Below, in pieces: positions 1-52,377 of a DNA stretch of 52,377 bases. Source of the DNA: Acidobacteriota bacterium (GTDB lineage Bacteria > Acidobacteriota > Vicinamibacteria > Vicinamibacterales > CAVVIG01); NCBI GenBank assembly GCA_003222535.1, contig QHWJ01000254.1, forward strand, positions 1-52,377, in the 5' to 3' direction. Each line of letters opens with the position of its first letter. Position 1 is the stretch's first letter. Below the pieces are notes generated by a model. That model saw nothing but the letters and a program-made list of their open reading frames with translations. It had not been told where the DNA came from and did no database searches. The position numbers and the translations under genes are program-made.

Positions 1-183
1 TATACCGTTACATGTCTGCTTTTTTGGATCGAATACGCGACTCTCATCGGATAGTTTTTTGGTCGGAGACTAATGGTCGCGATCGAGAAGACTAAAGTCC
101 GCAATCCGGATACTTAAGTTGACGTGTTCACAGATGGACTGGTGGTCACTCGACGATCGAACGCGTTCACACGACGCTCACTC
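1..183. other. Window edge, no recognisable gene
   Basis: This stretch is lower in GC than the rest of the window. None of its six frames shows a recognisable domain before the histidine-kinase fragment begins at about 184. The sequence upstream of that fragment does not continue the kinase, so either a deletion junction or an assembly edge lies here. Confidence 0.4.
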
Positions 184-329
184 AAGTCGCGCGCACGCGA
201 TCCCGGCGGAACTGGACTGGGCTGGCGATCATGAAGCATCTGATCGAGCTGCACGGCGGCAGCGTCCGCGCCGAACACGGGGCCGAAGGCGGCGCTCGAT
301 TCGTGCTGACGCTCCCGATGCAGGGTTGA
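184..329 (+). pseudogene. Frameshifted C-terminal fragment of a PhoR-like sensor histidine kinase
   Basis: One frame reads KSRARDPGGTGLG, the G2 box of a HATPase_c domain as found in PhoR-type kinases. The continuation, LAIMKHLIELHGGSV and then RFVLTLPMQG to a TGA at 327-329, lies in another frame. Adding one base near 219 would restore the usual GTGLGLAI sequence, so this is a single-base deletion or a sequencing error. No dimerisation or N-terminal ATP-binding motifs precede it, so only the last 50 or so codons remain. It lies next to a phosphate transporter and a PhoU-like gene, so it may be the remnant of a phosphate sensor. That role is inference. Confidence 0.7.
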
Positions 330-370
330 CGCGACGGCGATCGCCCGGTGAGCCGCGCGCCGCCCTGGCA

Positions 371-418
371 GGTTGCTGAAAAAGCCAGCAACCTCCAGGC
401 TGCGTTCTGCGGCAGCCT
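371..418. terminator. Two adjacent hairpins between convergent genes
   Basis: GGTTGCT (371-377) pairs with AGCAACC (387-393) across a loop rich in A. AGGCTGC (397-403) pairs with GCAGCCT (412-418). They sit between the kinase remnant and the stop codon of the phosphate transporter, which face each other, so they could end transcription. There is no T-run. The sequence also resembles the ends of some insertion sequences, so an element remnant is the alternative. Confidence 0.35.
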
Positions 419-419
419 G

Positions 420-1409
420 CTACTGTGCGCCGCTCAGGCGCAGAAAGGTGTAGGCCGCGGCAGCGATGGTGAACGCCGCCGGGATGGTGAGAATCCACGC
501 CCACACAATCTGTCCCGCGACGCCCCAGCGCACGGCTGACAGCCGTCGGGTGGCGCCGACGCCGACGATGGCGCCGGTGATGGCGTGGGTCGTGCTCACC
601 GGAACCCCGGTCCGCGTCGCGATGAGCAGCGCGATTGCCGCGCCGGTCTCGGCTGCGAAGCCCCCTACTGGTTGCAGCTTCGTGATCTTCGAGCCCATCG
701 TGTGGATGATCCGCCAGCCGCCCGCGAGCGTGCCGAGACTGATCGCCGTGTGGGCGATGAGGACGACCCAGAACGGAATGGAGAACGTCTCGATGTAGTG
801 CGCCGTATACAACACCCCGGCGATGATCCCCATCGTCTTCTGGGCATCGTTTGCGCCGTGGTTCAGGCTGAAGAACGCCGCCGAGATGAGCTGCAGCCGC
901 CGGAACCAGCGATCGACGCGGGAAGGCGGGGTCCAGCGAAGCAGCCAGTGGATCGCGACCATCAGCGCGAGCCCGGTGGTCAGGCCGATGAGCGGCGAGA
1001 GAAAAATGAAGATGATCGTCTTGGTCCAGCCGCTGGTGATGACGGCCCCAACACCCGCCTTCGCAACCGCTGCACCGGCATATCCGCCGACGAGCGCGTG
1101 CGACGAGCTCGTCGGCAACCCGAAATACCAGGTGATGAGGTCCCAGATGATCGCGCCCGCGAGGCCACCGAAGATGACCGAAAACGTGACGATGTGGATG
1201 TCGATCATCCCGGAGCCGACGGTCTTCGCGACGGCGGTGCCGAAGGTGAACGCCGCGACGAAGTTGAAGAAGGCCGCCCAGATGACCGCCTTGCCGGGCG
1301 ACAGCACACGGGTCGACACCACGGTCGCAATCGAGTTGGCCGCGTCGTGGAACCCGTTGATGTAGTCGAAGACCAGCGCGACGCCGATCAGGCCGGCGAC
1401 GATCAGCAT
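420..1409 (-). CDS. pit: PiT family low-affinity inorganic phosphate transporter
   Basis: The 329-residue membrane protein starts MLIVAGLIGVALVFDYINGF. It carries both PiT/PHO4 signatures: GFHDAANSIATVVSTR near residue 16, and its internal repeat SLNHGANDAQKTMGIIAG near 190. It also has the conserved GLPTSSSHALVGG and GVPVSTTHAITGAI segments. The family moves metal-phosphate complexes with protons or Na+ across the inner membrane. The ATG at 1409 is chosen over the longer open frame because homology starts there and because the upstream DUF47 gene stops 5 nt before it, the usual DUF47-pit operon spacing. Length is normal for a bacterial PiT. The upstream partner is broken, so this gene may now be expressed without its usual accessory protein. 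Confidence 0.93.
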   Translation of the reverse strand: MLIVAGLIGVALVFDYINGFHDAANSIATVVSTRVLSPGKAVIWAAFFNFVAAFTFGTAVAKTVGSGMIDIHIVTFSVIFGGLAGAIIWDLITWYFGLPTSSSHALVGGYAGAAVAKAGVGAVITSGWTKTIIFIFLSPLIGLTTGLALMVAIHWLLRWTPPSRVDRWFRRLQLISAAFFSLNHGANDAQKTMGIIAGVLYTAHYIETFSIPFWVVLIAHTAISLGTLAGGWRIIHTMGSKITKLQPVGGFAAETGAAIALLIATRTGVPVSTTHAITGAIVGVGATRRLSAVRWGVAGQIVWAWILTIPAAFTIAAAAYTFLRLSGAQ

Positions 1410-1414
1410 CGGCG

Positions 1415-1955
1415 CTATCCGTGCTTGACCATGACGCCCTCGAGCACGTTCGCCACGTCTTCGCAGCGATCCGTCGCATCCTCGAGGAAGTCGAGCGCCT
1501 CTTTCCATTTCATCACGACGCTCGGATCACGCTCGTCGTCGAACAGGCGGCTGACGGCTTGCTGGTGGGTCCGGTCCGCTTCGTTCTCGAGGCGGTTGAT
1601 CTCGATCGCGTGCGTCGCGACGCCTTTGCGCTGCTCTATCCCGCCGAGGGCGAGCCGCACCTGATCGGTGCACGCCGTGATGATGCGGGCCAATTCCCGC
1701 GCGCCGAAGCGCACCGACTCGAGCCGGTAGAGGCGCACGAGCGTCGCCGAGGCGTCGATCGCGTCCATCACATCGTCGAGTGAGCGGGCGAGCGCGTGAA
1801 TATCCTCGCGATCGAGCGGCGTGACGAACGTGCGGTTCAGACGCTGGATGATTTCGTGCGTGAGGAAGTCGCACTTGTGCTCGACCTCCTTGATTTCGTC
1901 GGCCTTGTCCCAGACGGGACGTTTCCTCGCGCGGAATCAGCCTGAAGAACGCCAC
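1415..1955 (-). pseudogene. PhoU-like DUF47 phosphate transport accessory protein, internally deleted
   Basis: A good start (GTG at 1955 after GGGAGG) gives VAFFRLIPREE, the typical DUF47 N-terminus. The rest of the family signature, DEIKEVEHKCDFLTHEI and then RTFVTPLDREDIHALA, lies in a different frame. About 28 residues that family members carry between these blocks are absent (estimated from memory of the family). The likely event is one internal deletion near 1905-1925 that also shifted the frame. The downstream frame has a TGA just before the junction and no good start of its own. DUF47 proteins normally accompany PiT transporters, as here. A sequencing or assembly error is possible but would need more than one lost base. 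Confidence 0.75.
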
Positions 1956-2012
1956 TCGCCCTCCCAAGAAGCCTCGCCTGCCGAGGCCAAACCCGTGGAT
2001 TGTCGAAGGCCC

Positions 2013-2030
2013 GTTTACACGGTTTACACG
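2013..2030. promoter_or_regulatory. Tandem 9-bp direct repeat, possible operator
   Basis: GTTTACACG occurs twice head to tail (2013-2021 and 2022-2030) in the spacer upstream of the DUF47-pit pair. The 9-bp period differs from the 11-bp period of classical PhoB or PhoP boxes, so I do not call it a Pho box. No regulator is assigned. Confidence 0.25.
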
Positions 2031-2183
2031 GACGTTATGCCACGGTTATTCAGAGCGGCGCAACGATCCGGCGATCGGTGCTGCTCAGCTTGAAGACAAC
2101 TATCGTGATCGGCCACGCTGCCAGGCGAAGTGGCGCCGAATGATCCGACGAACTCGCGCCAGGCCGTCGGCAGGTTGAAGGCT

Positions 2184-3524
2184 CTAGTGTTCCGGCGGCG
2201 CCGTCCGGGCGCGCCGGCGTCGGCGGCGCCGTCGCTTCCGCCGGAACAGCGGCAGGGGTCCCTCGACACCGTCGCTTGCCGGCGCGGCGGCTCCGTCTTC
2301 TGCCAGGATCGTCTTCCAGTGTTCGACGGTCTCCGGCGCTCCTCCGTGAATCTCCAGCCACGTCAACGCCTCGCGGAAGACGCCGCGGTGGGTCAGGGCG
2401 CGCTGCGCGCGCGGGCTCGCTGACAGATCGCGCATCCGCCGCTGAAGGCCGACGATCTGGCGCAGCCGCTCGACGTCCCGACGCGCGAGCGGCAACTCGC
2501 CGAGCCGGGGACCCGGCGCGTGCCGCGGCTTCCGATCCAGGACGGGAGCCACGTCCTCGCCGGGAATGACACCGGCGTCTGATCCCGATCCGCGAGGTGG
2601 ATACAGCGAGATACCCAGCGGCACGAGCAAGGTGCCGAGGAGGATGGCATTCGACAGCGTGTCGGGCGTCGATTCGAACTGACTGCGGTACGCGTCGAGC
2701 GCCGCGAGCGACTGCCACAGCGGATCGGCCGCGCCCCGATGCAGCTCCGCGGAGATTGGCTGCAGCAGGCCGACGCCGGCCAGACCGCGGAACGCCTTCT
2801 CCGCCGCGCCCGCGCGCAGAATCTTGTAGTACTCCTCCAGCAGTCGCGGGAGCGAGCTCTTCGCGATCTCCTTCCGGTGCGTGCGGATGGCGTCGAGCAA
2901 GGTCGGCTCGATCGTGAAGTTCAGGCGCGCGGCGAGCGCAATCGCGCGCAGCATGCGAACCGGGTCTTCGCGCAGCCGGACGTCCGGATCGCCGATCGAG
3001 CGCACGACGCCCGCGCGCAGATCCTCGAGGCCGCCGACGTAGTCGATCACCGCAAACGTGGCGATGTCGTAAGCGAGCGCGTTGATCGTGAAATCGCGGC
3101 GGAACGCGTCCTGTTCCGGCGTGCCGAAGGTGTTGTCGTGGTGGATGAGATGTTCGCCTTCAGGCGTCGTCGGATCGGGCGCGGGCACGCCGTCCTGCAC
3201 GACTTCCTCGCCCACGCCCACCTGGCGGCGGAACGTGGCGACCTCGATCACCTTCTGCCCGAACTTGACGTGCGCCAGGCGGAAGCGCCGGCCGATGATC
3301 CAGCAGTTTCGGAACAGCTTCTTGACCTGATAGGGGTGCGCGGAGGTGCCAATGTCGAAGTCCTTCGGCCGGCGTCCGAGAAGAAGATCGCGGACGCTGC
3401 CGCCCACCAGATAGGCGGCATGGTCGTACTCCCGCAGCCGATATAAAACCTTCAATGCGTCCGGATCGATGTCGCGGCGGGAGATCGGGTGCTCCTGTCG
3501 CGGAACGATCCTCGGCTCGACCAT
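2184..3524 (-). CDS. pcnB: Poly(A) polymerase / CCA-adding nucleotidyltransferase family, PcnB type
   Basis: The protein belongs to the class II nucleotidyltransferases that add A residues to RNA 3' ends or repair tRNA CCA ends. The start region IVPRQEHPISRRDIDPDALK matches PcnB. The nucleotidyltransferase core follows, with LVGGSVRDLLLGRRPKDFD (GG motif and DxD) and the RRFRLAHVKFG and RRDFTINALAYD segments. A strongly basic tail near the C-terminus (RRKRRRRRRRRAR) resembles the RNA-binding tails of PcnB. The ATG at 3524 is preferred to one 12 codons upstream because a -10/-35 pair ends only 8 nt before it. At 446 residues it is close to the family norm. Poly(A) and CCA activity cannot be told apart with certainty from sequence. 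Confidence 0.9.
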   Translation of the reverse strand: MVEPRIVPRQEHPISRRDIDPDALKVLYRLREYDHAAYLVGGSVRDLLLGRRPKDFDIGTSAHPYQVKKLFRNCWIIGRRFRLAHVKFGQKVIEVATFRRQVGVGEEVVQDGVPAPDPTTPEGEHLIHHDNTFGTPEQDAFRRDFTINALAYDIATFAVIDYVGGLEDLRAGVVRSIGDPDVRLREDPVRMLRAIALAARLNFTIEPTLLDAIRTHRKEIAKSSLPRLLEEYYKILRAGAAEKAFRGLAGVGLLQPISAELHRGAADPLWQSLAALDAYRSQFESTPDTLSNAILLGTLLVPLGISLYPPRGSGSDAGVIPGEDVAPVLDRKPRHAPGPRLGELPLARRDVERLRQIVGLQRRMRDLSASPRAQRALTHRGVFREALTWLEIHGGAPETVEHWKTILAEDGAAAPASDGVEGPLPLFRRKRRRRRRRRARTAPPEH

Positions 3525-3532
3525 CGGCTGGC

Positions 3533-3560
3533 ATTGTACCAAAAGCGTAACAACGGCCAA
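3533..3560 (-). promoter_or_regulatory. Promoter of pcnB, close to the start codon
   Basis: Reading the minus strand, TTGGCC (3555-3560) and TACAAT (3533-3538) are 16 bp apart. The -10 box is only 8 nt from the ATG at 3524, so a transcript starting about 7 nt after it would have almost no leader. Confidence 0.55.
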
Positions 3561-3583
3561 CTAAGCCGTTGATGTCCAACGAC

Positions 3584-3612
3584 TTAGACCGCCATTTGGC
3601 ATGTGCTACCAT
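3584..3612 (+). promoter_or_regulatory. Promoter of the exported helical protein gene
   Basis: TTAGAC (3584-3589) and TACCAT (3607-3612) are 17 bp apart. The -10 box lies 7 nt before the ATG at 3620 and no Shine-Dalgarno sequence fits between them, as at pcnB. Confidence 0.45.
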
Positions 3613-3619
3613 CCCGCCC

Positions 3620-4408
3620 ATGAGTCGCCTGGTTTTCGCGACGGCCATTCTGATGCTGTGGGTCGCCCCGGGGTGGGCGGGTGACGACCCGCTCGTGCGG
3701 GCTCGTCTTCTCTATAACCAGCGTCAGTTCGAAGCGGCCGTGAGCGCGGCTGAACAGGCGCGCCTGACGCCGGCCCGCGCCGACCTCGCGGATCTGGTGG
3801 CAGCACGCGCGTATCTCGAACAGTTTCGCCTGAGCGTCATGTCCGCCGATCTGACGAGCGCGCGCGATCGACTCCGGCGGATCGATCCGCTGCGGTTTGC
3901 GGCGCGCGAGCGCCTCGAGTATGTCGTCGGCCTGGGAGAGACGCTGTTCTTCGACGGCGCGTTCGGTGCGGCGGCGACTGTCTTCGAATCGGTGCTCCAG
4001 AGCCGCGAGGTGCTGACCGGCGAGGCGCGGGAGCGCGTGCTCGACTGGTGGGCCAGCGCGTCGGACCGCGAAGCGAAGCCCCGATCCGATATCGATCGGC
4101 AGGGCATCTATCAACGCATCCGCACGCGCATGGAGGAGGAGATCGCGACGCATCAGGGGAGCGCTGCGGCAGCCTACTGGCTGGCGGCGGCCGCCCGCGC
4201 GCAGGGCGATCTCCAGGCCGCATGGGATGCGGCGCAGGCCGGCTGGGTCCGGGCACCCCTCACAAGCGATCGCGGCGCCGCGCTGCGCGCCGACCTCGAT
4301 CTGCTCGTCCTCCGCGCGATCGTCCCCGATCGAGCGAAAGTCACCGCGCAGTCGCCGGAAACGCTTCGCGCCGAATGGGAGCGATTCAAGGAACTATGGA
4401 ACCGTTAA
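3620..4408 (+). CDS. Exported protein with TPR-like helical repeats, function unknown
   Basis: The 262-residue product starts MSRLVFATAILMLWVAPGWAGDD, a signal peptide with a plausible cleavage after GWA. The mature part is alanine- and arginine-rich and helical. Pairs such as ARLLYNQRQFEAAVSAAEQAR and YWLAAAARAQGDLQAAWDAAQAGW resemble degenerate tetratricopeptide repeats, usually protein-binding scaffolds. No catalytic motif is visible. An upstream in-frame ATG at 3569 would bury the signal peptide and is rejected. The 3' end overlaps the next gene by 13 nt, so the two are probably translated together. A scaffold role for the neighbouring permease is inference only. Confidence 0.7.
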   Translation: MSRLVFATAILMLWVAPGWAGDDPLVRARLLYNQRQFEAAVSAAEQARLTPARADLADLVAARAYLEQFRLSVMSADLTSARDRLRRIDPLRFAARERLEYVVGLGETLFFDGAFGAAATVFESVLQSREVLTGEARERVLDWWASASDREAKPRSDIDRQGIYQRIRTRMEEEIATHQGSAAAAYWLAAAARAQGDLQAAWDAAQAGWVRAPLTSDRGAALRADLDLLVLRAIVPDRAKVTAQSPETLRAEWERFKELWNR

Positions 4409-5748
4409 CGACAACAGTGGGCCGGGATCGAAATGGACCTGTCGTGATCAACGAAGCCCATACCGGGTACCGCGCATTCATCGGAGGATTCATCGCCTTT
4501 CTGGCGCTGACGCTGTTGACGCTCCTGGACGTGCGCCGCGGCTTCCTGTTTCGTGTCTACCCGGTGCGAACGCTGTTTCATGTCTTCACGCCGGCCCATG
4601 GACTGATGCTCGCGTCGGGACTCGTCGGGATGACTGCGTGTTACCGGGCCGCGAGAGGGATCGAGCCGCGACTCTCGGACACGTCGCGGTACGTGAAGGG
4701 GCTGACCTTCGTCATCTTCGCGCTGCTTGTGATGGACCTGTTCGCGTACCGCGGCGTGCCGGCGGCGCGCTCGATCGCCGCGGGTCGCGTCAATGCCGAC
4801 TGGCTGCAGGCCTTCGGCGTCGTCGGATGGCGGAGGCCGATTGCCCAGGCGACCAGCTATCTGCTCAACGTCTGGCACGCGACCATGCTCGGGATTCTCA
4901 TTTCCGGTCTGACGCTGTCGATTCTGCCCATGTATCTGAAGCTGTACTGCACGCGAGGAGGCTTCACCGGCACGTTGTTCGGGGCGATGTTCGCGTTACC
5001 GCAGCCGTTCTGCTCGTGCTGCTCGTCGGTCATGGCGCCGTCATTTGCGCGACGAGGCGCCTCCACGAACTTCCTGCTCTCGTTCGTCATCGGCGCGCCG
5101 ATGCTGAACGTCACGACAGTGGTGCTGGCCCTCGCTCTTCTGCCGGCGCCATTCGCCGTCACGCGCATCGTTGCCGGGCTCTTCGTGACGGTCGGGGTCA
5201 CCTACCTGGTCGCGCGAATCGCGGACGGGTGGGATCATCCGCGGGTCGTGATCGCGGGGACAGGACCGGTCAGCGGCCGGCTGCAGCGCATCGGAGGAAG
5301 CTACCTCTCCCTGTTCGACCGCGACTGGATTGCAGGCAGTCGTCCGGAGACCCTCGAGACGCCATCGCAGCTGTTGGGCGCCTGGTTGCACGCCAGCGGT
5401 CGGATCGCGCTGGTGCTCGTGCCCACGCTTTGGGTATGGAGCGTCGTCGCCGCCGGGATCTTTCAGGCGCTCCCGCCGGCATTCGGCAATAACCTCCCGA
5501 GCGTCGCGCTGGCTGCGTTCGGCGGCACGTTCTTCATGATTTCAACCTGGTCCGAAATCCCGATGGCGCTCCAATTGATTCAGTCGGGGATCGACGGCCC
5601 GGCGGCCGCTCTGCTGGTCGTGCTGCCCGCCATCAGCCTGCCGTGCATGATGCTTCTCGGGGGCTCGCTAGGGCGCTTCCGCATGATCGCGTTGCTCTCG
5701 GTCGGAGTGATTGTCGCAGGCATCGTGGCCGGTGCGATGTTCCTGTAA
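4396..5748 (+). CDS. Permease of the DUF318/ArsP (YraQ) type
   Basis: The 450-residue protein has roughly ten membrane segments. A hallmark sequence PQPFCSCCSSVMAPSFARRG lies near residue 210, followed by FVIGAPMLNVTTVVLALALLP. This corresponds to the P-x-CSCG...P...RRG block of PF03773 permeases, whose members include ArsP-type organoarsenical exporters and YraQ. The usual CSCG is CSCC here, giving an extra cysteine. The start ATG at 4396 has AAGGAA upstream and sits inside the end of the preceding gene. No arsenic or metal regulator is nearby, so the substrate is unknown. Confidence 0.72.
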   Translation: MEPLTTTVGRDRNGPVVINEAHTGYRAFIGGFIAFLALTLLTLLDVRRGFLFRVYPVRTLFHVFTPAHGLMLASGLVGMTACYRAARGIEPRLSDTSRYVKGLTFVIFALLVMDLFAYRGVPAARSIAAGRVNADWLQAFGVVGWRRPIAQATSYLLNVWHATMLGILISGLTLSILPMYLKLYCTRGGFTGTLFGAMFALPQPFCSCCSSVMAPSFARRGASTNFLLSFVIGAPMLNVTTVVLALALLPAPFAVTRIVAGLFVTVGVTYLVARIADGWDHPRVVIAGTGPVSGRLQRIGGSYLSLFDRDWIAGSRPETLETPSQLLGAWLHASGRIALVLVPTLWVWSVVAAGIFQALPPAFGNNLPSVALAAFGGTFFMISTWSEIPMALQLIQSGIDGPAAALLVVLPAISLPCMMLLGGSLGRFRMIALLSVGVIVAGIVAGAMFL

Positions 5749-5752
5749 TCGA

Positions 5753-8437
5753 TCAGGCCTTCGCGTCCTTCCAGTTCTCGCCAATGCCGATGTCGACGGT
5801 GATCGGCACCTTCAGCACTACGGCCGACTGCATGCCGTCGCGCACGATTTCGGCGACTTCCGCGGCGCGTGCCTTCGGCACCTCGAACAGCAGCTCGTCG
5901 TGCACGGTGAGGATCATCCGCGCGTCGGGGTATGGCGCGAGCGCGGCGTGGACGCCGATCATCGCCTTCTTCAGGATATCGGCGGCCGTGCCCTGAATCG
6001 GCAGGTTGACGGCGACGCGCTCGGCGGCCGACCGCCGCTGAAAGTCGCGGCTTGTCAGCTCTGACACGAGCCGGCGGCGTCCGAAGAGCGTCTTCACGAT
6101 CCCCGTCGCCCGCGCTTCTTCGAGCGTCCGATCGAGGAACGCCCGCACGCGCGGAAAGCCCGCGAAGTACGCGTCGATGAATTCCTGCGCCGCCTGCGGC
6201 GTGACGCCGATGTCCTTCGACAGCGTGAAGGCGGTCTTGCCGTACAGCAGCGCGTAGTTCACCATCTTCGCCTTGCTGCGCAGTTCGTGCGGATCGCGTC
6301 CGGTATTCGCGCCGAAGATCTTGAGCGCAGTCTGCTCGTGGAAATCGGCGCCCCGCTGAAAGGCATCGATGAGCAGCTCGTCCCCGGCGAGGTGCGCCAG
6401 CACGCGGAACTCGATTTGCGAGTAGTCCGCCGAGACGAGCACGTTCCCCGGGTCGGCGATGAACGCCCGGCGGATCTCGCGGCCCAGGGAAGTCCGGATC
6501 GGGATGTTCTGCAGGTTCGGGTCGCTGCTGCTCAGGCGGCCCGTGGAGGCGACCGCCTGATTGAAGCAGGTGTGGACCCGGCCGGTGTCCGGGTTCACGA
6601 GCTGCGGCAACGCGTCGATGTAGGTGCCTTTCAGCTTCATCAACCCGCGCCACTCGAGAATCTGCCGGGGCAGATCGTGGCCGAGCGCGAGCTCCTCCAG
6701 CACCTCGACCGCGGTCGACGGCGCGCGTGAGGTCCCGGTCCGCTTCAGCACCGGCAGCTGCAGCTTGTCGAACAGGATTTCCGCGAGCTGTTTCGGCGAG
6801 TTGATGTTGAACTCGCCGCCGGCCATCTCGAAAATCCTCGCGGTGCGCTGCGCGAGGTCCTGCTCGACCTTCAGAGAGAGCCCGGCCATCGCACCGCCGT
6901 CCACGCGGATGCCGGCGCGTTCGACAGCTATCAGGACCGGGACCAGCGGCAGCTCGAGGGTCTCGTAGACGTCGTTCAACTGCTCCTTCACGAGCAGCCC
7001 GCGGAAGATCGGCGCGAGCTGACCGGCCAGATCGGCGCGCTCGCCCGCGTAGTCGACGGCCGCCTCGACCGGCAGGTCGGCGAGCGACAGCGCCTTGACG
7101 CCCCGCCCGCAGACGTCCTCCTCGGTCAGCGCCTTGTAGCTCGTGTGCTCGAGCGCGAGATCCTCGAGGCGGTGCTCGGAGCGCGTCGCGTCCACCAGAT
7201 AGCTCGCCAGCATCGTATCGGTGTCGAGCCCCCGGAGCGTCACCCCGTGGCGCGCCAGGACGATCGCGTCGAATTTCAGATCGTGACCCTCTTTCCGGAC
7301 GGTCTCGTCTTCGAGCAGCGGGCGAAGCACGTCGAGCGCCACGTCGAGCGGCATGCTGGAGGTGTCGCCGAGCGCCTGGTGGCCCACCGGCACATAGTCG
7401 GCTTCGCGCGGCGCGGTCGAGAACGCCAGGCCGACAATCGACGCGCGCATGGCGGTCGGGCGGTCCGGCAGGACGCGGAGCGCGAACCGTCCGGCGGCCC
7501 GCAGGCGATCCACCAGCTGCCGCACCTCCTCCGCCGTAGTGACGACGCGGTAGGTTTTGGCGATGGAGCCGGCCGTGGGCGCGTACTCCTTGGCGATCGT
7601 CCGGAAACCGAGCTCGTTGAAGATCTGGAAGCTTCGCTCGCGGGACCCGCCGCGGTACTGCAACGCCGGCGGGTCGAGGTCCACCGGCACATCGGTGCGG
7701 ATGCGCGCGAGCTCGCGGCTCCGGCGCGCCTGCTCGGCATTCGCGAGGAGGCCTTCGCGATAACGCTTGTGTTTCACTTCCGGGGCGTGCGCGAGGAGAT
7801 TCTCGAGCGATCCGTACGCGGCGATCAGCTCGCGCGCCCCCTTTTCGCCGATGCCCGGCACGCCCTTGATGTTGTCGATCGTGTCGCCCATCAGCGCCAG
7901 CACGTCCACGACGAGATCGGGGGCGACGCCGAACTTCTCCTTGACGCCCTCCGCGTCGTACCACGTGCCCTCTTCCCTCGGATTGAAGACGCGGATGCGG
8001 TCGCGGACGAGTTGATAGAAATCCTTGTCTCCCGTGACGATCGCCACCTCGAAGCCGGCCGCGGCCGCTTTCTCCGCCAGCGTCCCGATCACATCGTCGG
8101 CTTCGTAGCGCTCGGACGTGAGGATGGGCACGCCCAATGCCTCGCACGCCGCGTGCACCATCGGGATCTGCTCGGCGAGCTCGTCCGGCATCGGCGCGCG
8201 GTTGGCTTTGTAGTCGGCGACGAGGTCGTCGCGGAACGTCCGGCCCGGCAAATCGAAGGACGCCGCGATGTGCTCCGGCCTGTGCTCGTTGAGGAGCTTG
8301 CGGAGCATCGTGACGAAGATGTACACGGCATTGGTCGGCGTGCCTTGCGCGTTGCGAAGCAGTCCGCCGTCGATCGTGCGGACCGGCGCGTGATAGGCGC
8401 GGTACATCTGCGAGCTGCCGTCGATCAGATAGAGCAC
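5753..8437 (-). CDS. polA: DNA polymerase I
   Basis: This 894-residue family A polymerase carries an N-terminal 5'-3' exonuclease (LYLIDGSSQMYRAYHA, RYEADDVIGTLA, VTGDKDFYQL, GVPGIGEKGA), a central 3'-5' exonuclease-like domain and a polymerase domain. Polymerase motif A is DYSQIEFRVLAHLAGD, the motif B helix is AKMVNYALLYGKTAF and motif C is LTVHDELLFEV. The proofreading domain looks inactive. The Exo I segment FALRVLP lacks the D-x-E acids, and Exo III YAGERAD has Arg in place of the catalytic Asp; only Asp in DLKFD remains. The start is a GTG at 8437 with no Shine-Dalgarno but a TATAGT box 8 nt upstream. It ends 4 nt from the convergent permease. Confidence 0.95.
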   Translation of the reverse strand: MLYLIDGSSQMYRAYHAPVRTIDGGLLRNAQGTPTNAVYIFVTMLRKLLNEHRPEHIAASFDLPGRTFRDDLVADYKANRAPMPDELAEQIPMVHAACEALGVPILTSERYEADDVIGTLAEKAAAAGFEVAIVTGDKDFYQLVRDRIRVFNPREEGTWYDAEGVKEKFGVAPDLVVDVLALMGDTIDNIKGVPGIGEKGARELIAAYGSLENLLAHAPEVKHKRYREGLLANAEQARRSRELARIRTDVPVDLDPPALQYRGGSRERSFQIFNELGFRTIAKEYAPTAGSIAKTYRVVTTAEEVRQLVDRLRAAGRFALRVLPDRPTAMRASIVGLAFSTAPREADYVPVGHQALGDTSSMPLDVALDVLRPLLEDETVRKEGHDLKFDAIVLARHGVTLRGLDTDTMLASYLVDATRSEHRLEDLALEHTSYKALTEEDVCGRGVKALSLADLPVEAAVDYAGERADLAGQLAPIFRGLLVKEQLNDVYETLELPLVPVLIAVERAGIRVDGGAMAGLSLKVEQDLAQRTARIFEMAGGEFNINSPKQLAEILFDKLQLPVLKRTGTSRAPSTAVEVLEELALGHDLPRQILEWRGLMKLKGTYIDALPQLVNPDTGRVHTCFNQAVASTGRLSSSDPNLQNIPIRTSLGREIRRAFIADPGNVLVSADYSQIEFRVLAHLAGDELLIDAFQRGADFHEQTALKIFGANTGRDPHELRSKAKMVNYALLYGKTAFTLSKDIGVTPQAAQEFIDAYFAGFPRVRAFLDRTLEEARATGIVKTLFGRRRLVSELTSRDFQRRSAAERVAVNLPIQGTAADILKKAMIGVHAALAPYPDARMILTVHDELLFEVPKARAAEVAEIVRDGMQSAVVLKVPITVDIGIGENWKDAKA

Positions 8438-8445
8438 AAATTTTT

Positions 8446-8451
8446 ACTATA
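8446..8451 (-). promoter_or_regulatory. -10 box of polA, 8 nt from the start codon
   Basis: TATAGT on the minus strand lies exactly 8 nt upstream of the polA GTG. No convincing -35 hexamer is seen at 16-18 bp. Confidence 0.4.
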
Positions 8452-8463
8452 TCATTCGCGATT

Positions 8464-9450
8464 ATGCGGATTCGCGCGCGAGTACGACGCTTGAACGCCA
8501 GGACCGCATGGTTCGACAGGCTCACCATGAGCGGGTTCGACGGGCTCACCAAGAGCGGGTTCAACGGGCTCACCATGAGCGGGTTCAACGGGCTCACCAT
8601 GAGCGGGCTCGACAGGCTCACCATGCGCGCTCATCCTGAGCCCTTCGACTCGCCGCTCACCCTGAGCCGGTCGAAGGGTGAGCGTCTCGCTCAGGGCAGG
8701 CTCGTCGAAGGATGCGCGCGTCGCGTGGTTTGCGTTCCGCTCCTCGTCGCGTTTATCGCGGCGAGCGGGTCGTGCGGCGGCACCAATCTGTTCCGGCAGT
8801 ACGAGTACGAAGAAGAGGTGTACCTCTCACTGGACGGGACGGCGACGGTCTACGTCAACAGCTCGCTGGCGGCGTTGAACGCGCTGCGCGGCACGTCGTT
8901 CGATGCCGGCCCGAACGCCCGCGTCGACACCGCCGCCGTCCGCAGGTACTACTCGAGCGCCGGCACCCGCGTGACGCGCGTGAGCCCGTTCCGGCGCAAC
9001 AATCGACGGTACGTGCACGTGCAGCTCGACGTCGACGACATCCGGAAGCTCGGCGAGGCTGCGCCGTTCGCATGGTCGGTGTACCGGTTCCAGCGCGACG
9101 GCAACGTCTTCGTTTATCGGCAGTCGATTGACGGTGCCGCCGCCAGGGATGTGGGTCACGTCGGCTGGAACGGACGCGAGCCGGTGGCCTTCCGCCTCCA
9201 CCTCCCCAGCAAGATCCGGGACCACAACACGCGCGCCGTCGAGGGTCGCGGGAACATTCTGACGTGGGAGCAGCCGCTGTCGGAGCGCCTCCGCGGCGTG
9301 CCGCTGATGCTCGAAGCGCGCATGGACCCGCAGTCCATTCTTTATCGCACGCTCTGGCTGTTCGGTGTCACGTTTCTGGCGGTCGCGTCCGCGTTCGGCG
9401 CAATCATCTGGTGGGTGATGCGCCGCGGAGACGAGATGAGTGTCACATAG
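8464..9450 (+). CDS. Membrane-anchored lipoprotein, function unknown; N-terminus carries repeat insertions
   Basis: The conserved-looking part starts ARRVVCVPLLVAFIAASGSC, a lipoprotein signal with lipobox ASGSC (Cys at residue 104 in this frame). A mixed alpha/beta domain follows, then a C-terminal membrane helix (LWLFGVTFLAVASAFGAIIWW) and a basic cytoplasmic tail. The upstream 80 codons are almost wholly made of 24-bp tandem repeats and palindromic units, all in frame. Removing them would join MRIRARVRR to the signal core and give an ordinary signal peptide, which is why I keep the ATG at 8464. ATG 8623 inside the repeat and GTG 8725 are alternatives. No family was recognised. Confidence 0.6.
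   Translation: MRIRARVRRLNARTAWFDRLTMSGFDGLTKSGFNGLTMSGFNGLTMSGLDRLTMRAHPEPFDSPLTLSRSKGERLAQGRLVEGCARRVVCVPLLVAFIAASGSCGGTNLFRQYEYEEEVYLSLDGTATVYVNSSLAALNALRGTSFDAGPNARVDTAAVRRYYSSAGTRVTRVSPFRRNNRRYVHVQLDVDDIRKLGEAAPFAWSVYRFQRDGNVFVYRQSIDGAAARDVGHVGWNGREPVAFRLHLPSKIRDHNTRAVEGRGNILTWEQPLSERLRGVPLMLEARMDPQSILYRTLWLFGVTFLAVASAFGAIIWWVMRRGDEMSVT
8509..8711. repeat. Five 24-bp tandem repeats plus inverted REP-like units
   Basis: Units of about GGTTCGACGGGCTCACCATG plus AGC run five times from 8509 to 8628 with few changes. Inverted relatives follow (CCTTCGACTC, CTCACCCTGAGC, CGGTCGAAGG, CTCAGGGCAGGCTCGTCGAAGG) to about 8711. The 24-bp length keeps the lipoprotein frame open. There are no spacers, so this is not a CRISPR array. 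Confidence 0.85.
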
Positions 9451-9540
9451 GGCAGGTCGCGTAAGTCGGATAGGTCGGCGTAGGTCGGGCAGGTCGGGTA
9501 GGTCGAGTAGGTCGGGTAGGTCGGGTAGGTCGGGTCTACA
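9451..9540. repeat. Nine-copy decamer tandem repeat
   Basis: From the base after the lipoprotein stop, a 10-bp unit close to GGTCGGGTAG repeats about nine times and ends at the -10 box of the next gene. The whole intergenic spacer is repeat, so the -35 region of the downstream promoter lies within it. Confidence 0.85.
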
Positions 9541-9542
9541 AT
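9537..9542 (+). promoter_or_regulatory. -10 box of the DUF1223 gene
   Basis: TACAAT abuts the end of the decamer array and lies 9 nt before the ATG at 9552. Confidence 0.4.
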
Positions 9543-9551
9543 GACGTGACC

Positions 9552-10565
9552 ATGCGACGCACCTCATCCCTGCTGCTCGCCCCGGGAATCGTCGTCGCCA
9601 TCGTGCTTCTCGTCCCGGCTTTCGCCTCGCACGACAGCCACGCCGCGGCGCCGATGCCCATCCTCGTCGAGCTGTTCACTTCCGAAGGTTGTTCGGACTG
9701 TCCGCCGGCCGACACGGTGCTCGGCCAGCTGATCCGGACGCAGCCGATCGGTGGCGCCGAAATCGTCGGCCTCGGCGAGCACGTCGACTACTGGGATCGC
9801 CTTGGCTGGAAGGATCGGTTCTCGTCGGCCGCGCTGACCGGGCGGCAGCAGCTCTATCAGGCGCGCTTCAGGACCGAAAGCATCTACACCCCGCAGATGG
9901 TGGTCGACGGCCGCGCGGAGCTCGTGGGCAGCGACACGACCGCCGCACGACGCGCAATCGAGCGTGCGTTGACATCGCCGCATGGAGTCGTGCGCATCGA
10001 CATGGATTCCGATGGAGCGCGACGCTTCGTTCCCGATGTGGGGCGACCCTTTCCCGCCTTCGCTGGCTCTCAAGATCAGCGAGCTCCGGCGAGGCTCGCC
10101 GACCAGCCTCCGCCAAGGCTACGGCGGTCCGCCGAAGCTTCAGCGAAGGCGGAAGCGCCGGAGGCGCGAAGGCGGCAGGGTCGCCGAGAAGCTGCCGGCG
10201 ACGCTAAAAGCGTCGCCCTACAAGTAGCTAAGAGCGTCGCGCTGCAAGTCACGGTGAGCGACATTCCGCGCCTCGGCCGCGGCGATCGCGCCGACATCGT
10301 CGTCGCGGTCACCGAAGATCATCTGCGCTCGGATGTGAAGCGCGGTGAAAACCATGGACGCACGCTGGCGCATGCCGCCGTGGTGCGGTACCTGGCGGTG
10401 ATCGGACAGGCTTCCTCCGACGGCGTCTCGTCGGCACGCGCGGACATCCCTCTTGCCGCGGACTGGCAGCGCGATCAGGTGAAGGTGGTCGCCTTCGTAC
10501 AAGAGCTGCGCGGCCGCACGATCCTGGCGTCCGCGTCCGTCCCGCTGCGGAACACTCGACCGTGA
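9552..10565 (+). CDS. DUF1223 thioredoxin-like exported protein with an in-frame repeat insertion
   Basis: After a signal peptide (MRRTSSLLLAPGIVVAIVLL), the protein shows the DUF1223 hallmark VELFTSEGCSDCPPAD with a CxxC pair in a thioredoxin-like fold, then YTPQMVVDGRAELVG. The C-terminal family block GDRADIVVAVTEDHLRSDVK and RTLAHAAVVRYL is also intact. Between them, about residues 160-235 are not family-like. They are encoded by a palindromic repeat (peptide ADQPPPRLRRSAEASAKAE), then a REP hairpin and two tandem copies of AKSVALQV, all in frame. The start is ATG 9552, with GTG 9546 as alternative. The stop overlaps the next start (GTGA), so the two genes form an operon. Substrate and redox partner are unknown. 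Confidence 0.8.
   Translation: MRRTSSLLLAPGIVVAIVLLVPAFASHDSHAAAPMPILVELFTSEGCSDCPPADTVLGQLIRTQPIGGAEIVGLGEHVDYWDRLGWKDRFSSAALTGRQQLYQARFRTESIYTPQMVVDGRAELVGSDTTAARRAIERALTSPHGVVRIDMDSDGARRFVPDVGRPFPAFAGSQDQRAPARLADQPPPRLRRSAEASAKAEAPEARRRQGRREAAGDAKSVALQVAKSVALQVTVSDIPRLGRGDRADIVVAVTEDHLRSDVKRGENHGRTLAHAAVVRYLAVIGQASSDGVSSARADIPLAADWQRDQVKVVAFVQELRGRTILASASVPLRNTRP
10070..10250 (+). repeat. In-frame palindromic repeat block inside the DUF1223 gene
   Basis: The core CCTCCGCCAAGGCTACGGCG through CAGCGAAGGCGG (about 10106-10152) is nearly identical to a block inside the P1 peptidase gene at 42480-42565, read in the same frame. It is followed by a GTAG-headed REP hairpin (10197-10221, minus orientation) and a 24-bp tandem duplication (10204-10251) encoding AKSVALQV twice. 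Confidence 0.85.
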
Positions 10566-11875
10566 ACGAGTATCCCTACTGGTGGGACACCGTGCCCGCG
10601 CTGCGCGCGGGAAGTCAGAAGTCAGAAGTCAGAAATCAGAAGTCAGAAGTTGGAAGAGCGGAACTTCCGAGCCGCGCCGATGTTGTCATCGTCGGCGCGG
10701 GTTATACGGGGCTCGCGGCGGCCCGGCAGCTTGCGCGCGCCGGCGCCACGGTGCTCGTCGTCGAGCGCGAGCGTATCGGGTGGGGGGCGAGCTCACGCAA
10801 CGGCGGTCAGGTGCTGACCGGCCTCAGGCTCGAGCCCGCCACGCTCGTCGCGCGGTTCGGTGAGCGGCGCGCGCGGCAACTCTTCGAGGCGGCCGCCGAG
10901 TCGATTGTCCGGATCGAAGCGTTGATTGCCGAGGAGCGGATCGACTGCGAGTACGCGCGGACGGGCCACATCCAGGCCGCATGGAAGCCGGCGCATTTCG
11001 AGGCGTTTCGAACAGAGCAGGCGCTGCTTGCCCGCGTCTTCGACCACCGCGTCCATCTCGTGCCGCGCGCGGAACAGCGGGCGGAGATCGGCACCGACGC
11101 CTATCACGGGGTCCTGGTCGACGAGCGGAGCGGCGGATTGAACCCCGCGCAGTATGTGCACGGGCTTGCCGCGGCCGCCGCGCGCAGCGGCGCCCGGATC
11201 ATCACCGGCGTCGGCGTCGATCGAATGCGGCAGCGATCCGGCGGCTGGCTGGTCGAGACAACGGGCGGCGTTGTGGAGACCCGGGACGTGCTGGTCGCGA
11301 CCAACGGGTACACGAACGGTGCGGCGCCGGCGCTGCAGCGCCGCTTCGTGCCGATCGGCAGCTACATCATCGCGACCGTGACGCTCGACGCCAGCCTGGC
11401 GGCGGCGCTCCTGCCGCGGCGGCGGATGGCGTTCGATTCCAAGCACTTCCTGTATTACTTCCGCGTGACGCCGGATGGGCGGCTGCTTTTCGGCGGGCGC
11501 GCCCAGTTCGGGCGGCCGACTCCCGGGACGATCCGCCGTGCCACCGCCGTTCTTCGAGACGGGATGACACTGATTTTTCCCGAGCTCGCCGCGGAACGCA
11601 TCGACTACGCGTGGGGCGGCAACGTCGCGTTTACCCGCGATCAGGTGCCGCGCGCGGGGAAGCTCGACGGTCTGTACTACGCCGGTGGCTACTGCGGTCA
11701 CGGCATCGCGATGGCGACGTATCTCGGAGAGCAGATCGCGCGCCGGATCGCCGGCGAGCCGATCGATCACCCGTTGTTCGACGATCGCTTTCCCGCGATT
11801 GCGATGTATTCCGGCAACCCGTGGTTCCTGCCGCTCGTCGGCGCGTATTATCGAGTGCGGGATTGGCTCCAGTAG
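10562..11875 (+). CDS. FAD-dependent oxidoreductase of the DAO/PuuB type
   Basis: The 437-residue enzyme opens with YPYWWDTVP, typical of the gamma-glutamylputrescine oxidase-like branch. The Rossmann FAD motif VVIVGAGYTGLAAARQLARAG follows with an acidic strand end (VVERE). It then has GASSRNGGQVL and a C-terminal FAD motif LYYAGGYCGHGIAMA. Such enzymes oxidise secondary or primary amines of amino acids or polyamines. Residues 17-31 (SQKSEVRNQKSEV) come from a heptamer repeat inserted before the Rossmann motif without breaking the frame. GTG 10562 overlaps the previous stop, and the next gene overlaps its own end, so it lies within a three-gene operon. The precise substrate cannot be read from sequence. 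Confidence 0.85.
   Translation: MNEYPYWWDTVPALRAGSQKSEVRNQKSEVGRAELPSRADVVIVGAGYTGLAAARQLARAGATVLVVERERIGWGASSRNGGQVLTGLRLEPATLVARFGERRARQLFEAAAESIVRIEALIAEERIDCEYARTGHIQAAWKPAHFEAFRTEQALLARVFDHRVHLVPRAEQRAEIGTDAYHGVLVDERSGGLNPAQYVHGLAAAAARSGARIITGVGVDRMRQRSGGWLVETTGGVVETRDVLVATNGYTNGAAPALQRRFVPIGSYIIATVTLDASLAAALLPRRRMAFDSKHFLYYFRVTPDGRLLFGGRAQFGRPTPGTIRRATAVLRDGMTLIFPELAAERIDYAWGGNVAFTRDQVPRAGKLDGLYYAGGYCGHGIAMATYLGEQIARRIAGEPIDHPLFDDRFPAIAMYSGNPWFLPLVGAYYRVRDWLQ
10611..10649 (+). repeat. Heptamer repeat inside the FAD oxidoreductase gene
   Basis: TCAGAAG repeats five times from 10615 with one change, preceded by GAAG. It lies in the coding sequence between the N-terminal YWWDT motif and the FAD-binding motif. 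Confidence 0.85.
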
Positions 11876-13281
11876 ATCTCGAGTTTTCCGCCGGTCGCAT
11901 GCGGGCGATGGCCGACGAGGTCGTCGGCCGATGCATCGATCACATCACGTCGCTCGATCGTCAACCGAGCTGCGGCGACGTCGACGCCGCGGAGCTCTGT
12001 CGCGCGCTCCGCGAGCCCGCGCCGGAGCAGGCCACGGCGCTCGAGCCGCTCCTGGATTCCCTGTTCCGTGACTGGATTCCGCGCTCGTTCACCGCGTCGG
12101 GGCCCGGGTACCTCGCGTATATTCCAGGCGGCGGCGTTTATCCGGCCGCCCTCGCCGACTTCATCGCCAACACGATCAATCGCTACACCGGCGTGTGGCA
12201 GGCTGCACCCGCGCTCGTGCAGCTCGAGGCCAACGCGCTCGACTGGCTGCGCGACTGGATGGATTTTCCCCCGCAGGCGCGCGGCCTGTTCACCAGCGGC
12301 GGCTCGATGGCCACGTTCAACGCCATCGTCTGTGCGCGGGAGCGGCATCTCGGCGCCGAGATCCGTCGAGGCGTGCTCTACACGTCCGACCAGGCGCATC
12401 ACTCCGTGTTGAAGTCGGCGAAGCTCGCCGGCGTCATGCCGGATCGGGTGCGGGCGATCGAGTCCGACGAAGGATTCCGGCTGCGCGTCGGCGCGCTCGG
12501 CGAGGCGATCGCCGCCGATCGGCGATCCGGTCTCACGCCCTTCGCAGTCGTGTCGAGCGCGGGCACGACGAACACGGGCGCCGTCGATCCGCTGGATCGG
12601 ATCGCCGACGTGTGCGACCGCGAAGAGATGTGGCATCACATCGACGGCGCCTACGGCGCGTTCTTCTATCTCTGCGAAAACATGCGGGACCCGCTTCGCG
12701 GGCTGCCGCGTGCCGATTCGCTGACGCTCGATCCGCACAAAGGCATGTTCCTGCCGTACGGAACCGGGGCGCTGCTCGTGCGCGACGGCGCCGCGCTGCG
12801 CGCGGCGCACGAAGCGACGGCCGCGTATCTGCCGCAGGTGCCGCATCCGGAGGATTATTACGATCCGAGCCAGCACGGGCCGGAGCTGTCCCGGGGCTTC
12901 CCCGGTCTGCGCGTGTGGCTGTCGGTGAAGCTGTTCGGGACCGCGGCATTTCGCGCGGCGATCGCCGAGAAGCGTGTCCTGACGCTGGAGGCGGCGCGCC
13001 GCGTCGCGGCGCTGCCCGGCATCGTCATCGATGCGCCGCCGGAGCTGTCGCTGTTTGCCTTCCACCTCACCTGGCCCGGCGCGACGCCCGCCGATGAAGA
13101 CGCGGCGACGCGTGCATTGATGGAGCAGACCACGCGGCGCGGCCGTGTGATGGTGACCGGCTGCACGACGCACGGCAGGTTCCTCGGCCGTGTCTGCGTG
13201 CTGAACTTCCGCACGCACCAGTCCCGGATCGACGCGCTCATCGAGGATCTCGCGGCGTCGATCCGGGAGATACGGGGGTAG
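11863..13281 (+). CDS. Pyridoxal-dependent decarboxylase, aromatic L-amino-acid decarboxylase family (group II)
   Basis: Family features include PGYLAYIPGGGVYPAALADF near the N-terminus, GLFTSGGSMATFNAI (phosphate binding), HHIDGAYGAFF (the Asp that contacts the PLP ring) and DSLTLDPHKGMFLPYGTGAL with the Schiff-base lysine. These enzymes decarboxylate aromatic or related amino acids to amines. The family homology appears to begin at APVDLEF, so I take TTG 11863, which overlaps the upstream stop by 13 nt. ATG 11899 is the conservative alternative. Being coupled to an amine-oxidase-type flavoenzyme, it could supply or share an amine substrate, but that is inference. Length is about 470 residues, normal for the family. 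Confidence 0.85.
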   Translation: MAPVDLEFSAGRMRAMADEVVGRCIDHITSLDRQPSCGDVDAAELCRALREPAPEQATALEPLLDSLFRDWIPRSFTASGPGYLAYIPGGGVYPAALADFIANTINRYTGVWQAAPALVQLEANALDWLRDWMDFPPQARGLFTSGGSMATFNAIVCARERHLGAEIRRGVLYTSDQAHHSVLKSAKLAGVMPDRVRAIESDEGFRLRVGALGEAIAADRRSGLTPFAVVSSAGTTNTGAVDPLDRIADVCDREEMWHHIDGAYGAFFYLCENMRDPLRGLPRADSLTLDPHKGMFLPYGTGALLVRDGAALRAAHEATAAYLPQVPHPEDYYDPSQHGPELSRGFPGLRVWLSVKLFGTAAFRAAIAEKRVLTLEAARRVAALPGIVIDAPPELSLFAFHLTWPGATPADEDAATRALMEQTTRRGRVMVTGCTTHGRFLGRVCVLNFRTHQSRIDALIEDLAASIREIRG

Positions 13282-13296
13282 CGGACGAATGCACAT

Positions 13297-14769
13297 ATGG
13301 CTGAAACCGATTCGCCTCAATCCCACCGCGCGCAGCTGCGCGCGATTGCGGTCCGCGCCATGCGGGAGCGTGGCCTCGATCCCGAGTTTCCATCGGAGGC
13401 GCTGGCCGAGGTAGCCGCGCTGAAGGGCGCGCCGCGCACCACCGGGGAGCCGATCCGGGATCTGCGCGCGCGGCTGTGGTGCTCGATCGACAACGACGAC
13501 TCTCGCGATCTCGATCAGGTGTCGGTCGCCGAACCATTGCCCGGTGGCGACGTCAAGGTGCTCGTGGCGATCGCGGACGTCGGTGCGGCCGTGCCGAAAG
13601 GGTCGCCGGTCGATCGGCATGCCGGGCGGAACACGACGTCGATCTACACGCCGGCGGTCATCTTTCCGATGCTGCCCGAGAGACTGTCGACGGACCTCAC
13701 ATCGCTGAACGATCAGCAGGATCGCCTGGCGGTCGTCGCCGAGCTCGTCGTCTCGCCTGACGGCACGCTGAAATCGTCGGATGTGTACGGCGCGACCGTC
13801 CGCAATCACGCGAAGCTGGCGTACCACGCCGTCGGCGCGTGGCTGGACGGAAGCGGCCCGCTGCCGGCGGCGGCCGCGGTCCCCGGCATCGACGAACAGC
13901 TTCGCATTCAGGATCGCGTCGCGCAGGCGCTCAACCGGGTCCGCCATGAACACGGTGCGCTCGACTTCGAAACGATCGAAGTGCAGAGCGTGTTCGACGG
14001 CGACACGCTGTGCGAAGTCCGCGCGCAGGGGCCGAGCCGCGCGAAGTCGCTGATCGAAAACCTGATGATCGCGGCCAACGCCGTCACCGCCCGCTTTCTG
14101 GATGGGCACGGCTTTCCATCGCTCCGCCGTGTCGTGAAATCACCCGAGCGCTGGGATCGGATTCGAGCCGTGGCGCGGCAGGCAGGCGACGACCTGCCGG
14201 CCGCCGCCGACTCGAAGGCTCTGGCCGCGTTCCTGGCGCGCCGCAAACAGTCCGATCCCGCCACGTTCCCGGATCTGTCGCTCACCGTGATCCGTCTGCT
14301 CGGCCGCGGCGAGTACGTCGTCGATCCGCCGGGCGGGGAACCGCCCGGACATTTCGGCCTGGCGGTCAGGGATTATTCGCATTCGACGGCACCGAACCGG
14401 CGGTATCCGGATCTGGTGACCGAGCGGCTCATCAAAGCCGTGTTGGCGGGCCACCCGGCACCGTACACGATCGGCGAGCTCGAAACGCTGGCGACGCACT
14501 GCACGCGGCAGGAGGACGCGGCCAATAAAGTCGAGCGGCAGGTCCGGAAGTCGGCCGCCGCCATGGTGGTCGAGTCGCACGTCGGCGAACCGTTCGAAGC
14601 GTCCGTTACCGGCGCATCGGACAAGGGCACCTTCGTCCGCGTGGCGACGCCACCGATCGATGGGAAGCTTGTGCGCGGAGGGAGCGGGCTGGATGTCGGG
14701 GATCGCCTGCGCGTGCGGCTGGTCCATGTCGACGTCGACCGGGGCTTCATCGATTTCGCGCGCGCGTAG
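13297..14769 (+). CDS. RNase II/R family exoribonuclease (RNB domain)
   Basis: The 490-residue protein has the RNB catalytic signature IDNDDSRDLDQVSVAE near residue 65, with the metal-binding aspartates. It continues with VLVAIADVGAAV, YTPAVIFPMLPERLS, ENLMIAAN, and YSHSTAPNRRYPDLVTERLI near 365. A short S1-like segment ends the protein (ASVTGASDKGTFVRVA). The N-terminal cold-shock domains of full RNase R and RNase II are absent, with only about 60 residues before the RNB domain, so this is a compact form. It degrades RNA from the 3' end in the cytoplasm. It starts 15 nt after the decarboxylase stop. Whether this is the cell's only RNase II-type enzyme is unknown. Confidence 0.88.
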   Translation: MAETDSPQSHRAQLRAIAVRAMRERGLDPEFPSEALAEVAALKGAPRTTGEPIRDLRARLWCSIDNDDSRDLDQVSVAEPLPGGDVKVLVAIADVGAAVPKGSPVDRHAGRNTTSIYTPAVIFPMLPERLSTDLTSLNDQQDRLAVVAELVVSPDGTLKSSDVYGATVRNHAKLAYHAVGAWLDGSGPLPAAAAVPGIDEQLRIQDRVAQALNRVRHEHGALDFETIEVQSVFDGDTLCEVRAQGPSRAKSLIENLMIAANAVTARFLDGHGFPSLRRVVKSPERWDRIRAVARQAGDDLPAAADSKALAAFLARRKQSDPATFPDLSLTVIRLLGRGEYVVDPPGGEPPGHFGLAVRDYSHSTAPNRRYPDLVTERLIKAVLAGHPAPYTIGELETLATHCTRQEDAANKVERQVRKSAAAMVVESHVGEPFEASVTGASDKGTFVRVATPPIDGKLVRGGSGLDVGDRLRVRLVHVDVDRGFIDFARA

Positions 14770-14777
14770 GGGACCGT

Positions 14778-14809
14778 TTCACCACGAAACGCACGAAATA
14801 CACGAGTTC
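14778..14809. repeat. CACGAAA-type simple repeat
   Basis: A short run of CACGAAACGCACGAAATACACGAG sits between convergent genes. Similar CACGAA or TTTTCGTGG strings recur at 26070-26105 and 46018-46135. Confidence 0.55.
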
Positions 14810-14833
14810 GTAGGGCACCGCTTTAGCGGTGCC
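14810..14833 (+). repeat. REP hairpin with GTAG head
   Basis: GTAG (14810-14813) is followed directly by a 9-bp perfect stem, GGCACCGCT with AGCGGTGCC, and a 2-nt loop. Two other copies (10197-10221, 41180-41204) have the same layout with compensating changes in the stem. It could also end transcription of the two convergent genes. Confidence 0.75.
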
Positions 14834-14845
14834 TCAACGCCGCCG

Positions 14846-16546
14846 CTATTTCACCGCGGCCGCGTGCGCCAGCATCACGCCGGAGCCGGATGCCATCTCC
14901 TCGTAGTAGCCGACGAACCGCCTGGGCTCCATCGCGTCGTACTTCTTGAGATTCATCGCCCAGCGATAGGCGATCGGCTGATACCACAGCTCGGCTTCCA
15001 CTCGAAACGGACCTTGTGCGTCTTCCACCGCAATCGAGTACCGGATCTGGTCGCCTCCGCCCGCAAAATCCGCATCCTGTTCCGCCTCTCCGTGCACCGC
15101 GACGTCCTTGTCCGCGGTCCGCTTGTCGAATCCGTGCGGCAGGAGGCGGTTGTCCTTCACGTAACGCAACGCCGTCAGCAGCCCTGTGGTCACGGCTTCG
15201 TCCGCGCCGAACATGACGGTCTCGTAAATCTGCACCTGGTCCGGCCGTGTGATCTCGGTGTAGTGCGGCTCGAAGCGGCTGCCGTCCGCGTCGTTGTCGT
15301 TGCCCCGGATGGCGCCGTCGGGATCGAGCGCACCGGACTCGAACACTGTTTTCCCGTTGCGGTCGCGCACCGTCACGTGCAGCCACGCGCGGCGCGAAGG
15401 ATACGCGGTCGGCAGTTTATGGCCGCCCAGGTTCTCCACTGAAATGCCGGCTACCAGGCGGGCGCCGACAATGTCCAGGCTCTGCACTTCCACCCTGGCC
15501 GCTTCCGACTGCAGATGTGCGATCGTGCGGTTCGCTGCGGCATCCATTTCCTGAGGTTGCGCCGTGACGGACAGGTCGTTGCGAAAACGGTTCAACAGCC
15601 GCTGCATGAAAAAATTGCCGCCGACGAACGTATGCCGGGAGAAGCCCGCGCGGGGCTCGCCAAACACCGACGTGATCGGCACGTCCTCCTTCACCACCGG
15701 CATGTGACAGGACTGGCAGCTCCGCGTCCCCTTGTAGTCGCTGTGGAGCCATTCCTGATACGGTACCTGCTCCGGCAATTCGCCGATCACCCTGCCCTGC
15801 TGGTCCAGTGCCTGCGTGAGGAGCGTGTGGCACGTGGCGCACAGTTCCGAGGAGCGAACCTGTTTGCCTTCCACCGGCTGGAACGTCGACGACGACTTCA
15901 TGATCGTGGTGTGGCCCTTGTCGGTCTCGAACGGACCATAGATGCGGCGTTCGCCCGGCGCCGCTTTCTCATCGATCTTGAAGCCCCCGACGAAGCTTTC
16001 CCGCCTGCCGAGATTCTGCTCCGTGATCTGATGACAGACCGAGCAGGAGACCCCATCGTCCGCCAGCCGGTCGCCTAGCCTGGCCGGGTCGGGCGGAAGG
16101 TGCGCGAAGGTTTCCCCTGCGCCGCCGGCCAGCCTGGCTTCGTATCGCATCATCGGCATGTGGCAGATGGAGCACTCGTCCTGGATGAGCCTGGAAGCGG
16201 CGGGGTGATCGACGGTTTCCCGCCGTACGCCCGCCATCCAATACGGATCGCGGCCGGCATTGGCCATCATGCTGGTTCGCCAGTTGATACCGATCGAGAT
16301 GTCCTCTCCGGTGGGAGTGGTGATTCCGTTGTGGCAGGCGAAGCATTGATCCGACGTCTGAAAGTGCGAGCCGTAGCCTTTGCTGGCCTCGCCGACAAAA
16401 ACTTGCCTCATTTCGTCGGAACGCGGCTTTAGAAGATGTCGAGCGGTCTTCTCCTGCGGAGGGCTCTGCTGCGACCGCGCCGGCGGAGCCGGGATCGCGG
16501 CGATTGCCACAACCAGCACAAGAACGGGACCCGGCGTTCTGAACAT
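14846..16546 (-). CDS. Pentaheme c-type cytochrome, exported
   Basis: The 566-residue protein starts MFRTPGPVLVLVVAIAAIPA, a signal peptide, with GGAGGG upstream of the ATG at 16546. Five heme-attachment motifs are present: CFACH, CSICH, CSVCH, CATCH and CQSCH, all in the first 330 residues. A beta-rich domain without hemes follows (VGARLVAGISVENLGGHKLPTAYP). It is likely a periplasmic or surface electron carrier. No catalytic assignment (for instance nitrite or hydroxylamine chemistry) can be made. It lies 16 nt downstream of the cytochrome/beta-barrel gene on the same strand, so the two probably form an operon. Confidence 0.82.
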   Translation of the reverse strand: MFRTPGPVLVLVVAIAAIPAPPARSQQSPPQEKTARHLLKPRSDEMRQVFVGEASKGYGSHFQTSDQCFACHNGITTPTGEDISIGINWRTSMMANAGRDPYWMAGVRRETVDHPAASRLIQDECSICHMPMMRYEARLAGGAGETFAHLPPDPARLGDRLADDGVSCSVCHQITEQNLGRRESFVGGFKIDEKAAPGERRIYGPFETDKGHTTIMKSSSTFQPVEGKQVRSSELCATCHTLLTQALDQQGRVIGELPEQVPYQEWLHSDYKGTRSCQSCHMPVVKEDVPITSVFGEPRAGFSRHTFVGGNFFMQRLLNRFRNDLSVTAQPQEMDAAANRTIAHLQSEAARVEVQSLDIVGARLVAGISVENLGGHKLPTAYPSRRAWLHVTVRDRNGKTVFESGALDPDGAIRGNDNDADGSRFEPHYTEITRPDQVQIYETVMFGADEAVTTGLLTALRYVKDNRLLPHGFDKRTADKDVAVHGEAEQDADFAGGGDQIRYSIAVEDAQGPFRVEAELWYQPIAYRWAMNLKKYDAMEPRRFVGYYEEMASGSGVMLAHAAAVK

Positions 16547-16562
16547 GCCGGATGCCCTCCTG

Positions 16563-17627
16563 CTACCAGCCTTCAAGCAGACCGCCGTCCACCCAATCCC
16601 ACAGCATGTAGAACACCATTTGTTTCGCCCGGTTCGCCGTGTTGCTCGCGGGAACGCGGAAGCCGATATTGCCAAGAATGTGCATGCGCTTGCTCAGCGG
16701 GATTTGGATTCCCGGCACGATGTCCCAATTCGTTGCCGTGCCGCCGACGAGATCCCGGTCGGCGATGATCTCCACCATCGGCGACCATCTGCGGCCGAGT
16801 CCGCCTTCCGTGCTGAACGTCTTGCCGATGGCTGTTCGCAGAAAGTAGGCCCTTGAAAGATCGTCAGGGTGCGCAGGCAGTTCGACTCCCGTATGCACCT
16901 GCAGAAAGCTGCCGGCCGGGAGAAGCTGCCCGTACGCCGCGAACGCTTCGAACACCGTGGATTCCCCGCCGGTCCCGAGAGACGTGTTTCCAGTAGGAGC
17001 GCTCAGCTCGCCACCCACGCTGAAAATCGAGCCCTTCTGGAGACTGTCGAAGAGCTTCTGCTTGTAGCCGAGCGCGAGGTCGCCGAACGCCGCGCCCCAG
17101 GTGCCGCGATTGTGCGTGAAGTCGAACGGGATGACGGCTTCCATCATGGCCGACGGACCGATGCGCCTCTCGTAAATGACCGACGTGGCGACTCCCGGCG
17201 TTCCGTGGGCGGTGATCGACCCTGTGATCACCGTCTCGTTTTCCGGAAACGCCTTCTCCGTGATCAACGGGCGCGGGAGGTTCAAATTGCCCCGTGGCCA
17301 GGCCTTCTCGACACACAGACTGCGAAGGTGGTCGATGACTTTGCTGATTTGGGCCTGGGTCAGCAGGTCCTTGAACGACGGCATGATCTGGGAGAAGGCC
17401 CGGGCCGGACCGCCATTCGTGATGATGGCACGCCACTGCACGTCCGGCTCCGGCGTTGCGGTGGGGCAGCACCCGCCGTCGTAGATCTGTTTGCCGGTCT
17501 CGAGCTTCAATTTACCGGCTGCGGTTTGCGCAGCCGGCACCGCCGCCGGCGCGCTGAACGTTGCAATGACCAGCGGAATCAGCCATCGCGCCGAGAGGAG
17601 CTTGGCGTGACCAGGTATCTCCAACAT
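16563..17627 (-). CDS. Cytochrome c / beta-barrel fusion protein that has lost its heme motif
   Basis: After a signal peptide, GKQIYDGGC starts like a class I cytochrome c. ATPEPDVQWRAIITNGG and SQIMPSFKDLLTQAQISKVIDHLRSLC then give the usual C-terminal half, including the axial Met of IMPSF. The CxxCH normally found after KxIYDxxC is missing; the text reads GGCCPTATPEP. Roughly 25 residues seem deleted, in frame, so no covalent heme is expected. Residues 120-354 form a porin-like domain of alternating beta strands (FSVGGELSAPTGNTSLGTGG, FLQVHTGVELPAH) ending in an aromatic-rich strand. Alternatively the loss reflects a sequence error. It sits upstream of the pentaheme cytochrome. Confidence 0.65.
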   Translation of the reverse strand: MLEIPGHAKLLSARWLIPLVIATFSAPAAVPAAQTAAGKLKLETGKQIYDGGCCPTATPEPDVQWRAIITNGGPARAFSQIMPSFKDLLTQAQISKVIDHLRSLCVEKAWPRGNLNLPRPLITEKAFPENETVITGSITAHGTPGVATSVIYERRIGPSAMMEAVIPFDFTHNRGTWGAAFGDLALGYKQKLFDSLQKGSIFSVGGELSAPTGNTSLGTGGESTVFEAFAAYGQLLPAGSFLQVHTGVELPAHPDDLSRAYFLRTAIGKTFSTEGGLGRRWSPMVEIIADRDLVGGTATNWDIVPGIQIPLSKRMHILGNIGFRVPASNTANRAKQMVFYMLWDWVDGGLLEGW

Positions 17628-17717
17628 CAGTTATTCGGCAGCCGACATGCTCGACGGCATCGCGTCGCGGTCGTCTGTGACACGGCGACCCTGAAAGTGT
17701 CGCACGGCCCCCAGTCC

Positions 17718-18569
17718 CTAGCCCCTGGCTCCCGCTCGTTTCTTCTGCGGCGCGGGCATTCGTGCGACCGCTGCCGCGCTCTTCTTCTTCGTCGAGCTGA
17801 TCGTATCCAGACTCTTGCGCAGCGCATCCATCAGATTGACGACCTTCGGCGGCGCTTCGATCTCCTGCGCGACGATCTCGCGGCCCTCGATCTTCGCGTC
17901 GATGATCTCGCGCAGCCCCACCTGGTAGTCGTCGCGGTACGACTGGAAGTCCACGTCCCCTTCGAACGTGCCGATCACCTGGCGCGCCAGCTTCACTTCC
18001 TCGGGCTTCACGGTGGCGGGCATGTCCGTCAGCTCGTCGATCGCCTTCATGCTGCGGATCTCGCTGGCGTGCCGCAGCGTGTACATGACGAGCCCCTGCT
18101 CGCGCGGCTGCACCTTCACGAGGTACTCACGCCCGTACAGCGCGACCTTGCCGATGCCGGCCTTGCCCTTCATCCCTTCGCGGATGACGGCGAACGCCTC
18201 GCGCGCAACGGGGCCATCGGGCGCAAGATAGTACGGCCGCTCGAGGTAAATCGGATCGATGGCCGTATCGTCGGTGAACTTCTCGAGGTTGATGACGCGC
18301 GTCGATTCGACGCGCACCTTCTCGACGTCCTCCTCGTCGACGATGACGTAGCGTCCCTTCTCGAACTCATAACCCTTGACGATGTCGGTGTTCGGCACCT
18401 CGCGCTCGCAGTGCGGGCACCAGCGCTTCTGCTGGATCCGCGTCTGGCACTCGCCGTGAAGCTGATTGAAGCTCAGCGTCGCGCCGGCGTCCGTCGCCGG
18501 GAACACTTTGATCGGGATGTTCACGAGGCTGATTTTGAGATAACCCTTCCATGTCGGTCGCGCGGGCAT
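17718..18569 (-). CDS. ku: Ku, double-strand break end-binding protein
   Basis: The 283-residue protein starts MPARPTWKGYLKISLVNIPI, a classic bacterial Ku N-terminus. It continues with SFNQLHGECQTRIQQKRWCP, KGYEFEKGRYVIVDEED, and DPIYLERPYYLAPDG. A lysine-rich tail ends the protein (STKKKSAAAVAR...KKRAGARG), as in Ku proteins that use the tail for DNA binding and LigD recruitment. Ku binds broken DNA ends as a homodimer in non-homologous end joining. No ligD is present in this window. AAGGTGA upstream of the ATG is a good ribosome site. The start lies just past the stop of the preceding gene on the same strand. Confidence 0.96.
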   Translation of the reverse strand: MPARPTWKGYLKISLVNIPIKVFPATDAGATLSFNQLHGECQTRIQQKRWCPHCEREVPNTDIVKGYEFEKGRYVIVDEEDVEKVRVESTRVINLEKFTDDTAIDPIYLERPYYLAPDGPVAREAFAVIREGMKGKAGIGKVALYGREYLVKVQPREQGLVMYTLRHASEIRSMKAIDELTDMPATVKPEEVKLARQVIGTFEGDVDFQSYRDDYQVGLREIIDAKIEGREIVAQEIEAPPKVVNLMDALRKSLDTISSTKKKSAAAVARMPAPQKKRAGARG

Positions 18570-18573
18570 AGAT

Positions 18574-19530
18574 TCACCTTTTGATGAGGAATGTCTCGCT
18601 CGTGTTCACCTGGAACTGCCGGAATCGGCCGTACGTCGCGACCGCCTCGATGCGGACGCCGCGCTGGTCGTCGTACCGCTCGCGCATTTCGATCGGCACC
18701 AGCAGGCCGAGGAGCGGCTCCGACTGGTAGCTTACGTCAACGGTCCCGTGGACCGCCCGGTTCCGCGCCACCAGCTCGCTGATCAGCACGCGGCCGGTGT
18801 CCGGCTCGATCCAGAAGCGGCCGCGCGACGGAAGATCCCGGTAATCGGTCGTTCGGATGAGGGTGCCCCGCTGCTTCTCCTCGTACTCGATGGCCCACAC
18901 TTCGATCGACGTTCGAAACGCTGCGGACACGGCAGGCTCTTTCTTCACGCCGTCGGGCACGCGATCGTTCGTTCGTTTGAACTTGAACCGCGGCTGGTTC
19001 GATCGTTCGAGAATCTGCAGGGCGAACACCGGCGTGTTGATGTTGCGCTGGATGTCGCCGATGTTGTACCGCGCGCTCTCCTTGAGAATCGCCCCGACCT
19101 GATCGCGCGAGGCGGCCGATTCGTTGAGAAACAGCCTGGTCAATCGTTCAGGGCGATCCCGGACGGACACGCCGTCCGCTTCGAAGACATCGCGGAACTG
19201 CACCCATTTCCTGCTTGCCGCTGACTGCACCAGCAGCAGATCCGATTTCAGCTCGAGCCGGATCGGCGTGGTGAGCTGACCCTGGCAGCGCAGGATTGCC
19301 GTGTACGTGGCAGTTGCGGGACAACCGGATCGGCGCGCGAACGCCTTGACCTCCTGAACGTAACGCTCCTCGGCGACGATGCCGGAGAGCTGACGCTGGA
19401 ACTCCGCGACATACGCGCCGGCGCGCTCGAGGACCGTGTCGAGCGGGGCCGGCCGGGCCGGCGCCGGTCGGGCAAGGAAGCTCATCCCTGCGGCGGCGAA
19501 GATTATCGAACAAAAACGGCCGTTTCGCAT
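18574..19530 (-). CDS. Exported protein of unknown function
   Basis: The 318-residue product begins with a signal peptide (RFCSIIFAAAGMSFLARPAPA). The mature part starts with a helical stretch (VLERAGAYVAEFQRQLSGIVAEERY), then alternates strands and basic loops, ending FQVNTSETFLIKR. Two cysteines, in RRSGCPATATYTAILRCQG, could form a disulfide. No enzymatic motif was recognised. Proteins of this pattern are familiar in Acidobacteriota genomes, but I cannot name a family. It is 4 nt upstream of ku and probably cotranscribed with it, though the functional link is unclear. Confidence 0.6.
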   Translation of the reverse strand: MRNGRFCSIIFAAAGMSFLARPAPARPAPLDTVLERAGAYVAEFQRQLSGIVAEERYVQEVKAFARRSGCPATATYTAILRCQGQLTTPIRLELKSDLLLVQSAASRKWVQFRDVFEADGVSVRDRPERLTRLFLNESAASRDQVGAILKESARYNIGDIQRNINTPVFALQILERSNQPRFKFKRTNDRVPDGVKKEPAVSAAFRTSIEVWAIEYEEKQRGTLIRTTDYRDLPSRGRFWIEPDTGRVLISELVARNRAVHGTVDVSYQSEPLLGLLVPIEMRERYDDQRGVRIEAVATYGRFRQFQVNTSETFLIKR

Positions 19531-19576
19531 CAGCGTGAGTCGATGATCGTCCTACCGGAACACATCGCGGTCAAGC

Positions 19577-19582
19577 TAGAAT
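19577..19582 (+). promoter_or_regulatory. -10 box of the DUF3500 gene
   Basis: TAGAAT lies 6 nt before the ATG at 19589. No -35 or ribosome site is clear. Confidence 0.35.
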
Positions 19583-19588
19583 CCGCGG

Positions 19589-20662
19589 ATGACTCAACCC
19601 ATTTCCTCCCGCTTGTGCCTGGCCGCGGCGCTCGTCGCCGCCCTGGCAGTCGGCTCGATGGTCGCCGCCGAACGCTCCTCGTCCGCGATGGCGACCGCCG
19701 CGACCCGATTCGTGAACGCGCTGACGCCCGACCAGCGCCAGCAGGCGTCGTTCGCGTTCGACTCGGACGAACGGCTCCACTGGCACTTCATCCCGACCGA
19801 GACGTTTCCGCGCAAAGGGCTGCTCGTTCAGTCGATGAATGAGTCGCAGCGGAAGCTCGCGCAGGAGCTGCTCAAGGCCGGGCTGAGCCAGCGCGGATAC
19901 CTGACCGCGACGTCGATCATGGATCTCGAAACGGTGCTGGGCGCGCTCGAGGCCGCCGGGCGCTCGGTCGAGGCCCAACCCCGAAGTGCGCCGCTCGTTC
20001 GCAATCCGGTGGGGTACTTCTTCTCCATCTTCGGCACGCCGTCCGCGCGGGACACGTGGGGCTGGCGCGTCGAAGGCCATCACGTCTCGCTGCACTTCAC
20101 CGTGGTGAACGGCACGCTCGTCGCGTCGACGCCGTCGTTCTTCGGCAGCAACCCCGCGGAAGTGCGCGAAGGTCCGAAGAAGGGGCTGCGGATCCTCGGC
20201 CCCGAAGAGGACGCCGCGCGCGCGCTCCTGCAGTCGCTCGACGCCTCGCAGCGCACGAAGGCGATCCTCGACGCGAAGGCGCCGAACGACATGCTGACGA
20301 TGGCGAAGGTCGACATCAGCCCGCTGTCGCCGTCAGGTCTCCCGGCCGAGGGGATGAACGCCACGCAGCGCGATCTGCTGATGAAGCTGATCGACGTCTA
20401 CACCGGCTACATGGCCCCCGACATCGCCGCGGATCGCCAGGCGCGCCTGCGCAAGGCCGGCGTCGAGAAGATCGGGTTCGCGTGGGCCGGCGAGACCGAG
20501 CGCGGCAAGAAGCACTATTACCGGATTCAGGGGCCGACGTTCCTCGTCGAGTACGACAACACCCAGAACGACGCCAACCACATCCACTCGGTGTGGCGCG
20601 ACTTCGATGGCGACTTCGGGCGCGATCTCCTGCGCGAACATCTTCGAACGGTCGCGCACTGA
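19589..20662 (+). CDS. DUF3500 domain exported protein
   Basis: The 357-residue protein has a signal peptide (RLCLAAALVAALAVGSMVAA). It then shows the DUF3500 pattern: FDSDERLHWHFIPTE, GLLVQSMNESQRKLAQELL, DTWGWRVEGHHVSLHFT near the middle, and IGFAWAGETERGKKHYYRIQGPTFLVEYDN with HIHSVWRDFDGDFGRDLL at the end. The conserved histidines and acids suggest metal binding or catalysis, but the biochemical role of the family is not established to my knowledge. It stands alone, divergent from the Ku operon. Confidence 0.82.
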   Translation: MTQPISSRLCLAAALVAALAVGSMVAAERSSSAMATAATRFVNALTPDQRQQASFAFDSDERLHWHFIPTETFPRKGLLVQSMNESQRKLAQELLKAGLSQRGYLTATSIMDLETVLGALEAAGRSVEAQPRSAPLVRNPVGYFFSIFGTPSARDTWGWRVEGHHVSLHFTVVNGTLVASTPSFFGSNPAEVREGPKKGLRILGPEEDAARALLQSLDASQRTKAILDAKAPNDMLTMAKVDISPLSPSGLPAEGMNATQRDLLMKLIDVYTGYMAPDIAADRQARLRKAGVEKIGFAWAGETERGKKHYYRIQGPTFLVEYDNTQNDANHIHSVWRDFDGDFGRDLLREHLRTVAH

Positions 20663-20790
20663 CTCGCGCCCCACAAAGGACACAGAGGGAACAAAGGACA
20701 CAGAGGGAACAAAGGACACAAAGGGAAGGGCGGTACTACGCCTACCAAAGGGAAGGGCCGTATTACGCCTATCGAAGAAGGTTTGATCCG
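20663..20790. repeat. Simple repeats flanking the IS91-type remnant (left)
   Basis: Three near copies of GGACACAGAGGGAACAAA are followed by two of CAAAGGGAAGGGC and two of TA(C/T)TACGCCTA. Inverted relatives (TACTACGCCTA, CCCTTTGTGTCCTTTG) occur on the other side of the remnant at about 21702-21755. Confidence 0.75.
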
Positions 20791-20809
20791 CACGGCCACG
20801 ATGCAGGGA

Positions 20810-21502
20810 CGGCGGATGCGCACCAAGCCGCGCGGAAGCACGTGGACCAGGAAGCGCCGCAGAAATTCGTCGACGCCAAGCGCCATGACCTTCCGGGCGT
20901 CCTCCATCCGCGTAATCCTTCCAGCGGAACCGGACGACGCCGTCGACGAGACTGACGAGGCGGGCGTTGGAGATCGCGATCCGGTGCGTATACCGCCCGA
21001 GGTACTTGAGCGCCTGCGCCGGCCCGCCAAAGGGCCGCTTCGCATACACGACCCACGGTGTGGCCCGGAGCTGCGCGAGGAGCGCGGCGAATCGGCCCGC
21101 ATCGGCAAGCGGGGCCGTGCCCGCGGCGAAGGTCAGCTGGCCGTCAGTGAAGGCGCGTCGCAGCCCCGCGAGATACTTTGAGCGGAAGACGACCGAGAGC
21201 GCCTTCACTGGAAACAGAAACGTCGCGCGCCCGCGGATCCAGCGGGTGCGGTCTCGCTTCAACGTGATGTGATAGAAGAACCGCAGTCCGCTCACCACGA
21301 TGTTGCACGTGCTCCACGAGAGCTGTCGGTCGCGCAGCAGATGCACCACATACGCTTGAATCTCCCCGTCCGTGATCCGATCCGGCGAGCGGCGATAAAA
21401 TCGCGCGAGCCCCGTCACCGCCCACAGGTACGATTCGCGCGTCCGGTCGGCAACCCCCCGCGCGAGCATGTCGTCGTCCATCCGTCGGCGCAGCTCCGTC
21501 AT
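20810..21502 (-). pseudogene. IS91-type element remnant: integrase N-terminus fused to transposase C-terminus
   Basis: The frame opens MTELRRRMDDDMLARGVADR and continues ESYLWAVTGLARFYRRSPDRI, the SAM-like core-binding domain of the tyrosine recombinases that accompany IS91 elements. After about 85 residues it passes directly into IS91 transposase sequence (PWVVYAKRPFGGPAQALKYL, GRYTHRIAISNARL, VRFRWKDYADG). The recombinase catalytic domain and the transposase N-terminus are therefore missing, as from a deletion joining the two genes. One extra base near 20925 then shifts the frame; the ending ARKVMALGVDEFLRRFLVHV reads in another frame. The element is inactive. The open frame running on toward 20333 is a shadow of the DUF3500 gene. 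Confidence 0.8.
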
Positions 21503-21699
21503 GACACACCTCACGGCTTCGAACGTCTGTCTTGGCGTTCGTCAGCGGGGATTCTGTGATGTGTCAGGGAAAGAACGGGATGGAGGCGAATGAAGGAGGT
21601 TGCTGGGGAGCCGTCAGGAGGCTGGCAGGATCACCGCGCACGCACGAGCGGCCTTTCCTACCGCGATCAGCGGTTTAGTTCAACCAGACAGCAGGCGGC

Positions 21700-21817
21700 C
21701 TTACTACGCCTATCAGGTGTGTCGGCCCTTTGTGTCCTTTGTAACCTTTGTGTCCTTCATTTCCGAAAGGTCAGATCCGAAAGGTCAGATCCGAAAGGTC
21801 AGATCCGAAAGATCAGA
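21700..21817. repeat. Simple repeats, including four 14-bp TCCGAAAGGTCAGA units
   Basis: TACTACGCCTA and CTTTGTGTCC-type strings are followed by four head-to-tail copies of TCCGAAAGGTCAGA (21762-21817). The last codons and the stop of the amidohydrolase lie inside the array. Confidence 0.85.
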
Positions 21818-22575
21818 TCGAAGTTCCCTCCGAAAATCTTCTCCCTCACCTCCGTGCTGGCGCCGATCTCGTCCAGCGCAGAGGACTGCTGCTCGTACAC
21901 GTCGCTGACCCACCCCCGCGGAAAGAACGGCGAATCGTTCGAGCTCGACGTGTCGAGGAGCACGTTCGGACATAAGTCGGCGACCATCAGCGCTTCGCGA
22001 AAGAGACCGGCGCCGAAGTGCGGGATGATGATCGGCAGCTGCGGGTAGCTGAGCGCGACCGCGTGCAGGTCCAGGGGGTTGCCGAACCGGATGTCGAACG
22101 GACTGGGCAGCCCGAGCTTCTTGCGCACGCCCACCGACAGCATGCCACAGTGCACGAACATCGCCGTCCCGGGGTTCGCGGCGGCGACGTCGAAGAGGCG
22201 CGTCACGCGCGCGTCGTGAATCGAAAAGCGGTGCATGGCGGGGAAGAGACAGATCGCGCGCAGGCCGCCCCGCTCGATCGACGCCGATGCGCGGACGGCT
22301 GCGTCGGGTTGCGTCGGGTCCACCATGAAGAAGCCGACGAACCGGTCGCGATGGACGCTGACGGCCGCCTCGACCGACGCCGCGTCGCCTGGCACGCTCG
22401 CGATCAGCGCCGCGCGCGCCACCTGGTGGCGATCGAGCTCGTCCACCCAGCGGTCGGCGAGCGATTCGGCGGTGCCCGGCGCGTCCCACCCCAGCTTCGC
22501 CAGCGCCGCGTCGCCGCCGAGCGCGCCGAAAAACGGCGTCGAGAAAAAATGGCAATGCGCGTCGTTGATGTTCAT
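21799..22575 (-). CDS. Amidohydrolase (amidohydrolase-2 type TIM barrel)
   Basis: The 258-residue protein starts MNINDAHCHFF, giving the metal-binding HxH of strand one. It continues with GFFMVDPTQPDAAV, a central MFVHCGMLSVG with the strand-five histidine, and IIIPHFGAGLFREAL with another metal-ligand histidine. The expected final aspartate block is replaced by KIFGGNFDLIFRI, of which the last residues and the stop come from a 14-bp repeat. The C-terminus may therefore be shortened by the repeat. Members hydrolyse or decarboxylate diverse substrates, and none can be assigned here. It is divergent from the TonB receptor. Confidence 0.75.
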   Translation of the reverse strand: MNINDAHCHFFSTPFFGALGGDAALAKLGWDAPGTAESLADRWVDELDRHQVARAALIASVPGDAASVEAAVSVHRDRFVGFFMVDPTQPDAAVRASASIERGGLRAICLFPAMHRFSIHDARVTRLFDVAAANPGTAMFVHCGMLSVGVRKKLGLPSPFDIRFGNPLDLHAVALSYPQLPIIIPHFGAGLFREALMVADLCPNVLLDTSSSNDSPFFPRGWVSDVYEQQSSALDEIGASTEVREKIFGGNFDLIFRI

Positions 22576-22724
22576 TGGCAGTGACGGTTTATCACGAAGT
22601 CGCGAACGATGACGAGGGCCACGAAGGTATCGGTGAGCCGTGCGGGATGAAATGTGGCTCCTGCGCGTCTTGCCCGGCGGGCGGCGCTGCCTTACGATGG
22701 GCGTCGTTCTCTGCGGAGGATCTC

Positions 22725-25700
22725 ATGATCACTCGCGTCGTGACCGGTCCGTGGTTGAAGCCGGCCGTCGCAGCGGGGGCGGCGATGCTCATCGCATGCC
22801 TGTTCCTCGTTCCGTCGCCCGCATCAGCCCAGGCGACAGGCGCCATGACCGGCATCGCCACCGACGCGTCGGGTGGGGTTCTTCCCGGCGTCACGATCGA
22901 CGTCACGAACCGCGACACCAGTCAGGTACGCACGGCCGTCACGGGTGCCGACGGCTTCTTCACCATCCCGCTGGTCAATCCGGGCGTCTATCAGGTGAGG
23001 GCGACGCTCCCCGGATTCCGCACGACGGTCCGCGACAACATCACGGTCGTCGTCAACGAAACCGTACGCGGGGATGTCGTGCTGCAGGTCGGTCAGATCG
23101 AGCAGCAGGTGGATGTGTCGGGCCAGTCGCCGCTCGTCGAAACGACCAACGCCACGCTGGGTGTCGTCATCGATCGGCAGAAGGTGGTCGATCTTCCACT
23201 GAACGGCCGGAACTTCACGCAGCTCGGCACGCTCATTCCCGGCGTCGTGGCGCCCCCGGCGGGGCTCGGCGGTCAGGACGGCAACGCGACACCGGGCGGG
23301 TTCGGCAACGTGACCGGCGGCTTCAACGTCAACGGCCAGCGCAACCAGTCGAACAACTTCCTGCTCGACGGCGCGTCGAACAACGATTCGTTCAACACCG
23401 GCTTCGTGCTGCGGCCGCCGCCCGACGCCATCCAGGAATTCAAGATTCTCACGCACGCCTATGACGCGGAGTACGGGCGTAACGCCGGCTCGGTCGTGAA
23501 CGTCGCGACCAGGTCGGGCACCAACATCCGGCACGGCGGCGCGTGGGAGTTCAACCGGGACGACAGGCTGCAGTCCAGGAATTTCTTCGCCACGGCGAAG
23601 CCGGCGCTGAAGCAGAACCAGTTCGGCGGCGCGCTCGGCGGACCGCTCGTGAGGAACCGCCTGTTCGTGTTCAGCTACTTCGAGGGCTTCAGGAACAAGC
23701 AGGGCGCGACGGACACGCGAACGGTGCTGTCTCGGGCCGAGCGCGCGGGCGACTTTTCGGGTGGCGCGGTGATCCGCGATCCGCTCACGGGGCAGCCGTT
23801 TCCCGGCAACGTCATCCCGTCCGATCGCATCAGCCCGATATCGATGAAGATCCTCGATCGATACATCCCGCTGCCGAACACCACCCTCAATCGCGTGGTC
23901 CGATCGCCCAATGTCGAGGACAGCCGCCAGCAGTTCGGGACGCGCGTCGACTATCAGCTGAACGAGAAGCACAGCCTGCTGGGCCGCTACATGATCGGTC
24001 ATACCCGCAACGTCAACCCGCTCCAAGGGTCGAACTTCTCGCCGGCTGGAAATACCTCGATCGCGACGCTGCAGGACGTCATGGGGTCGGACACGTGGAT
24101 GCTGAAGCCGACGATGATCAACGTGGCGCGCGCGTCGACCAACCGCATCAGCGCGAAGCCGACGGTGACGAGCGGGCTCAACCTCAAGGATCTCGGCTTC
24201 AACATCAACCCGAGCAACGCCGCTGCGGCCGGCCTCCCGTTCATCAGCCTGACCGGCTTCTTCTCCACCGGCGATGCGCAGCAGCCCTTCGCGACGCGGG
24301 TGAACGACGTGTTCGGGCTCACCGACGACCTGACCTGGCTGTCGGGGACGCACTCGATGAAGTTCGGCGCCGAACTGCGGCGCGATCGGATCAAGGTGTC
24401 GTTCATCAACCGCCCGAACGGCGATTTCACCTTCGCGGGGACGCAATACAGCGGAAACGCGGCGGCCGACTTCCTGCTCGGCTTTCCGCAGCAGTTCCGC
24501 CAGGCCGCCGGTGATCCCAATCTCGATGGCTCGTCGTGGGTCTACGCGATCTACGGCCAGGACGAATTCCGGATCTCACGCGTGACGCTGAACTACGGCG
24601 TCAGGTACGAAGTGAACCAGCCCTTCGCCGAGAGTCAGGATCATCTCAACGCGTTCCACCCGGGCCAGCAGTCCACCGTGTTCCCGAACGCGCCCAGGGG
24701 CCTTGTCTACCCGGGCGACTCTGGCGTTCCGCGCGGGACGTATCCGACCGACAGGAACAACTTCGCGCCGCGGCTCGCCTCGGTGTGGGATCCGCGCGGC
24801 GACGGCCGGACTGCCGTGCGGGCCGCGTGGGGCATCTTCTACGACACGCTGCCCGGCCAGGGAGACTTTTTTCAGAACGGCACGCTTGCGCCGCCCTTCC
24901 AGCCGCTGACCGAGGTGAACTTTCCTCTGCAGGTGTCCGCGCCACCGTTCGCCGACCCGCTGCGGGGCGTCACCGGTACGCCCGGCTTCCCGGCGGGCCT
25001 CATCTTCATCGGCTGGGGAGAGGACTTCGCGACCCCGATGGTGCAGCAGTACAACCTGACGGTGCAGCAACAGGTGGGCGGCTCGTGGGGCCTCGAAATC
25101 GGCTACGTCGGATCACGTGGCACGCACATGCCGATCTTCATGGAGGTCAATCCCACGATCGCGGTGCTGTCGCCCACTCCCGCAATCGGACCGCGCCTGT
25201 TCCCCGCGTTCAGCCTCGTGCGCCCCACGTTCTCGGAGGCGAAGTCCTGGTACGACTCGCTGCAGACCAGCGCGCGGATGCGCGCGTGGCGCGGGCTGAA
25301 CCTGCTCGCGTCATACACGCTGGGCCACGCGGTCGATCACGTCTCGGGCTTGAACATCGGCGGAGAGCCGCGGCCGATGCTCCCTGTGACGATCGGCGAC
25401 CAGGCGTCGATTGACGCGGCGCTCGCGCGCGAGAAGGGAGACGCGCTGTTCGACGTGCGGCATCGCGCCGTGGTCAGTTTCGGGTACGAGCTGCCGCGCC
25501 TCGACAATCGAGGCGCCGCGACGCGTCTCGCGCTCGGTGGCTGGCAGGTGAACGGCATCCTCCAGGGGCAGACCGGCTTTCCGCTGACCGTCATCGAGCC
25601 GACCAACGTCTCGCTGACCTCGATGACGAACCGTCCGAACGCGACGTGCGATCCGAACGCCGGCGGGGCGCGCACGACGACTCAGTGGTTCAATACCGCG

Positions 25701-25982
25701 TGCTTCGAGCGGCTCACGCTCGCGGCGAACGCCGGGCAGGTCGGGAACGAGGCCAGGAACACGGTGCGCGGGCCCGGCTTCAAGCGGACCGACCTGTCGC
25801 TGTTCAAGAACTTCGCGGTCGCCGGCTCGCAGCAGATGCAGCTGCGAGTCGAGGCATTCAACGTGTTCAACCAGGAACGCTTCGGCCAGCCGGGCAACAC
25901 GCTGGGCTCCGCGACGTTCGGGGCGATCACGTCGGCTGAAGATGGACGCATCGTTCAGATCGGCGTCAAGTACACATTCTAG
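22725..25982 (+). CDS. TonB-dependent receptor, Oar-like, with carboxypeptidase-regulatory domain
   Basis: The 1085-residue outer-membrane protein starts at ATG 22725 after a perfect GGAGGA site. Its signal peptide (AMLIACLFLVPSPASAQ) precedes a carboxypeptidase-regulatory/Cna-B-like domain (GIATDASGGVLPGVTIDVTN, VTGADGFFTIPLVNPGVYQV). The plug follows (VVDLPLNGRNFTQLGTLIPG, NNFLLDGASNNDSFN, YDAEYGRNAGSVVN), then a long barrel ending TSAEDGRIVQIGVKYTF with the terminal Phe. Such receptors are greatly expanded in Acidobacteriota and are thought to import large or complex ligands, or to act in secretion. No ligand is indicated by the neighbours. A TACGAT -10-like box lies at 22694. Confidence 0.93.
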   Translation: MITRVVTGPWLKPAVAAGAAMLIACLFLVPSPASAQATGAMTGIATDASGGVLPGVTIDVTNRDTSQVRTAVTGADGFFTIPLVNPGVYQVRATLPGFRTTVRDNITVVVNETVRGDVVLQVGQIEQQVDVSGQSPLVETTNATLGVVIDRQKVVDLPLNGRNFTQLGTLIPGVVAPPAGLGGQDGNATPGGFGNVTGGFNVNGQRNQSNNFLLDGASNNDSFNTGFVLRPPPDAIQEFKILTHAYDAEYGRNAGSVVNVATRSGTNIRHGGAWEFNRDDRLQSRNFFATAKPALKQNQFGGALGGPLVRNRLFVFSYFEGFRNKQGATDTRTVLSRAERAGDFSGGAVIRDPLTGQPFPGNVIPSDRISPISMKILDRYIPLPNTTLNRVVRSPNVEDSRQQFGTRVDYQLNEKHSLLGRYMIGHTRNVNPLQGSNFSPAGNTSIATLQDVMGSDTWMLKPTMINVARASTNRISAKPTVTSGLNLKDLGFNINPSNAAAAGLPFISLTGFFSTGDAQQPFATRVNDVFGLTDDLTWLSGTHSMKFGAELRRDRIKVSFINRPNGDFTFAGTQYSGNAAADFLLGFPQQFRQAAGDPNLDGSSWVYAIYGQDEFRISRVTLNYGVRYEVNQPFAESQDHLNAFHPGQQSTVFPNAPRGLVYPGDSGVPRGTYPTDRNNFAPRLASVWDPRGDGRTAVRAAWGIFYDTLPGQGDFFQNGTLAPPFQPLTEVNFPLQVSAPPFADPLRGVTGTPGFPAGLIFIGWGEDFATPMVQQYNLTVQQQVGGSWGLEIGYVGSRGTHMPIFMEVNPTIAVLSPTPAIGPRLFPAFSLVRPTFSEAKSWYDSLQTSARMRAWRGLNLLASYTLGHAVDHVSGLNIGGEPRPMLPVTIGDQASIDAALAREKGDALFDVRHRAVVSFGYELPRLDNRGAATRLALGGWQVNGILQGQTGFPLTVIEPTNVSLTSMTNRPNATCDPNAGGARTTTQWFNTACFERLTLAANAGQVGNEARNTVRGPGFKRTDLSLFKNFAVAGSQQMQLRVEAFNVFNQERFGQPGNTLGSATFGAITSAEDGRIVQIGVKYTF

Positions 25983-26059
25983 TCGCACGCAGGTGATGAC
26001 TCCGCACCTGATGGATCAGGCGAGCCGCACCGCTCGGCTGTCTGCATCCCCGCAAGTAC

Positions 26060-26112
26060 AGACCTTTCTTTTTCGTGTTTTTCGTGGGCCTTCGTGTTTT
26101 CGTGGTTGCATT
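26060..26112. repeat. TTTTCGTG-type simple repeat
   Basis: CTTTTTCGTGTTTTTCGTGGG and CTTCGTGTTTTCGTGGTT lie just upstream of the PhoD-like gene. Similar strings occur at 46074-46135. Confidence 0.6.
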
Positions 26113-26141
26113 TGTTCTTGCTCAGCGCTCCACTGAGGAAG

Positions 26142-27610
26142 ATGGACCGGCGCAACTTTCTCACGCTGGCCGCGGCGGCGATCGCGGCCGCGCGCCAGGA
26201 TCGCGCGCCGGCCATCATCACGCGCGACGGGGAGCGGCCCGGCGTCCCGTGCGGCGTCGCGACCGGCGACGTCACCGCCGGCCAGGCGATCGTCTGGAGC
26301 CGCAGCGATCGTCCGGCGCGGCTGATCGTCGAATACTCAACCACGCCCTCCTTCGCGAACACCCGCCGCGTCGTTGGTCCCTCGGCGCTCGAAGACACCG
26401 ACTTCACCGCGCGCGTGAACCTCACAGGCCTGCCGGCGGGGCAGCGCATCTCGTATCGCGTGCTGTTTCAGGATCTGACCGATCTGCGCCGCTTCAGCGT
26501 GCCCGTGGGCGGCGCCTTTCAAACGCCGGCCGCGGCGCGCACGCCGGGAGGTTCCGGCGCGCGCGACGTCACGTTTGCCTTTTCAGGGGACTGCGTCGGG
26601 CAGGGCTGGGGCATCGATCCGGCGCGCGGCGGCATCCGGCTGTACGACGCGATGCGGCGCGCGCAGCCCGACGTGTTCATCCACCTCGGCGACACGATCT
26701 ACGCGGACCAGCCGCTCGAGTCGGAAGTGGTGCTGGACGAGGGGTCGATCTGGCGCAACGTGGTCACCGAGGCGAAGTCGAGAGTGGCGCAGACGCTCGA
26801 CGACTATCGGGGATGCCACCGCTACAATCTGCAGGACGAGCACATGCGGCGCTTCAACGCCGACGTGTCGCAGGTCGCGTTGTGGGACGATCACGAGGTC
26901 CGCGACAACTGGTTTCCTACGCAGCGCCTCGAGAGCGACCCGCGCTACGACGTGAAAAGCGTGGCCCTGCTGGCGGCGCGCGCGAAGCGGGCGTTCCTCG
27001 AGTACCTGCCCCTGCGCATCAACCCGATCGAGAGCGAGCGCATCTACCGGGCGTGGCGCCACGGTCCCATGCTCGAAATCTTCGCGCTCGACATGCGCTC
27101 GTACCGTGGCGCCAACTCCACGAATCGACAGGCAGCGCTGACGTGCCGCTCGGCCTCGTCGTGCCGGACGCCGGCGGTGCCTTCGAGGCGGTGGCAAACA
27201 AAGACGACGGTCCGCCGCTCGGCCGCGAGCTGGAGATTGCACGTGTGTTGCGGTTCATCCGCGATCGACGAATCCGCAACGTCGTGTGGATCACCGCGGA
27301 CGTCCACTACGCCGCCGCGCACTATTACAGCCCGGCGCGCGCGCGCTTCACCGAGTTCGATCCGTTCTGGGAGTTCGTGGCGGGGCCGCTGCACGCCGGC
27401 ACCTTCGGCCCGAACGAGATGGATCGGACCTTTGGTCCCGAGGTGAAATTCCTGGGCATTCCGCCGGGCTTGAAGCCGAACCGGCCTCCAAGCGAGCCGT
27501 TTCAATTCTTCGGCAGCGGTCGGATCGATCATCGCACGCGGACGCTGACCATGAAGCTCCACAACGTCAATAGCGAGATCTTCAGCATCGAGCTGCCGCC
27601 TGTGGAATAG
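26142..27610 (+). pseudogene. PhoD-like alkaline phosphatase, internal deletion with frameshift
   Basis: The first part carries a Tat signal (MDRRNFLTLAAAAIAA), the PhoD N-terminal domain (GVATGDVTAGQAIVWSRSDR) and metal-site motifs: FAFSGDCVGQG, DVFIHLGDTIYAD, ALWDDHEVRDNWFP and EIFALDMRSYRG. After NSTNRQA near 27130 the family sequence resumes as ADVPLGLVVPDAGG in a different frame. That frame runs on through VVWITADVHYAAAHYY and PFWEFVAGPLHAGTFGPNE to 27610. Judging from the family, about 30-40 residues are missing at the junction, so this is a deletion rather than one lost base. The product would be truncated and lose its final metal ligands. GAGGAAG precedes the ATG. Confidence 0.85.
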
Positions 27611-27660
27611 GGACGGAGGGTACGGAGGGTACGGGATCACACAGAGAAACGAAGTAACGG
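27605..27660. repeat. GGGTACGGAG-type simple repeat
   Basis: A short run with GGGACGGAGGGTACGGAGGGTACGGG and CAGAGAAACGAAGTAACGGAG marks the left border of the accessory island. Confidence 0.5.
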
Positions 27661-27846
27661 AGAATTGCTGGTCCGTTTTTCTCGATCGACCAGTTTCGAG
27701 CCGAACCCGACATGATGAACCCTGACTGGGTGGGTAAAGACCCAACGGCATCCGACGAGATCGCGATGTGCTTCCTCTTTCATGACTGCACGCCCGAGAT
27801 CGCCCGATGGGCGTTGACCACAAGACGATTGATGTCGACTGTCTGA
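27661..27846 (+). pseudogene. C-terminal fragment, probably of an alpha/beta hydrolase
   Basis: This frame reads FFSIDQFRAEPDMMNPDWVG and later CFLFHDCTPEIARWALTTRR before TGA 27844-27846. The FxHDxxPExARWAL pattern resembles the C-terminal end of small alpha/beta hydrolases, but the fragment has no start codon and no nucleophile. It directly precedes the istB-like remnant, so it was probably cut by an insertion. The family call is tentative. Confidence 0.45.
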
Positions 27847-27882
27847 CTCTCGCTTCTGGGGTCGGCACTCGCGTCGGAGTTT

Positions 27883-28449
27883 GTGACCGGGGGGCGCTGT
27901 TTGATTCTGGCTGGAAAACCAGGACGCGGCAAAACGCATCTCGCCGTCGCCATCGCCTATCGGGCGATCCAGAACGGCTTCGACGCGCGGTCCGTGACCG
28001 CCGCCGAATTGATTGATGATTTGTCGGCGTCATTTCGCAGCGGCCGACTGGCCGAGACCCTCGCGAGCTACGGGCATCCCAGCGTCCTCATCTGCGATGA
28101 GGTAGGCTACCTCACGTACGGGACCGATGCCGCGAACATGCTCTTCTATGTCGTCAACGAGCGTCACCGGAAGAAACGCGCGATGATCTTCACGACGAAT
28201 AAGGCGCTCACGGCATGGGGCAGCGTGCTGCACGACGAGGACCTGGCGCACGCGATCGTCGATCGAATCCTTGAGCGCGGCCGTGTCCTCACGCTCGACG
28301 GGCCATCTATGCGGACCAAGCACCTGGGACTTGACGACCCGACCGCTCCTGAGGCATCAGATCAACCGGCCAGAATTTCCGGAATCGCAGTGCCACAAGT
28401 TCCGGAACCCACACGGTCCTGCTCGAACAACTTGCCAACAAAGGCATAA
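27883..28449 (+). pseudogene. IstB-like ATPase of an IS21-type element, 5'-truncated
   Basis: The frame (EFV)TGGRCLILAGKPGRGKTHLA carries the Walker A motif. VLICDEVGYLTYGTDAANML is the Walker B/DEVGY motif of IstB, and MIFTTNKALTAWGSVLHDEDLAHAIVDRILERG gives the AAA+ sensor region. IstB is the target-selection ATPase of IS21 elements. The usual 60-70 N-terminal residues are missing, and there is no istA transposase in the window, so the element is dead. GTG 27883 is the first usable start in the open frame, but the frame is open some distance upstream. Confidence 0.75.
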
Positions 28450-28560
28450 CAGATCAACTATGTCGTCTCACTCTTGTCCAAATTAGCGATTCGCTGACCA
28501 ACCCCTGTGTCGGCTCAGGTGAGCGCAGCGGGGGGCGCGGTGAACGGCTCATTGAGCTAG

Positions 28561-28755
28561 CTAGGCCCACAGGTCGCGGTATGCGAACAGATTCATCCGC
28601 AAGAGCGCGACCAAGTTCGACAGCGACCAGCCGAACGTCGCATTCAGTTGCAAGTATTTGAGGATCAGCAATTGTGTGCGGAGATGTTCCGGTGGGCGAC
28701 GTTCCGCCGCAAGCACGCCGCCGCGCTCCGGCACATGTTGCCGCGCGACGACGTC
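28561..28755 (-). pseudogene. C-terminal fragment of a DDE-type transposase
   Basis: On the minus strand one frame reads VPERGGVLAAERRPPEHLRT, then QLLILKYLQLNATFGWSLSN and LVALLRMNLFAYRDLWA before TAG at 28561-28563. This is the tail I know from IS4-like DDE transposases of environmental bacteria (family level uncertain). No catalytic acids remain. Confidence 0.55.
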
Positions 28756-28918
28756 ATACGAATGTCGTCTGACTATCGATAGGTGGTGTTCGTGTCCTCT
28801 TGCCGAGAGACGTCACGGAAAATGTGGGTTCGCCATGGTACTCTAGTCCCCAAGGGATGCTCGATTTCCATTACGTGCAGGTCCTTTCAATCACGCGGCT
28901 GCGCGTGAGGGGCGCAAA
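28756..28918. other. Leader region of the PAS/kinase/regulator operon
   Basis: No gene was seen. It holds a TACTCT box near 28840 and a GAGGGG ribosome site just before ATG 28919. No sigma54-type -24/-12 pair was found here. Confidence 0.3.
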
Positions 28919-29872
28919 ATGGTCACACGCGCGAAGGTCAGTGCCCAAACCCGATCGCCTGAGGTTCGTGGCGGCGCCATCAGTTGGCAAGGCTCGCTGG
29001 ATGCCGATATCGTCATCGCCAACGCCCCGGATCCAGTGTTTGTCTCCGACCTCGAAGGCAAGATCTTGCAGGCCAACGACGCCCTATCACGACTGCTCGG
29101 CCTCCGCCAGGATGAGGTGCTCGAGCAGTCGTTGGCGCGCTTCATCAGCTCCGAGGAGACGCGGGAGTTCACCGCCGCGCTGCGCCAAGTGGTCGAACGG
29201 GGTGCAATGCGCAACGTGGTTCTGAACCTTCGCAGTGCGAGCGGTGACGTGATCCCTGCTAGCCTGAATGCTTCCGCGCCGCGCGGTCTGGACGGCCGTG
29301 TGATCGGCGTCATCGGCATCCTGCGCGACACGCGGGAGTTGGACAAGGCGCGGGCGTACGCGGAGAGCCTGATAAGAAATGCACCCGACACCGTGTTCGT
29401 CTCCGACCTTGAAGGCAAAATCCTTCAAGCCAACGATGCCGCCTTTGCTCTCCTCGGCTTTCGCCCCGACGAGCTCATCGAGCAGTCGCTCTCGGGGATC
29501 ATTTCCCCGGAGGAGACGCGGGCGTTTCTCGCCGCCCTCCGGGAGGTCGTAGAGCGGGGGGTCACGCGCAACGCCCGGCTCAACCCGCGGAGTGCGAGCG
29601 GCGAGGTGATTCCGACCGCACTCAACGCCTCCGCCCTGCGCGACGGAGAAGGTAATGTGATTGGTGCCATCGGCATTCTGCGCGACATGCGGGAGTACGA
29701 GCAGGTGGTTCGCGACCTCGAGAAGTCGAAGAGCGAGCTGCAGGAGAAGATCCTGGATCTCGAGAAATTCGAGGAGGTGGTTGTTGGCCGCGAACTGAAG
29801 ATGATCGCGCTCGAGAAGGAGCTCGAGACTCTCCGGAAAGAAGTGGCGAGATTGGCGGTCGGGAGGATCTGA
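28919..29872 (+). CDS. Cytoplasmic tandem PAS-domain sensor protein
   Basis: The 317-residue protein has two PAS domains (about residues 27-140 and 148-262) that are close copies of each other. VFVSDLEGKILQANDA occurs in both, as do the EExxEQSLxxxISxEETR and SASGxVIPxxLNAS blocks. A coiled coil follows (residues 265-312, VVRDLEKSKSELQEKILDLEKFEEVV). There is no transmembrane segment, kinase core or output domain, so it probably passes a signal by protein contact to the kinase encoded 6 nt downstream. The duplication is visible at DNA level, suggesting it is recent. Ligand or redox cofactor is unknown. Confidence 0.8.
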   Translation: MVTRAKVSAQTRSPEVRGGAISWQGSLDADIVIANAPDPVFVSDLEGKILQANDALSRLLGLRQDEVLEQSLARFISSEETREFTAALRQVVERGAMRNVVLNLRSASGDVIPASLNASAPRGLDGRVIGVIGILRDTRELDKARAYAESLIRNAPDTVFVSDLEGKILQANDAAFALLGFRPDELIEQSLSGIISPEETRAFLAALREVVERGVTRNARLNPRSASGEVIPTALNASALRDGEGNVIGAIGILRDMREYEQVVRDLEKSKSELQEKILDLEKFEEVVVGRELKMIALEKELETLRKEVARLAVGRI

Positions 29873-29878
29873 GTCGCG

Positions 29879-31033
29879 ATGCCTCATGTGGTCATGCCGG
29901 ATCATCAGTTTGTGGAGACCACCAAACCGGCGGTGCCGGCCACTGAGGGCCAGCTTCGCGCGCACGTAGAGGTGCTGGAGCAGCCCCTCCGAAAACGCGA
30001 CGAGCAGCGCCGCGCGATGCTCGACATCATGGGCGACTTGAATGCCTCGAACAAGCGACTCGCCGACCTGCGGAAGGCGATGCTCCACATCCTGGGCGAT
30101 TACGAGCAGGATCGCCGGCGACTGGCGCGACAGAGCGAGCGCCTCGACAACTCGCGGCGTGCTCTCCTTCACATCCTGCAGGACTCGCACCGGGACAAGC
30201 TGCGTCTGGAAGCCAGCCGCAAGGCGATGATTCACATCATGGGGGATCTGCGCGCCACGACGGCCGCGATACAACAGCGGGAACAGGAGCTACGCGACAA
30301 ACGGGAACAGCTCGTTCAAGCAGCAAAGCTCGCCACACTTGGCGAGCTCACCTCCGGCGTTGCGCACGAGCTGAACAACCCCCTCAACAACGTGGCGTTG
30401 TTCGTCGGCAACGCGATTGACATCGTCGAGCTTGGCGTGACGGATAAGCGACGGATCCTGCGCGAGCTGTGCCAGGCGACCCAGCAGATCCAGAAAGCCA
30501 CGGAGATCATCTCGCATCTCCGCACGTTCGGACGAGCGGCCCCGGCCATCCGCGAGTCGGTTCTGTTACGCGAGGTGATCGAGCGGGCGCTGTCCCTCAT
30601 GCAGGAGCAGCTGCGGCTGCGCAACGTGGAGGTCGTACTGGATTTGGGCTCCGAGAATCCACGCGTCTTAGGGAATGCGATCCAGCTCGAGCAGGTGTTC
30701 ATCAACCTGCTGACCAACGCACGCGATGCGGTGGCCGAGTCGCCACGCAAGGCGATTTGGATTACGGGTTCGCTCGCCGCCACTCGCGTGGAGATCGCGT
30801 TTGCCGATAGCGGCTACGGGATTCCACCCGGACTCGAAGGACGAATCTTCGATCCGTTCTTCACGACCAAGGAAGTCGGGAAAGGCACCGGTCTCGGTCT
30901 GTCCATCACCTATGGGATCATAAAGGAGCACGGGGGCACCATCTCGGTCAAGAGTCAACCGGGTCACGGTGCCACATTTCTCATTCAGCTGCCCCTCGCG
31001 ACGGCCGAGACAGAGGACATGTCCATGCCATGA
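29879..31033 (+). CDS. Soluble sensor histidine kinase with four signalling-helix repeats
   Basis: The 384-residue kinase has no membrane segment. Residues 40-135 hold four repeats of a helical unit: RRAMLDIMGDL, RKAMLHILGDY, RRALLHILQD and RKAMIHIMGDL, spaced about 25-30 residues. HisKA follows with the phospho-acceptor GVAHELNNPLNNV near residue 165. HATPase_c has NLLTNARDAV (N box), FADSGYGIPPG (G1), FDPFFTTKEVGKGTGLGLSI (F/G2) and GHGATFLIQLP. The end overlaps the regulator gene (ATGA), so the pair is translationally coupled. ATG 29879 is taken; ATG 29894 is possible. It most likely receives input from the PAS protein upstream and phosphorylates the downstream regulator. Confidence 0.9.
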   Translation: MPHVVMPDHQFVETTKPAVPATEGQLRAHVEVLEQPLRKRDEQRRAMLDIMGDLNASNKRLADLRKAMLHILGDYEQDRRRLARQSERLDNSRRALLHILQDSHRDKLRLEASRKAMIHIMGDLRATTAAIQQREQELRDKREQLVQAAKLATLGELTSGVAHELNNPLNNVALFVGNAIDIVELGVTDKRRILRELCQATQQIQKATEIISHLRTFGRAAPAIRESVLLREVIERALSLMQEQLRLRNVEVVLDLGSENPRVLGNAIQLEQVFINLLTNARDAVAESPRKAIWITGSLAATRVEIAFADSGYGIPPGLEGRIFDPFFTTKEVGKGTGLGLSITYGIIKEHGGTISVKSQPGHGATFLIQLPLATAETEDMSMP

Positions 31034-32763
31034 CGACATCGCAAGCATCCGTCGGCATGTCCGCCTCCCCGCGTGCGGGCCACTGTGACTACCGCCTTGC
31101 AACGCGGGCTGTGCGCCAGCACGTGTACGAGCTGAATCGGGGGCAAAGCGACCGCGTGGACCGGGAGCGCTGCACCGGCGAACACGAAACCGTTGCAGAG
31201 GCGACGAGTGTCGTTACCCCGTGCGCCGGCCGCGAGAGACGGGCCGCCACAGCCGCTCGCGTACTGATAGTCGACGATGACCTGGCCCTGCTGCGGGCGC
31301 TTCCCGAAGCCCTCCGCCTTCGATTCAGCGGGCTCGAGGTGGATACCACGAGCTCGGCGGCGGCGGCCCTTGACCAAATCGCCGTCTGGGACTACGACGC
31401 GATCGTCACCGACATCAAGATGCCGGGGATGGATGGTCTCACGCTGCTGTCGGAAATTCGGGCCCGTCGGCCCGAGACGCCGACGCTGCTGATCACGGGC
31501 CACGGCGAGCAGGCGTTGGCGATTGATGCCCTCCGCGGAGGGGCCTTCGACTATGTCCAGAAGCCGATCGATCGAGAGTACTTCGTCGCCTCGTTGCGCC
31601 GGGCGATTCAAACAGGCGAACTGAGGCGCCGGGCTAAAGAGCACGACCGGGCACTGGAACGCCGGACCGACCAGTTGGAGCGGATAGTTGAGGAGCGCAC
31701 GCGCGAACTACACCAAATCCACAGTGTGCTCGAGAGCCCTTTGAAATGGTTGATCGGCCCGAGTGATCAACTGGAGAACGTCGTCCAGCAAATCAAGCGC
31801 GTGGCGGACTCTCCGCTCACAGTCGTGATCGAAGGCGAGACCGGCACAGGCAAGGAGCTCGCCGCTCGGGCGATTCATCACCTTAGTGCCCGCCGCAGCA
31901 AACCGTTCGTGGCCGTTGACTGCGGCGCGATTCCGGACAGTCTGATCGAGTCGGAGCTCTTCGGACATGAGAAAGGTGCATTCACGGGGGCCCATCAGCG
32001 AAGGGAGGGAAGGTTCCAGACCGCATCGAGCGGAACCCTGTTTCTCGACGAGATTGCGAACGTTCCGCTCGCCACGCAGTCGAAGCTGCTGCGTGTCTTG
32101 CAAGAGCGACAGCTGCAGCCGCTCGGTAGTAAGCGGCTGATTCGACTGGAGGCCCGGATTATCGCCGCGTCGAACGTCGCGCTTGACCGGGAGGTTCAGG
32201 CGGGGCGGTTGCGGCAGGATCTGTATTACCGCTTGAACGAATTCGTGATCACCCTGCCTCCGCTCAGGGCCCGAGACGACATCCTGCACCTGGCCAAGGA
32301 TTTTGTCGCGGAAGCGAGCATGGAGTTCGGCTGCCCCTGTGGCGAGATCTCGGGAGCGGCAGCGCAGGTTCTTCAGCATTACGGTTGGCCGGGTAACGTC
32401 CGCGAGCTGCGGAGTGTGATCCGTCGCGCCGTCCTCCTCGCTCCTGATGCGATTGAGCCGGAACACTTGTCCTGCTTTGACGCAGGCGTGTCCCCAACGA
32501 CGGCCGAGACAACACACAGCATAGGCGTTCGCCCTGCTTTGGGAAACGCGGTACCGGTTGGCCCGTCGCTGAGGACGATCGCCGAGACGGCAGCAGCGGA
32601 CGCAGAACAGCAGGCCATCCGCCGCGTGCTGCAACTGACGAACGGGAACAAGAGCGAGGCCGCGCGGCTGCTCCGAACGGATTACAAGACGCTGCATGTC
32701 AAGATGAAGCGGTACGGTATATCCGCGGCGCAGATCAGAGACATCGGAATGGCTCGCCCCTAA
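31030..32763 (+). CDS. NtrC-type sigma54-dependent response regulator
   Basis: The 577-residue protein has an unusual 75-residue N-terminal extension. The receiver follows: VLIVDDDLALL, the phospho-acceptor Asp in AIVTDIKMPGMDG, LLITGHG and YVQKPID. A coiled-coil linker comes next. The AAA+ domain has Walker A GETGTGKELAARAIH, the sigma54-contact loop GAFTGA in ELFGHEKGAFTGAHQR, Walker B GTLFLDEIANV and the arginine-finger region RLRQDLYYRLNEF. A Fis-type helix-turn-helix ends it (GNKSEAARLLRTDYKTLHVK). It should activate RNA polymerase-sigma54 at -24/-12 promoters. It overlaps the kinase by 4 nt. A candidate target promoter lies about 400 bp downstream, before the copper oxidase genes. Confidence 0.93.
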   Translation: MTTSQASVGMSASPRAGHCDYRLATRAVRQHVYELNRGQSDRVDRERCTGEHETVAEATSVVTPCAGRERRAATAARVLIVDDDLALLRALPEALRLRFSGLEVDTTSSAAAALDQIAVWDYDAIVTDIKMPGMDGLTLLSEIRARRPETPTLLITGHGEQALAIDALRGGAFDYVQKPIDREYFVASLRRAIQTGELRRRAKEHDRALERRTDQLERIVEERTRELHQIHSVLESPLKWLIGPSDQLENVVQQIKRVADSPLTVVIEGETGTGKELAARAIHHLSARRSKPFVAVDCGAIPDSLIESELFGHEKGAFTGAHQRREGRFQTASSGTLFLDEIANVPLATQSKLLRVLQERQLQPLGSKRLIRLEARIIAASNVALDREVQAGRLRQDLYYRLNEFVITLPPLRARDDILHLAKDFVAEASMEFGCPCGEISGAAAQVLQHYGWPGNVRELRSVIRRAVLLAPDAIEPEHLSCFDAGVSPTTAETTHSIGVRPALGNAVPVGPSLRTIAETAAADAEQQAIRRVLQLTNGNKSEAARLLRTDYKTLHVKMKRYGISAAQIRDIGMARP

Positions 32764-32808
32764 GATTAGGATCGCGGTGATTGCGCGCGCTTCCTGATTG
32801 ATCTTCCC

Positions 32809-32974
32809 CTAACAGCCCGTGGTGAAAGTCCAGCTGCATTCGACGGGCGATGCATCCCGGCTGGCTACGTTGCTCCTCCCTCAAATATTCCCGACATTCT
32901 CGGTCGTCGCGCCTTGCCGGCCGGGCGCCTCGCCTGTCTCGGTGCGACGCTGGACTTTCACCACGGGCTGCTAA
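32809..32974. mobile_element. MITE-like element, 158 bp, 22-bp inverted ends, CTAA target duplication
   Basis: A perfect 22-bp inverted repeat starting CAGCCCGTGGTGAAAGTC occupies 32813-32834 and, inverted, 32949-32970. It is bounded on both sides by CTAA (32809-32812 and 32971-32974). The interior has no gene. A 60-bp interior block (32859-32918) matches 44076-44135 in reverse at about 47 of 60 positions by eye. These are the features of a non-autonomous transposon. No parent element is visible in the window. Confidence 0.8.
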
Positions 32975-33164
32975 CGCTAACGCCTGTTGCCGTGGCGATA
33001 TGGCGCCGGCACCATAGTTCTGGTCGCGCAGCCACACTGCTCGTAACGTCCACCGTGATGGAACTGATCGAATGGCTTGGGAGACAGGCCCGATCCGCTC
33101 GATCGTCGGCGTCAACGGCCATTCGGTTCCCACCGTCGGCGCCTGCGAACGCCCGCCTTTGTAA
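32975..33164. other. Non-coding region between the MITE-like element and the candidate sigma54 promoter
   Basis: No coding frame with support was found. Sites for the activator would be expected here, but no clear dyad repeated twice was recognised by eye. Confidence 0.3.
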
Positions 33165-33180
33165 CGGTACCTGGGTTGCA
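33165..33180 (+). promoter_or_regulatory. Candidate sigma54 (-24/-12) promoter upstream of the multicopper oxidase
   Basis: CGGTAC-CTGGG-TTGCA matches the sigma54 pattern TGGCAC-N5-TTGCA with two mismatches. The invariant GG and GC are exactly 10 bp apart. It lies 224 bp before the oxidase ATG and downstream of the gene for a GAFTGA activator. Confidence 0.45.
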
Positions 33181-33403
33181 CACGGCGCCGCAGTCAGGTG
33201 ACGTGCGCCCGCGTCACCAGACGTTCTGACTGGCGGATTCGTCGGTCCGCTTAATCTTAGGGATCTCAAAAAGATCGATCGACACGGCAGTGGACATCGT
33301 ACGGGCTCGCGTGGAGTCACGCCTCATGTATCTGACTCCGAGTCTGTCTCGATTCCGCGAGTCACGTGGCAGCTGTCGCCGTTCCGGCGAAAGGAGGTCA
33401 GAG

Positions 33404-35392
33404 ATGGCAAATCGCCTCGATGTTCAGCGTGCGCTCGCCAACAGACTGGAACTGGTGAAAGCGGGATTGACGCGGCGCGACCTCATTAAAATGGGTCTGA
33501 TGACCAGCGCAGGTGTTCTGATCCCGAAAGGCGGCTTGACCCACGCTCAGACCACGAGCTTCGGTTGTTTCCGCGGCTGCGATCTCGGATGCAGCCCGCA
33601 GCCGGCCCAGGTTTTTGTCGACCCGCTGCCTATCCCTCCGCAGTTACCGGCACGTACACTGAGTGATCCGGGATTGGCTCCAGCGCCTTCGATATGCCCC
33701 AACAACGCGATCAATCCCGCAACCGGTCTTCCGTTCGAAGGCCGCGGCCAGTTCAACGGCGCATTGGTGCCCGGGTCGGATTGCTTCCAGTTCTTCAATC
33801 AGTACCCGCCCCAACGGTACTTCGTGCAGCGCATGAGAGCCAACACCAACTTCAGGATCACCTCAGATACGAAAATTCCGGCACAGACCATCTGGGGATT
33901 CAACCAGGGCGGATCGGCTGCCAGCGACGTGGCGGTCTTTCCCGGACCGACCATTGTCACCCGCTATCAGCAACCGTGGGTGGTTCGCCGGTTCAACGAG
34001 CTGCCAACGCAGGACCAGAACGGTGGCTTCGGCGTCCCGGAGATGTCTACCCACCTGCACAACTTCCACTCTGCTCCGGAGAGCGACGGCGGGCCCTGTC
34101 GCTGGTTCTTCCGTGGGCAGTACTTTGATTACTACCACGCCGCGCAGCAGGCAGGATTTGCCTTTGACTTTCAGCCGAACGGCGACGTAAGGGAGTCCCT
34201 GAGCACCTTGTGGTATCACGATCACCGCATCGAACACACCGCCGAGAACACGTACAAGGGCTTGGTGGGCTTCCAATTCATGTTCAACCAGTTCGACACC
34301 GGCGATGAAGGCACCGGCTTCCATCTGCCAAGCTATCCTCAATTCGACATCCCCCTCATGTTGAACGACAAGTTGCTGGATTCGACGACAGGCCTGATCT
34401 GCTTCGACACCTTCAATTTCAAAGGCTTGATTGGTGACGTGCAGTTGGTCAACGGCGTCATTCAACCGTTCTTGAGCGTGAACAAACGCCGCTACCGCTT
34501 CCGGGTGCTGAATGCCGGGCCCTCACGCTTCTACGAGCTCTTCCTCACCGATCCGCTGAGCCCGGGCACGGTGATCCCGTTCTGGGTCATCGCCAATGAC
34601 GGAAACCTGCTGCCCACTCCGCTGCAGGTGACCAGCTTCAGAGTAGGCGTGGCGGAGCGCTATGACATCATCATCGACTTCAACCAGGTCAAGACGCTGA
34701 TAGGCGCCCACACCACCGTTCGCCTGGAGAACCGTTTGGAACAAACGGATGGCCAAGGGCCGACCTGCAACATCTTTCCTGGAGGGCAGGGCATCTATTG
34801 TCTGGAGTTCCGGATCGGCAGTGCGGTAGCGGACGGCAGCGTTAATCCCGCGACGCATCCCCAGTTCTACCAGCTGCCCAGCGTCATCACGCCGCGGGTC
34901 ACGCGGAACTTCGTCTTCGACCGAAGCAATGGCCAATGGGTCATCAACGACAGGTTCGCGGCCTGCACCGAGATGCGCTTCACGGTGGAGCAGAACACCG
35001 CCGAAAACTGGAACATTATCAACCCGCGAAGCGATTGGCAGCATCCCATCCACATCCATGACGAAGAGCACCGGATCCTGAGCAGGTCGAATAACGGAGG
35101 ACACCACAGCAGCTTGAGCGGCGCCGTTAGCTCCTTCAGCCGCGGCGACTGTCCATTCGATGGCGGCGGTGCTGGTATCAGTACCCAGTTCCCCGGAGTG
35201 CCGAATGTGGAGGTGTCGCGGAAGGATGTGACCCGGCTCCAGCAAGACGAGACGAACCTGCTGTTCTTCCGCTTCCGCGATTTCGCCGGGGACTATCCCA
35301 TGCACTGCCATAACGTCGTGCACGAAGATCACGCCATGATGCTCGCGTTTGAGGTGCAGCCTGGCGTCATCGATGACAACCCGAATCCTTGA
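33404..35392 (+). CDS. Multicopper oxidase, Tat-exported (CotA/bilirubin-oxidase-like)
   Basis: The 662-residue protein begins at ATG 33404 after a strong AAAGGAGG site. A Tat signal (LTRRDLIKMGLMTSAGVLIP) precedes three cupredoxin domains. All four copper motifs are intact: STHLHNFHS, LWYHDHRIEHT, HPIHIHDEEH and the C-terminal MHCHNVVHEDHAMM, which supplies the type 1 and type 3 ligands with an axial Met. Such enzymes oxidise phenolics, bilirubin, Mn(II) or Cu(I) with reduction of O2 to water in the periplasm. The N-terminal segment CFRGCDLGCSP is cysteine-rich. It is followed by an SCO gene and preceded by a candidate sigma54 promoter, so its expression may depend on the upstream two-component system. 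Confidence 0.92.
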   Translation: MANRLDVQRALANRLELVKAGLTRRDLIKMGLMTSAGVLIPKGGLTHAQTTSFGCFRGCDLGCSPQPAQVFVDPLPIPPQLPARTLSDPGLAPAPSICPNNAINPATGLPFEGRGQFNGALVPGSDCFQFFNQYPPQRYFVQRMRANTNFRITSDTKIPAQTIWGFNQGGSAASDVAVFPGPTIVTRYQQPWVVRRFNELPTQDQNGGFGVPEMSTHLHNFHSAPESDGGPCRWFFRGQYFDYYHAAQQAGFAFDFQPNGDVRESLSTLWYHDHRIEHTAENTYKGLVGFQFMFNQFDTGDEGTGFHLPSYPQFDIPLMLNDKLLDSTTGLICFDTFNFKGLIGDVQLVNGVIQPFLSVNKRRYRFRVLNAGPSRFYELFLTDPLSPGTVIPFWVIANDGNLLPTPLQVTSFRVGVAERYDIIIDFNQVKTLIGAHTTVRLENRLEQTDGQGPTCNIFPGGQGIYCLEFRIGSAVADGSVNPATHPQFYQLPSVITPRVTRNFVFDRSNGQWVINDRFAACTEMRFTVEQNTAENWNIINPRSDWQHPIHIHDEEHRILSRSNNGGHHSSLSGAVSSFSRGDCPFDGGGAGISTQFPGVPNVEVSRKDVTRLQQDETNLLFFRFRDFAGDYPMHCHNVVHEDHAMMLAFEVQPGVIDDNPNP

Positions 35393-35445
35393 ACCAGCCG
35401 CCATTCCATGCAGCAGAAAGGCCAACGGAGAAAGGAGAAACGATC

Positions 35446-36135
35446 ATGGCAACGATGACGAGAAGGAACGTGCTGGCGGCTGCCGGAGTAACTACAGTTG
35501 CTGGGACAACGGCTTTGTTAGGTGATGACAAGGTGACGAAGCAGCGGTACCTCTTCCAGAACATCCCGCCGCGCGAATTGATCCGCCAGCGCCATCTGCC
35601 TAATGTCGAACTGGTCACCATGGACGGTCAGAAAGTCCACTTCTACGACGATCTGGTCAAGGACAAGCGAGTGGTCATCCAGTTCATGTACACGCGCTGC
35701 AAAGATGTCTGCCCGATGGTCACCCACCACTTAGTGGAAGTGCAGAGAATTCTGCACGACCGTGTCGGTCACGACATTTTCTTTTATTCCATCAGCTTGA
35801 GTCCTGAGGAGGACCGCCCTGAGGACCTCAAGCGCTTTGCCGAGGAACACGGTGCAGGACCAGGCTGGCTCTTTCTGACCGGCGAGCCGAACGATATCCT
35901 GTTATTGCGCAAGTCGCTCGGCTTTACCTACGACGACCCGGTAGAAGACGCTGACAGGAACAACCACAGCGGCATGCTGAGGATTGGGGACGAACCTCTC
36001 ATGCGCTGGGCAACATGCCAGGGCGGAGCGAATCCTAAGTGGATCGCCAGCGTGATCCAGAACGAGGCGGATGCTCCCTTCAAAGGCGCTGTAAACGGGA
36101 TACGACAGGCCGATCCTGCCGTGCATAAAGACTAA
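35446..36135 (+). CDS. SCO1/SenC-type copper chaperone
   Basis: The 229-residue protein starts MATMTRRNVLAAAGVTTVAG, a twin-arginine signal, with AAAGGAG upstream. It shows the SCO copper site: CKDVCP within QFMYTRCKDVCPMVTHHLVE, and the distal histidine in NNHSGMLRIG. SISLSPEEDRPEDLKRFAEEHG is the usual thioredoxin-fold middle. SCO proteins deliver copper or reduce cysteines during assembly of copper oxidases. It lies 53 nt after the multicopper oxidase and very likely loads or protects that enzyme, though this pairing is inferred. Standard SCO partners such as cytochrome oxidase subunits are absent from the window. Confidence 0.9.
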   Translation: MATMTRRNVLAAAGVTTVAGTTALLGDDKVTKQRYLFQNIPPRELIRQRHLPNVELVTMDGQKVHFYDDLVKDKRVVIQFMYTRCKDVCPMVTHHLVEVQRILHDRVGHDIFFYSISLSPEEDRPEDLKRFAEEHGAGPGWLFLTGEPNDILLLRKSLGFTYDDPVEDADRNNHSGMLRIGDEPLMRWATCQGGANPKWIASVIQNEADAPFKGAVNGIRQADPAVHKD

Positions 36136-36163
36136 AGCTCTTTGTTTAGGGCCGAATTAGTAT

Positions 36164-36219
36164 TTGTTTACCGCCCTCAGGGAACGCATGAGCGCGGAGG
36201 GCTGAAGGGCGGTAAACAA
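36164..36219. terminator. 14-bp stem-loop after the SCO gene
   Basis: TTGTTTACCGCCCT (36164-36177) is perfectly repeated in reverse as AGGGCGGTAAACAA (36206-36219), with a 28-nt G-rich interior. It could terminate the oxidase-SCO transcript, but no T-run follows. An element remnant is the alternative. Confidence 0.4.
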
Positions 36220-36340
36220 GTACCTGTGTTAAAACCGTTACCTCCGTCCCCTCAGTTGTCTCCTCGTACTCCGAACGCGATTGCCAGTGCAATCACGAGC
36301 CGACAGACTTGAGGCCGAACGAGATATTCATTCATGCGTG
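36220..36340. other. Intergenic, no feature seen
   Basis: No supported frame or structure was found between the stem-loop and the phosphatase fragment. Confidence 0.3.
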
Positions 36341-36570
36341 TCATCGGCAAAAGCGGGTGACGGTCACCATAATGTCATCGCTCTGATCCGCCTCCTGGTA
36401 GAACTCGCGCACCTTGGCGAAGACGCGGTTCAGCAGGGCCTTCGGCGCGGACACGGCATCCGTACTCAGGCACGCCATCAATCGATGTTCACCGAACTCC
36501 TCATCGTCCGCGCTGCGTGCCTCGGTCACCCCATCGGTAAACATGACTAACGTGTTCTGTTGAAATCAGA
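36341..36570 (-). pseudogene. C-terminal fragment of a SpoIIE/RsbU-type PP2C phosphatase
   Basis: The frame QQNTLVMFTDGVTEARSADD ends with QSDDIMVTVTRFCR. LxMFTDGVTEA is the hallmark D-G metal-binding motif of the SpoIIE phosphatase C-terminus, and DDIMV supplies the last metal aspartate. The preceding 150 or more residues are gone. The fragment is cut where it meets the stop of the dehydrogenase gene, so it marks the right border of the accessory island. Confidence 0.75.
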
Positions 36571-37630
36571 TCTCGTTGACGATTGCATCGGCCAGCTGCT
36601 TCGTTGTGGCCGTCCCGCCGAGATCCGGCGTGCGGATCTCTCCTCCAGAGACGACCCGCTCGATCGCGCCGACCACGCGGTCGTGGAGCTCGCGATGGCC
36701 CAGGTGGTCGAGCATCAGGGCGCCGGCCCAGATGGCGCCGATGGGATTGGCGATCCCCCTGCCCGCGATGTCCGGCGCGGATCCGTGAATCGGCTCGAAC
36801 ATCGACGGATACTGCCGGCCCGGATTGATGTTCGCGCCAGGCGCGATGCCGAGGCTGCCGGAAATCGCCGACCCGATGTCGGTCAGGATGTCGCCGAACA
36901 GATTCGAGGCCACGATCACGTCCAGCGTCTGCGGATGCGTGACCATGCGTGCGGCCAGCGCGTCGACATGGTACTTTCGATACTCGACGCCCGGATAGTC
37001 CTTCCGCACGAGCTCGGCGATGTCGTCCCACATCACCATCGAATGCGTGAGCGCGTTCGACTTCGTGGCGCTGGCGAGCGTTGTCCGCGGCCGTTTCGCG
37101 GCGAGCTCGAAGCCGTAACGCAGAATGCGCTCGATCCCGTGCCGCGTGAACACGGCGGTTTGCTGCGCCACCTCGTGCGGCGTGCCGCGATGGATGCGAC
37201 CGCCCGCGCCGGAATACTCGCCTTCGGAATTCTCGCGCACGCACACCATGTCGATGTCCCCGGGGCCGCGGTTGGCGAGCGGCGAGCTCAGCCCCGGCAG
37301 GAGGCGCATCGGCCGCAGGTTGACGTACTGATCGAACCGCTGTCGGATCGCCAGGATGAGGCCCGCGGAGACGCCGTCGGAGACGGCCGGGGCCCCGAGC
37401 GCGCCGAGGTAGATCGCGTCGAACGTCGACAGACGATCGAAGCCGTCCTCGTCCATCATCCGCTGATGCTGGAGGTAGTACTCGCAGCCCCACGGCAGCT
37501 CGGTGAACGACACCGACACGGCGCCGCCGCGCGTCGCCTTCTCGATCGCGGCCACGCCGGCTGGGATGACTTCCCTGCCGATGCCGTCGCCGGCGATGAC
37601 CCCGATGGTGTGCGTCTGCCTGATCGCCAT
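36566..37630 (-). CDS. Isocitrate/isopropylmalate dehydrogenase family, probably tartrate or D-malate dehydrogenase
   Basis: The 354-residue enzyme has the family start IGVIAGDGIGREVIPAG, an NR-type substrate motif RQRFDQYVNLRPMRLLPG and VCVRENSEGEYSGAGGRIH. The active-site lysine block is SATKSNALTHSMVMWDD, and the metal site is VASNLFGDILTDIGSAISG with EPIHGSAPDIAGRGIANP. The ENSEGEYS wording and the isolated position, without leuC or leuD, point to the tartrate/D-malate/beta-isopropylmalate branch (TtuC/DmlA-like) rather than leucine synthesis. AGGAG precedes the ATG at 37630. It follows an SDR gene and a symporter on the same strand, which suits catabolism of a hydroxy-acid, but the substrate is inferred. 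Confidence 0.82.
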   Translation of the reverse strand: MAIRQTHTIGVIAGDGIGREVIPAGVAAIEKATRGGAVSVSFTELPWGCEYYLQHQRMMDEDGFDRLSTFDAIYLGALGAPAVSDGVSAGLILAIRQRFDQYVNLRPMRLLPGLSSPLANRGPGDIDMVCVRENSEGEYSGAGGRIHRGTPHEVAQQTAVFTRHGIERILRYGFELAAKRPRTTLASATKSNALTHSMVMWDDIAELVRKDYPGVEYRKYHVDALAARMVTHPQTLDVIVASNLFGDILTDIGSAISGSLGIAPGANINPGRQYPSMFEPIHGSAPDIAGRGIANPIGAIWAGALMLDHLGHRELHDRVVGAIERVVSGGEIRTPDLGGTATTKQLADAIVNEI

Positions 37631-37732
37631 GGGTCTCCTGTTACGCTCGGCCAAGCCTTCTCGCTTCATCCGCAAAAAGGAGCTGATTGTTCTTTGCGGG
37701 CTTCGCGGCCTTTGCGTTCATCGTCGTCTCTG

Positions 37733-38518
37733 CTACATGCCGGGCGGCGTGAAGCGGCCGTCGGCCGCGGTCCATCCGCCATCGGCGAAAAGAATGGTGC
37801 CGGTCACATAGCTCGCGGCGTCCGACACGAGAAACAGCGTCGGCCCGACCATCTCGTCGACGCGCGCCCATCGTTTCAGCGCGCTCTTGTCGGCATACGC
37901 AGCGTACCACTCCGCGTTCGCCTGGATGGGGGCCGTGAGCGGCGTCTCGACGACACCGGGACCGATGGCGTTCACGCGCACGCCGAACGGGCCGAATTCG
38001 GCCGCGCCGGCGCGCACCAGCTGCACGATGCCCGCCTTGGTCATCGCGTACACCGATTGCCCGGGCTCGACGACCTGCGACCGGATCGACGAGAAGATGA
38101 CGATGCTGCCGCCGCGCTGCGCCGTCATCAGGCGGCCGGCGGCCTGCAGCACGTTGAAGCTGCCTTTGAGATTGACCGCGACCACGCCATCGAATTCGTC
38201 CTCGGAGTATTTCAGGATCGGCTTGCGCACGTTGATGCCCGCCGTGCAGACGACGATGTCGAGGCGGCCGCGATCGCGCGCGATGCGGTCGAGCGCGTCC
38301 CTGACGGCGGAGCGTCCGCGGACGTCGAGCGCTGAAGCGCCGGCCTGGCCGCCGATGCGGGCCGCGACCGCCCGCGCCGCCTCCCCGTTCAGGTCGAGCA
38401 CGATCACGGCGGCGCCCTGCCTCGCGGCGCCGAGCGCCACCGCCTCGCCGATGCCGGATCCTCCGCCGATGATTGCGGCGGTCCTGCCGCTCAGATCAAA
38501 CAGTCCGTTCTGGCTCAT
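37733..38518 (-). CDS. Short-chain dehydrogenase/reductase
   Basis: The 261-residue SDR has a nucleotide-binding motif IIGGGSGIGEAVALGAARQG with GGGSGIG in place of the usual TGxxxGIG. An acidic residue after strand two (VLDLNG) suggests NAD preference. It continues with CTAGIN, the catalytic Ser in IVIFSSIRS, and YAMTK for the Tyr and Lys. GVRVNAIGPGVVETPL and a C-terminal SYVTGTILFADGGW complete the fold. GAGGA precedes ATG 38518; an upstream ATG would add an unlikely 28-residue extension. It lies between the symporter and the dehydrogenase, so a role in sugar-acid or hydroxy-acid oxidation is plausible. Confidence 0.88.
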   Translation of the reverse strand: MSQNGLFDLSGRTAAIIGGGSGIGEAVALGAARQGAAVIVLDLNGEAARAVAARIGGQAGASALDVRGRSAVRDALDRIARDRGRLDIVVCTAGINVRKPILKYSEDEFDGVVAVNLKGSFNVLQAAGRLMTAQRGGSIVIFSSIRSQVVEPGQSVYAMTKAGIVQLVRAGAAEFGPFGVRVNAIGPGVVETPLTAPIQANAEWYAAYADKSALKRWARVDEMVGPTLFLVSDAASYVTGTILFADGGWTAADGRFTPPGM

Positions 38519-38647
38519 ACGTCCTCGAGCGAGGAGCGTGTTCCAGAAATCGGTACACGCTCCCGGCAGGCCGGCGTTGCCGGCAAAAACCGCAGTATTC
38601 ACGGTACAACTGCGCGCGCAGCGCGCCGATTGGGAGCCCTTTCGGCA

Positions 38648-40039
38648 TCACTCGGACGGGCTCCTGGAAATGAACACGACCAGAAATCCGAGCGACGCCG
38701 CGGTGACGCCTGCGACCGCCGGCGGGAGGCCGAAGACGCCGCGGCCGCCCGTGCCGAAGTGCACCGCGACCATGGTCGACACGCCGCACGCGATGGACGC
38801 CGCCGCCTCCGGCGTGCCCGCCCGGCGGATGTAAAGGCCGGCGAGGATCGGGACGAATAGCGAGACGCCGAGCAGTCCGTAGAAGACGCCGATGACGCCG
38901 ATGATCGTCGGCGACACGATGGCCAGCGCCACCGCAACCGTGCCGCAGCCGATCGCAGCGCCGCGCGTGACGGCGAGGACGCGGCGATCGTCAGCCGCGG
39001 GATTCAGGAAGCGTTTGTAGAGATCCTGCGCCAGCGACGTGGTCAGCATGAAGAGCCCCGCGTCGGCCGCGCTGATTTCAGCGGAGAAGACCGCGGCGAG
39101 GCCGAGGCCGCCGACAATCGGCGGAACGCCGTGCATCAGCACCATCGGCAGAGCCAGCTCGTGATTCGGCAGCGACGGAAAGCGCACCCGCGCGATCATG
39201 CCCATCAGCACCGGCACGCCGGCGTAGAGCAGCAGGCCGATCGCGTTCAGGCCGACGCCAAGACGCACGGCGTGGTCGTCGCGCGCACCGTAGATCTTCT
39301 GCAGCAGCCCTGGCGACACGATGAACGCGGGAGCGAGCAGAGCGAGATACATCCAGCCCGAGTCGCCGCCGTGCCACGGGTTCCAATACGACACGTTGGC
39401 CACCGGTACCCGGGCGACCGTGATCCATCCACCGACCGCGTGGAGCGCGAGCGGCAGCGCGATCGCGAAGCCCGCGAGCTTCACGGCGAGCTGCACCATG
39501 TTCACCCATGCCGAGGTCAGCAGCCCGCCGGCGGTGAAGTACACGATCACGACGCCGCCGCCGACGAGACAGCCCGCATATCTCGGCAGGCCGGTGACCA
39601 CGTTGAGGATCGTCGAGATCGCGATGAGCTGGGCCGCGGGGACCGCGAGCGATCCCATCCAGAGCAGGAGCGACGTGATCGCCCGGACGTTGCGGCCGTA
39701 GCGCAGCTCGAGGAAGTCGCCGACCGTCTTCAGCTCGTGCCGCTCGGCGATGCGGCGGATGCGGGGGCCGATCCACAGCGCCAGCACGATCGATCCCATG
39801 GCGGCCGATCCGACCCACCACCATGCGGACAGGCCGTCGCGGTAGCCGAGGCCCGTGGCGCCGACCGTTGATGTGCCGCCGACGTTCGCCGCGAGCATGG
39901 TGGAGAAGATCAGGCCCGGACCCAGCCGCCGTCCCGCGACGAAAAAGTCCTTCGTCCCGGAGACGCGGCGGCCGATCAACAAACCGAGGCCGACGAGCAG
40001 CGCCGAATAACCGAGGAGCAGCGCGAGCTGAAGCGTCAT
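38648..40039 (-). CDS. Sodium:solute symporter (SSS family)
   Basis: The 463-residue membrane protein shows about 13 hydrophobic helices. SSS family marks include KDFFVAGRRLGPGLIFSTML near the N-terminus, AANVGGTSTVGATGLGY (Na+ and substrate region), ELRYGRNVRAITSLLLW and AVFSAEISAADAGLFMLTTS with DLYKRFLNP. Members import sugars, amino acids, carboxylates or osmolytes with Na+. It is the second gene of a minus-strand run (P1 peptidase, symporter, SDR, dehydrogenase) and starts 28 nt after the peptidase stop, so the transported solute may be the substrate of the downstream dehydrogenases or a peptide product. Confidence 0.92.
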   Translation of the reverse strand: MTLQLALLLGYSALLVGLGLLIGRRVSGTKDFFVAGRRLGPGLIFSTMLAANVGGTSTVGATGLGYRDGLSAWWWVGSAAMGSIVLALWIGPRIRRIAERHELKTVGDFLELRYGRNVRAITSLLLWMGSLAVPAAQLIAISTILNVVTGLPRYAGCLVGGGVVIVYFTAGGLLTSAWVNMVQLAVKLAGFAIALPLALHAVGGWITVARVPVANVSYWNPWHGGDSGWMYLALLAPAFIVSPGLLQKIYGARDDHAVRLGVGLNAIGLLLYAGVPVLMGMIARVRFPSLPNHELALPMVLMHGVPPIVGGLGLAAVFSAEISAADAGLFMLTTSLAQDLYKRFLNPAADDRRVLAVTRGAAIGCGTVAVALAIVSPTIIGVIGVFYGLLGVSLFVPILAGLYIRRAGTPEAAASIACGVSTMVAVHFGTGGRGVFGLPPAVAGVTAASLGFLVVFISRSPSE

Positions 40040-40067
40040 GCGCGCGGTCGCTGGTGCGGCACGCGCG

Positions 40068-41150
40068 CTACTTTCTCAGGTCGCGCGCGGCCGGAATGCC
40101 GGCGACGCCGGTGGCCTCGGTCGCCGCGCGGACGACCGCGTCCGCCATCGCTTCGGCGGCGAGGGCGCCGATGACGGTGATGTCGGCCGTCCCATTCCAG
40201 CGGCCGGTTGCGAGCGAAAAGATCGTGTCGCCGTCGCCGTTGGTATGCGCAGGGCTGATCGCTCGCGCGTAGCCGTCGTCTGCCATCAGCGCCATGCGGG
40301 TCGCCTGCGATTTGGTGAGCTTCGCGTTGGTGGCGACGAGGCCGATCGTCGTGTTCTCTCCCGCCCGCGGCGGCTGTGCGCTGGCGCCCGACCGCAGGAT
40401 TTTCCGCGCGTCGGCGAACGTGTTGTCGGGATTGCGGACGCCCGCCACGATTTTTCCGGTGGCGGGATCGACGATGTCGCCGACGGCATTCACCGCGACG
40501 AGCGCGGCCACGACGAGTCCGTTGGGAAGCGTGATGGACGCGGTGCCGATCCCCGATTTGGTCGAGCGGCCCGCGCCGCCCAACTTGCCGACCGTCGCGC
40601 CGGCGCCTGCGCCGACGGAGCCTTCCGGCACCGCGCCGGTCGTCGCCGCTTCCGCCGCCTTGTAACCGCAGTCGGCTGTCGGACGGATCGTCGGATTTCC
40701 TCCGACGCCGAGGTCGAACAGGATTGCGGCCGGCACGATGGGGACCTTCGAGGGGCCGGCGGGCCAGCCGATGTTGTGCTCCTCGAGCCACCGCACGGCG
40801 CCCGTGGCGGCCTCGAGGCCGAACGCGCTGCCGCCCGCGAGGACGACCGCGTTGACCTTGTCCACCATGTTCAGCGGGTCGAGCAGGTCGGTTTCGCGCG
40901 TGCCGGGCGCGCCGCCGCGCTGCGAGACGCCGCCGACGGCGTCGCCGTCCACGAGGATCGCCGTGCATCCGGTGGGTCGCTCGGTGAGCGTATGGTGGCC
41001 GACCTTGATGCCTTCGACCGCGGTGAGCCCGACCTTCGCATGCGCAGGTGCCTGAGCCGCGAACCCGATCGACAGAGGCGGGACGCACGTGAGGGCAAGC
41101 ACAGTCGGCACGGCGCAGCGCGAGGCTTTCAGCCGAGCGGAGCGTTTCAT
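40068..41150 (-). CDS. P1 family (S58, DmpA-like) aminopeptidase, exported
   Basis: The 360-residue protein has a signal peptide (VPTVLALTCVPPLSIGFAAQ). It then carries P1/DmpA motifs: GIKVGHHTLTERPTGCTAIL, AVVLAGGSAFGLEAATGAVRWLEE, PTIRPTADCGYKAA, GSVGAGAGATVGKLGG, and the autocleavage region NTTIGLVATNAKLTK, where a Thr or Ser becomes the N-terminal nucleophile after self-processing. Such enzymes remove N-terminal residues from peptides or amides. A second copy is encoded just upstream on the same strand. TATCGT lies 6 nt before the ATG with no ribosome site. It heads the symporter-SDR-dehydrogenase run. Confidence 0.88.
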   Translation of the reverse strand: MKRSARLKASRCAVPTVLALTCVPPLSIGFAAQAPAHAKVGLTAVEGIKVGHHTLTERPTGCTAILVDGDAVGGVSQRGGAPGTRETDLLDPLNMVDKVNAVVLAGGSAFGLEAATGAVRWLEEHNIGWPAGPSKVPIVPAAILFDLGVGGNPTIRPTADCGYKAAEAATTGAVPEGSVGAGAGATVGKLGGAGRSTKSGIGTASITLPNGLVVAALVAVNAVGDIVDPATGKIVAGVRNPDNTFADARKILRSGASAQPPRAGENTTIGLVATNAKLTKSQATRMALMADDGYARAISPAHTNGDGDTIFSLATGRWNGTADITVIGALAAEAMADAVVRAATEATGVAGIPAARDLRK

Positions 41151-41156
41151 GAGCCT

Positions 41157-41162
41157 ACGATA
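41157..41162 (-). promoter_or_regulatory. -10 box of the first P1 peptidase
   Basis: TATCGT on the minus strand lies 6 nt before the ATG at 41150. Confidence 0.3.
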
Positions 41163-41167
41163 CCGTA

Positions 41168-41204
41168 AGGGCGACCCCTGTAGGGCGACCCTTTCAGGGT
41201 CGCC
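41168..41204 (+). repeat. REP hairpin with GTAG head, beside the RAYT remnant
   Basis: GTAG (41180-41183) is followed by GGCGACCCT, a 3-nt loop and AGGGTCGCC, a 9-bp perfect stem to 41204. AGGGCGACCC also occurs just upstream at 41168-41177. The last codons and TGA of the adjacent transposase remnant lie within the hairpin. Confidence 0.8.
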
Positions 41205-41405
41205 ATGTTACCGGCCGCGACGCGATGGCATCGTGCAAGTCAGCGACGGAATAGAGCGTCGAACCCACGAACGCGCAGTCGCGGGAATCACGGCACAGTC
41301 CCGCCCTCACCGGGTTGTCCAGTATGTACGCGACCACGTTCAGCGTCGCCTCATCCCGCCGCAGCACCCGATCGAAGTAACCGTACTGCCACATCGGTGG
41401 GCTGT
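41194..41405 (-). pseudogene. REP-associated tyrosine transposase (RAYT, IS200-like), C-terminal fragment
   Basis: The frame PPMWQYGYFDRVLRRDEATL continues NVVAYILDNPVRAGLCRDSR and ends FVGSTLYS...VTWRP. WQxGYFDRVLR...YILxNPVRAGL...GS is the typical C-terminal signature of Y1 transposases associated with REP elements. The HUH motif and the catalytic tyrosine lie in the missing N-terminal part. It is cut next to the stop of the second P1 peptidase, and its own stop is inside a REP hairpin, which fits the known link between RAYTs and REPs. Confidence 0.8.
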
Positions 41406-41407
41406 CA

Positions 41408-42730
41408 TCACCTCAGATCCCGGACGGCGGGAAGATTCGGCAGCCCGGTCGCCTGCGTCGCGGCGCGGATGACGGCGGCCGCCATCACGTCGGCTGCGAG
41501 CGCGCCGAGCGTGATGAGATCGGGATCGCCCGGCTTGCTGCCCGTCGCTATCGCGAACACGGTGTCGCCGTCGACGATGGTGTGGATCGGCCAGATGGCG
41601 CGCGCGTAGCCGTCGTCGGTCAGTTGTGCGAGATAGGACGCCTGTGCTTTCGTGAGCCGCGCGTTGGTCGCGACGACACCGATGGTCGAGTTGGCGCCGC
41701 CGCCATCCGCCCGTGGCGCACCGGATCGAATCACGACGCGCGCGTCGGCGAAGCCGTTGCCTCGCGTCTCGCGGACGCCCGACACCACCTTTCCCGTGGC
41801 GGGATCGATCACATCGCCGAGCGGGTTCACCACCACGAGCGCCGCGACGATCAATCCGTCGGGCATCCTGATCGCCGCGCTGCCGACGCCGCTCTTCATC
41901 GCGCGCTCGATGCCGCCAAGCTTGCCGAGCGTCGCGCCCGCGCCCGCCCCGACGCTCCCTTCGACGACGGGCGCCGCCGTTGCCGCTCGTGCTGCCCGAT
42001 AGCCGCAGTCGGCGGTCGGCCGTATCGTCGGATCGCCCACCCTGAGGTCGAAGATGGATGCGCCGGGCACGATCGGTATACGCCTGTCGCCGTACGCAAT
42101 GCCGGCGTTCTTCTCCTCCAGATACCGCAGAACGCCGTCTCCGCTGGAGAGGCCGAACAGGCTGCCGCCAGAGAGGGCGATGCCGTGGATTTGCTCGGCC
42201 ATCTTCGTCGGATTCAGCAGATCGGTGTCGCGCGTCGCCGGCGCTGCGCCGCGCACGTCGACGCCGGCGGTCGCGCCGCCTTCGATCAGCACGACCGTGC
42301 AGCCGGTCGGCCGCGCGGTGAGGGTGTGGTGGCCGACCTTGATGCCGGGCACGGCCGTCAGCGTCGCGTTCTGCGCCGAGGCAGGCCTTGATGCCTGCAC
42401 GACGACACCTCCCATCGTCTGGAGCGCGCCGCCTTCGCGCCAAAGGCGCTTCGGCGAGCCACGCCGTTGCTCGCCCGAACTCCGCGCGAGCGGAGGCGGG
42501 AGGCTTTCCGCCTTCGCTGAAGCTACGGTGGACCGCCGAAGCCTTGGCGGAGGCTGGTCAGCCGAGCGGACCGGCTCGCCTGAAAGGCTCGCCCTCCAGT
42601 CGTGGCCAGGCGTAGGGTAGATCTTCAGTTCTGCCGGAGTCGTGTGGACCTTCAGGTCCGCCGGGACGGCGGCGAGACCGACGAGAGCGGCCGACAACGC
42701 GATCCAGACCCGCATGCCAGGCTTCATCAT
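41408..42730 (-). CDS. P1 family (S58, DmpA-like) aminopeptidase with repeat-derived N-terminal insertion
   Basis: The catalytic part (residues 120-440) is a close paralogue of the neighbouring P1 peptidase: GIKVGHHTLTARPTGCTVVL, GIALSGGSLFGLSSGDGVLR, PTIRPTADCGYRAA, GSVGAGAGATLGKLGG and the self-cleavage block NSTIGVVATNARLTK. The signal peptide is MRVWIALSAALVGLAAVPA. Between signal and catalytic domain lie about 90 residues not seen in the paralogue. They include ADQPPPRLRRSTVASAKAE, which is read from the palindromic repeat also found in the DUF1223 gene. TACAAT lies 6 nt before the start. Cleavage of the signal peptide would leave a long basic pro-segment. Activity is not obviously lost. 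Confidence 0.85.
   Translation of the reverse strand: MMKPGMRVWIALSAALVGLAAVPADLKVHTTPAELKIYPTPGHDWRASLSGEPVRSADQPPPRLRRSTVASAKAESLPPPLARSSGEQRRGSPKRLWREGGALQTMGGVVVQASRPASAQNATLTAVPGIKVGHHTLTARPTGCTVVLIEGGATAGVDVRGAAPATRDTDLLNPTKMAEQIHGIALSGGSLFGLSSGDGVLRYLEEKNAGIAYGDRRIPIVPGASIFDLRVGDPTIRPTADCGYRAARAATAAPVVEGSVGAGAGATLGKLGGIERAMKSGVGSAAIRMPDGLIVAALVVVNPLGDVIDPATGKVVSGVRETRGNGFADARVVIRSGAPRADGGGANSTIGVVATNARLTKAQASYLAQLTDDGYARAIWPIHTIVDGDTVFAIATGSKPGDPDLITLGALAADVMAAAVIRAATQATGLPNLPAVRDLR
42430..42610 (-). repeat. In-frame palindromic repeat block inside the P1 peptidase gene
   Basis: The minus-strand core CCTCCGCCAAGGCTTCGGCG through CAGCGAAGGCGG (about 42510-42556) matches 10106-10152 with few differences and is read in the same frame. 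The flanking parts (GGCGAGCC twice around 42576-42597, and CTCCGCGCGAGCGGAGGC) are also palindromic or repeated. Confidence 0.85.
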
Positions 42731-42736
42731 TGCGAT

Positions 42737-42742
42737 ATTGTA
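42737..42742 (-). promoter_or_regulatory. -10 box of the second P1 peptidase
   Basis: TACAAT on the minus strand lies 6 nt before the start codon at 42730. The 26-bp spacer to the divergent M20 gene leaves little room for other signals. Confidence 0.4.
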
Positions 42743-42756
42743 GACACCGATCGTCC

Positions 42757-44034
42757 ATGCAGGCCATCGAGCGCATTCTTTCGGAGGTGGATCGCGCCGC
42801 CGATGAGATCGTCGACCTCACGGCCGACCTCGTGCGCATTCCGACGGTGAACCCGCCTGGGGAGGCATACGACGCCTGCGCGCGCTTCCTCGGCGGGTAT
42901 CTCGAGCGCCGCGCGTTCGGCGTCGAGTACATCGCCGCCGAGGGCCGCGCCGAGCACACCACACGGCATCCGCGCGTGAACGTCATCGGCTCGCGCCGCG
43001 GGGGACCCGGCCCCGTCGTCCACCTGAACGGCCACATCGACGTCGTTCCGGCGGGCGACGGATGGACGGTGGATCCGTTCGGTGGGCTGGTGCGCGACGG
43101 AAAGATTTTCGGGCGCGGCGTGTGCGACATGAAGGCTGGCATCGCCGCAGCGGTGTTCGCGGCCGAGGCGATCGAGCGCGCCGGCGTCACCTTGCCCGGG
43201 ACCGTCGAAATCAGCGGAACCGTGGACGAGGAGAGCGGCGGGTTTGCCGGCGTCGCACACCTGGCGGAATCGGGGCGCATCGCGAAGGGCCGGACAGACT
43301 ACGTGATCATTCCCGAGCCGCTGAACGTCGATCGGATCTGCATCGGGCATCGCGGCGTGTACTGGTTCGAGGTGACCGCGCGCGGCCGGATCGGCCACGG
43401 CAGCATGCCGTTTCTCGGCGTCAGCGCGATCGACGGCATGGGCCGGCTGCTCCAGTCGGTGCGCGAGATCCTGATGCCGGCGCTCGCCTCGCGGCGCACC
43501 GCCGTGCCGGTGGTGCCGCCGAGGGCGCGCCAGGCGACGATCAACGTGAACGGCATCGACGGCGGCCAGCCGGTGGGCGGGATTCAGACGCCATGCGTGG
43601 CCGACCTGTGCCGCGCGGTGTTCGATCGGCGGTTCCTCATCGAAGAAGGATTCGACGCCACGAAGAACGAGATCGCGGAGCTCGTCGCGCGCGTGGCGGC
43701 TGACACCGGTGCGGCGGGCGTCCGATTCCACGTACGCGATCTGATGGTGGTGCATCCGGTGAAGACGCCGGACGATTCGCCCGTCGTCGCCGCAGTGGAC
43801 CGCGCGATTCGCCGCGTTCTGGGCCGCCCGGCAGAGCTCGTCGCCAGCCCCGGCACCTACGATCACAAGCACGTGACGCGGATCGCCGGGATCCCGCACT
43901 GCATCGCCTACGGTCCGGGCGAGCTCGAGCTGGCGCATCAGCCCGACGAATACTGCCGGATCGACGACCTCGTGAACGCCACGAAGGTGATCGCGGTGTC
44001 GACGCTCGACCTGATGGGCGCTAGTGTCCCGTAA
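42757..44034 (+). CDS. M20 family metallopeptidase (ArgE/DapE/carboxypeptidase G2-like)
   Basis: The 425-residue enzyme shows the M20 metal and active-site residues: VVHLNGHIDVVPAGDGW (His and the catalytic Asp), FGRGVCDMKAGIAAAVFA (bridging Asp), SGTVDEESGGFAGVAHL (the Glu pair), and the dimerisation-domain start CIGHRGVYWFEVTARGRIGHGS. A final histidine lies in ELELAHQPDEYC. Such enzymes deacylate N-acyl amino acids or cleave dipeptides. ATG 42757 is used; nine codons further upstream have no homology. The last residues ASVP and the stop fall at the edge of a repeat element beginning TAGTGTCCCGTAACAG, so the extreme C-terminus may be repeat-derived. Confidence 0.9.
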   Translation: MQAIERILSEVDRAADEIVDLTADLVRIPTVNPPGEAYDACARFLGGYLERRAFGVEYIAAEGRAEHTTRHPRVNVIGSRRGGPGPVVHLNGHIDVVPAGDGWTVDPFGGLVRDGKIFGRGVCDMKAGIAAAVFAAEAIERAGVTLPGTVEISGTVDEESGGFAGVAHLAESGRIAKGRTDYVIIPEPLNVDRICIGHRGVYWFEVTARGRIGHGSMPFLGVSAIDGMGRLLQSVREILMPALASRRTAVPVVPPRARQATINVNGIDGGQPVGGIQTPCVADLCRAVFDRRFLIEEGFDATKNEIAELVARVAADTGAAGVRFHVRDLMVVHPVKTPDDSPVVAAVDRAIRRVLGRPAELVASPGTYDHKHVTRIAGIPHCIAYGPGELELAHQPDEYCRIDDLVNATKVIAVSTLDLMGASVP

Positions 44035-44184
44035 CAGTGATTCGTTGCATAAGTCCCGGAGCGCGGCGCCCGGATGGCAAGGCGCGAGGAGCGCGCATAC
44101 CGGAAGTATGTAAGCGACGAGCAACGCAGCCAGCCCCGGGGTCCCCAACGCGGCAGCCGCGTTGGGGTGGAGCGGGCACGCTCC
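44028..44184. repeat. Dispersed element related to the MITE-like sequence, with two strong hairpins
   Basis: Positions 44076-44135, reversed, match the interior of the MITE-like element (32859-32918) over exactly 60 nt. CCCCAACGCGG / CCGCGTTGGGG (44143-44153 and 44157-44167) forms an 11-bp stem with a CAG loop. GGAGCG / CGCTCC (44169-44184) forms a second. No inverted ends like those of the other copy are seen. The hairpins may terminate the M20 transcript. Confidence 0.65.
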
Positions 44185-44191
44185 GAGGAGA

Positions 44192-44197
44192 TAGACT
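44192..44197 (+). promoter_or_regulatory. -10 box of the M28 peptidase gene
   Basis: TAGACT lies 8 nt before the ATG at 44206. GAGGAG is present but 16 nt from the ATG, too far for normal use. Confidence 0.4.
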
Positions 44198-44205
44198 GAA
44201 AAGCC

Positions 44206-45975
44206 ATGAAAGTGAACGCTCGGCTAAAGCCTTCGCGCTACGGTGTCGCGGATTCGCGCTCCAACCGCGCGTCGCGCTGCATCGCCTTCCTGTGTCTCGC
44301 AGCTGCGGCCTGTTCCGGTTCCGCCGGCATCGGCGCGGTGTCCTGCGGCATCCCAGGCGGGGCCCCGCCGCCGGCTGCCCAGCACACTCCGATCGGCCAG
44401 CTCACGCCGATCGACATCGACGCGCTGCTGGCGCACACGAAGATGTTGTCGTCGGACGCCTTCGAAGGCCGCGCTCCGGGCACGAAAGGCGAGGATCTCT
44501 CGGTCGCCTACCTCGCCGATCAGTTCACGAAGCTCGGGCTGAAGCCAGGCAACACCGACGGCACGTACATGCAGAAGGTGCCGCTGGTCGGCATCACGCC
44601 GGCGCCGGCGCCGCTCGTCTTCAAGAAGGGCTCGCTGCATCAAACCCTCAAGTGGAAAGACGATGTCGTGGCCTGGACGAAGCATGTTGCTTCGTCTGCG
44701 AGCCTCGACAACTCGGAGATGATCTTCGTCGGCTACGGAGTCGTCGCGCCCGAGTTCGACTGGGACGACTACAAGGGCGTGGACGTGAAGGGCAAGACGC
44801 TCGTCGTGCTCGTGAACGACCCGCCGGTGCCCGATCCGGCAAACCCCGACGAGCTCGACGCGAAGACGTTCGGCGGCAAGGCGATGACCTACTACGGCCG
44901 CTGGACCTACAAGTACGAGATCGGCGCCGAGAAGGGCGCCGCCGGCGTGCTCATCGTTCACGAGACCGGGCCCGCGGGCTACGGCTTCAACGTCGTCCAG
45001 GGCAAGACCGGCGAGCAGTTCGATCTCGTGACGCCGGACAAGAACATGGGCCGCGCGGCGATCGAGGGCTGGATCACGCTGGACCAGGCGAAGAAGCTGC
45101 TGCAGTCGTCGGGTCAGGACTTCGAGGCGCTGAAGAAACAGGCGGCGACGCGCGAGTTCAAGCCGGTTCCGCTCGGCGCCACGGCGTCGATGACGATCAG
45201 GAACACGCTGCGCACCATCGATTCGCGCAACGTGCTCGCGAAGCTCGACGGATCCGATCCGAACCTGAAGGACGAGTACATCGTGTACACCGCGCACTGG
45301 GATCACTTCGGGAAGACCGCCGATGGGATCTTTCACGGTGCCGAGGACGATGGGCTCGGTTGCGCGGCGCTGGTTGAGGTGGCGCGGGCGTTCACCAGAC
45401 TGCCGGCGCCGCCGCGGCGGTCCATTCTGTTTCTCGCGGTGACGGCCGAGGAGCAGGGGTTGCTCGGGTCGCAGTACTACTCGATGACGCCGGTCTACCC
45501 GCTGGCGAAGACGCTCGCCGACATCAACATGGACAGCTGGAACGTGCACGGGCGGACCAGGGATCTGACGCTCATCGGCTATGGGGCGTCGGATCTCGAC
45601 GACTACGCTCGAGACGCGGCCGGCGAGCAGGGGCGCGTCGTGCACGGCGATGCGGAGCCCGAGAAGGGGTTCTATTACCGGTCGGACCACTTCAACTTCG
45701 CGAAGCAGGGCGTCCCGGCGCTCAACCCGGACAGCGGCGTCGATTACATCGGCAAGCCGACGGATTACGCCAGGCAGGTGCGCGCCGAGTGGAACGAGAA
45801 GCGCTATCACACTCCGCTCGACGTCGTCTTGCCCGATTGGGACCTGACGGGCACACGCGAGGACCTGACCGTCCTGTTCGCGGTGGGCTACCGCGTGGCG
45901 CAGGCCGACAAGTTTCCCGAGTGGAAGCCGGGCAATGAGTTCCAGGCCAAGCGCGATGCGATGCTGAAGAAATAA
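44206..45975 (+). CDS. M28 family zinc aminopeptidase with PA domain, exported lipoprotein or secreted
   Basis: The 589-residue protein has an N-terminal signal ([17 protein letters not shown]) with a lipobox-like AAAC. A protease-associated domain fills about residues 150-300 ([35 protein letters not shown]). The M28 zinc site follows: YTAHWDHFG (His and Asp), [19 protein letters not shown] (bridging Asp), [16 protein letters not shown] (catalytic Glu pair), DINMDSWN (Asp) and [16 protein letters not shown] (His). It cleaves N-terminal residues from peptides outside the cytoplasm. With the M20, two P1 peptidases and an aminotransferase nearby it fits peptide and amino-acid breakdown. It follows a repeat element and seems to have its own promoter. 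Confidence 0.93.
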
Positions 45976-46181
45976 CTGCAACCGCGAAGCGACAAATGTA
46001 ACCGCCCCAAGAACAAATGCAACCACGAAAGCACGAAGAAACGAAGAAGATCACGAAGAAGAGTACATAAATGTTTTTTTCGTGTTCTTCGCTTTTTTCG
46101 TGTTTTCGTGGTTAATTTTCGTGTTTTCGTGGTTAAGAAGAGTGAACGACCTCCAACGTCGTTGTGAAAGAAGGCTGTGAG
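45976..46181. repeat. Inverted CACGAA / TTCGTG simple repeats
   Basis: CAACCACGAAAGCACGAAG and related A-rich strings (46018-46062) face TTTTTCGTGTTTTCGTGG and TTTTCGTGTTTTCGTGGTTAAG (46091-46138) in inverse orientation, so a long imperfect hairpin could form. No gene is present. GAAGG before ATG 46182 is the ribosome site of the next gene. Confidence 0.7.
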
Positions 46182-47516
46182 ATGGCGACCGAAATCGCAC
46201 CGAAAACAATGACCGGCGAAGAGATGATCGCGCTGTCGAAGAAGCACACGCTCTTCGAGTGGACCGCTCAGTCGAAAGTCGATCCGATCCCCGTGGCCCG
46301 CGCGAAGGGCATCTACTTCTGGACGCCCGAAGGCAAGCGCTTCATCGACTTCAACAGCCAGCTGATGTGCGTGAACATCGGCCATGGCGACGAGCGCGTG
46401 ATCCGCGCGATTCAGGAGCAGGCGGCGGTGCTGGCGTACGCCAACCCGTTCATGGCGACGGAGCCGCGAGCGCGGCTGGGCGCCAGGCTCGCGGAGATCA
46501 CGCCCGGCGACATCGACGTCTTCTTCTTCACGAATGGCGGCGCCGAGGCGAACGAGAACGCGATCAAGCTCGCGCGGATGACGACCGGCCGTCACAAGAT
46601 CCTGGCGCGGTACCGCTCGTACCACGGCGCCACGGCGGGCAGCATCACACTGACCGGCGATCCGCGCCGTTGGGCCGCGGAGCCGGGCATTCCCGGCGTC
46701 GTGCACGTGCTCGATCCCTACCACGGCATCGCGCGCGGCTGGGACTCGGCCGAGGAGTCGCTGGCGATGCTGGACGAAGTGATCCAGCTCGAGGGACCGC
46801 AGACGATCGCGGCGTTCATCCTCGAAACGGTGACGGGCACCAACGGCGTGCTGGTGCCGCCCGATGGCTACATGCAGGGGGTGCGCGAGCTGTGCACGAA
46901 GCACGGCATCCTGATGATCTGCGACGAAGTGATGGCCGGCTTCGGGCGGACCGGCGAATGGTTCGCGGTCGATCACTGGAACGTCGTGCCCGACATCATC
47001 ACGATGGCGAAGGGCCTGACCGCCGCGTACGTGCAGCTTGGCGCCGTCGGCATGCGGCGGACGATCGCGGATCAGTTCAAGGACAAGGTGTTCTACGGCG
47101 GGCTCACCTACAACAGCCATCCGCTGGCATGCGCCGCGGCGCTCGCCGCGATCAAGGTGTACGAGGACGACAAGCTGATCGAGAACGCCCGCGCGATGGG
47201 CGCGATCATGGCGGAGCTGATGGCCGGCCTGGCGCGCCGGCATCCGTCGGTCGGCGCGGCGCGTTCGATCGGCCTCTTCGGTCTGGTGGAGCTCGTCCGC
47301 GATCGCGCCAGGAAGGTGCCGCTCGCGCCGTTCAACGGCACGTCGGAGGAGATGGCCGCGCTCGGGCGGTTCTTCCGGGAGGAAGGGCTCTACACCTTCG
47401 TGCGCTGGAACACGTTCTTCACGAACCCGCCGCTGTGCATCACCGAAGCGCAGCTGCGCGACGCGTTCGCGATCATCGATCGCGCGCTCGAGGTCACCGA
47501 CAGGGCCGTTCAATAA
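46182..47516 (+). CDS. Class III PLP-dependent aminotransferase (taurine/beta-alanine:pyruvate type)
   Basis: The 444-residue enzyme carries class III signatures: FTNGGAEANENAIKLARMTTGR, RYRSYHGATAGSITLTGDPR, the PLP-contacting LMICDEVMAGFGRTGEWFAV, and ITMAKGLTAAYVQLGAV with the Schiff-base lysine. The sequence KHTLFEWTAQSKVDPIPVARAKG near the N-terminus is typical of taurine- and beta-alanine:pyruvate aminotransferases. It moves an omega-amino group to pyruvate or a related keto acid. ATG 46182 has GAAGG at normal spacing. It is the last plus-strand gene of the peptidase cluster. The natural amino donor cannot be fixed from sequence. Confidence 0.87.
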   Translation: MATEIAPKTMTGEEMIALSKKHTLFEWTAQSKVDPIPVARAKGIYFWTPEGKRFIDFNSQLMCVNIGHGDERVIRAIQEQAAVLAYANPFMATEPRARLGARLAEITPGDIDVFFFTNGGAEANENAIKLARMTTGRHKILARYRSYHGATAGSITLTGDPRRWAAEPGIPGVVHVLDPYHGIARGWDSAEESLAMLDEVIQLEGPQTIAAFILETVTGTNGVLVPPDGYMQGVRELCTKHGILMICDEVMAGFGRTGEWFAVDHWNVVPDIITMAKGLTAAYVQLGAVGMRRTIADQFKDKVFYGGLTYNSHPLACAAALAAIKVYEDDKLIENARAMGAIMAELMAGLARRHPSVGAARSIGLFGLVELVRDRARKVPLAPFNGTSEEMAALGRFFREEGLYTFVRWNTFFTNPPLCITEAQLRDAFAIIDRALEVTDRAVQ

Positions 47517-47534
47517 CGACGATCAACGCAGAAG

Positions 47535-48779
47535 TTATTCAGTACGCGATTCGCGCGGATAGTCGCGCCACAACCACCGCAGTGAATCGGGAAAAATCGC
47601 GCGGCCGTGCAGATAGTTATGGAAGCCGGATCCCCAGTCGTACCGGGAGTCGTAGCCGGCATACTCCAGCGATCGTGCGAGCGTCTGGTTCGCGAGCCAC
47701 CAGCTTCCGGCAGTATTGTCGAGATCGTTGGATCCATCCTGGAGGATCACGCGAATCGGTTTCTTCGGCACCCGTCGAACCAGCGCTTCGTAGTTGTGCC
47801 CGCCGCTCCGGAGGTTGTCGCCTGCGGCGATGTTCGTGAAGCTGCCGGTCCACGAGATCACTTTGCTGAACGCGCCCGGGCGTTCCCACGCCACGGTGAA
47901 CGCGCAGATGCCGCCGCTGCTCTGGCCGGCGATCGCCCGGCTTGCCGCGTCGTGGCGCAGCCTCACCGTTTTTTCCACCTCGGGAAGAATCTCTTCCAGC
48001 AGGAACCGCGCGTACTGATCCGACAGCGTGTCGTACTCGAAGCTGCGATTGTCCCTCGGCGCCTTCGTTCCGCCCGGCTCGATGAACACGCCGACGGTGA
48101 CCGGCATGTCTCGCTTTGCGATCAGATTGTCGAAGACAGTCGGCGCCCAGGTTCTCGGCCCGTTGCCGTCCTGAAAGACCATGACGGCCGCGGGATTCTC
48201 CGGACGATATTGCGCCGGCACGTACATCCACCAGTCGCGCTTCGTGCCGTTGAAAATCCTGCTCTCCCACGGCGGCATCTGTGTGACGATGCCCTTCGGC
48301 ACGCCGGGATGCTCGCGGCTGTCGGGATGCGTTTCCCACACTTCGAGCTGCGATCCGCCAAGGCGGCGATTGCCGGCCTCGTAGTGCCATGTGTAAGCCG
48401 TTCCATGCGAAAGTGTTCTGACAAGGGCATAGACCCCGGTCGTTCCGACCTGCACCATCGGATAGCTGGTGTTGCCGGTGTCGCGAGCGACCCTGGGAGC
48501 CCCCGCGTTGGGTGGCGACGGCTCGGCGAGCTCCAGCGCCCAGGCCACGCTCAATTCGTCTATCTTCGGCGCTGCGCCTCGCAACAGTGCGTCCCGGCCT
48601 CCGAAGTTGCTCCGGACACGATCGGCCAGACGTTCAGCCTCGGCGCCTTGGGGTTTGGCCGCCAGCGCGCCTTCCAGGGTTTTCGGGTCGAGGGCTGGGC
48701 CCGCGGTGGGAGGCTGCTGGGCCGCGCCCACGGCACCGCACAACAGGATTCCTGCAAGGACGGCCGGCGAGAATCTCAT
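47535..48779 (-). CDS. Exported esterase of the enterochelin-esterase (Esterase D) family
   Basis: The 414-residue protein has a signal peptide (MRFSPAVLAGILLCGAVGAA) and a helical/beta N-terminal domain. An alpha/beta hydrolase domain follows from about residue 170: DWWMYVPAQYRPENPAAVMV, FQDGNG, GVFIEPGG, the nucleophile elbow AIAGQSSGGICAFT, and a final histidine in SGFHNYLHGRAIFP. Conserved relatives include Fes-type esterases and other secreted carboxyl esterases. The nucleophile motif is GQSSGG. AGGAG precedes the ATG. It converges on the aminotransferase with an 18-nt gap. Substrate is unknown. Confidence 0.87.
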   Translation of the reverse strand: MRFSPAVLAGILLCGAVGAAQQPPTAGPALDPKTLEGALAAKPQGAEAERLADRVRSNFGGRDALLRGAAPKIDELSVAWALELAEPSPPNAGAPRVARDTGNTSYPMVQVGTTGVYALVRTLSHGTAYTWHYEAGNRRLGGSQLEVWETHPDSREHPGVPKGIVTQMPPWESRIFNGTKRDWWMYVPAQYRPENPAAVMVFQDGNGPRTWAPTVFDNLIAKRDMPVTVGVFIEPGGTKAPRDNRSFEYDTLSDQYARFLLEEILPEVEKTVRLRHDAASRAIAGQSSGGICAFTVAWERPGAFSKVISWTGSFTNIAAGDNLRSGGHNYEALVRRVPKKPIRVILQDGSNDLDNTAGSWWLANQTLARSLEYAGYDSRYDWGSGFHNYLHGRAIFPDSLRWLWRDYPRESRTE

Positions 48780-49015
48780 GGTTCAGCTCCTGTGAGTGGT
48801 GATGTTATCTGAATGGCCGGCCGCTCGACGAGCCACCTTTTCCTGTCCGTGCACCGACAGTTCGGCCGCCGGATTCTGACCGATACGATAGCTCAGCCTG
48901 GGAGCGACCGCGCGTGCTTGTCGACATAACGCTTCCTGACCAGGGATTCAGAAAGTCTTCAGTTGCCGGCCGCCTGCGATCGACGAAAATCAATCGACTC
49001 ACGAAAGGCGATCCG
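48780..49015. other. Divergent promoter region
   Basis: No gene was seen between the esterase and the cytochrome operon. Ribosome sites are present at both edges. No clear -10/-35 pair stands out. Confidence 0.3.
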
Positions 49016-49576
49016 ATGCGACGGTCAGCTTGGGTGTGTGGCGCCGGGATCTCGCTCGTTCTCGTTGCCGCCTGCAAGGATCGAGAACCACCGGCGGAGT
49101 ACCGCCCGACGGCGACTGTGAAGGACATCATGGATTCGATCGTCGATCCCTCGGCCGACGTGCTCTGGGACTCGGTCGTCACGATCGTCAGCGCTGCGGG
49201 CATCGAAGAAAAGCGGCCTCGCACCGAGGAAGAATGGCTCACCGTTCGACGCAGTGCGGTCCAGCTGATCGAAGCGACCAACCTTCTGCTGATTCCCGGC
49301 CGCCATGTGGCAAGACCAGGCGAAAGGGCGGAGGACTCGAAAGTCGAACTTGGCCCCGAAGAGATCGAAACGCTGATCAACGGCGACAGACAGGCCTGGA
49401 CCAATTTCGCACGCGGCCTTCACGATGCCGCCGTGCCGGCATTGAAAGCGATCGATGCGAAGAACGGGGAAGGCCTGTTCGACGCTGGAGGCAGGATCGA
49501 CACGGCGTGCGAGAACTGCCATCTGAGGTACTGGTATCCGCCGTCAAAGCAGGCGGCCGCCGCCGGGAGGCAGTAA
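49016..49576 (+). CDS. Monoheme c-type cytochrome lipoprotein
   Basis: The 186-residue protein starts MRRSAWVCGAGISLVLVAAC with lipobox LVAAC, so it should be anchored to a membrane by lipid. The body is helical (RTEEEWLTVRRSAVQLIEAT, EEIETLINGDRQAWTNFARG). One heme motif, CENCH, lies close to the C-terminus in GRIDTACENCHLRYWYPP. A four-helix cytochrome c'-like fold with a C-terminal CxxCH fits this layout. AAAGG lies before the ATG at 49016. It heads a three-gene operon with a cupredoxin-like protein and a PepSY membrane protein, so it probably passes electrons within a periplasmic copper or metal redox system. Confidence 0.82.
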   Translation: MRRSAWVCGAGISLVLVAACKDREPPAEYRPTATVKDIMDSIVDPSADVLWDSVVTIVSAAGIEEKRPRTEEEWLTVRRSAVQLIEATNLLLIPGRHVARPGERAEDSKVELGPEEIETLINGDRQAWTNFARGLHDAAVPALKAIDAKNGEGLFDAGGRIDTACENCHLRYWYPPSKQAAAAGRQ

Positions 49577-49583
49577 CAATGCC

Positions 49584-50420
49584 ATGCCGATGAGCAGGAT
49601 TCTTCTTTCGCTCGCGGGGTGTGTGCTTGCCGTCAGCCTGACATCCCACGGGCATGGCCGAGCAGCGGCGGCACAGGCCTCCGGACGCGGAACGATCAAG
49701 GGGCACATCCGGCTGACCGGCAAGCTGCCCGGCAACCCTGTCATCCGAATGGGCATGGATCCGATGTGCGCCAGCATCAACAGCGGAAAGCGAACGGTTC
49801 AGGAGTTTGTCGCCGCAGGCCTGGACGGCAGCCTGGCCAACGTATTCGTCACGGTACAAGGATCATTTCAGCCGGCGCCGGCGCCGGCCGAACCGGTTAC
49901 CCTCGATCAGCGCGGATGCATCTACGCGCCTCGCGTCGTCGGGGTGCGGGCAGGCCAGACGCTGCAGGTCCGGAACAGCGACGACCTGCTGCACAACGTG
50001 CACGGCCTGTCGGCGCACGGCAACGGGTTCAACATCAGCGAGCCCAGAGCCGGGATGGTCCAGCAGTTTCACCTGAAGGATGAAGAAGTCATGGTGCGGG
50101 TGAAGTGCGACATACACAGTTGGATGACCGCGTATGTCGGCGTCGTCAATCACCCGTATTTCGCGGTGAGCGGTGGAACAGGCCAGTTCGAAATCGCGAA
50201 CGTTCCCACCGGTACCCACAGGATCCAGGCCTGGCAGGAACGCTACGGACCGCTCGTGCAAACCGTGCGTGTCAGGGCCGGTGCGGCCACGACCGTTGAT
50301 TTCACGTACACCGGAAACGAAAAGCCCGGCAACGCAGGAATCCAGGATCTCGTTCTGCCGGAATCGGTGAGGGCCATCGATTTCTCCGCCTCCCACGCAC
50401 CTCCGCAGCAGCGACCGTGA
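49584..50420 (+). CDS. Cupredoxin-like exported protein (methylamine-utilization-type)
   Basis: The 278-residue protein has a signal peptide (ILLSLAGCVLAVSLTSHGHG). An initial carboxypeptidase-regulatory-like strand set follows (GTIKGHIRLTGKLPGNPVIR). A plastocyanin-like domain with APRVVGVRAGQTLQVRNSDD and LLHNVHGLSAHG gives a copper-ligand histidine. The VRVKCDIHSWMTAYV segment supplies the Cys, His and Met expected of a type 1 copper site. A second beta domain (GQFEIANVPTGTHRIQAWQE) ends the protein. It is 7 nt after the cytochrome stop and overlaps the next start (GTGA). A blue-copper electron carrier is the best reading, though no cofactor data are available. Confidence 0.8.
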   Translation: MPMSRILLSLAGCVLAVSLTSHGHGRAAAAQASGRGTIKGHIRLTGKLPGNPVIRMGMDPMCASINSGKRTVQEFVAAGLDGSLANVFVTVQGSFQPAPAPAEPVTLDQRGCIYAPRVVGVRAGQTLQVRNSDDLLHNVHGLSAHGNGFNISEPRAGMVQQFHLKDEEVMVRVKCDIHSWMTAYVGVVNHPYFAVSGGTGQFEIANVPTGTHRIQAWQERYGPLVQTVRVRAGAATTVDFTYTGNEKPGNAGIQDLVLPESVRAIDFSASHAPPQQRP

Positions 50421-52003
50421 GGACCGCGGACTCGCTGCTCTTTCTCGACTGGCGCCGGGCAGTCATTTACACGCACCGGTGGCTCGGCATCGTCGGCTGC
50501 GTGTTTTTCGTGGTCTGGTTTGCGTCGGGCATCGTCATGATGTACGCGCGCATGCCGGAGCTGACGTCCGCGGACCGCCTGGTCCGGTCGCGACCTCTGG
50601 ACGTGAGCACGTTGCGCGTGGGGCTTGCCGAAGCCGCATTGGCGACACGCCGCGCGCCCGATCGCGTGAGCATCGGCATGCTCCGCGACCGGCCGGTCTA
50701 TCGATTCGTTGCCGGCGGCAAACGAACCGCCATCTTCGGTGATACCGGCGAGACCCTGGAGAGCCTCAGTCCCGATCAGGCTGTCGGGATCGCCCGGGAG
50801 TTCGCGTCCGAACAGGCGTCTGCCCCCTGGTACGTCGAGCATCTGACGGAGCCGGATCAGTGGACCCTTCAGAATCGCGCGTCGTTGCCCCTGCATCGGG
50901 TCGCGCTGGGCGACCGGGCGGACACAGAAGTCTACATTTCCGATCGAACGGGCGAGCCGATCATGAAAACGACGCGAAGCGAGCGCCGGTGGGCCTACGC
51001 CGGCGCCATTCCGCACTGGATCTATTTCACACCGCTCCGGCGTCACGCCTCGTGGTGGGCCCAGATGATCATCTGGCTCTCCATCGCCGGCTGCGTCATG
51101 TGCCTCTCAGGCTTGGTGTGGGGTGTCTGGCGGTACTCGCCGATTGCGCGCTATCGACTGAAGCGCGTCCAGTCGCACTCGCCCTACGCAGGCATGATGA
51201 AATGGCATCATTACGCGGGTCTCCTCTTCGGGTTGACGACATTCACCTGGATTTTCAGCGGCCTGTTGTCGATGGACCCGTGGGACTGGAGTCCCGGCAA
51301 CTCTCCGACGCGGGCGCAACGTGAAGCCGTGGCGGGCGGTCCATTACGAGTGGACCTGCTGACACTCGATCGACTGCGCGCGGGTTTTCACGTTTTTTCA
51401 TCGTCACTTGCGGTCAAAGAGGTGGAAGTCGTTCAATTTCGCGGCGACCCGTACCTTCTGGCCTACGGCCCGCCGGCCCCGGTGGACGATCGCCAGTTGG
51501 CGGGCAGCGACGCGGCCGTGTTCCGTGCATCCGGTTCGACAACCGATCACCTGATCGTTTCCGTGGCGGCGCCCGAACGCGGGGCCTTGAGGCGATTCGA
51601 GGACCAGGCGATGGTCGCCGCGGCGAGCGCGGCGATGCCGCATGCTGCCGTTCGCGAGGCGATCTGGCTCGATCGGTACGACTCGTACTACTACGATCGC
51701 GATGCGCGGCTGCCACTCCCGGTACTTCGGGTCCGGTACGGCGATGCCGCCGACACGTCGCTGTACTTCGATCCAGATCGTGGTGTGGTCGTTCAGAAGG
51801 AAGAGCGCGTGAGCCGAACCGAGCGATGGCTGTACCACGGGCTGCATAGTCTTGATTTCCCGTTCCTGTACTACCACCGGCCCACCTGGGACATCATCGT
51901 GATTGCGCTCAGTATCGGTGGAATCGCATCGACGGTGACCACCGTCTTCCCGGCCGTACGGCGTCTGCGCCGCCATTGGCGACGAATCAGGCGGCTCACT
52001 TAG
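50417..52003 (+). CDS. PepSY-associated membrane protein
   Basis: The 528-residue protein begins at GTG 50417, overlapping the previous stop. It has an N-terminal membrane anchor with YTHRWLGIVGCVFFVVWFASGIVM, typical of PepSY_TM proteins. A periplasmic PepSY-like segment follows (SLSPDQAVGIAREFASEQ, EVYISDRTGEPIMKT), then two further helices (MIIWLSIAGCVMCLSGLVWG and HHYAGLLFGLTTFTWIFSGL), a second periplasmic region and a final helix (IIVIALSIGGIASTV). Histidines in YTHRW, WHHY and LYHGLHSLDFP sit at membrane faces, as in heme-binding or ferric-reductase-like PepSY proteins. It may be the membrane electron-transfer partner of the cytochrome and cupredoxin; that is inference. Confidence 0.82.
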   Translation: MRTADSLLFLDWRRAVIYTHRWLGIVGCVFFVVWFASGIVMMYARMPELTSADRLVRSRPLDVSTLRVGLAEAALATRRAPDRVSIGMLRDRPVYRFVAGGKRTAIFGDTGETLESLSPDQAVGIAREFASEQASAPWYVEHLTEPDQWTLQNRASLPLHRVALGDRADTEVYISDRTGEPIMKTTRSERRWAYAGAIPHWIYFTPLRRHASWWAQMIIWLSIAGCVMCLSGLVWGVWRYSPIARYRLKRVQSHSPYAGMMKWHHYAGLLFGLTTFTWIFSGLLSMDPWDWSPGNSPTRAQREAVAGGPLRVDLLTLDRLRAGFHVFSSSLAVKEVEVVQFRGDPYLLAYGPPAPVDDRQLAGSDAAVFRASGSTTDHLIVSVAAPERGALRRFEDQAMVAAASAAMPHAAVREAIWLDRYDSYYYDRDARLPLPVLRVRYGDAADTSLYFDPDRGVVVQKEERVSRTERWLYHGLHSLDFPFLYYHRPTWDIIVIALSIGGIASTVTTVFPAVRRLRRHWRRIRRLT

Positions 52004-52101
52004 TTTGTGGTTCCCGTCCCGGCTCTTGTTGAGGCGCGTTCCCTTGTTGCACTCCGATCTCGAACGTACTAAACTCGCCAACCAATTCACGCGGAGGACT
52101 C

Positions 52102-52377
52102 GTGCCACCACTGACGGCTGAAGATCGCCTCATTGTCGCACTGGATGTGCCGACGGTTGACGAGGCATTGAGGACTGTCGAACAGCTCGACAATGTTTCG
52201 TTCTTCAAGGTCGGGTTGCAGTTGTTCATCACCGGTGGCCTTCCGACGCTGTTGCAGTCGCTTCGGCAGAAGCGGGTGTTCGTCGATCTCAAGATTCCGG
52301 GTGATATTGCGAATACCGTCTCTGCTGTCGTGGATTTCTGTGTCACGATGAACGTGACGCTGTTGACGTTGAGCGAA
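52102..52377 (+). CDS. pyrF: Orotidine 5'-phosphate decarboxylase, 5' part (runs off the window)
   Basis: GTG 52102 follows a GGAGG site and opens a frame still open at the window end (92 codons). It starts VPPLTAEDRLIVALDVPTVD, with the OMP-binding Asp in ALDVP. It continues FFKVGLQLFITGGLPTLL with the catalytic Lys in FKVG, and VFVDLKIPGDIANTVSAVVD with the DLKxxxD catalytic block. The enzyme makes UMP in the last step of de novo pyrimidine synthesis. The DLKIPGDIANT wording is one of two known variants of the family motif. The gene is truncated only by the window edge. Confidence 0.93.
   Translation, partial: MPPLTAEDRLIVALDVPTVDEALRTVEQLDNVSFFKVGLQLFITGGLPTLLQSLRQKRVFVDLKIPGDIANTVSAVVDFCVTMNVTLLTLSE

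Follow-up and report, generated by a model that had tools for sequence, protein, structure and literature searches.

The window analysed here, a stretch of 52,377 nucleotides from an acidobacterium of the order Vicinamibacterales (contig QHWJ01000254.1), contains the same palindromic block inside two unrelated genes, open in the same reading frame in both. The question is whether such a block is adapted to coding regions, as its likeness to the palindromic elements of Rickettsia had suggested, or is a dispersed repeat, some copies of which are tolerated within genes. We consider it quite probable that the block belongs to a dispersed family of REP/REPIN-like palindromes, specific to the lineage on present evidence, probably mobile and mostly intergenic, whose in-frame copies in linkers are passively tolerated.

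The block CCTCCGCCAAGGCTWCGGCGGTCC was found at 10107-10130 (plus strand) within a DUF1223 gene and at 42530-42553 (minus strand) within the second of two P1 peptidase genes; in 100 shuffles it had no matches, even with three mismatches allowed. The second arm, CTTCAGCGAAGGCGG, is exact at both sites (10138-10152, plus strand, and 42508-42522, minus strand). Taken alone it is less striking than the block, as two matches with at most two mismatches occurred in 4 of 100 shuffles. Both open reading frames encode ADQPPPRLRRS-x-x-ASAKAE in the same frame. The starting observation of the first-pass annotation, a near-identical block read in one frame in the two genes, thus stands: both sites and the peptide were found, beyond chance. 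A scan of the window against Rfam produced no match at gathering scores.

The insert in the DUF1223 gene

The DUF1223 gene (PF06764; 9546..10565, plus strand) matches its profile in two stretches, and its linker carries the insert. A home-made gene finder missed the gene in the unmasked sequence and recovered it after masking of the repeat; we accept it as real because of the Pfam profile and the homologues. The whole repeat-derived insert, a set of nested palindromes whose ends pair together, occupies 10038..10250 of the plus strand, as judged from the DNA of relatives; these boundaries are only approximate because the relatives are some 70-79% identical there. All its parts lie on the plus strand: a left REP-like end GTGGGGCGACCCTTT with a GTAG-type tag (10038..10052), the core, formed by GACCAG, CCTCCGCCAAGGCTACGGCGG and TCCGCCGAAGCTTCAGCGAAGGCGG (10101..10152), and a right REP-like end AAAGCGTCGCCCTAC, which is an inverted GTAG-tagged end (10207..10221). 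On folding of the insert, the end at 10038 pairs with the end at 10207. A second, similar right end follows at 10228..10250, and the orthologue L093 (genome G024) has a single one; the AKSVALQV duplication of the window copy is explained by this second end. Both the REP hairpin and the duplication noted at first reading were thus recovered, the former as the REP-like ends.

Positions 9639-10000 and 10259-11759 of the window align to positions 1543-1904 and 1938-3414 of the syntenic locus L092, and 258 window bases stand in place of 33, a difference of exactly 75 codons. The linker length, taken between two conserved motifs, was measurable in eight of ten relatives (L099 and L100 are off the motif pattern). 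It is 108 residues in the window, 33-40 in four of the eight (L092, L094, L095, L096), 46 in L098 and 55-63 in L091, L093 and L097.

Inspection of the DNA by eye revealed repeat-like inserts, either related to the window's or different from it, at the insertion point in four of seven relatives. The insert of L093 (APEARRRQG...ESVALQV) is related, that of L097 (genome G014) is a clean pair of inverted REPs, GTGGCGCGGCCCTTTCAGGGCCGCGCC...GGCGGGCCTGAAAGGCCCGCCCCAC, and L094 and L091 contain a short palindrome and a short repeat, respectively; no repeat-like insert was seen in the linker DNA of L092, L095 and L096. The linker thus seems to be a landing place used repeatedly by repeats, which would be the most interesting part of the case. 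A tandem run of GTAGGTCGGG-like units (9460-9540) lies directly 5' of the gene.

The copy at the peptidase gene

The second copy lies in the N-terminal extension of a P1/S58 peptidase ORF (41408..42730, minus strand) whose start codon is uncertain. On the minus strand it consists of a left REP-like end GGAGGGCGAGCCTTT (42583..42597), the core (42508..42553) and a right end AAGGCGGCGCGCTCC (42421..42435). The gene finder places the start at 42400, downstream of the repeat, and residue 124 is the first of the profile match to the peptidase domain. Among 11 homologous loci the match starts at query residue 102-117 in seven and at 45-81 in four, and the repeat peptide, as judged by eye, is absent from all of them. 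Translation of this copy is possible, since the sequence from an upstream start, MMKPGMRVWIALSAALVGLAAVPA, plausibly resembles a signal peptide by eye. As an open frame that may belong to an untranslated leader, it makes a weaker case than the DUF1223 copy. Of the translation in two exported proteins originally proposed, the in-frame ORFs are upheld, but the peptidase gene call starts after the repeat. The peptidase ORF adjoins a paralogue (40068-41102, minus strand). Its N-terminal extension also contains, at about 42604-42655 (minus strand), DLKVHTTPAELKIYPTP, which gives the impression of being part of another dispersed repeat.

Copies in the genome and in relatives

The genome of the window comprises 8.06 Mb in 450 contigs. 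The 21-base core was found in it at 72 places with at most three mismatches, compared with two for the reversed control. We examined 65 of these; four others are second arms of copies already listed, two (C406, C412) were unfetched, and one, in the neighbouring peptidase gene (40139, three mismatches), was left out. Among 40 genomes searched, none of them from the same genus, 25 including the window's own contain the core with at most one mismatch, at up to 82 places per genome. The exact 33-base version was found in 38 stretches of GTDB genomes, a count from which records near the window's own are possibly omitted; all are titled Acidobacteria, several of them gp6.

The maximum belongs to G027, a relative assembled as a single contig of 7,480,314 bases. 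It has 155 core places, and the 82 with at most one mismatch were examined. Its core belongs to a related subfamily and is not the same element, since the right side differs and a second arm was recognized, weakly, in one of the 82. GTAG or CTAC occurs beside the core in 46 of 82 cases (background 3% and 7% per side), and the core is embedded in other palindromes, such as GTAG-CCGTCGACCT...AGGTCGACGG. The copies of loci L125 and L126 have about 50 bases of flank in common on each side (CCCGCCTCCGCTCGTCCGGGATCC...) and form a longer subfamily.

Structure of the ends

In full copies the core is surrounded by inverted ends, GGAG[GC]GCGAG[CG]CTTT and GTAGGGCGACCCTTT. Among the 49 two-armed copies of the window's genome, the left end pattern was found in 12 (background 1.7%) and the right one in 29 (background 1.5%); both occur together in 12 copies and neither in 20. 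Many ends in this genome are degenerate, with GGAG or GTGG instead of GTAG. Compared with shuffled sequences, a 107-nt sequence folds with a z of -4.5, a 105-nt composite of observed pieces with -3.7, and the core alone with -2.0. The ends, the GTAG/GGAG tags, the hairpins and the intergenic excess described below give the repeat a REP/REPIN-like character.

Location and reading frame

Genes were called by a simple coding model trained on the fetched stretches, after masking of the element. The counts cover the 49 copies with both arms, leaving out the 16 of 65 without a second arm; two of the latter, C34 and C57, may be genuine genic copies that have diverged. Thirty of the 49 copies are intergenic and 19 genic, an excess between genes with P 9e-12, given that coding sequence makes up 0.826 of the fetched stretches. 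Twelve genic copies are internal, four lie less than 150 bases from the start and three less than 150 bases from the stop. The peptidase copy of the window is counted here as intergenic; if it is genic, the numbers become 20 of 49, with eight in frame +0. In G027, 64 of 82 cores are intergenic and 18 genic, two of these within 150 bases of the start and one of the stop; two genes have two cores each.

The genic copies of the window's genome use frames +0 (7), -2 (7), -1 (3) and +2 (2), and none are in +1 or -0. When a frame is drawn at random among the stop-free frames of each copy, the top count is at least 7 in 45% of draws, and +0 reaches at least 7 in 8%. On average 3.96 frames of the element are open, compared with 4.00 after shuffling, so that it shows no extra stop-freeness. 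All six frames are used in G027 (+2 in six genic copies, -2 and -1 in three each, +1, -0 and +0 in two each). The first-pass annotation had envisaged a coding-tolerant element with a strong bias to one frame. The genome-wide tabulation of frames and locations contradicts it: the genic copies of the window's genome fit a random choice among stop-free frames, four frames are used in one genome and six in the other, and most copies are intergenic, the outcome which that annotation itself had named as refuting. As there is no single coding frame across copies, the shared frame of the two window copies needs no special cause.

The intergenic copies exhibit no preference for a particular gene arrangement, with 21 between genes in the same direction, 6 between divergent and 3 between convergent genes, compared with 130, 39 and 25 background gaps. 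Split genes, which would be scars of out-of-frame insertion, were sought at 10 of the 21 same-strand copies by scanning both neighbours. In eight of the ten both neighbours have Pfam matches, and the families are never common; at C433 one neighbour has matches, and at C397 neither. No split-gene scar was therefore seen at the ten scanned copies, and this candidate is unsupported there.

Hosts of genic copies

In-frame copies within conserved genes, among them UvrC, a Radical SAM enzyme, a sulfatase and DUF1223, are well supported as open frames. The Radical SAM profile match (142-351) spans the core at residues 236-251, and the sulfatase match (13-332) spans it at residues 189-204. For UvrC RNase H, DUF1223 and PrmA the profile match falls into two stretches each; in UvrC the best stretch, 526-623, corresponds to profile positions 54-159, and the core is at 489-504. 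Further hosts according to Pfam are an ABC ATPase, SelB, a lipase maturation factor, an FtsX-like permease, a Mur ligase, a GATase_5 protein, ApbE and QueG. MtaB, MurF and PurQ are names that go with such families. UvrC, PrmA, SelB and Mur ligase are cytoplasmic enzymes.

Y1 transposases

A search for the Y1 family gave matches in 28 of 40 genomes. The core is absent from all 30 scanned Y1 transposase loci (L203-L232, the window's own genome included), and arrays of the end pattern occur in two, L216 (G014) and L217 (G034). In both of these the Y1 gene has GTAGCGCGAGCCTTT / GTAGGGCAACCCTTC arrays on both sides, with a spacing of about 37 bases in L216, and the array units are the same kind of end as that of the window repeat. 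In the window's genome one Y1 gene was found, at L213; it adjoins neither the core nor end arrays, and the candidate that the genome's own Y1 gene is flanked by the window repeat was rejected. This ORF (1387-1881, minus strand; G000:C216) adjoins a different GTAG-type palindrome, CCGGCTTCAGCCGGACCTAC. Co-occurrence of the core and Y1 genes over the 40 genomes was not significant (P 0.09 and 0.15). The tie between the repeat and a transposase is weak. No close empty site was found in the fetched related loci; at DUF1223 the relatives are too distant for exact boundaries.

Origin of the repeat

A mobile palindrome adapted to coding regions, like RPE-1 of Rickettsia, would be stop-free, have one preferred frame and give exported proteins a functional peptide. 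The near-identical peptide in the same frame of the two window ORFs speaks for such an element, as does the place of +0 among the two commonest frames (7 of 19). Yet the genic copies occupy +0, -2, -1 and +2 in this genome and every frame in G027, counts as high as those of +0 arise in the random draws given above, shuffling leaves the element just as free of stops, and several hosts (UvrC, PrmA, SelB, Mur ligase) are not exported; we regard this explanation as very improbable. Still harder to credit is an artefact of assembly or binning. Its one attraction is the fragmentation of this metagenome-assembled genome into 450 contigs, but G027, a single contig, has the core in and between genes, the orthologous DUF1223 linkers of other genera have related or similar inserts, and exact matches occur in other metagenome-assembled Acidobacteria. 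Misassembly is unlikely since both the single-contig relative and the other genera carry the same kind of insert.

Less remote, but in our opinion still unlikely, is a MITE with terminal inverted repeats (TIRs), mobilized by a DDE transposase or by tyrosine transposases of the TIR-associated type, and not a REP. Copies of about 105 nt with inverted ends fold into one closed structure; the core is in no scanned Y1 locus; and TIR-associated tyrosine transposases have been reported from Acidobacteria, according to the available text of PMC3733652. The GTAG/GGAG tags and the hairpin ends of REP type that some copies have point the other way, as do the REP arrays around the Y1 genes of L216 and L217.

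For the dispersed REP/REPIN-like palindrome that we favour, the element would consist of GTAG- or GGAG-tagged hairpin ends, inverted around a conserved middle hairpin, the core, and would spread as a small non-autonomous unit. By analogy, a Y1 transposase of the REP-associated kind would move it by acting on hairpins in single-stranded form. The insertion itself would be indifferent to reading frame. Selection would then purge copies that break genes, and the intergenic ones would remain. A minority, inserted into linkers or near the ends of proteins, whose length is a multiple of three and whose frame is free of stops, would be translated as passive extra sequence, the encoded peptide presumably being neutral.

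Relation to known repeats

The likeness to the in-gene palindromes of Rickettsia holds in part: this too is a dispersed palindromic repeat, in frame in unrelated genes and absent from orthologues (DUF1223, UvrC, Radical SAM), but it has no single preferred frame, and its copies are mostly intergenic, the genic ones being in several frames. The available text of PMC3733652 (2013) describes GTAG- and CGTC-tagged palindromes, many within ORFs of several species, uvrA and uvrB included, where they encode 20-30 or up to 82 residues. There RPE-4 and RPE-6 are tied to the CGTC group, whereas the ends of the window repeat are of the GTAG/GGAG type. In the same account, genes inactivated by insertion are plausibly removed and the surviving inserts may be neutral. 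The acidobacterial repeat fits this account of intragenic palindromes, in the available text of which Acidobacteria are named once, for the TIR-associated transposases.

As far as the available texts go, GTAG-tagged REP, REPIN and BIME elements are likewise short many-copy palindromes, mostly intergenic and sometimes entirely within ORFs, DNA-repair genes included. Their inverted pairs and the GTAG tag at one end have counterparts in part of the copies here, where the tag is often degenerate (GGAG, GTGG). The window repeat differs by a longer middle hairpin, by the Y1 gene of its genome not adjoining it, and by the gene-internal position of 12 of 49 two-armed copies. Prokaryotic MITEs, the subject of a review (PMC10969869), are also small, with inverted ends and many copies, whereas the window repeat has REP-type hairpin ends. 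A description of this repeat in Acidobacteria was not among the literature matches listed (titles and starts of abstracts, with thin coverage of subscription journals). Intragenic REPs were described in 2013 (PMC3733652, available text); the acidobacterial repeat adds an example to a known repeat type and is not a new system. It is a case with many copies, from a group other than Rickettsia and Proteobacteria, in which palindromic repeats lie in frame within conserved enzymes and a table of frames separates passive tolerance from coding adaptation. Odd linkers or N-terminal extensions of acidobacterial proteins, such as those with PPPRLRRS, FAEATADRRS or SAKATAVRRS, can derive from repeats.

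Linkers of conserved enzymes

Orthologues were compared for four genes: DUF1223, UvrC, the Radical SAM/MtaB-like gene and the P1 peptidase. The MtaB-like linker has 86 residues in the window's genome compared with 44-57 in nine of 11 relatives; in the other two, L246 and L248, it has 91 and 123 residues, with a different insert-like sequence. By eye, the peptide encoded by the core is absent from this linker in all 11 aligned relatives. The UvrC linker has 111 residues compared with 21-91 in relatives, all 11 of which are shorter. A tentative and rather doubtful extension is that the permissive linkers of this acidobacterial order (DUF1223, UvrC, MtaB-like) are hit repeatedly by REP-like palindromes, so that unrelated families might each, on their own, remodel one and the same loop and keep supplying new linker sequence.

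At residues of about 440-480, the UvrC linker of the window's genome (L125, 2536-4608) contains another repeat-like sequence, STGSGRAEASARSERAK...LVVSLSNHE; two repeat families may have landed in this one linker. The FtsX-like permease (L148, 3169-6855) seemingly has two copies of the repeat, at about residues 270 and 330, the second being more diverged.
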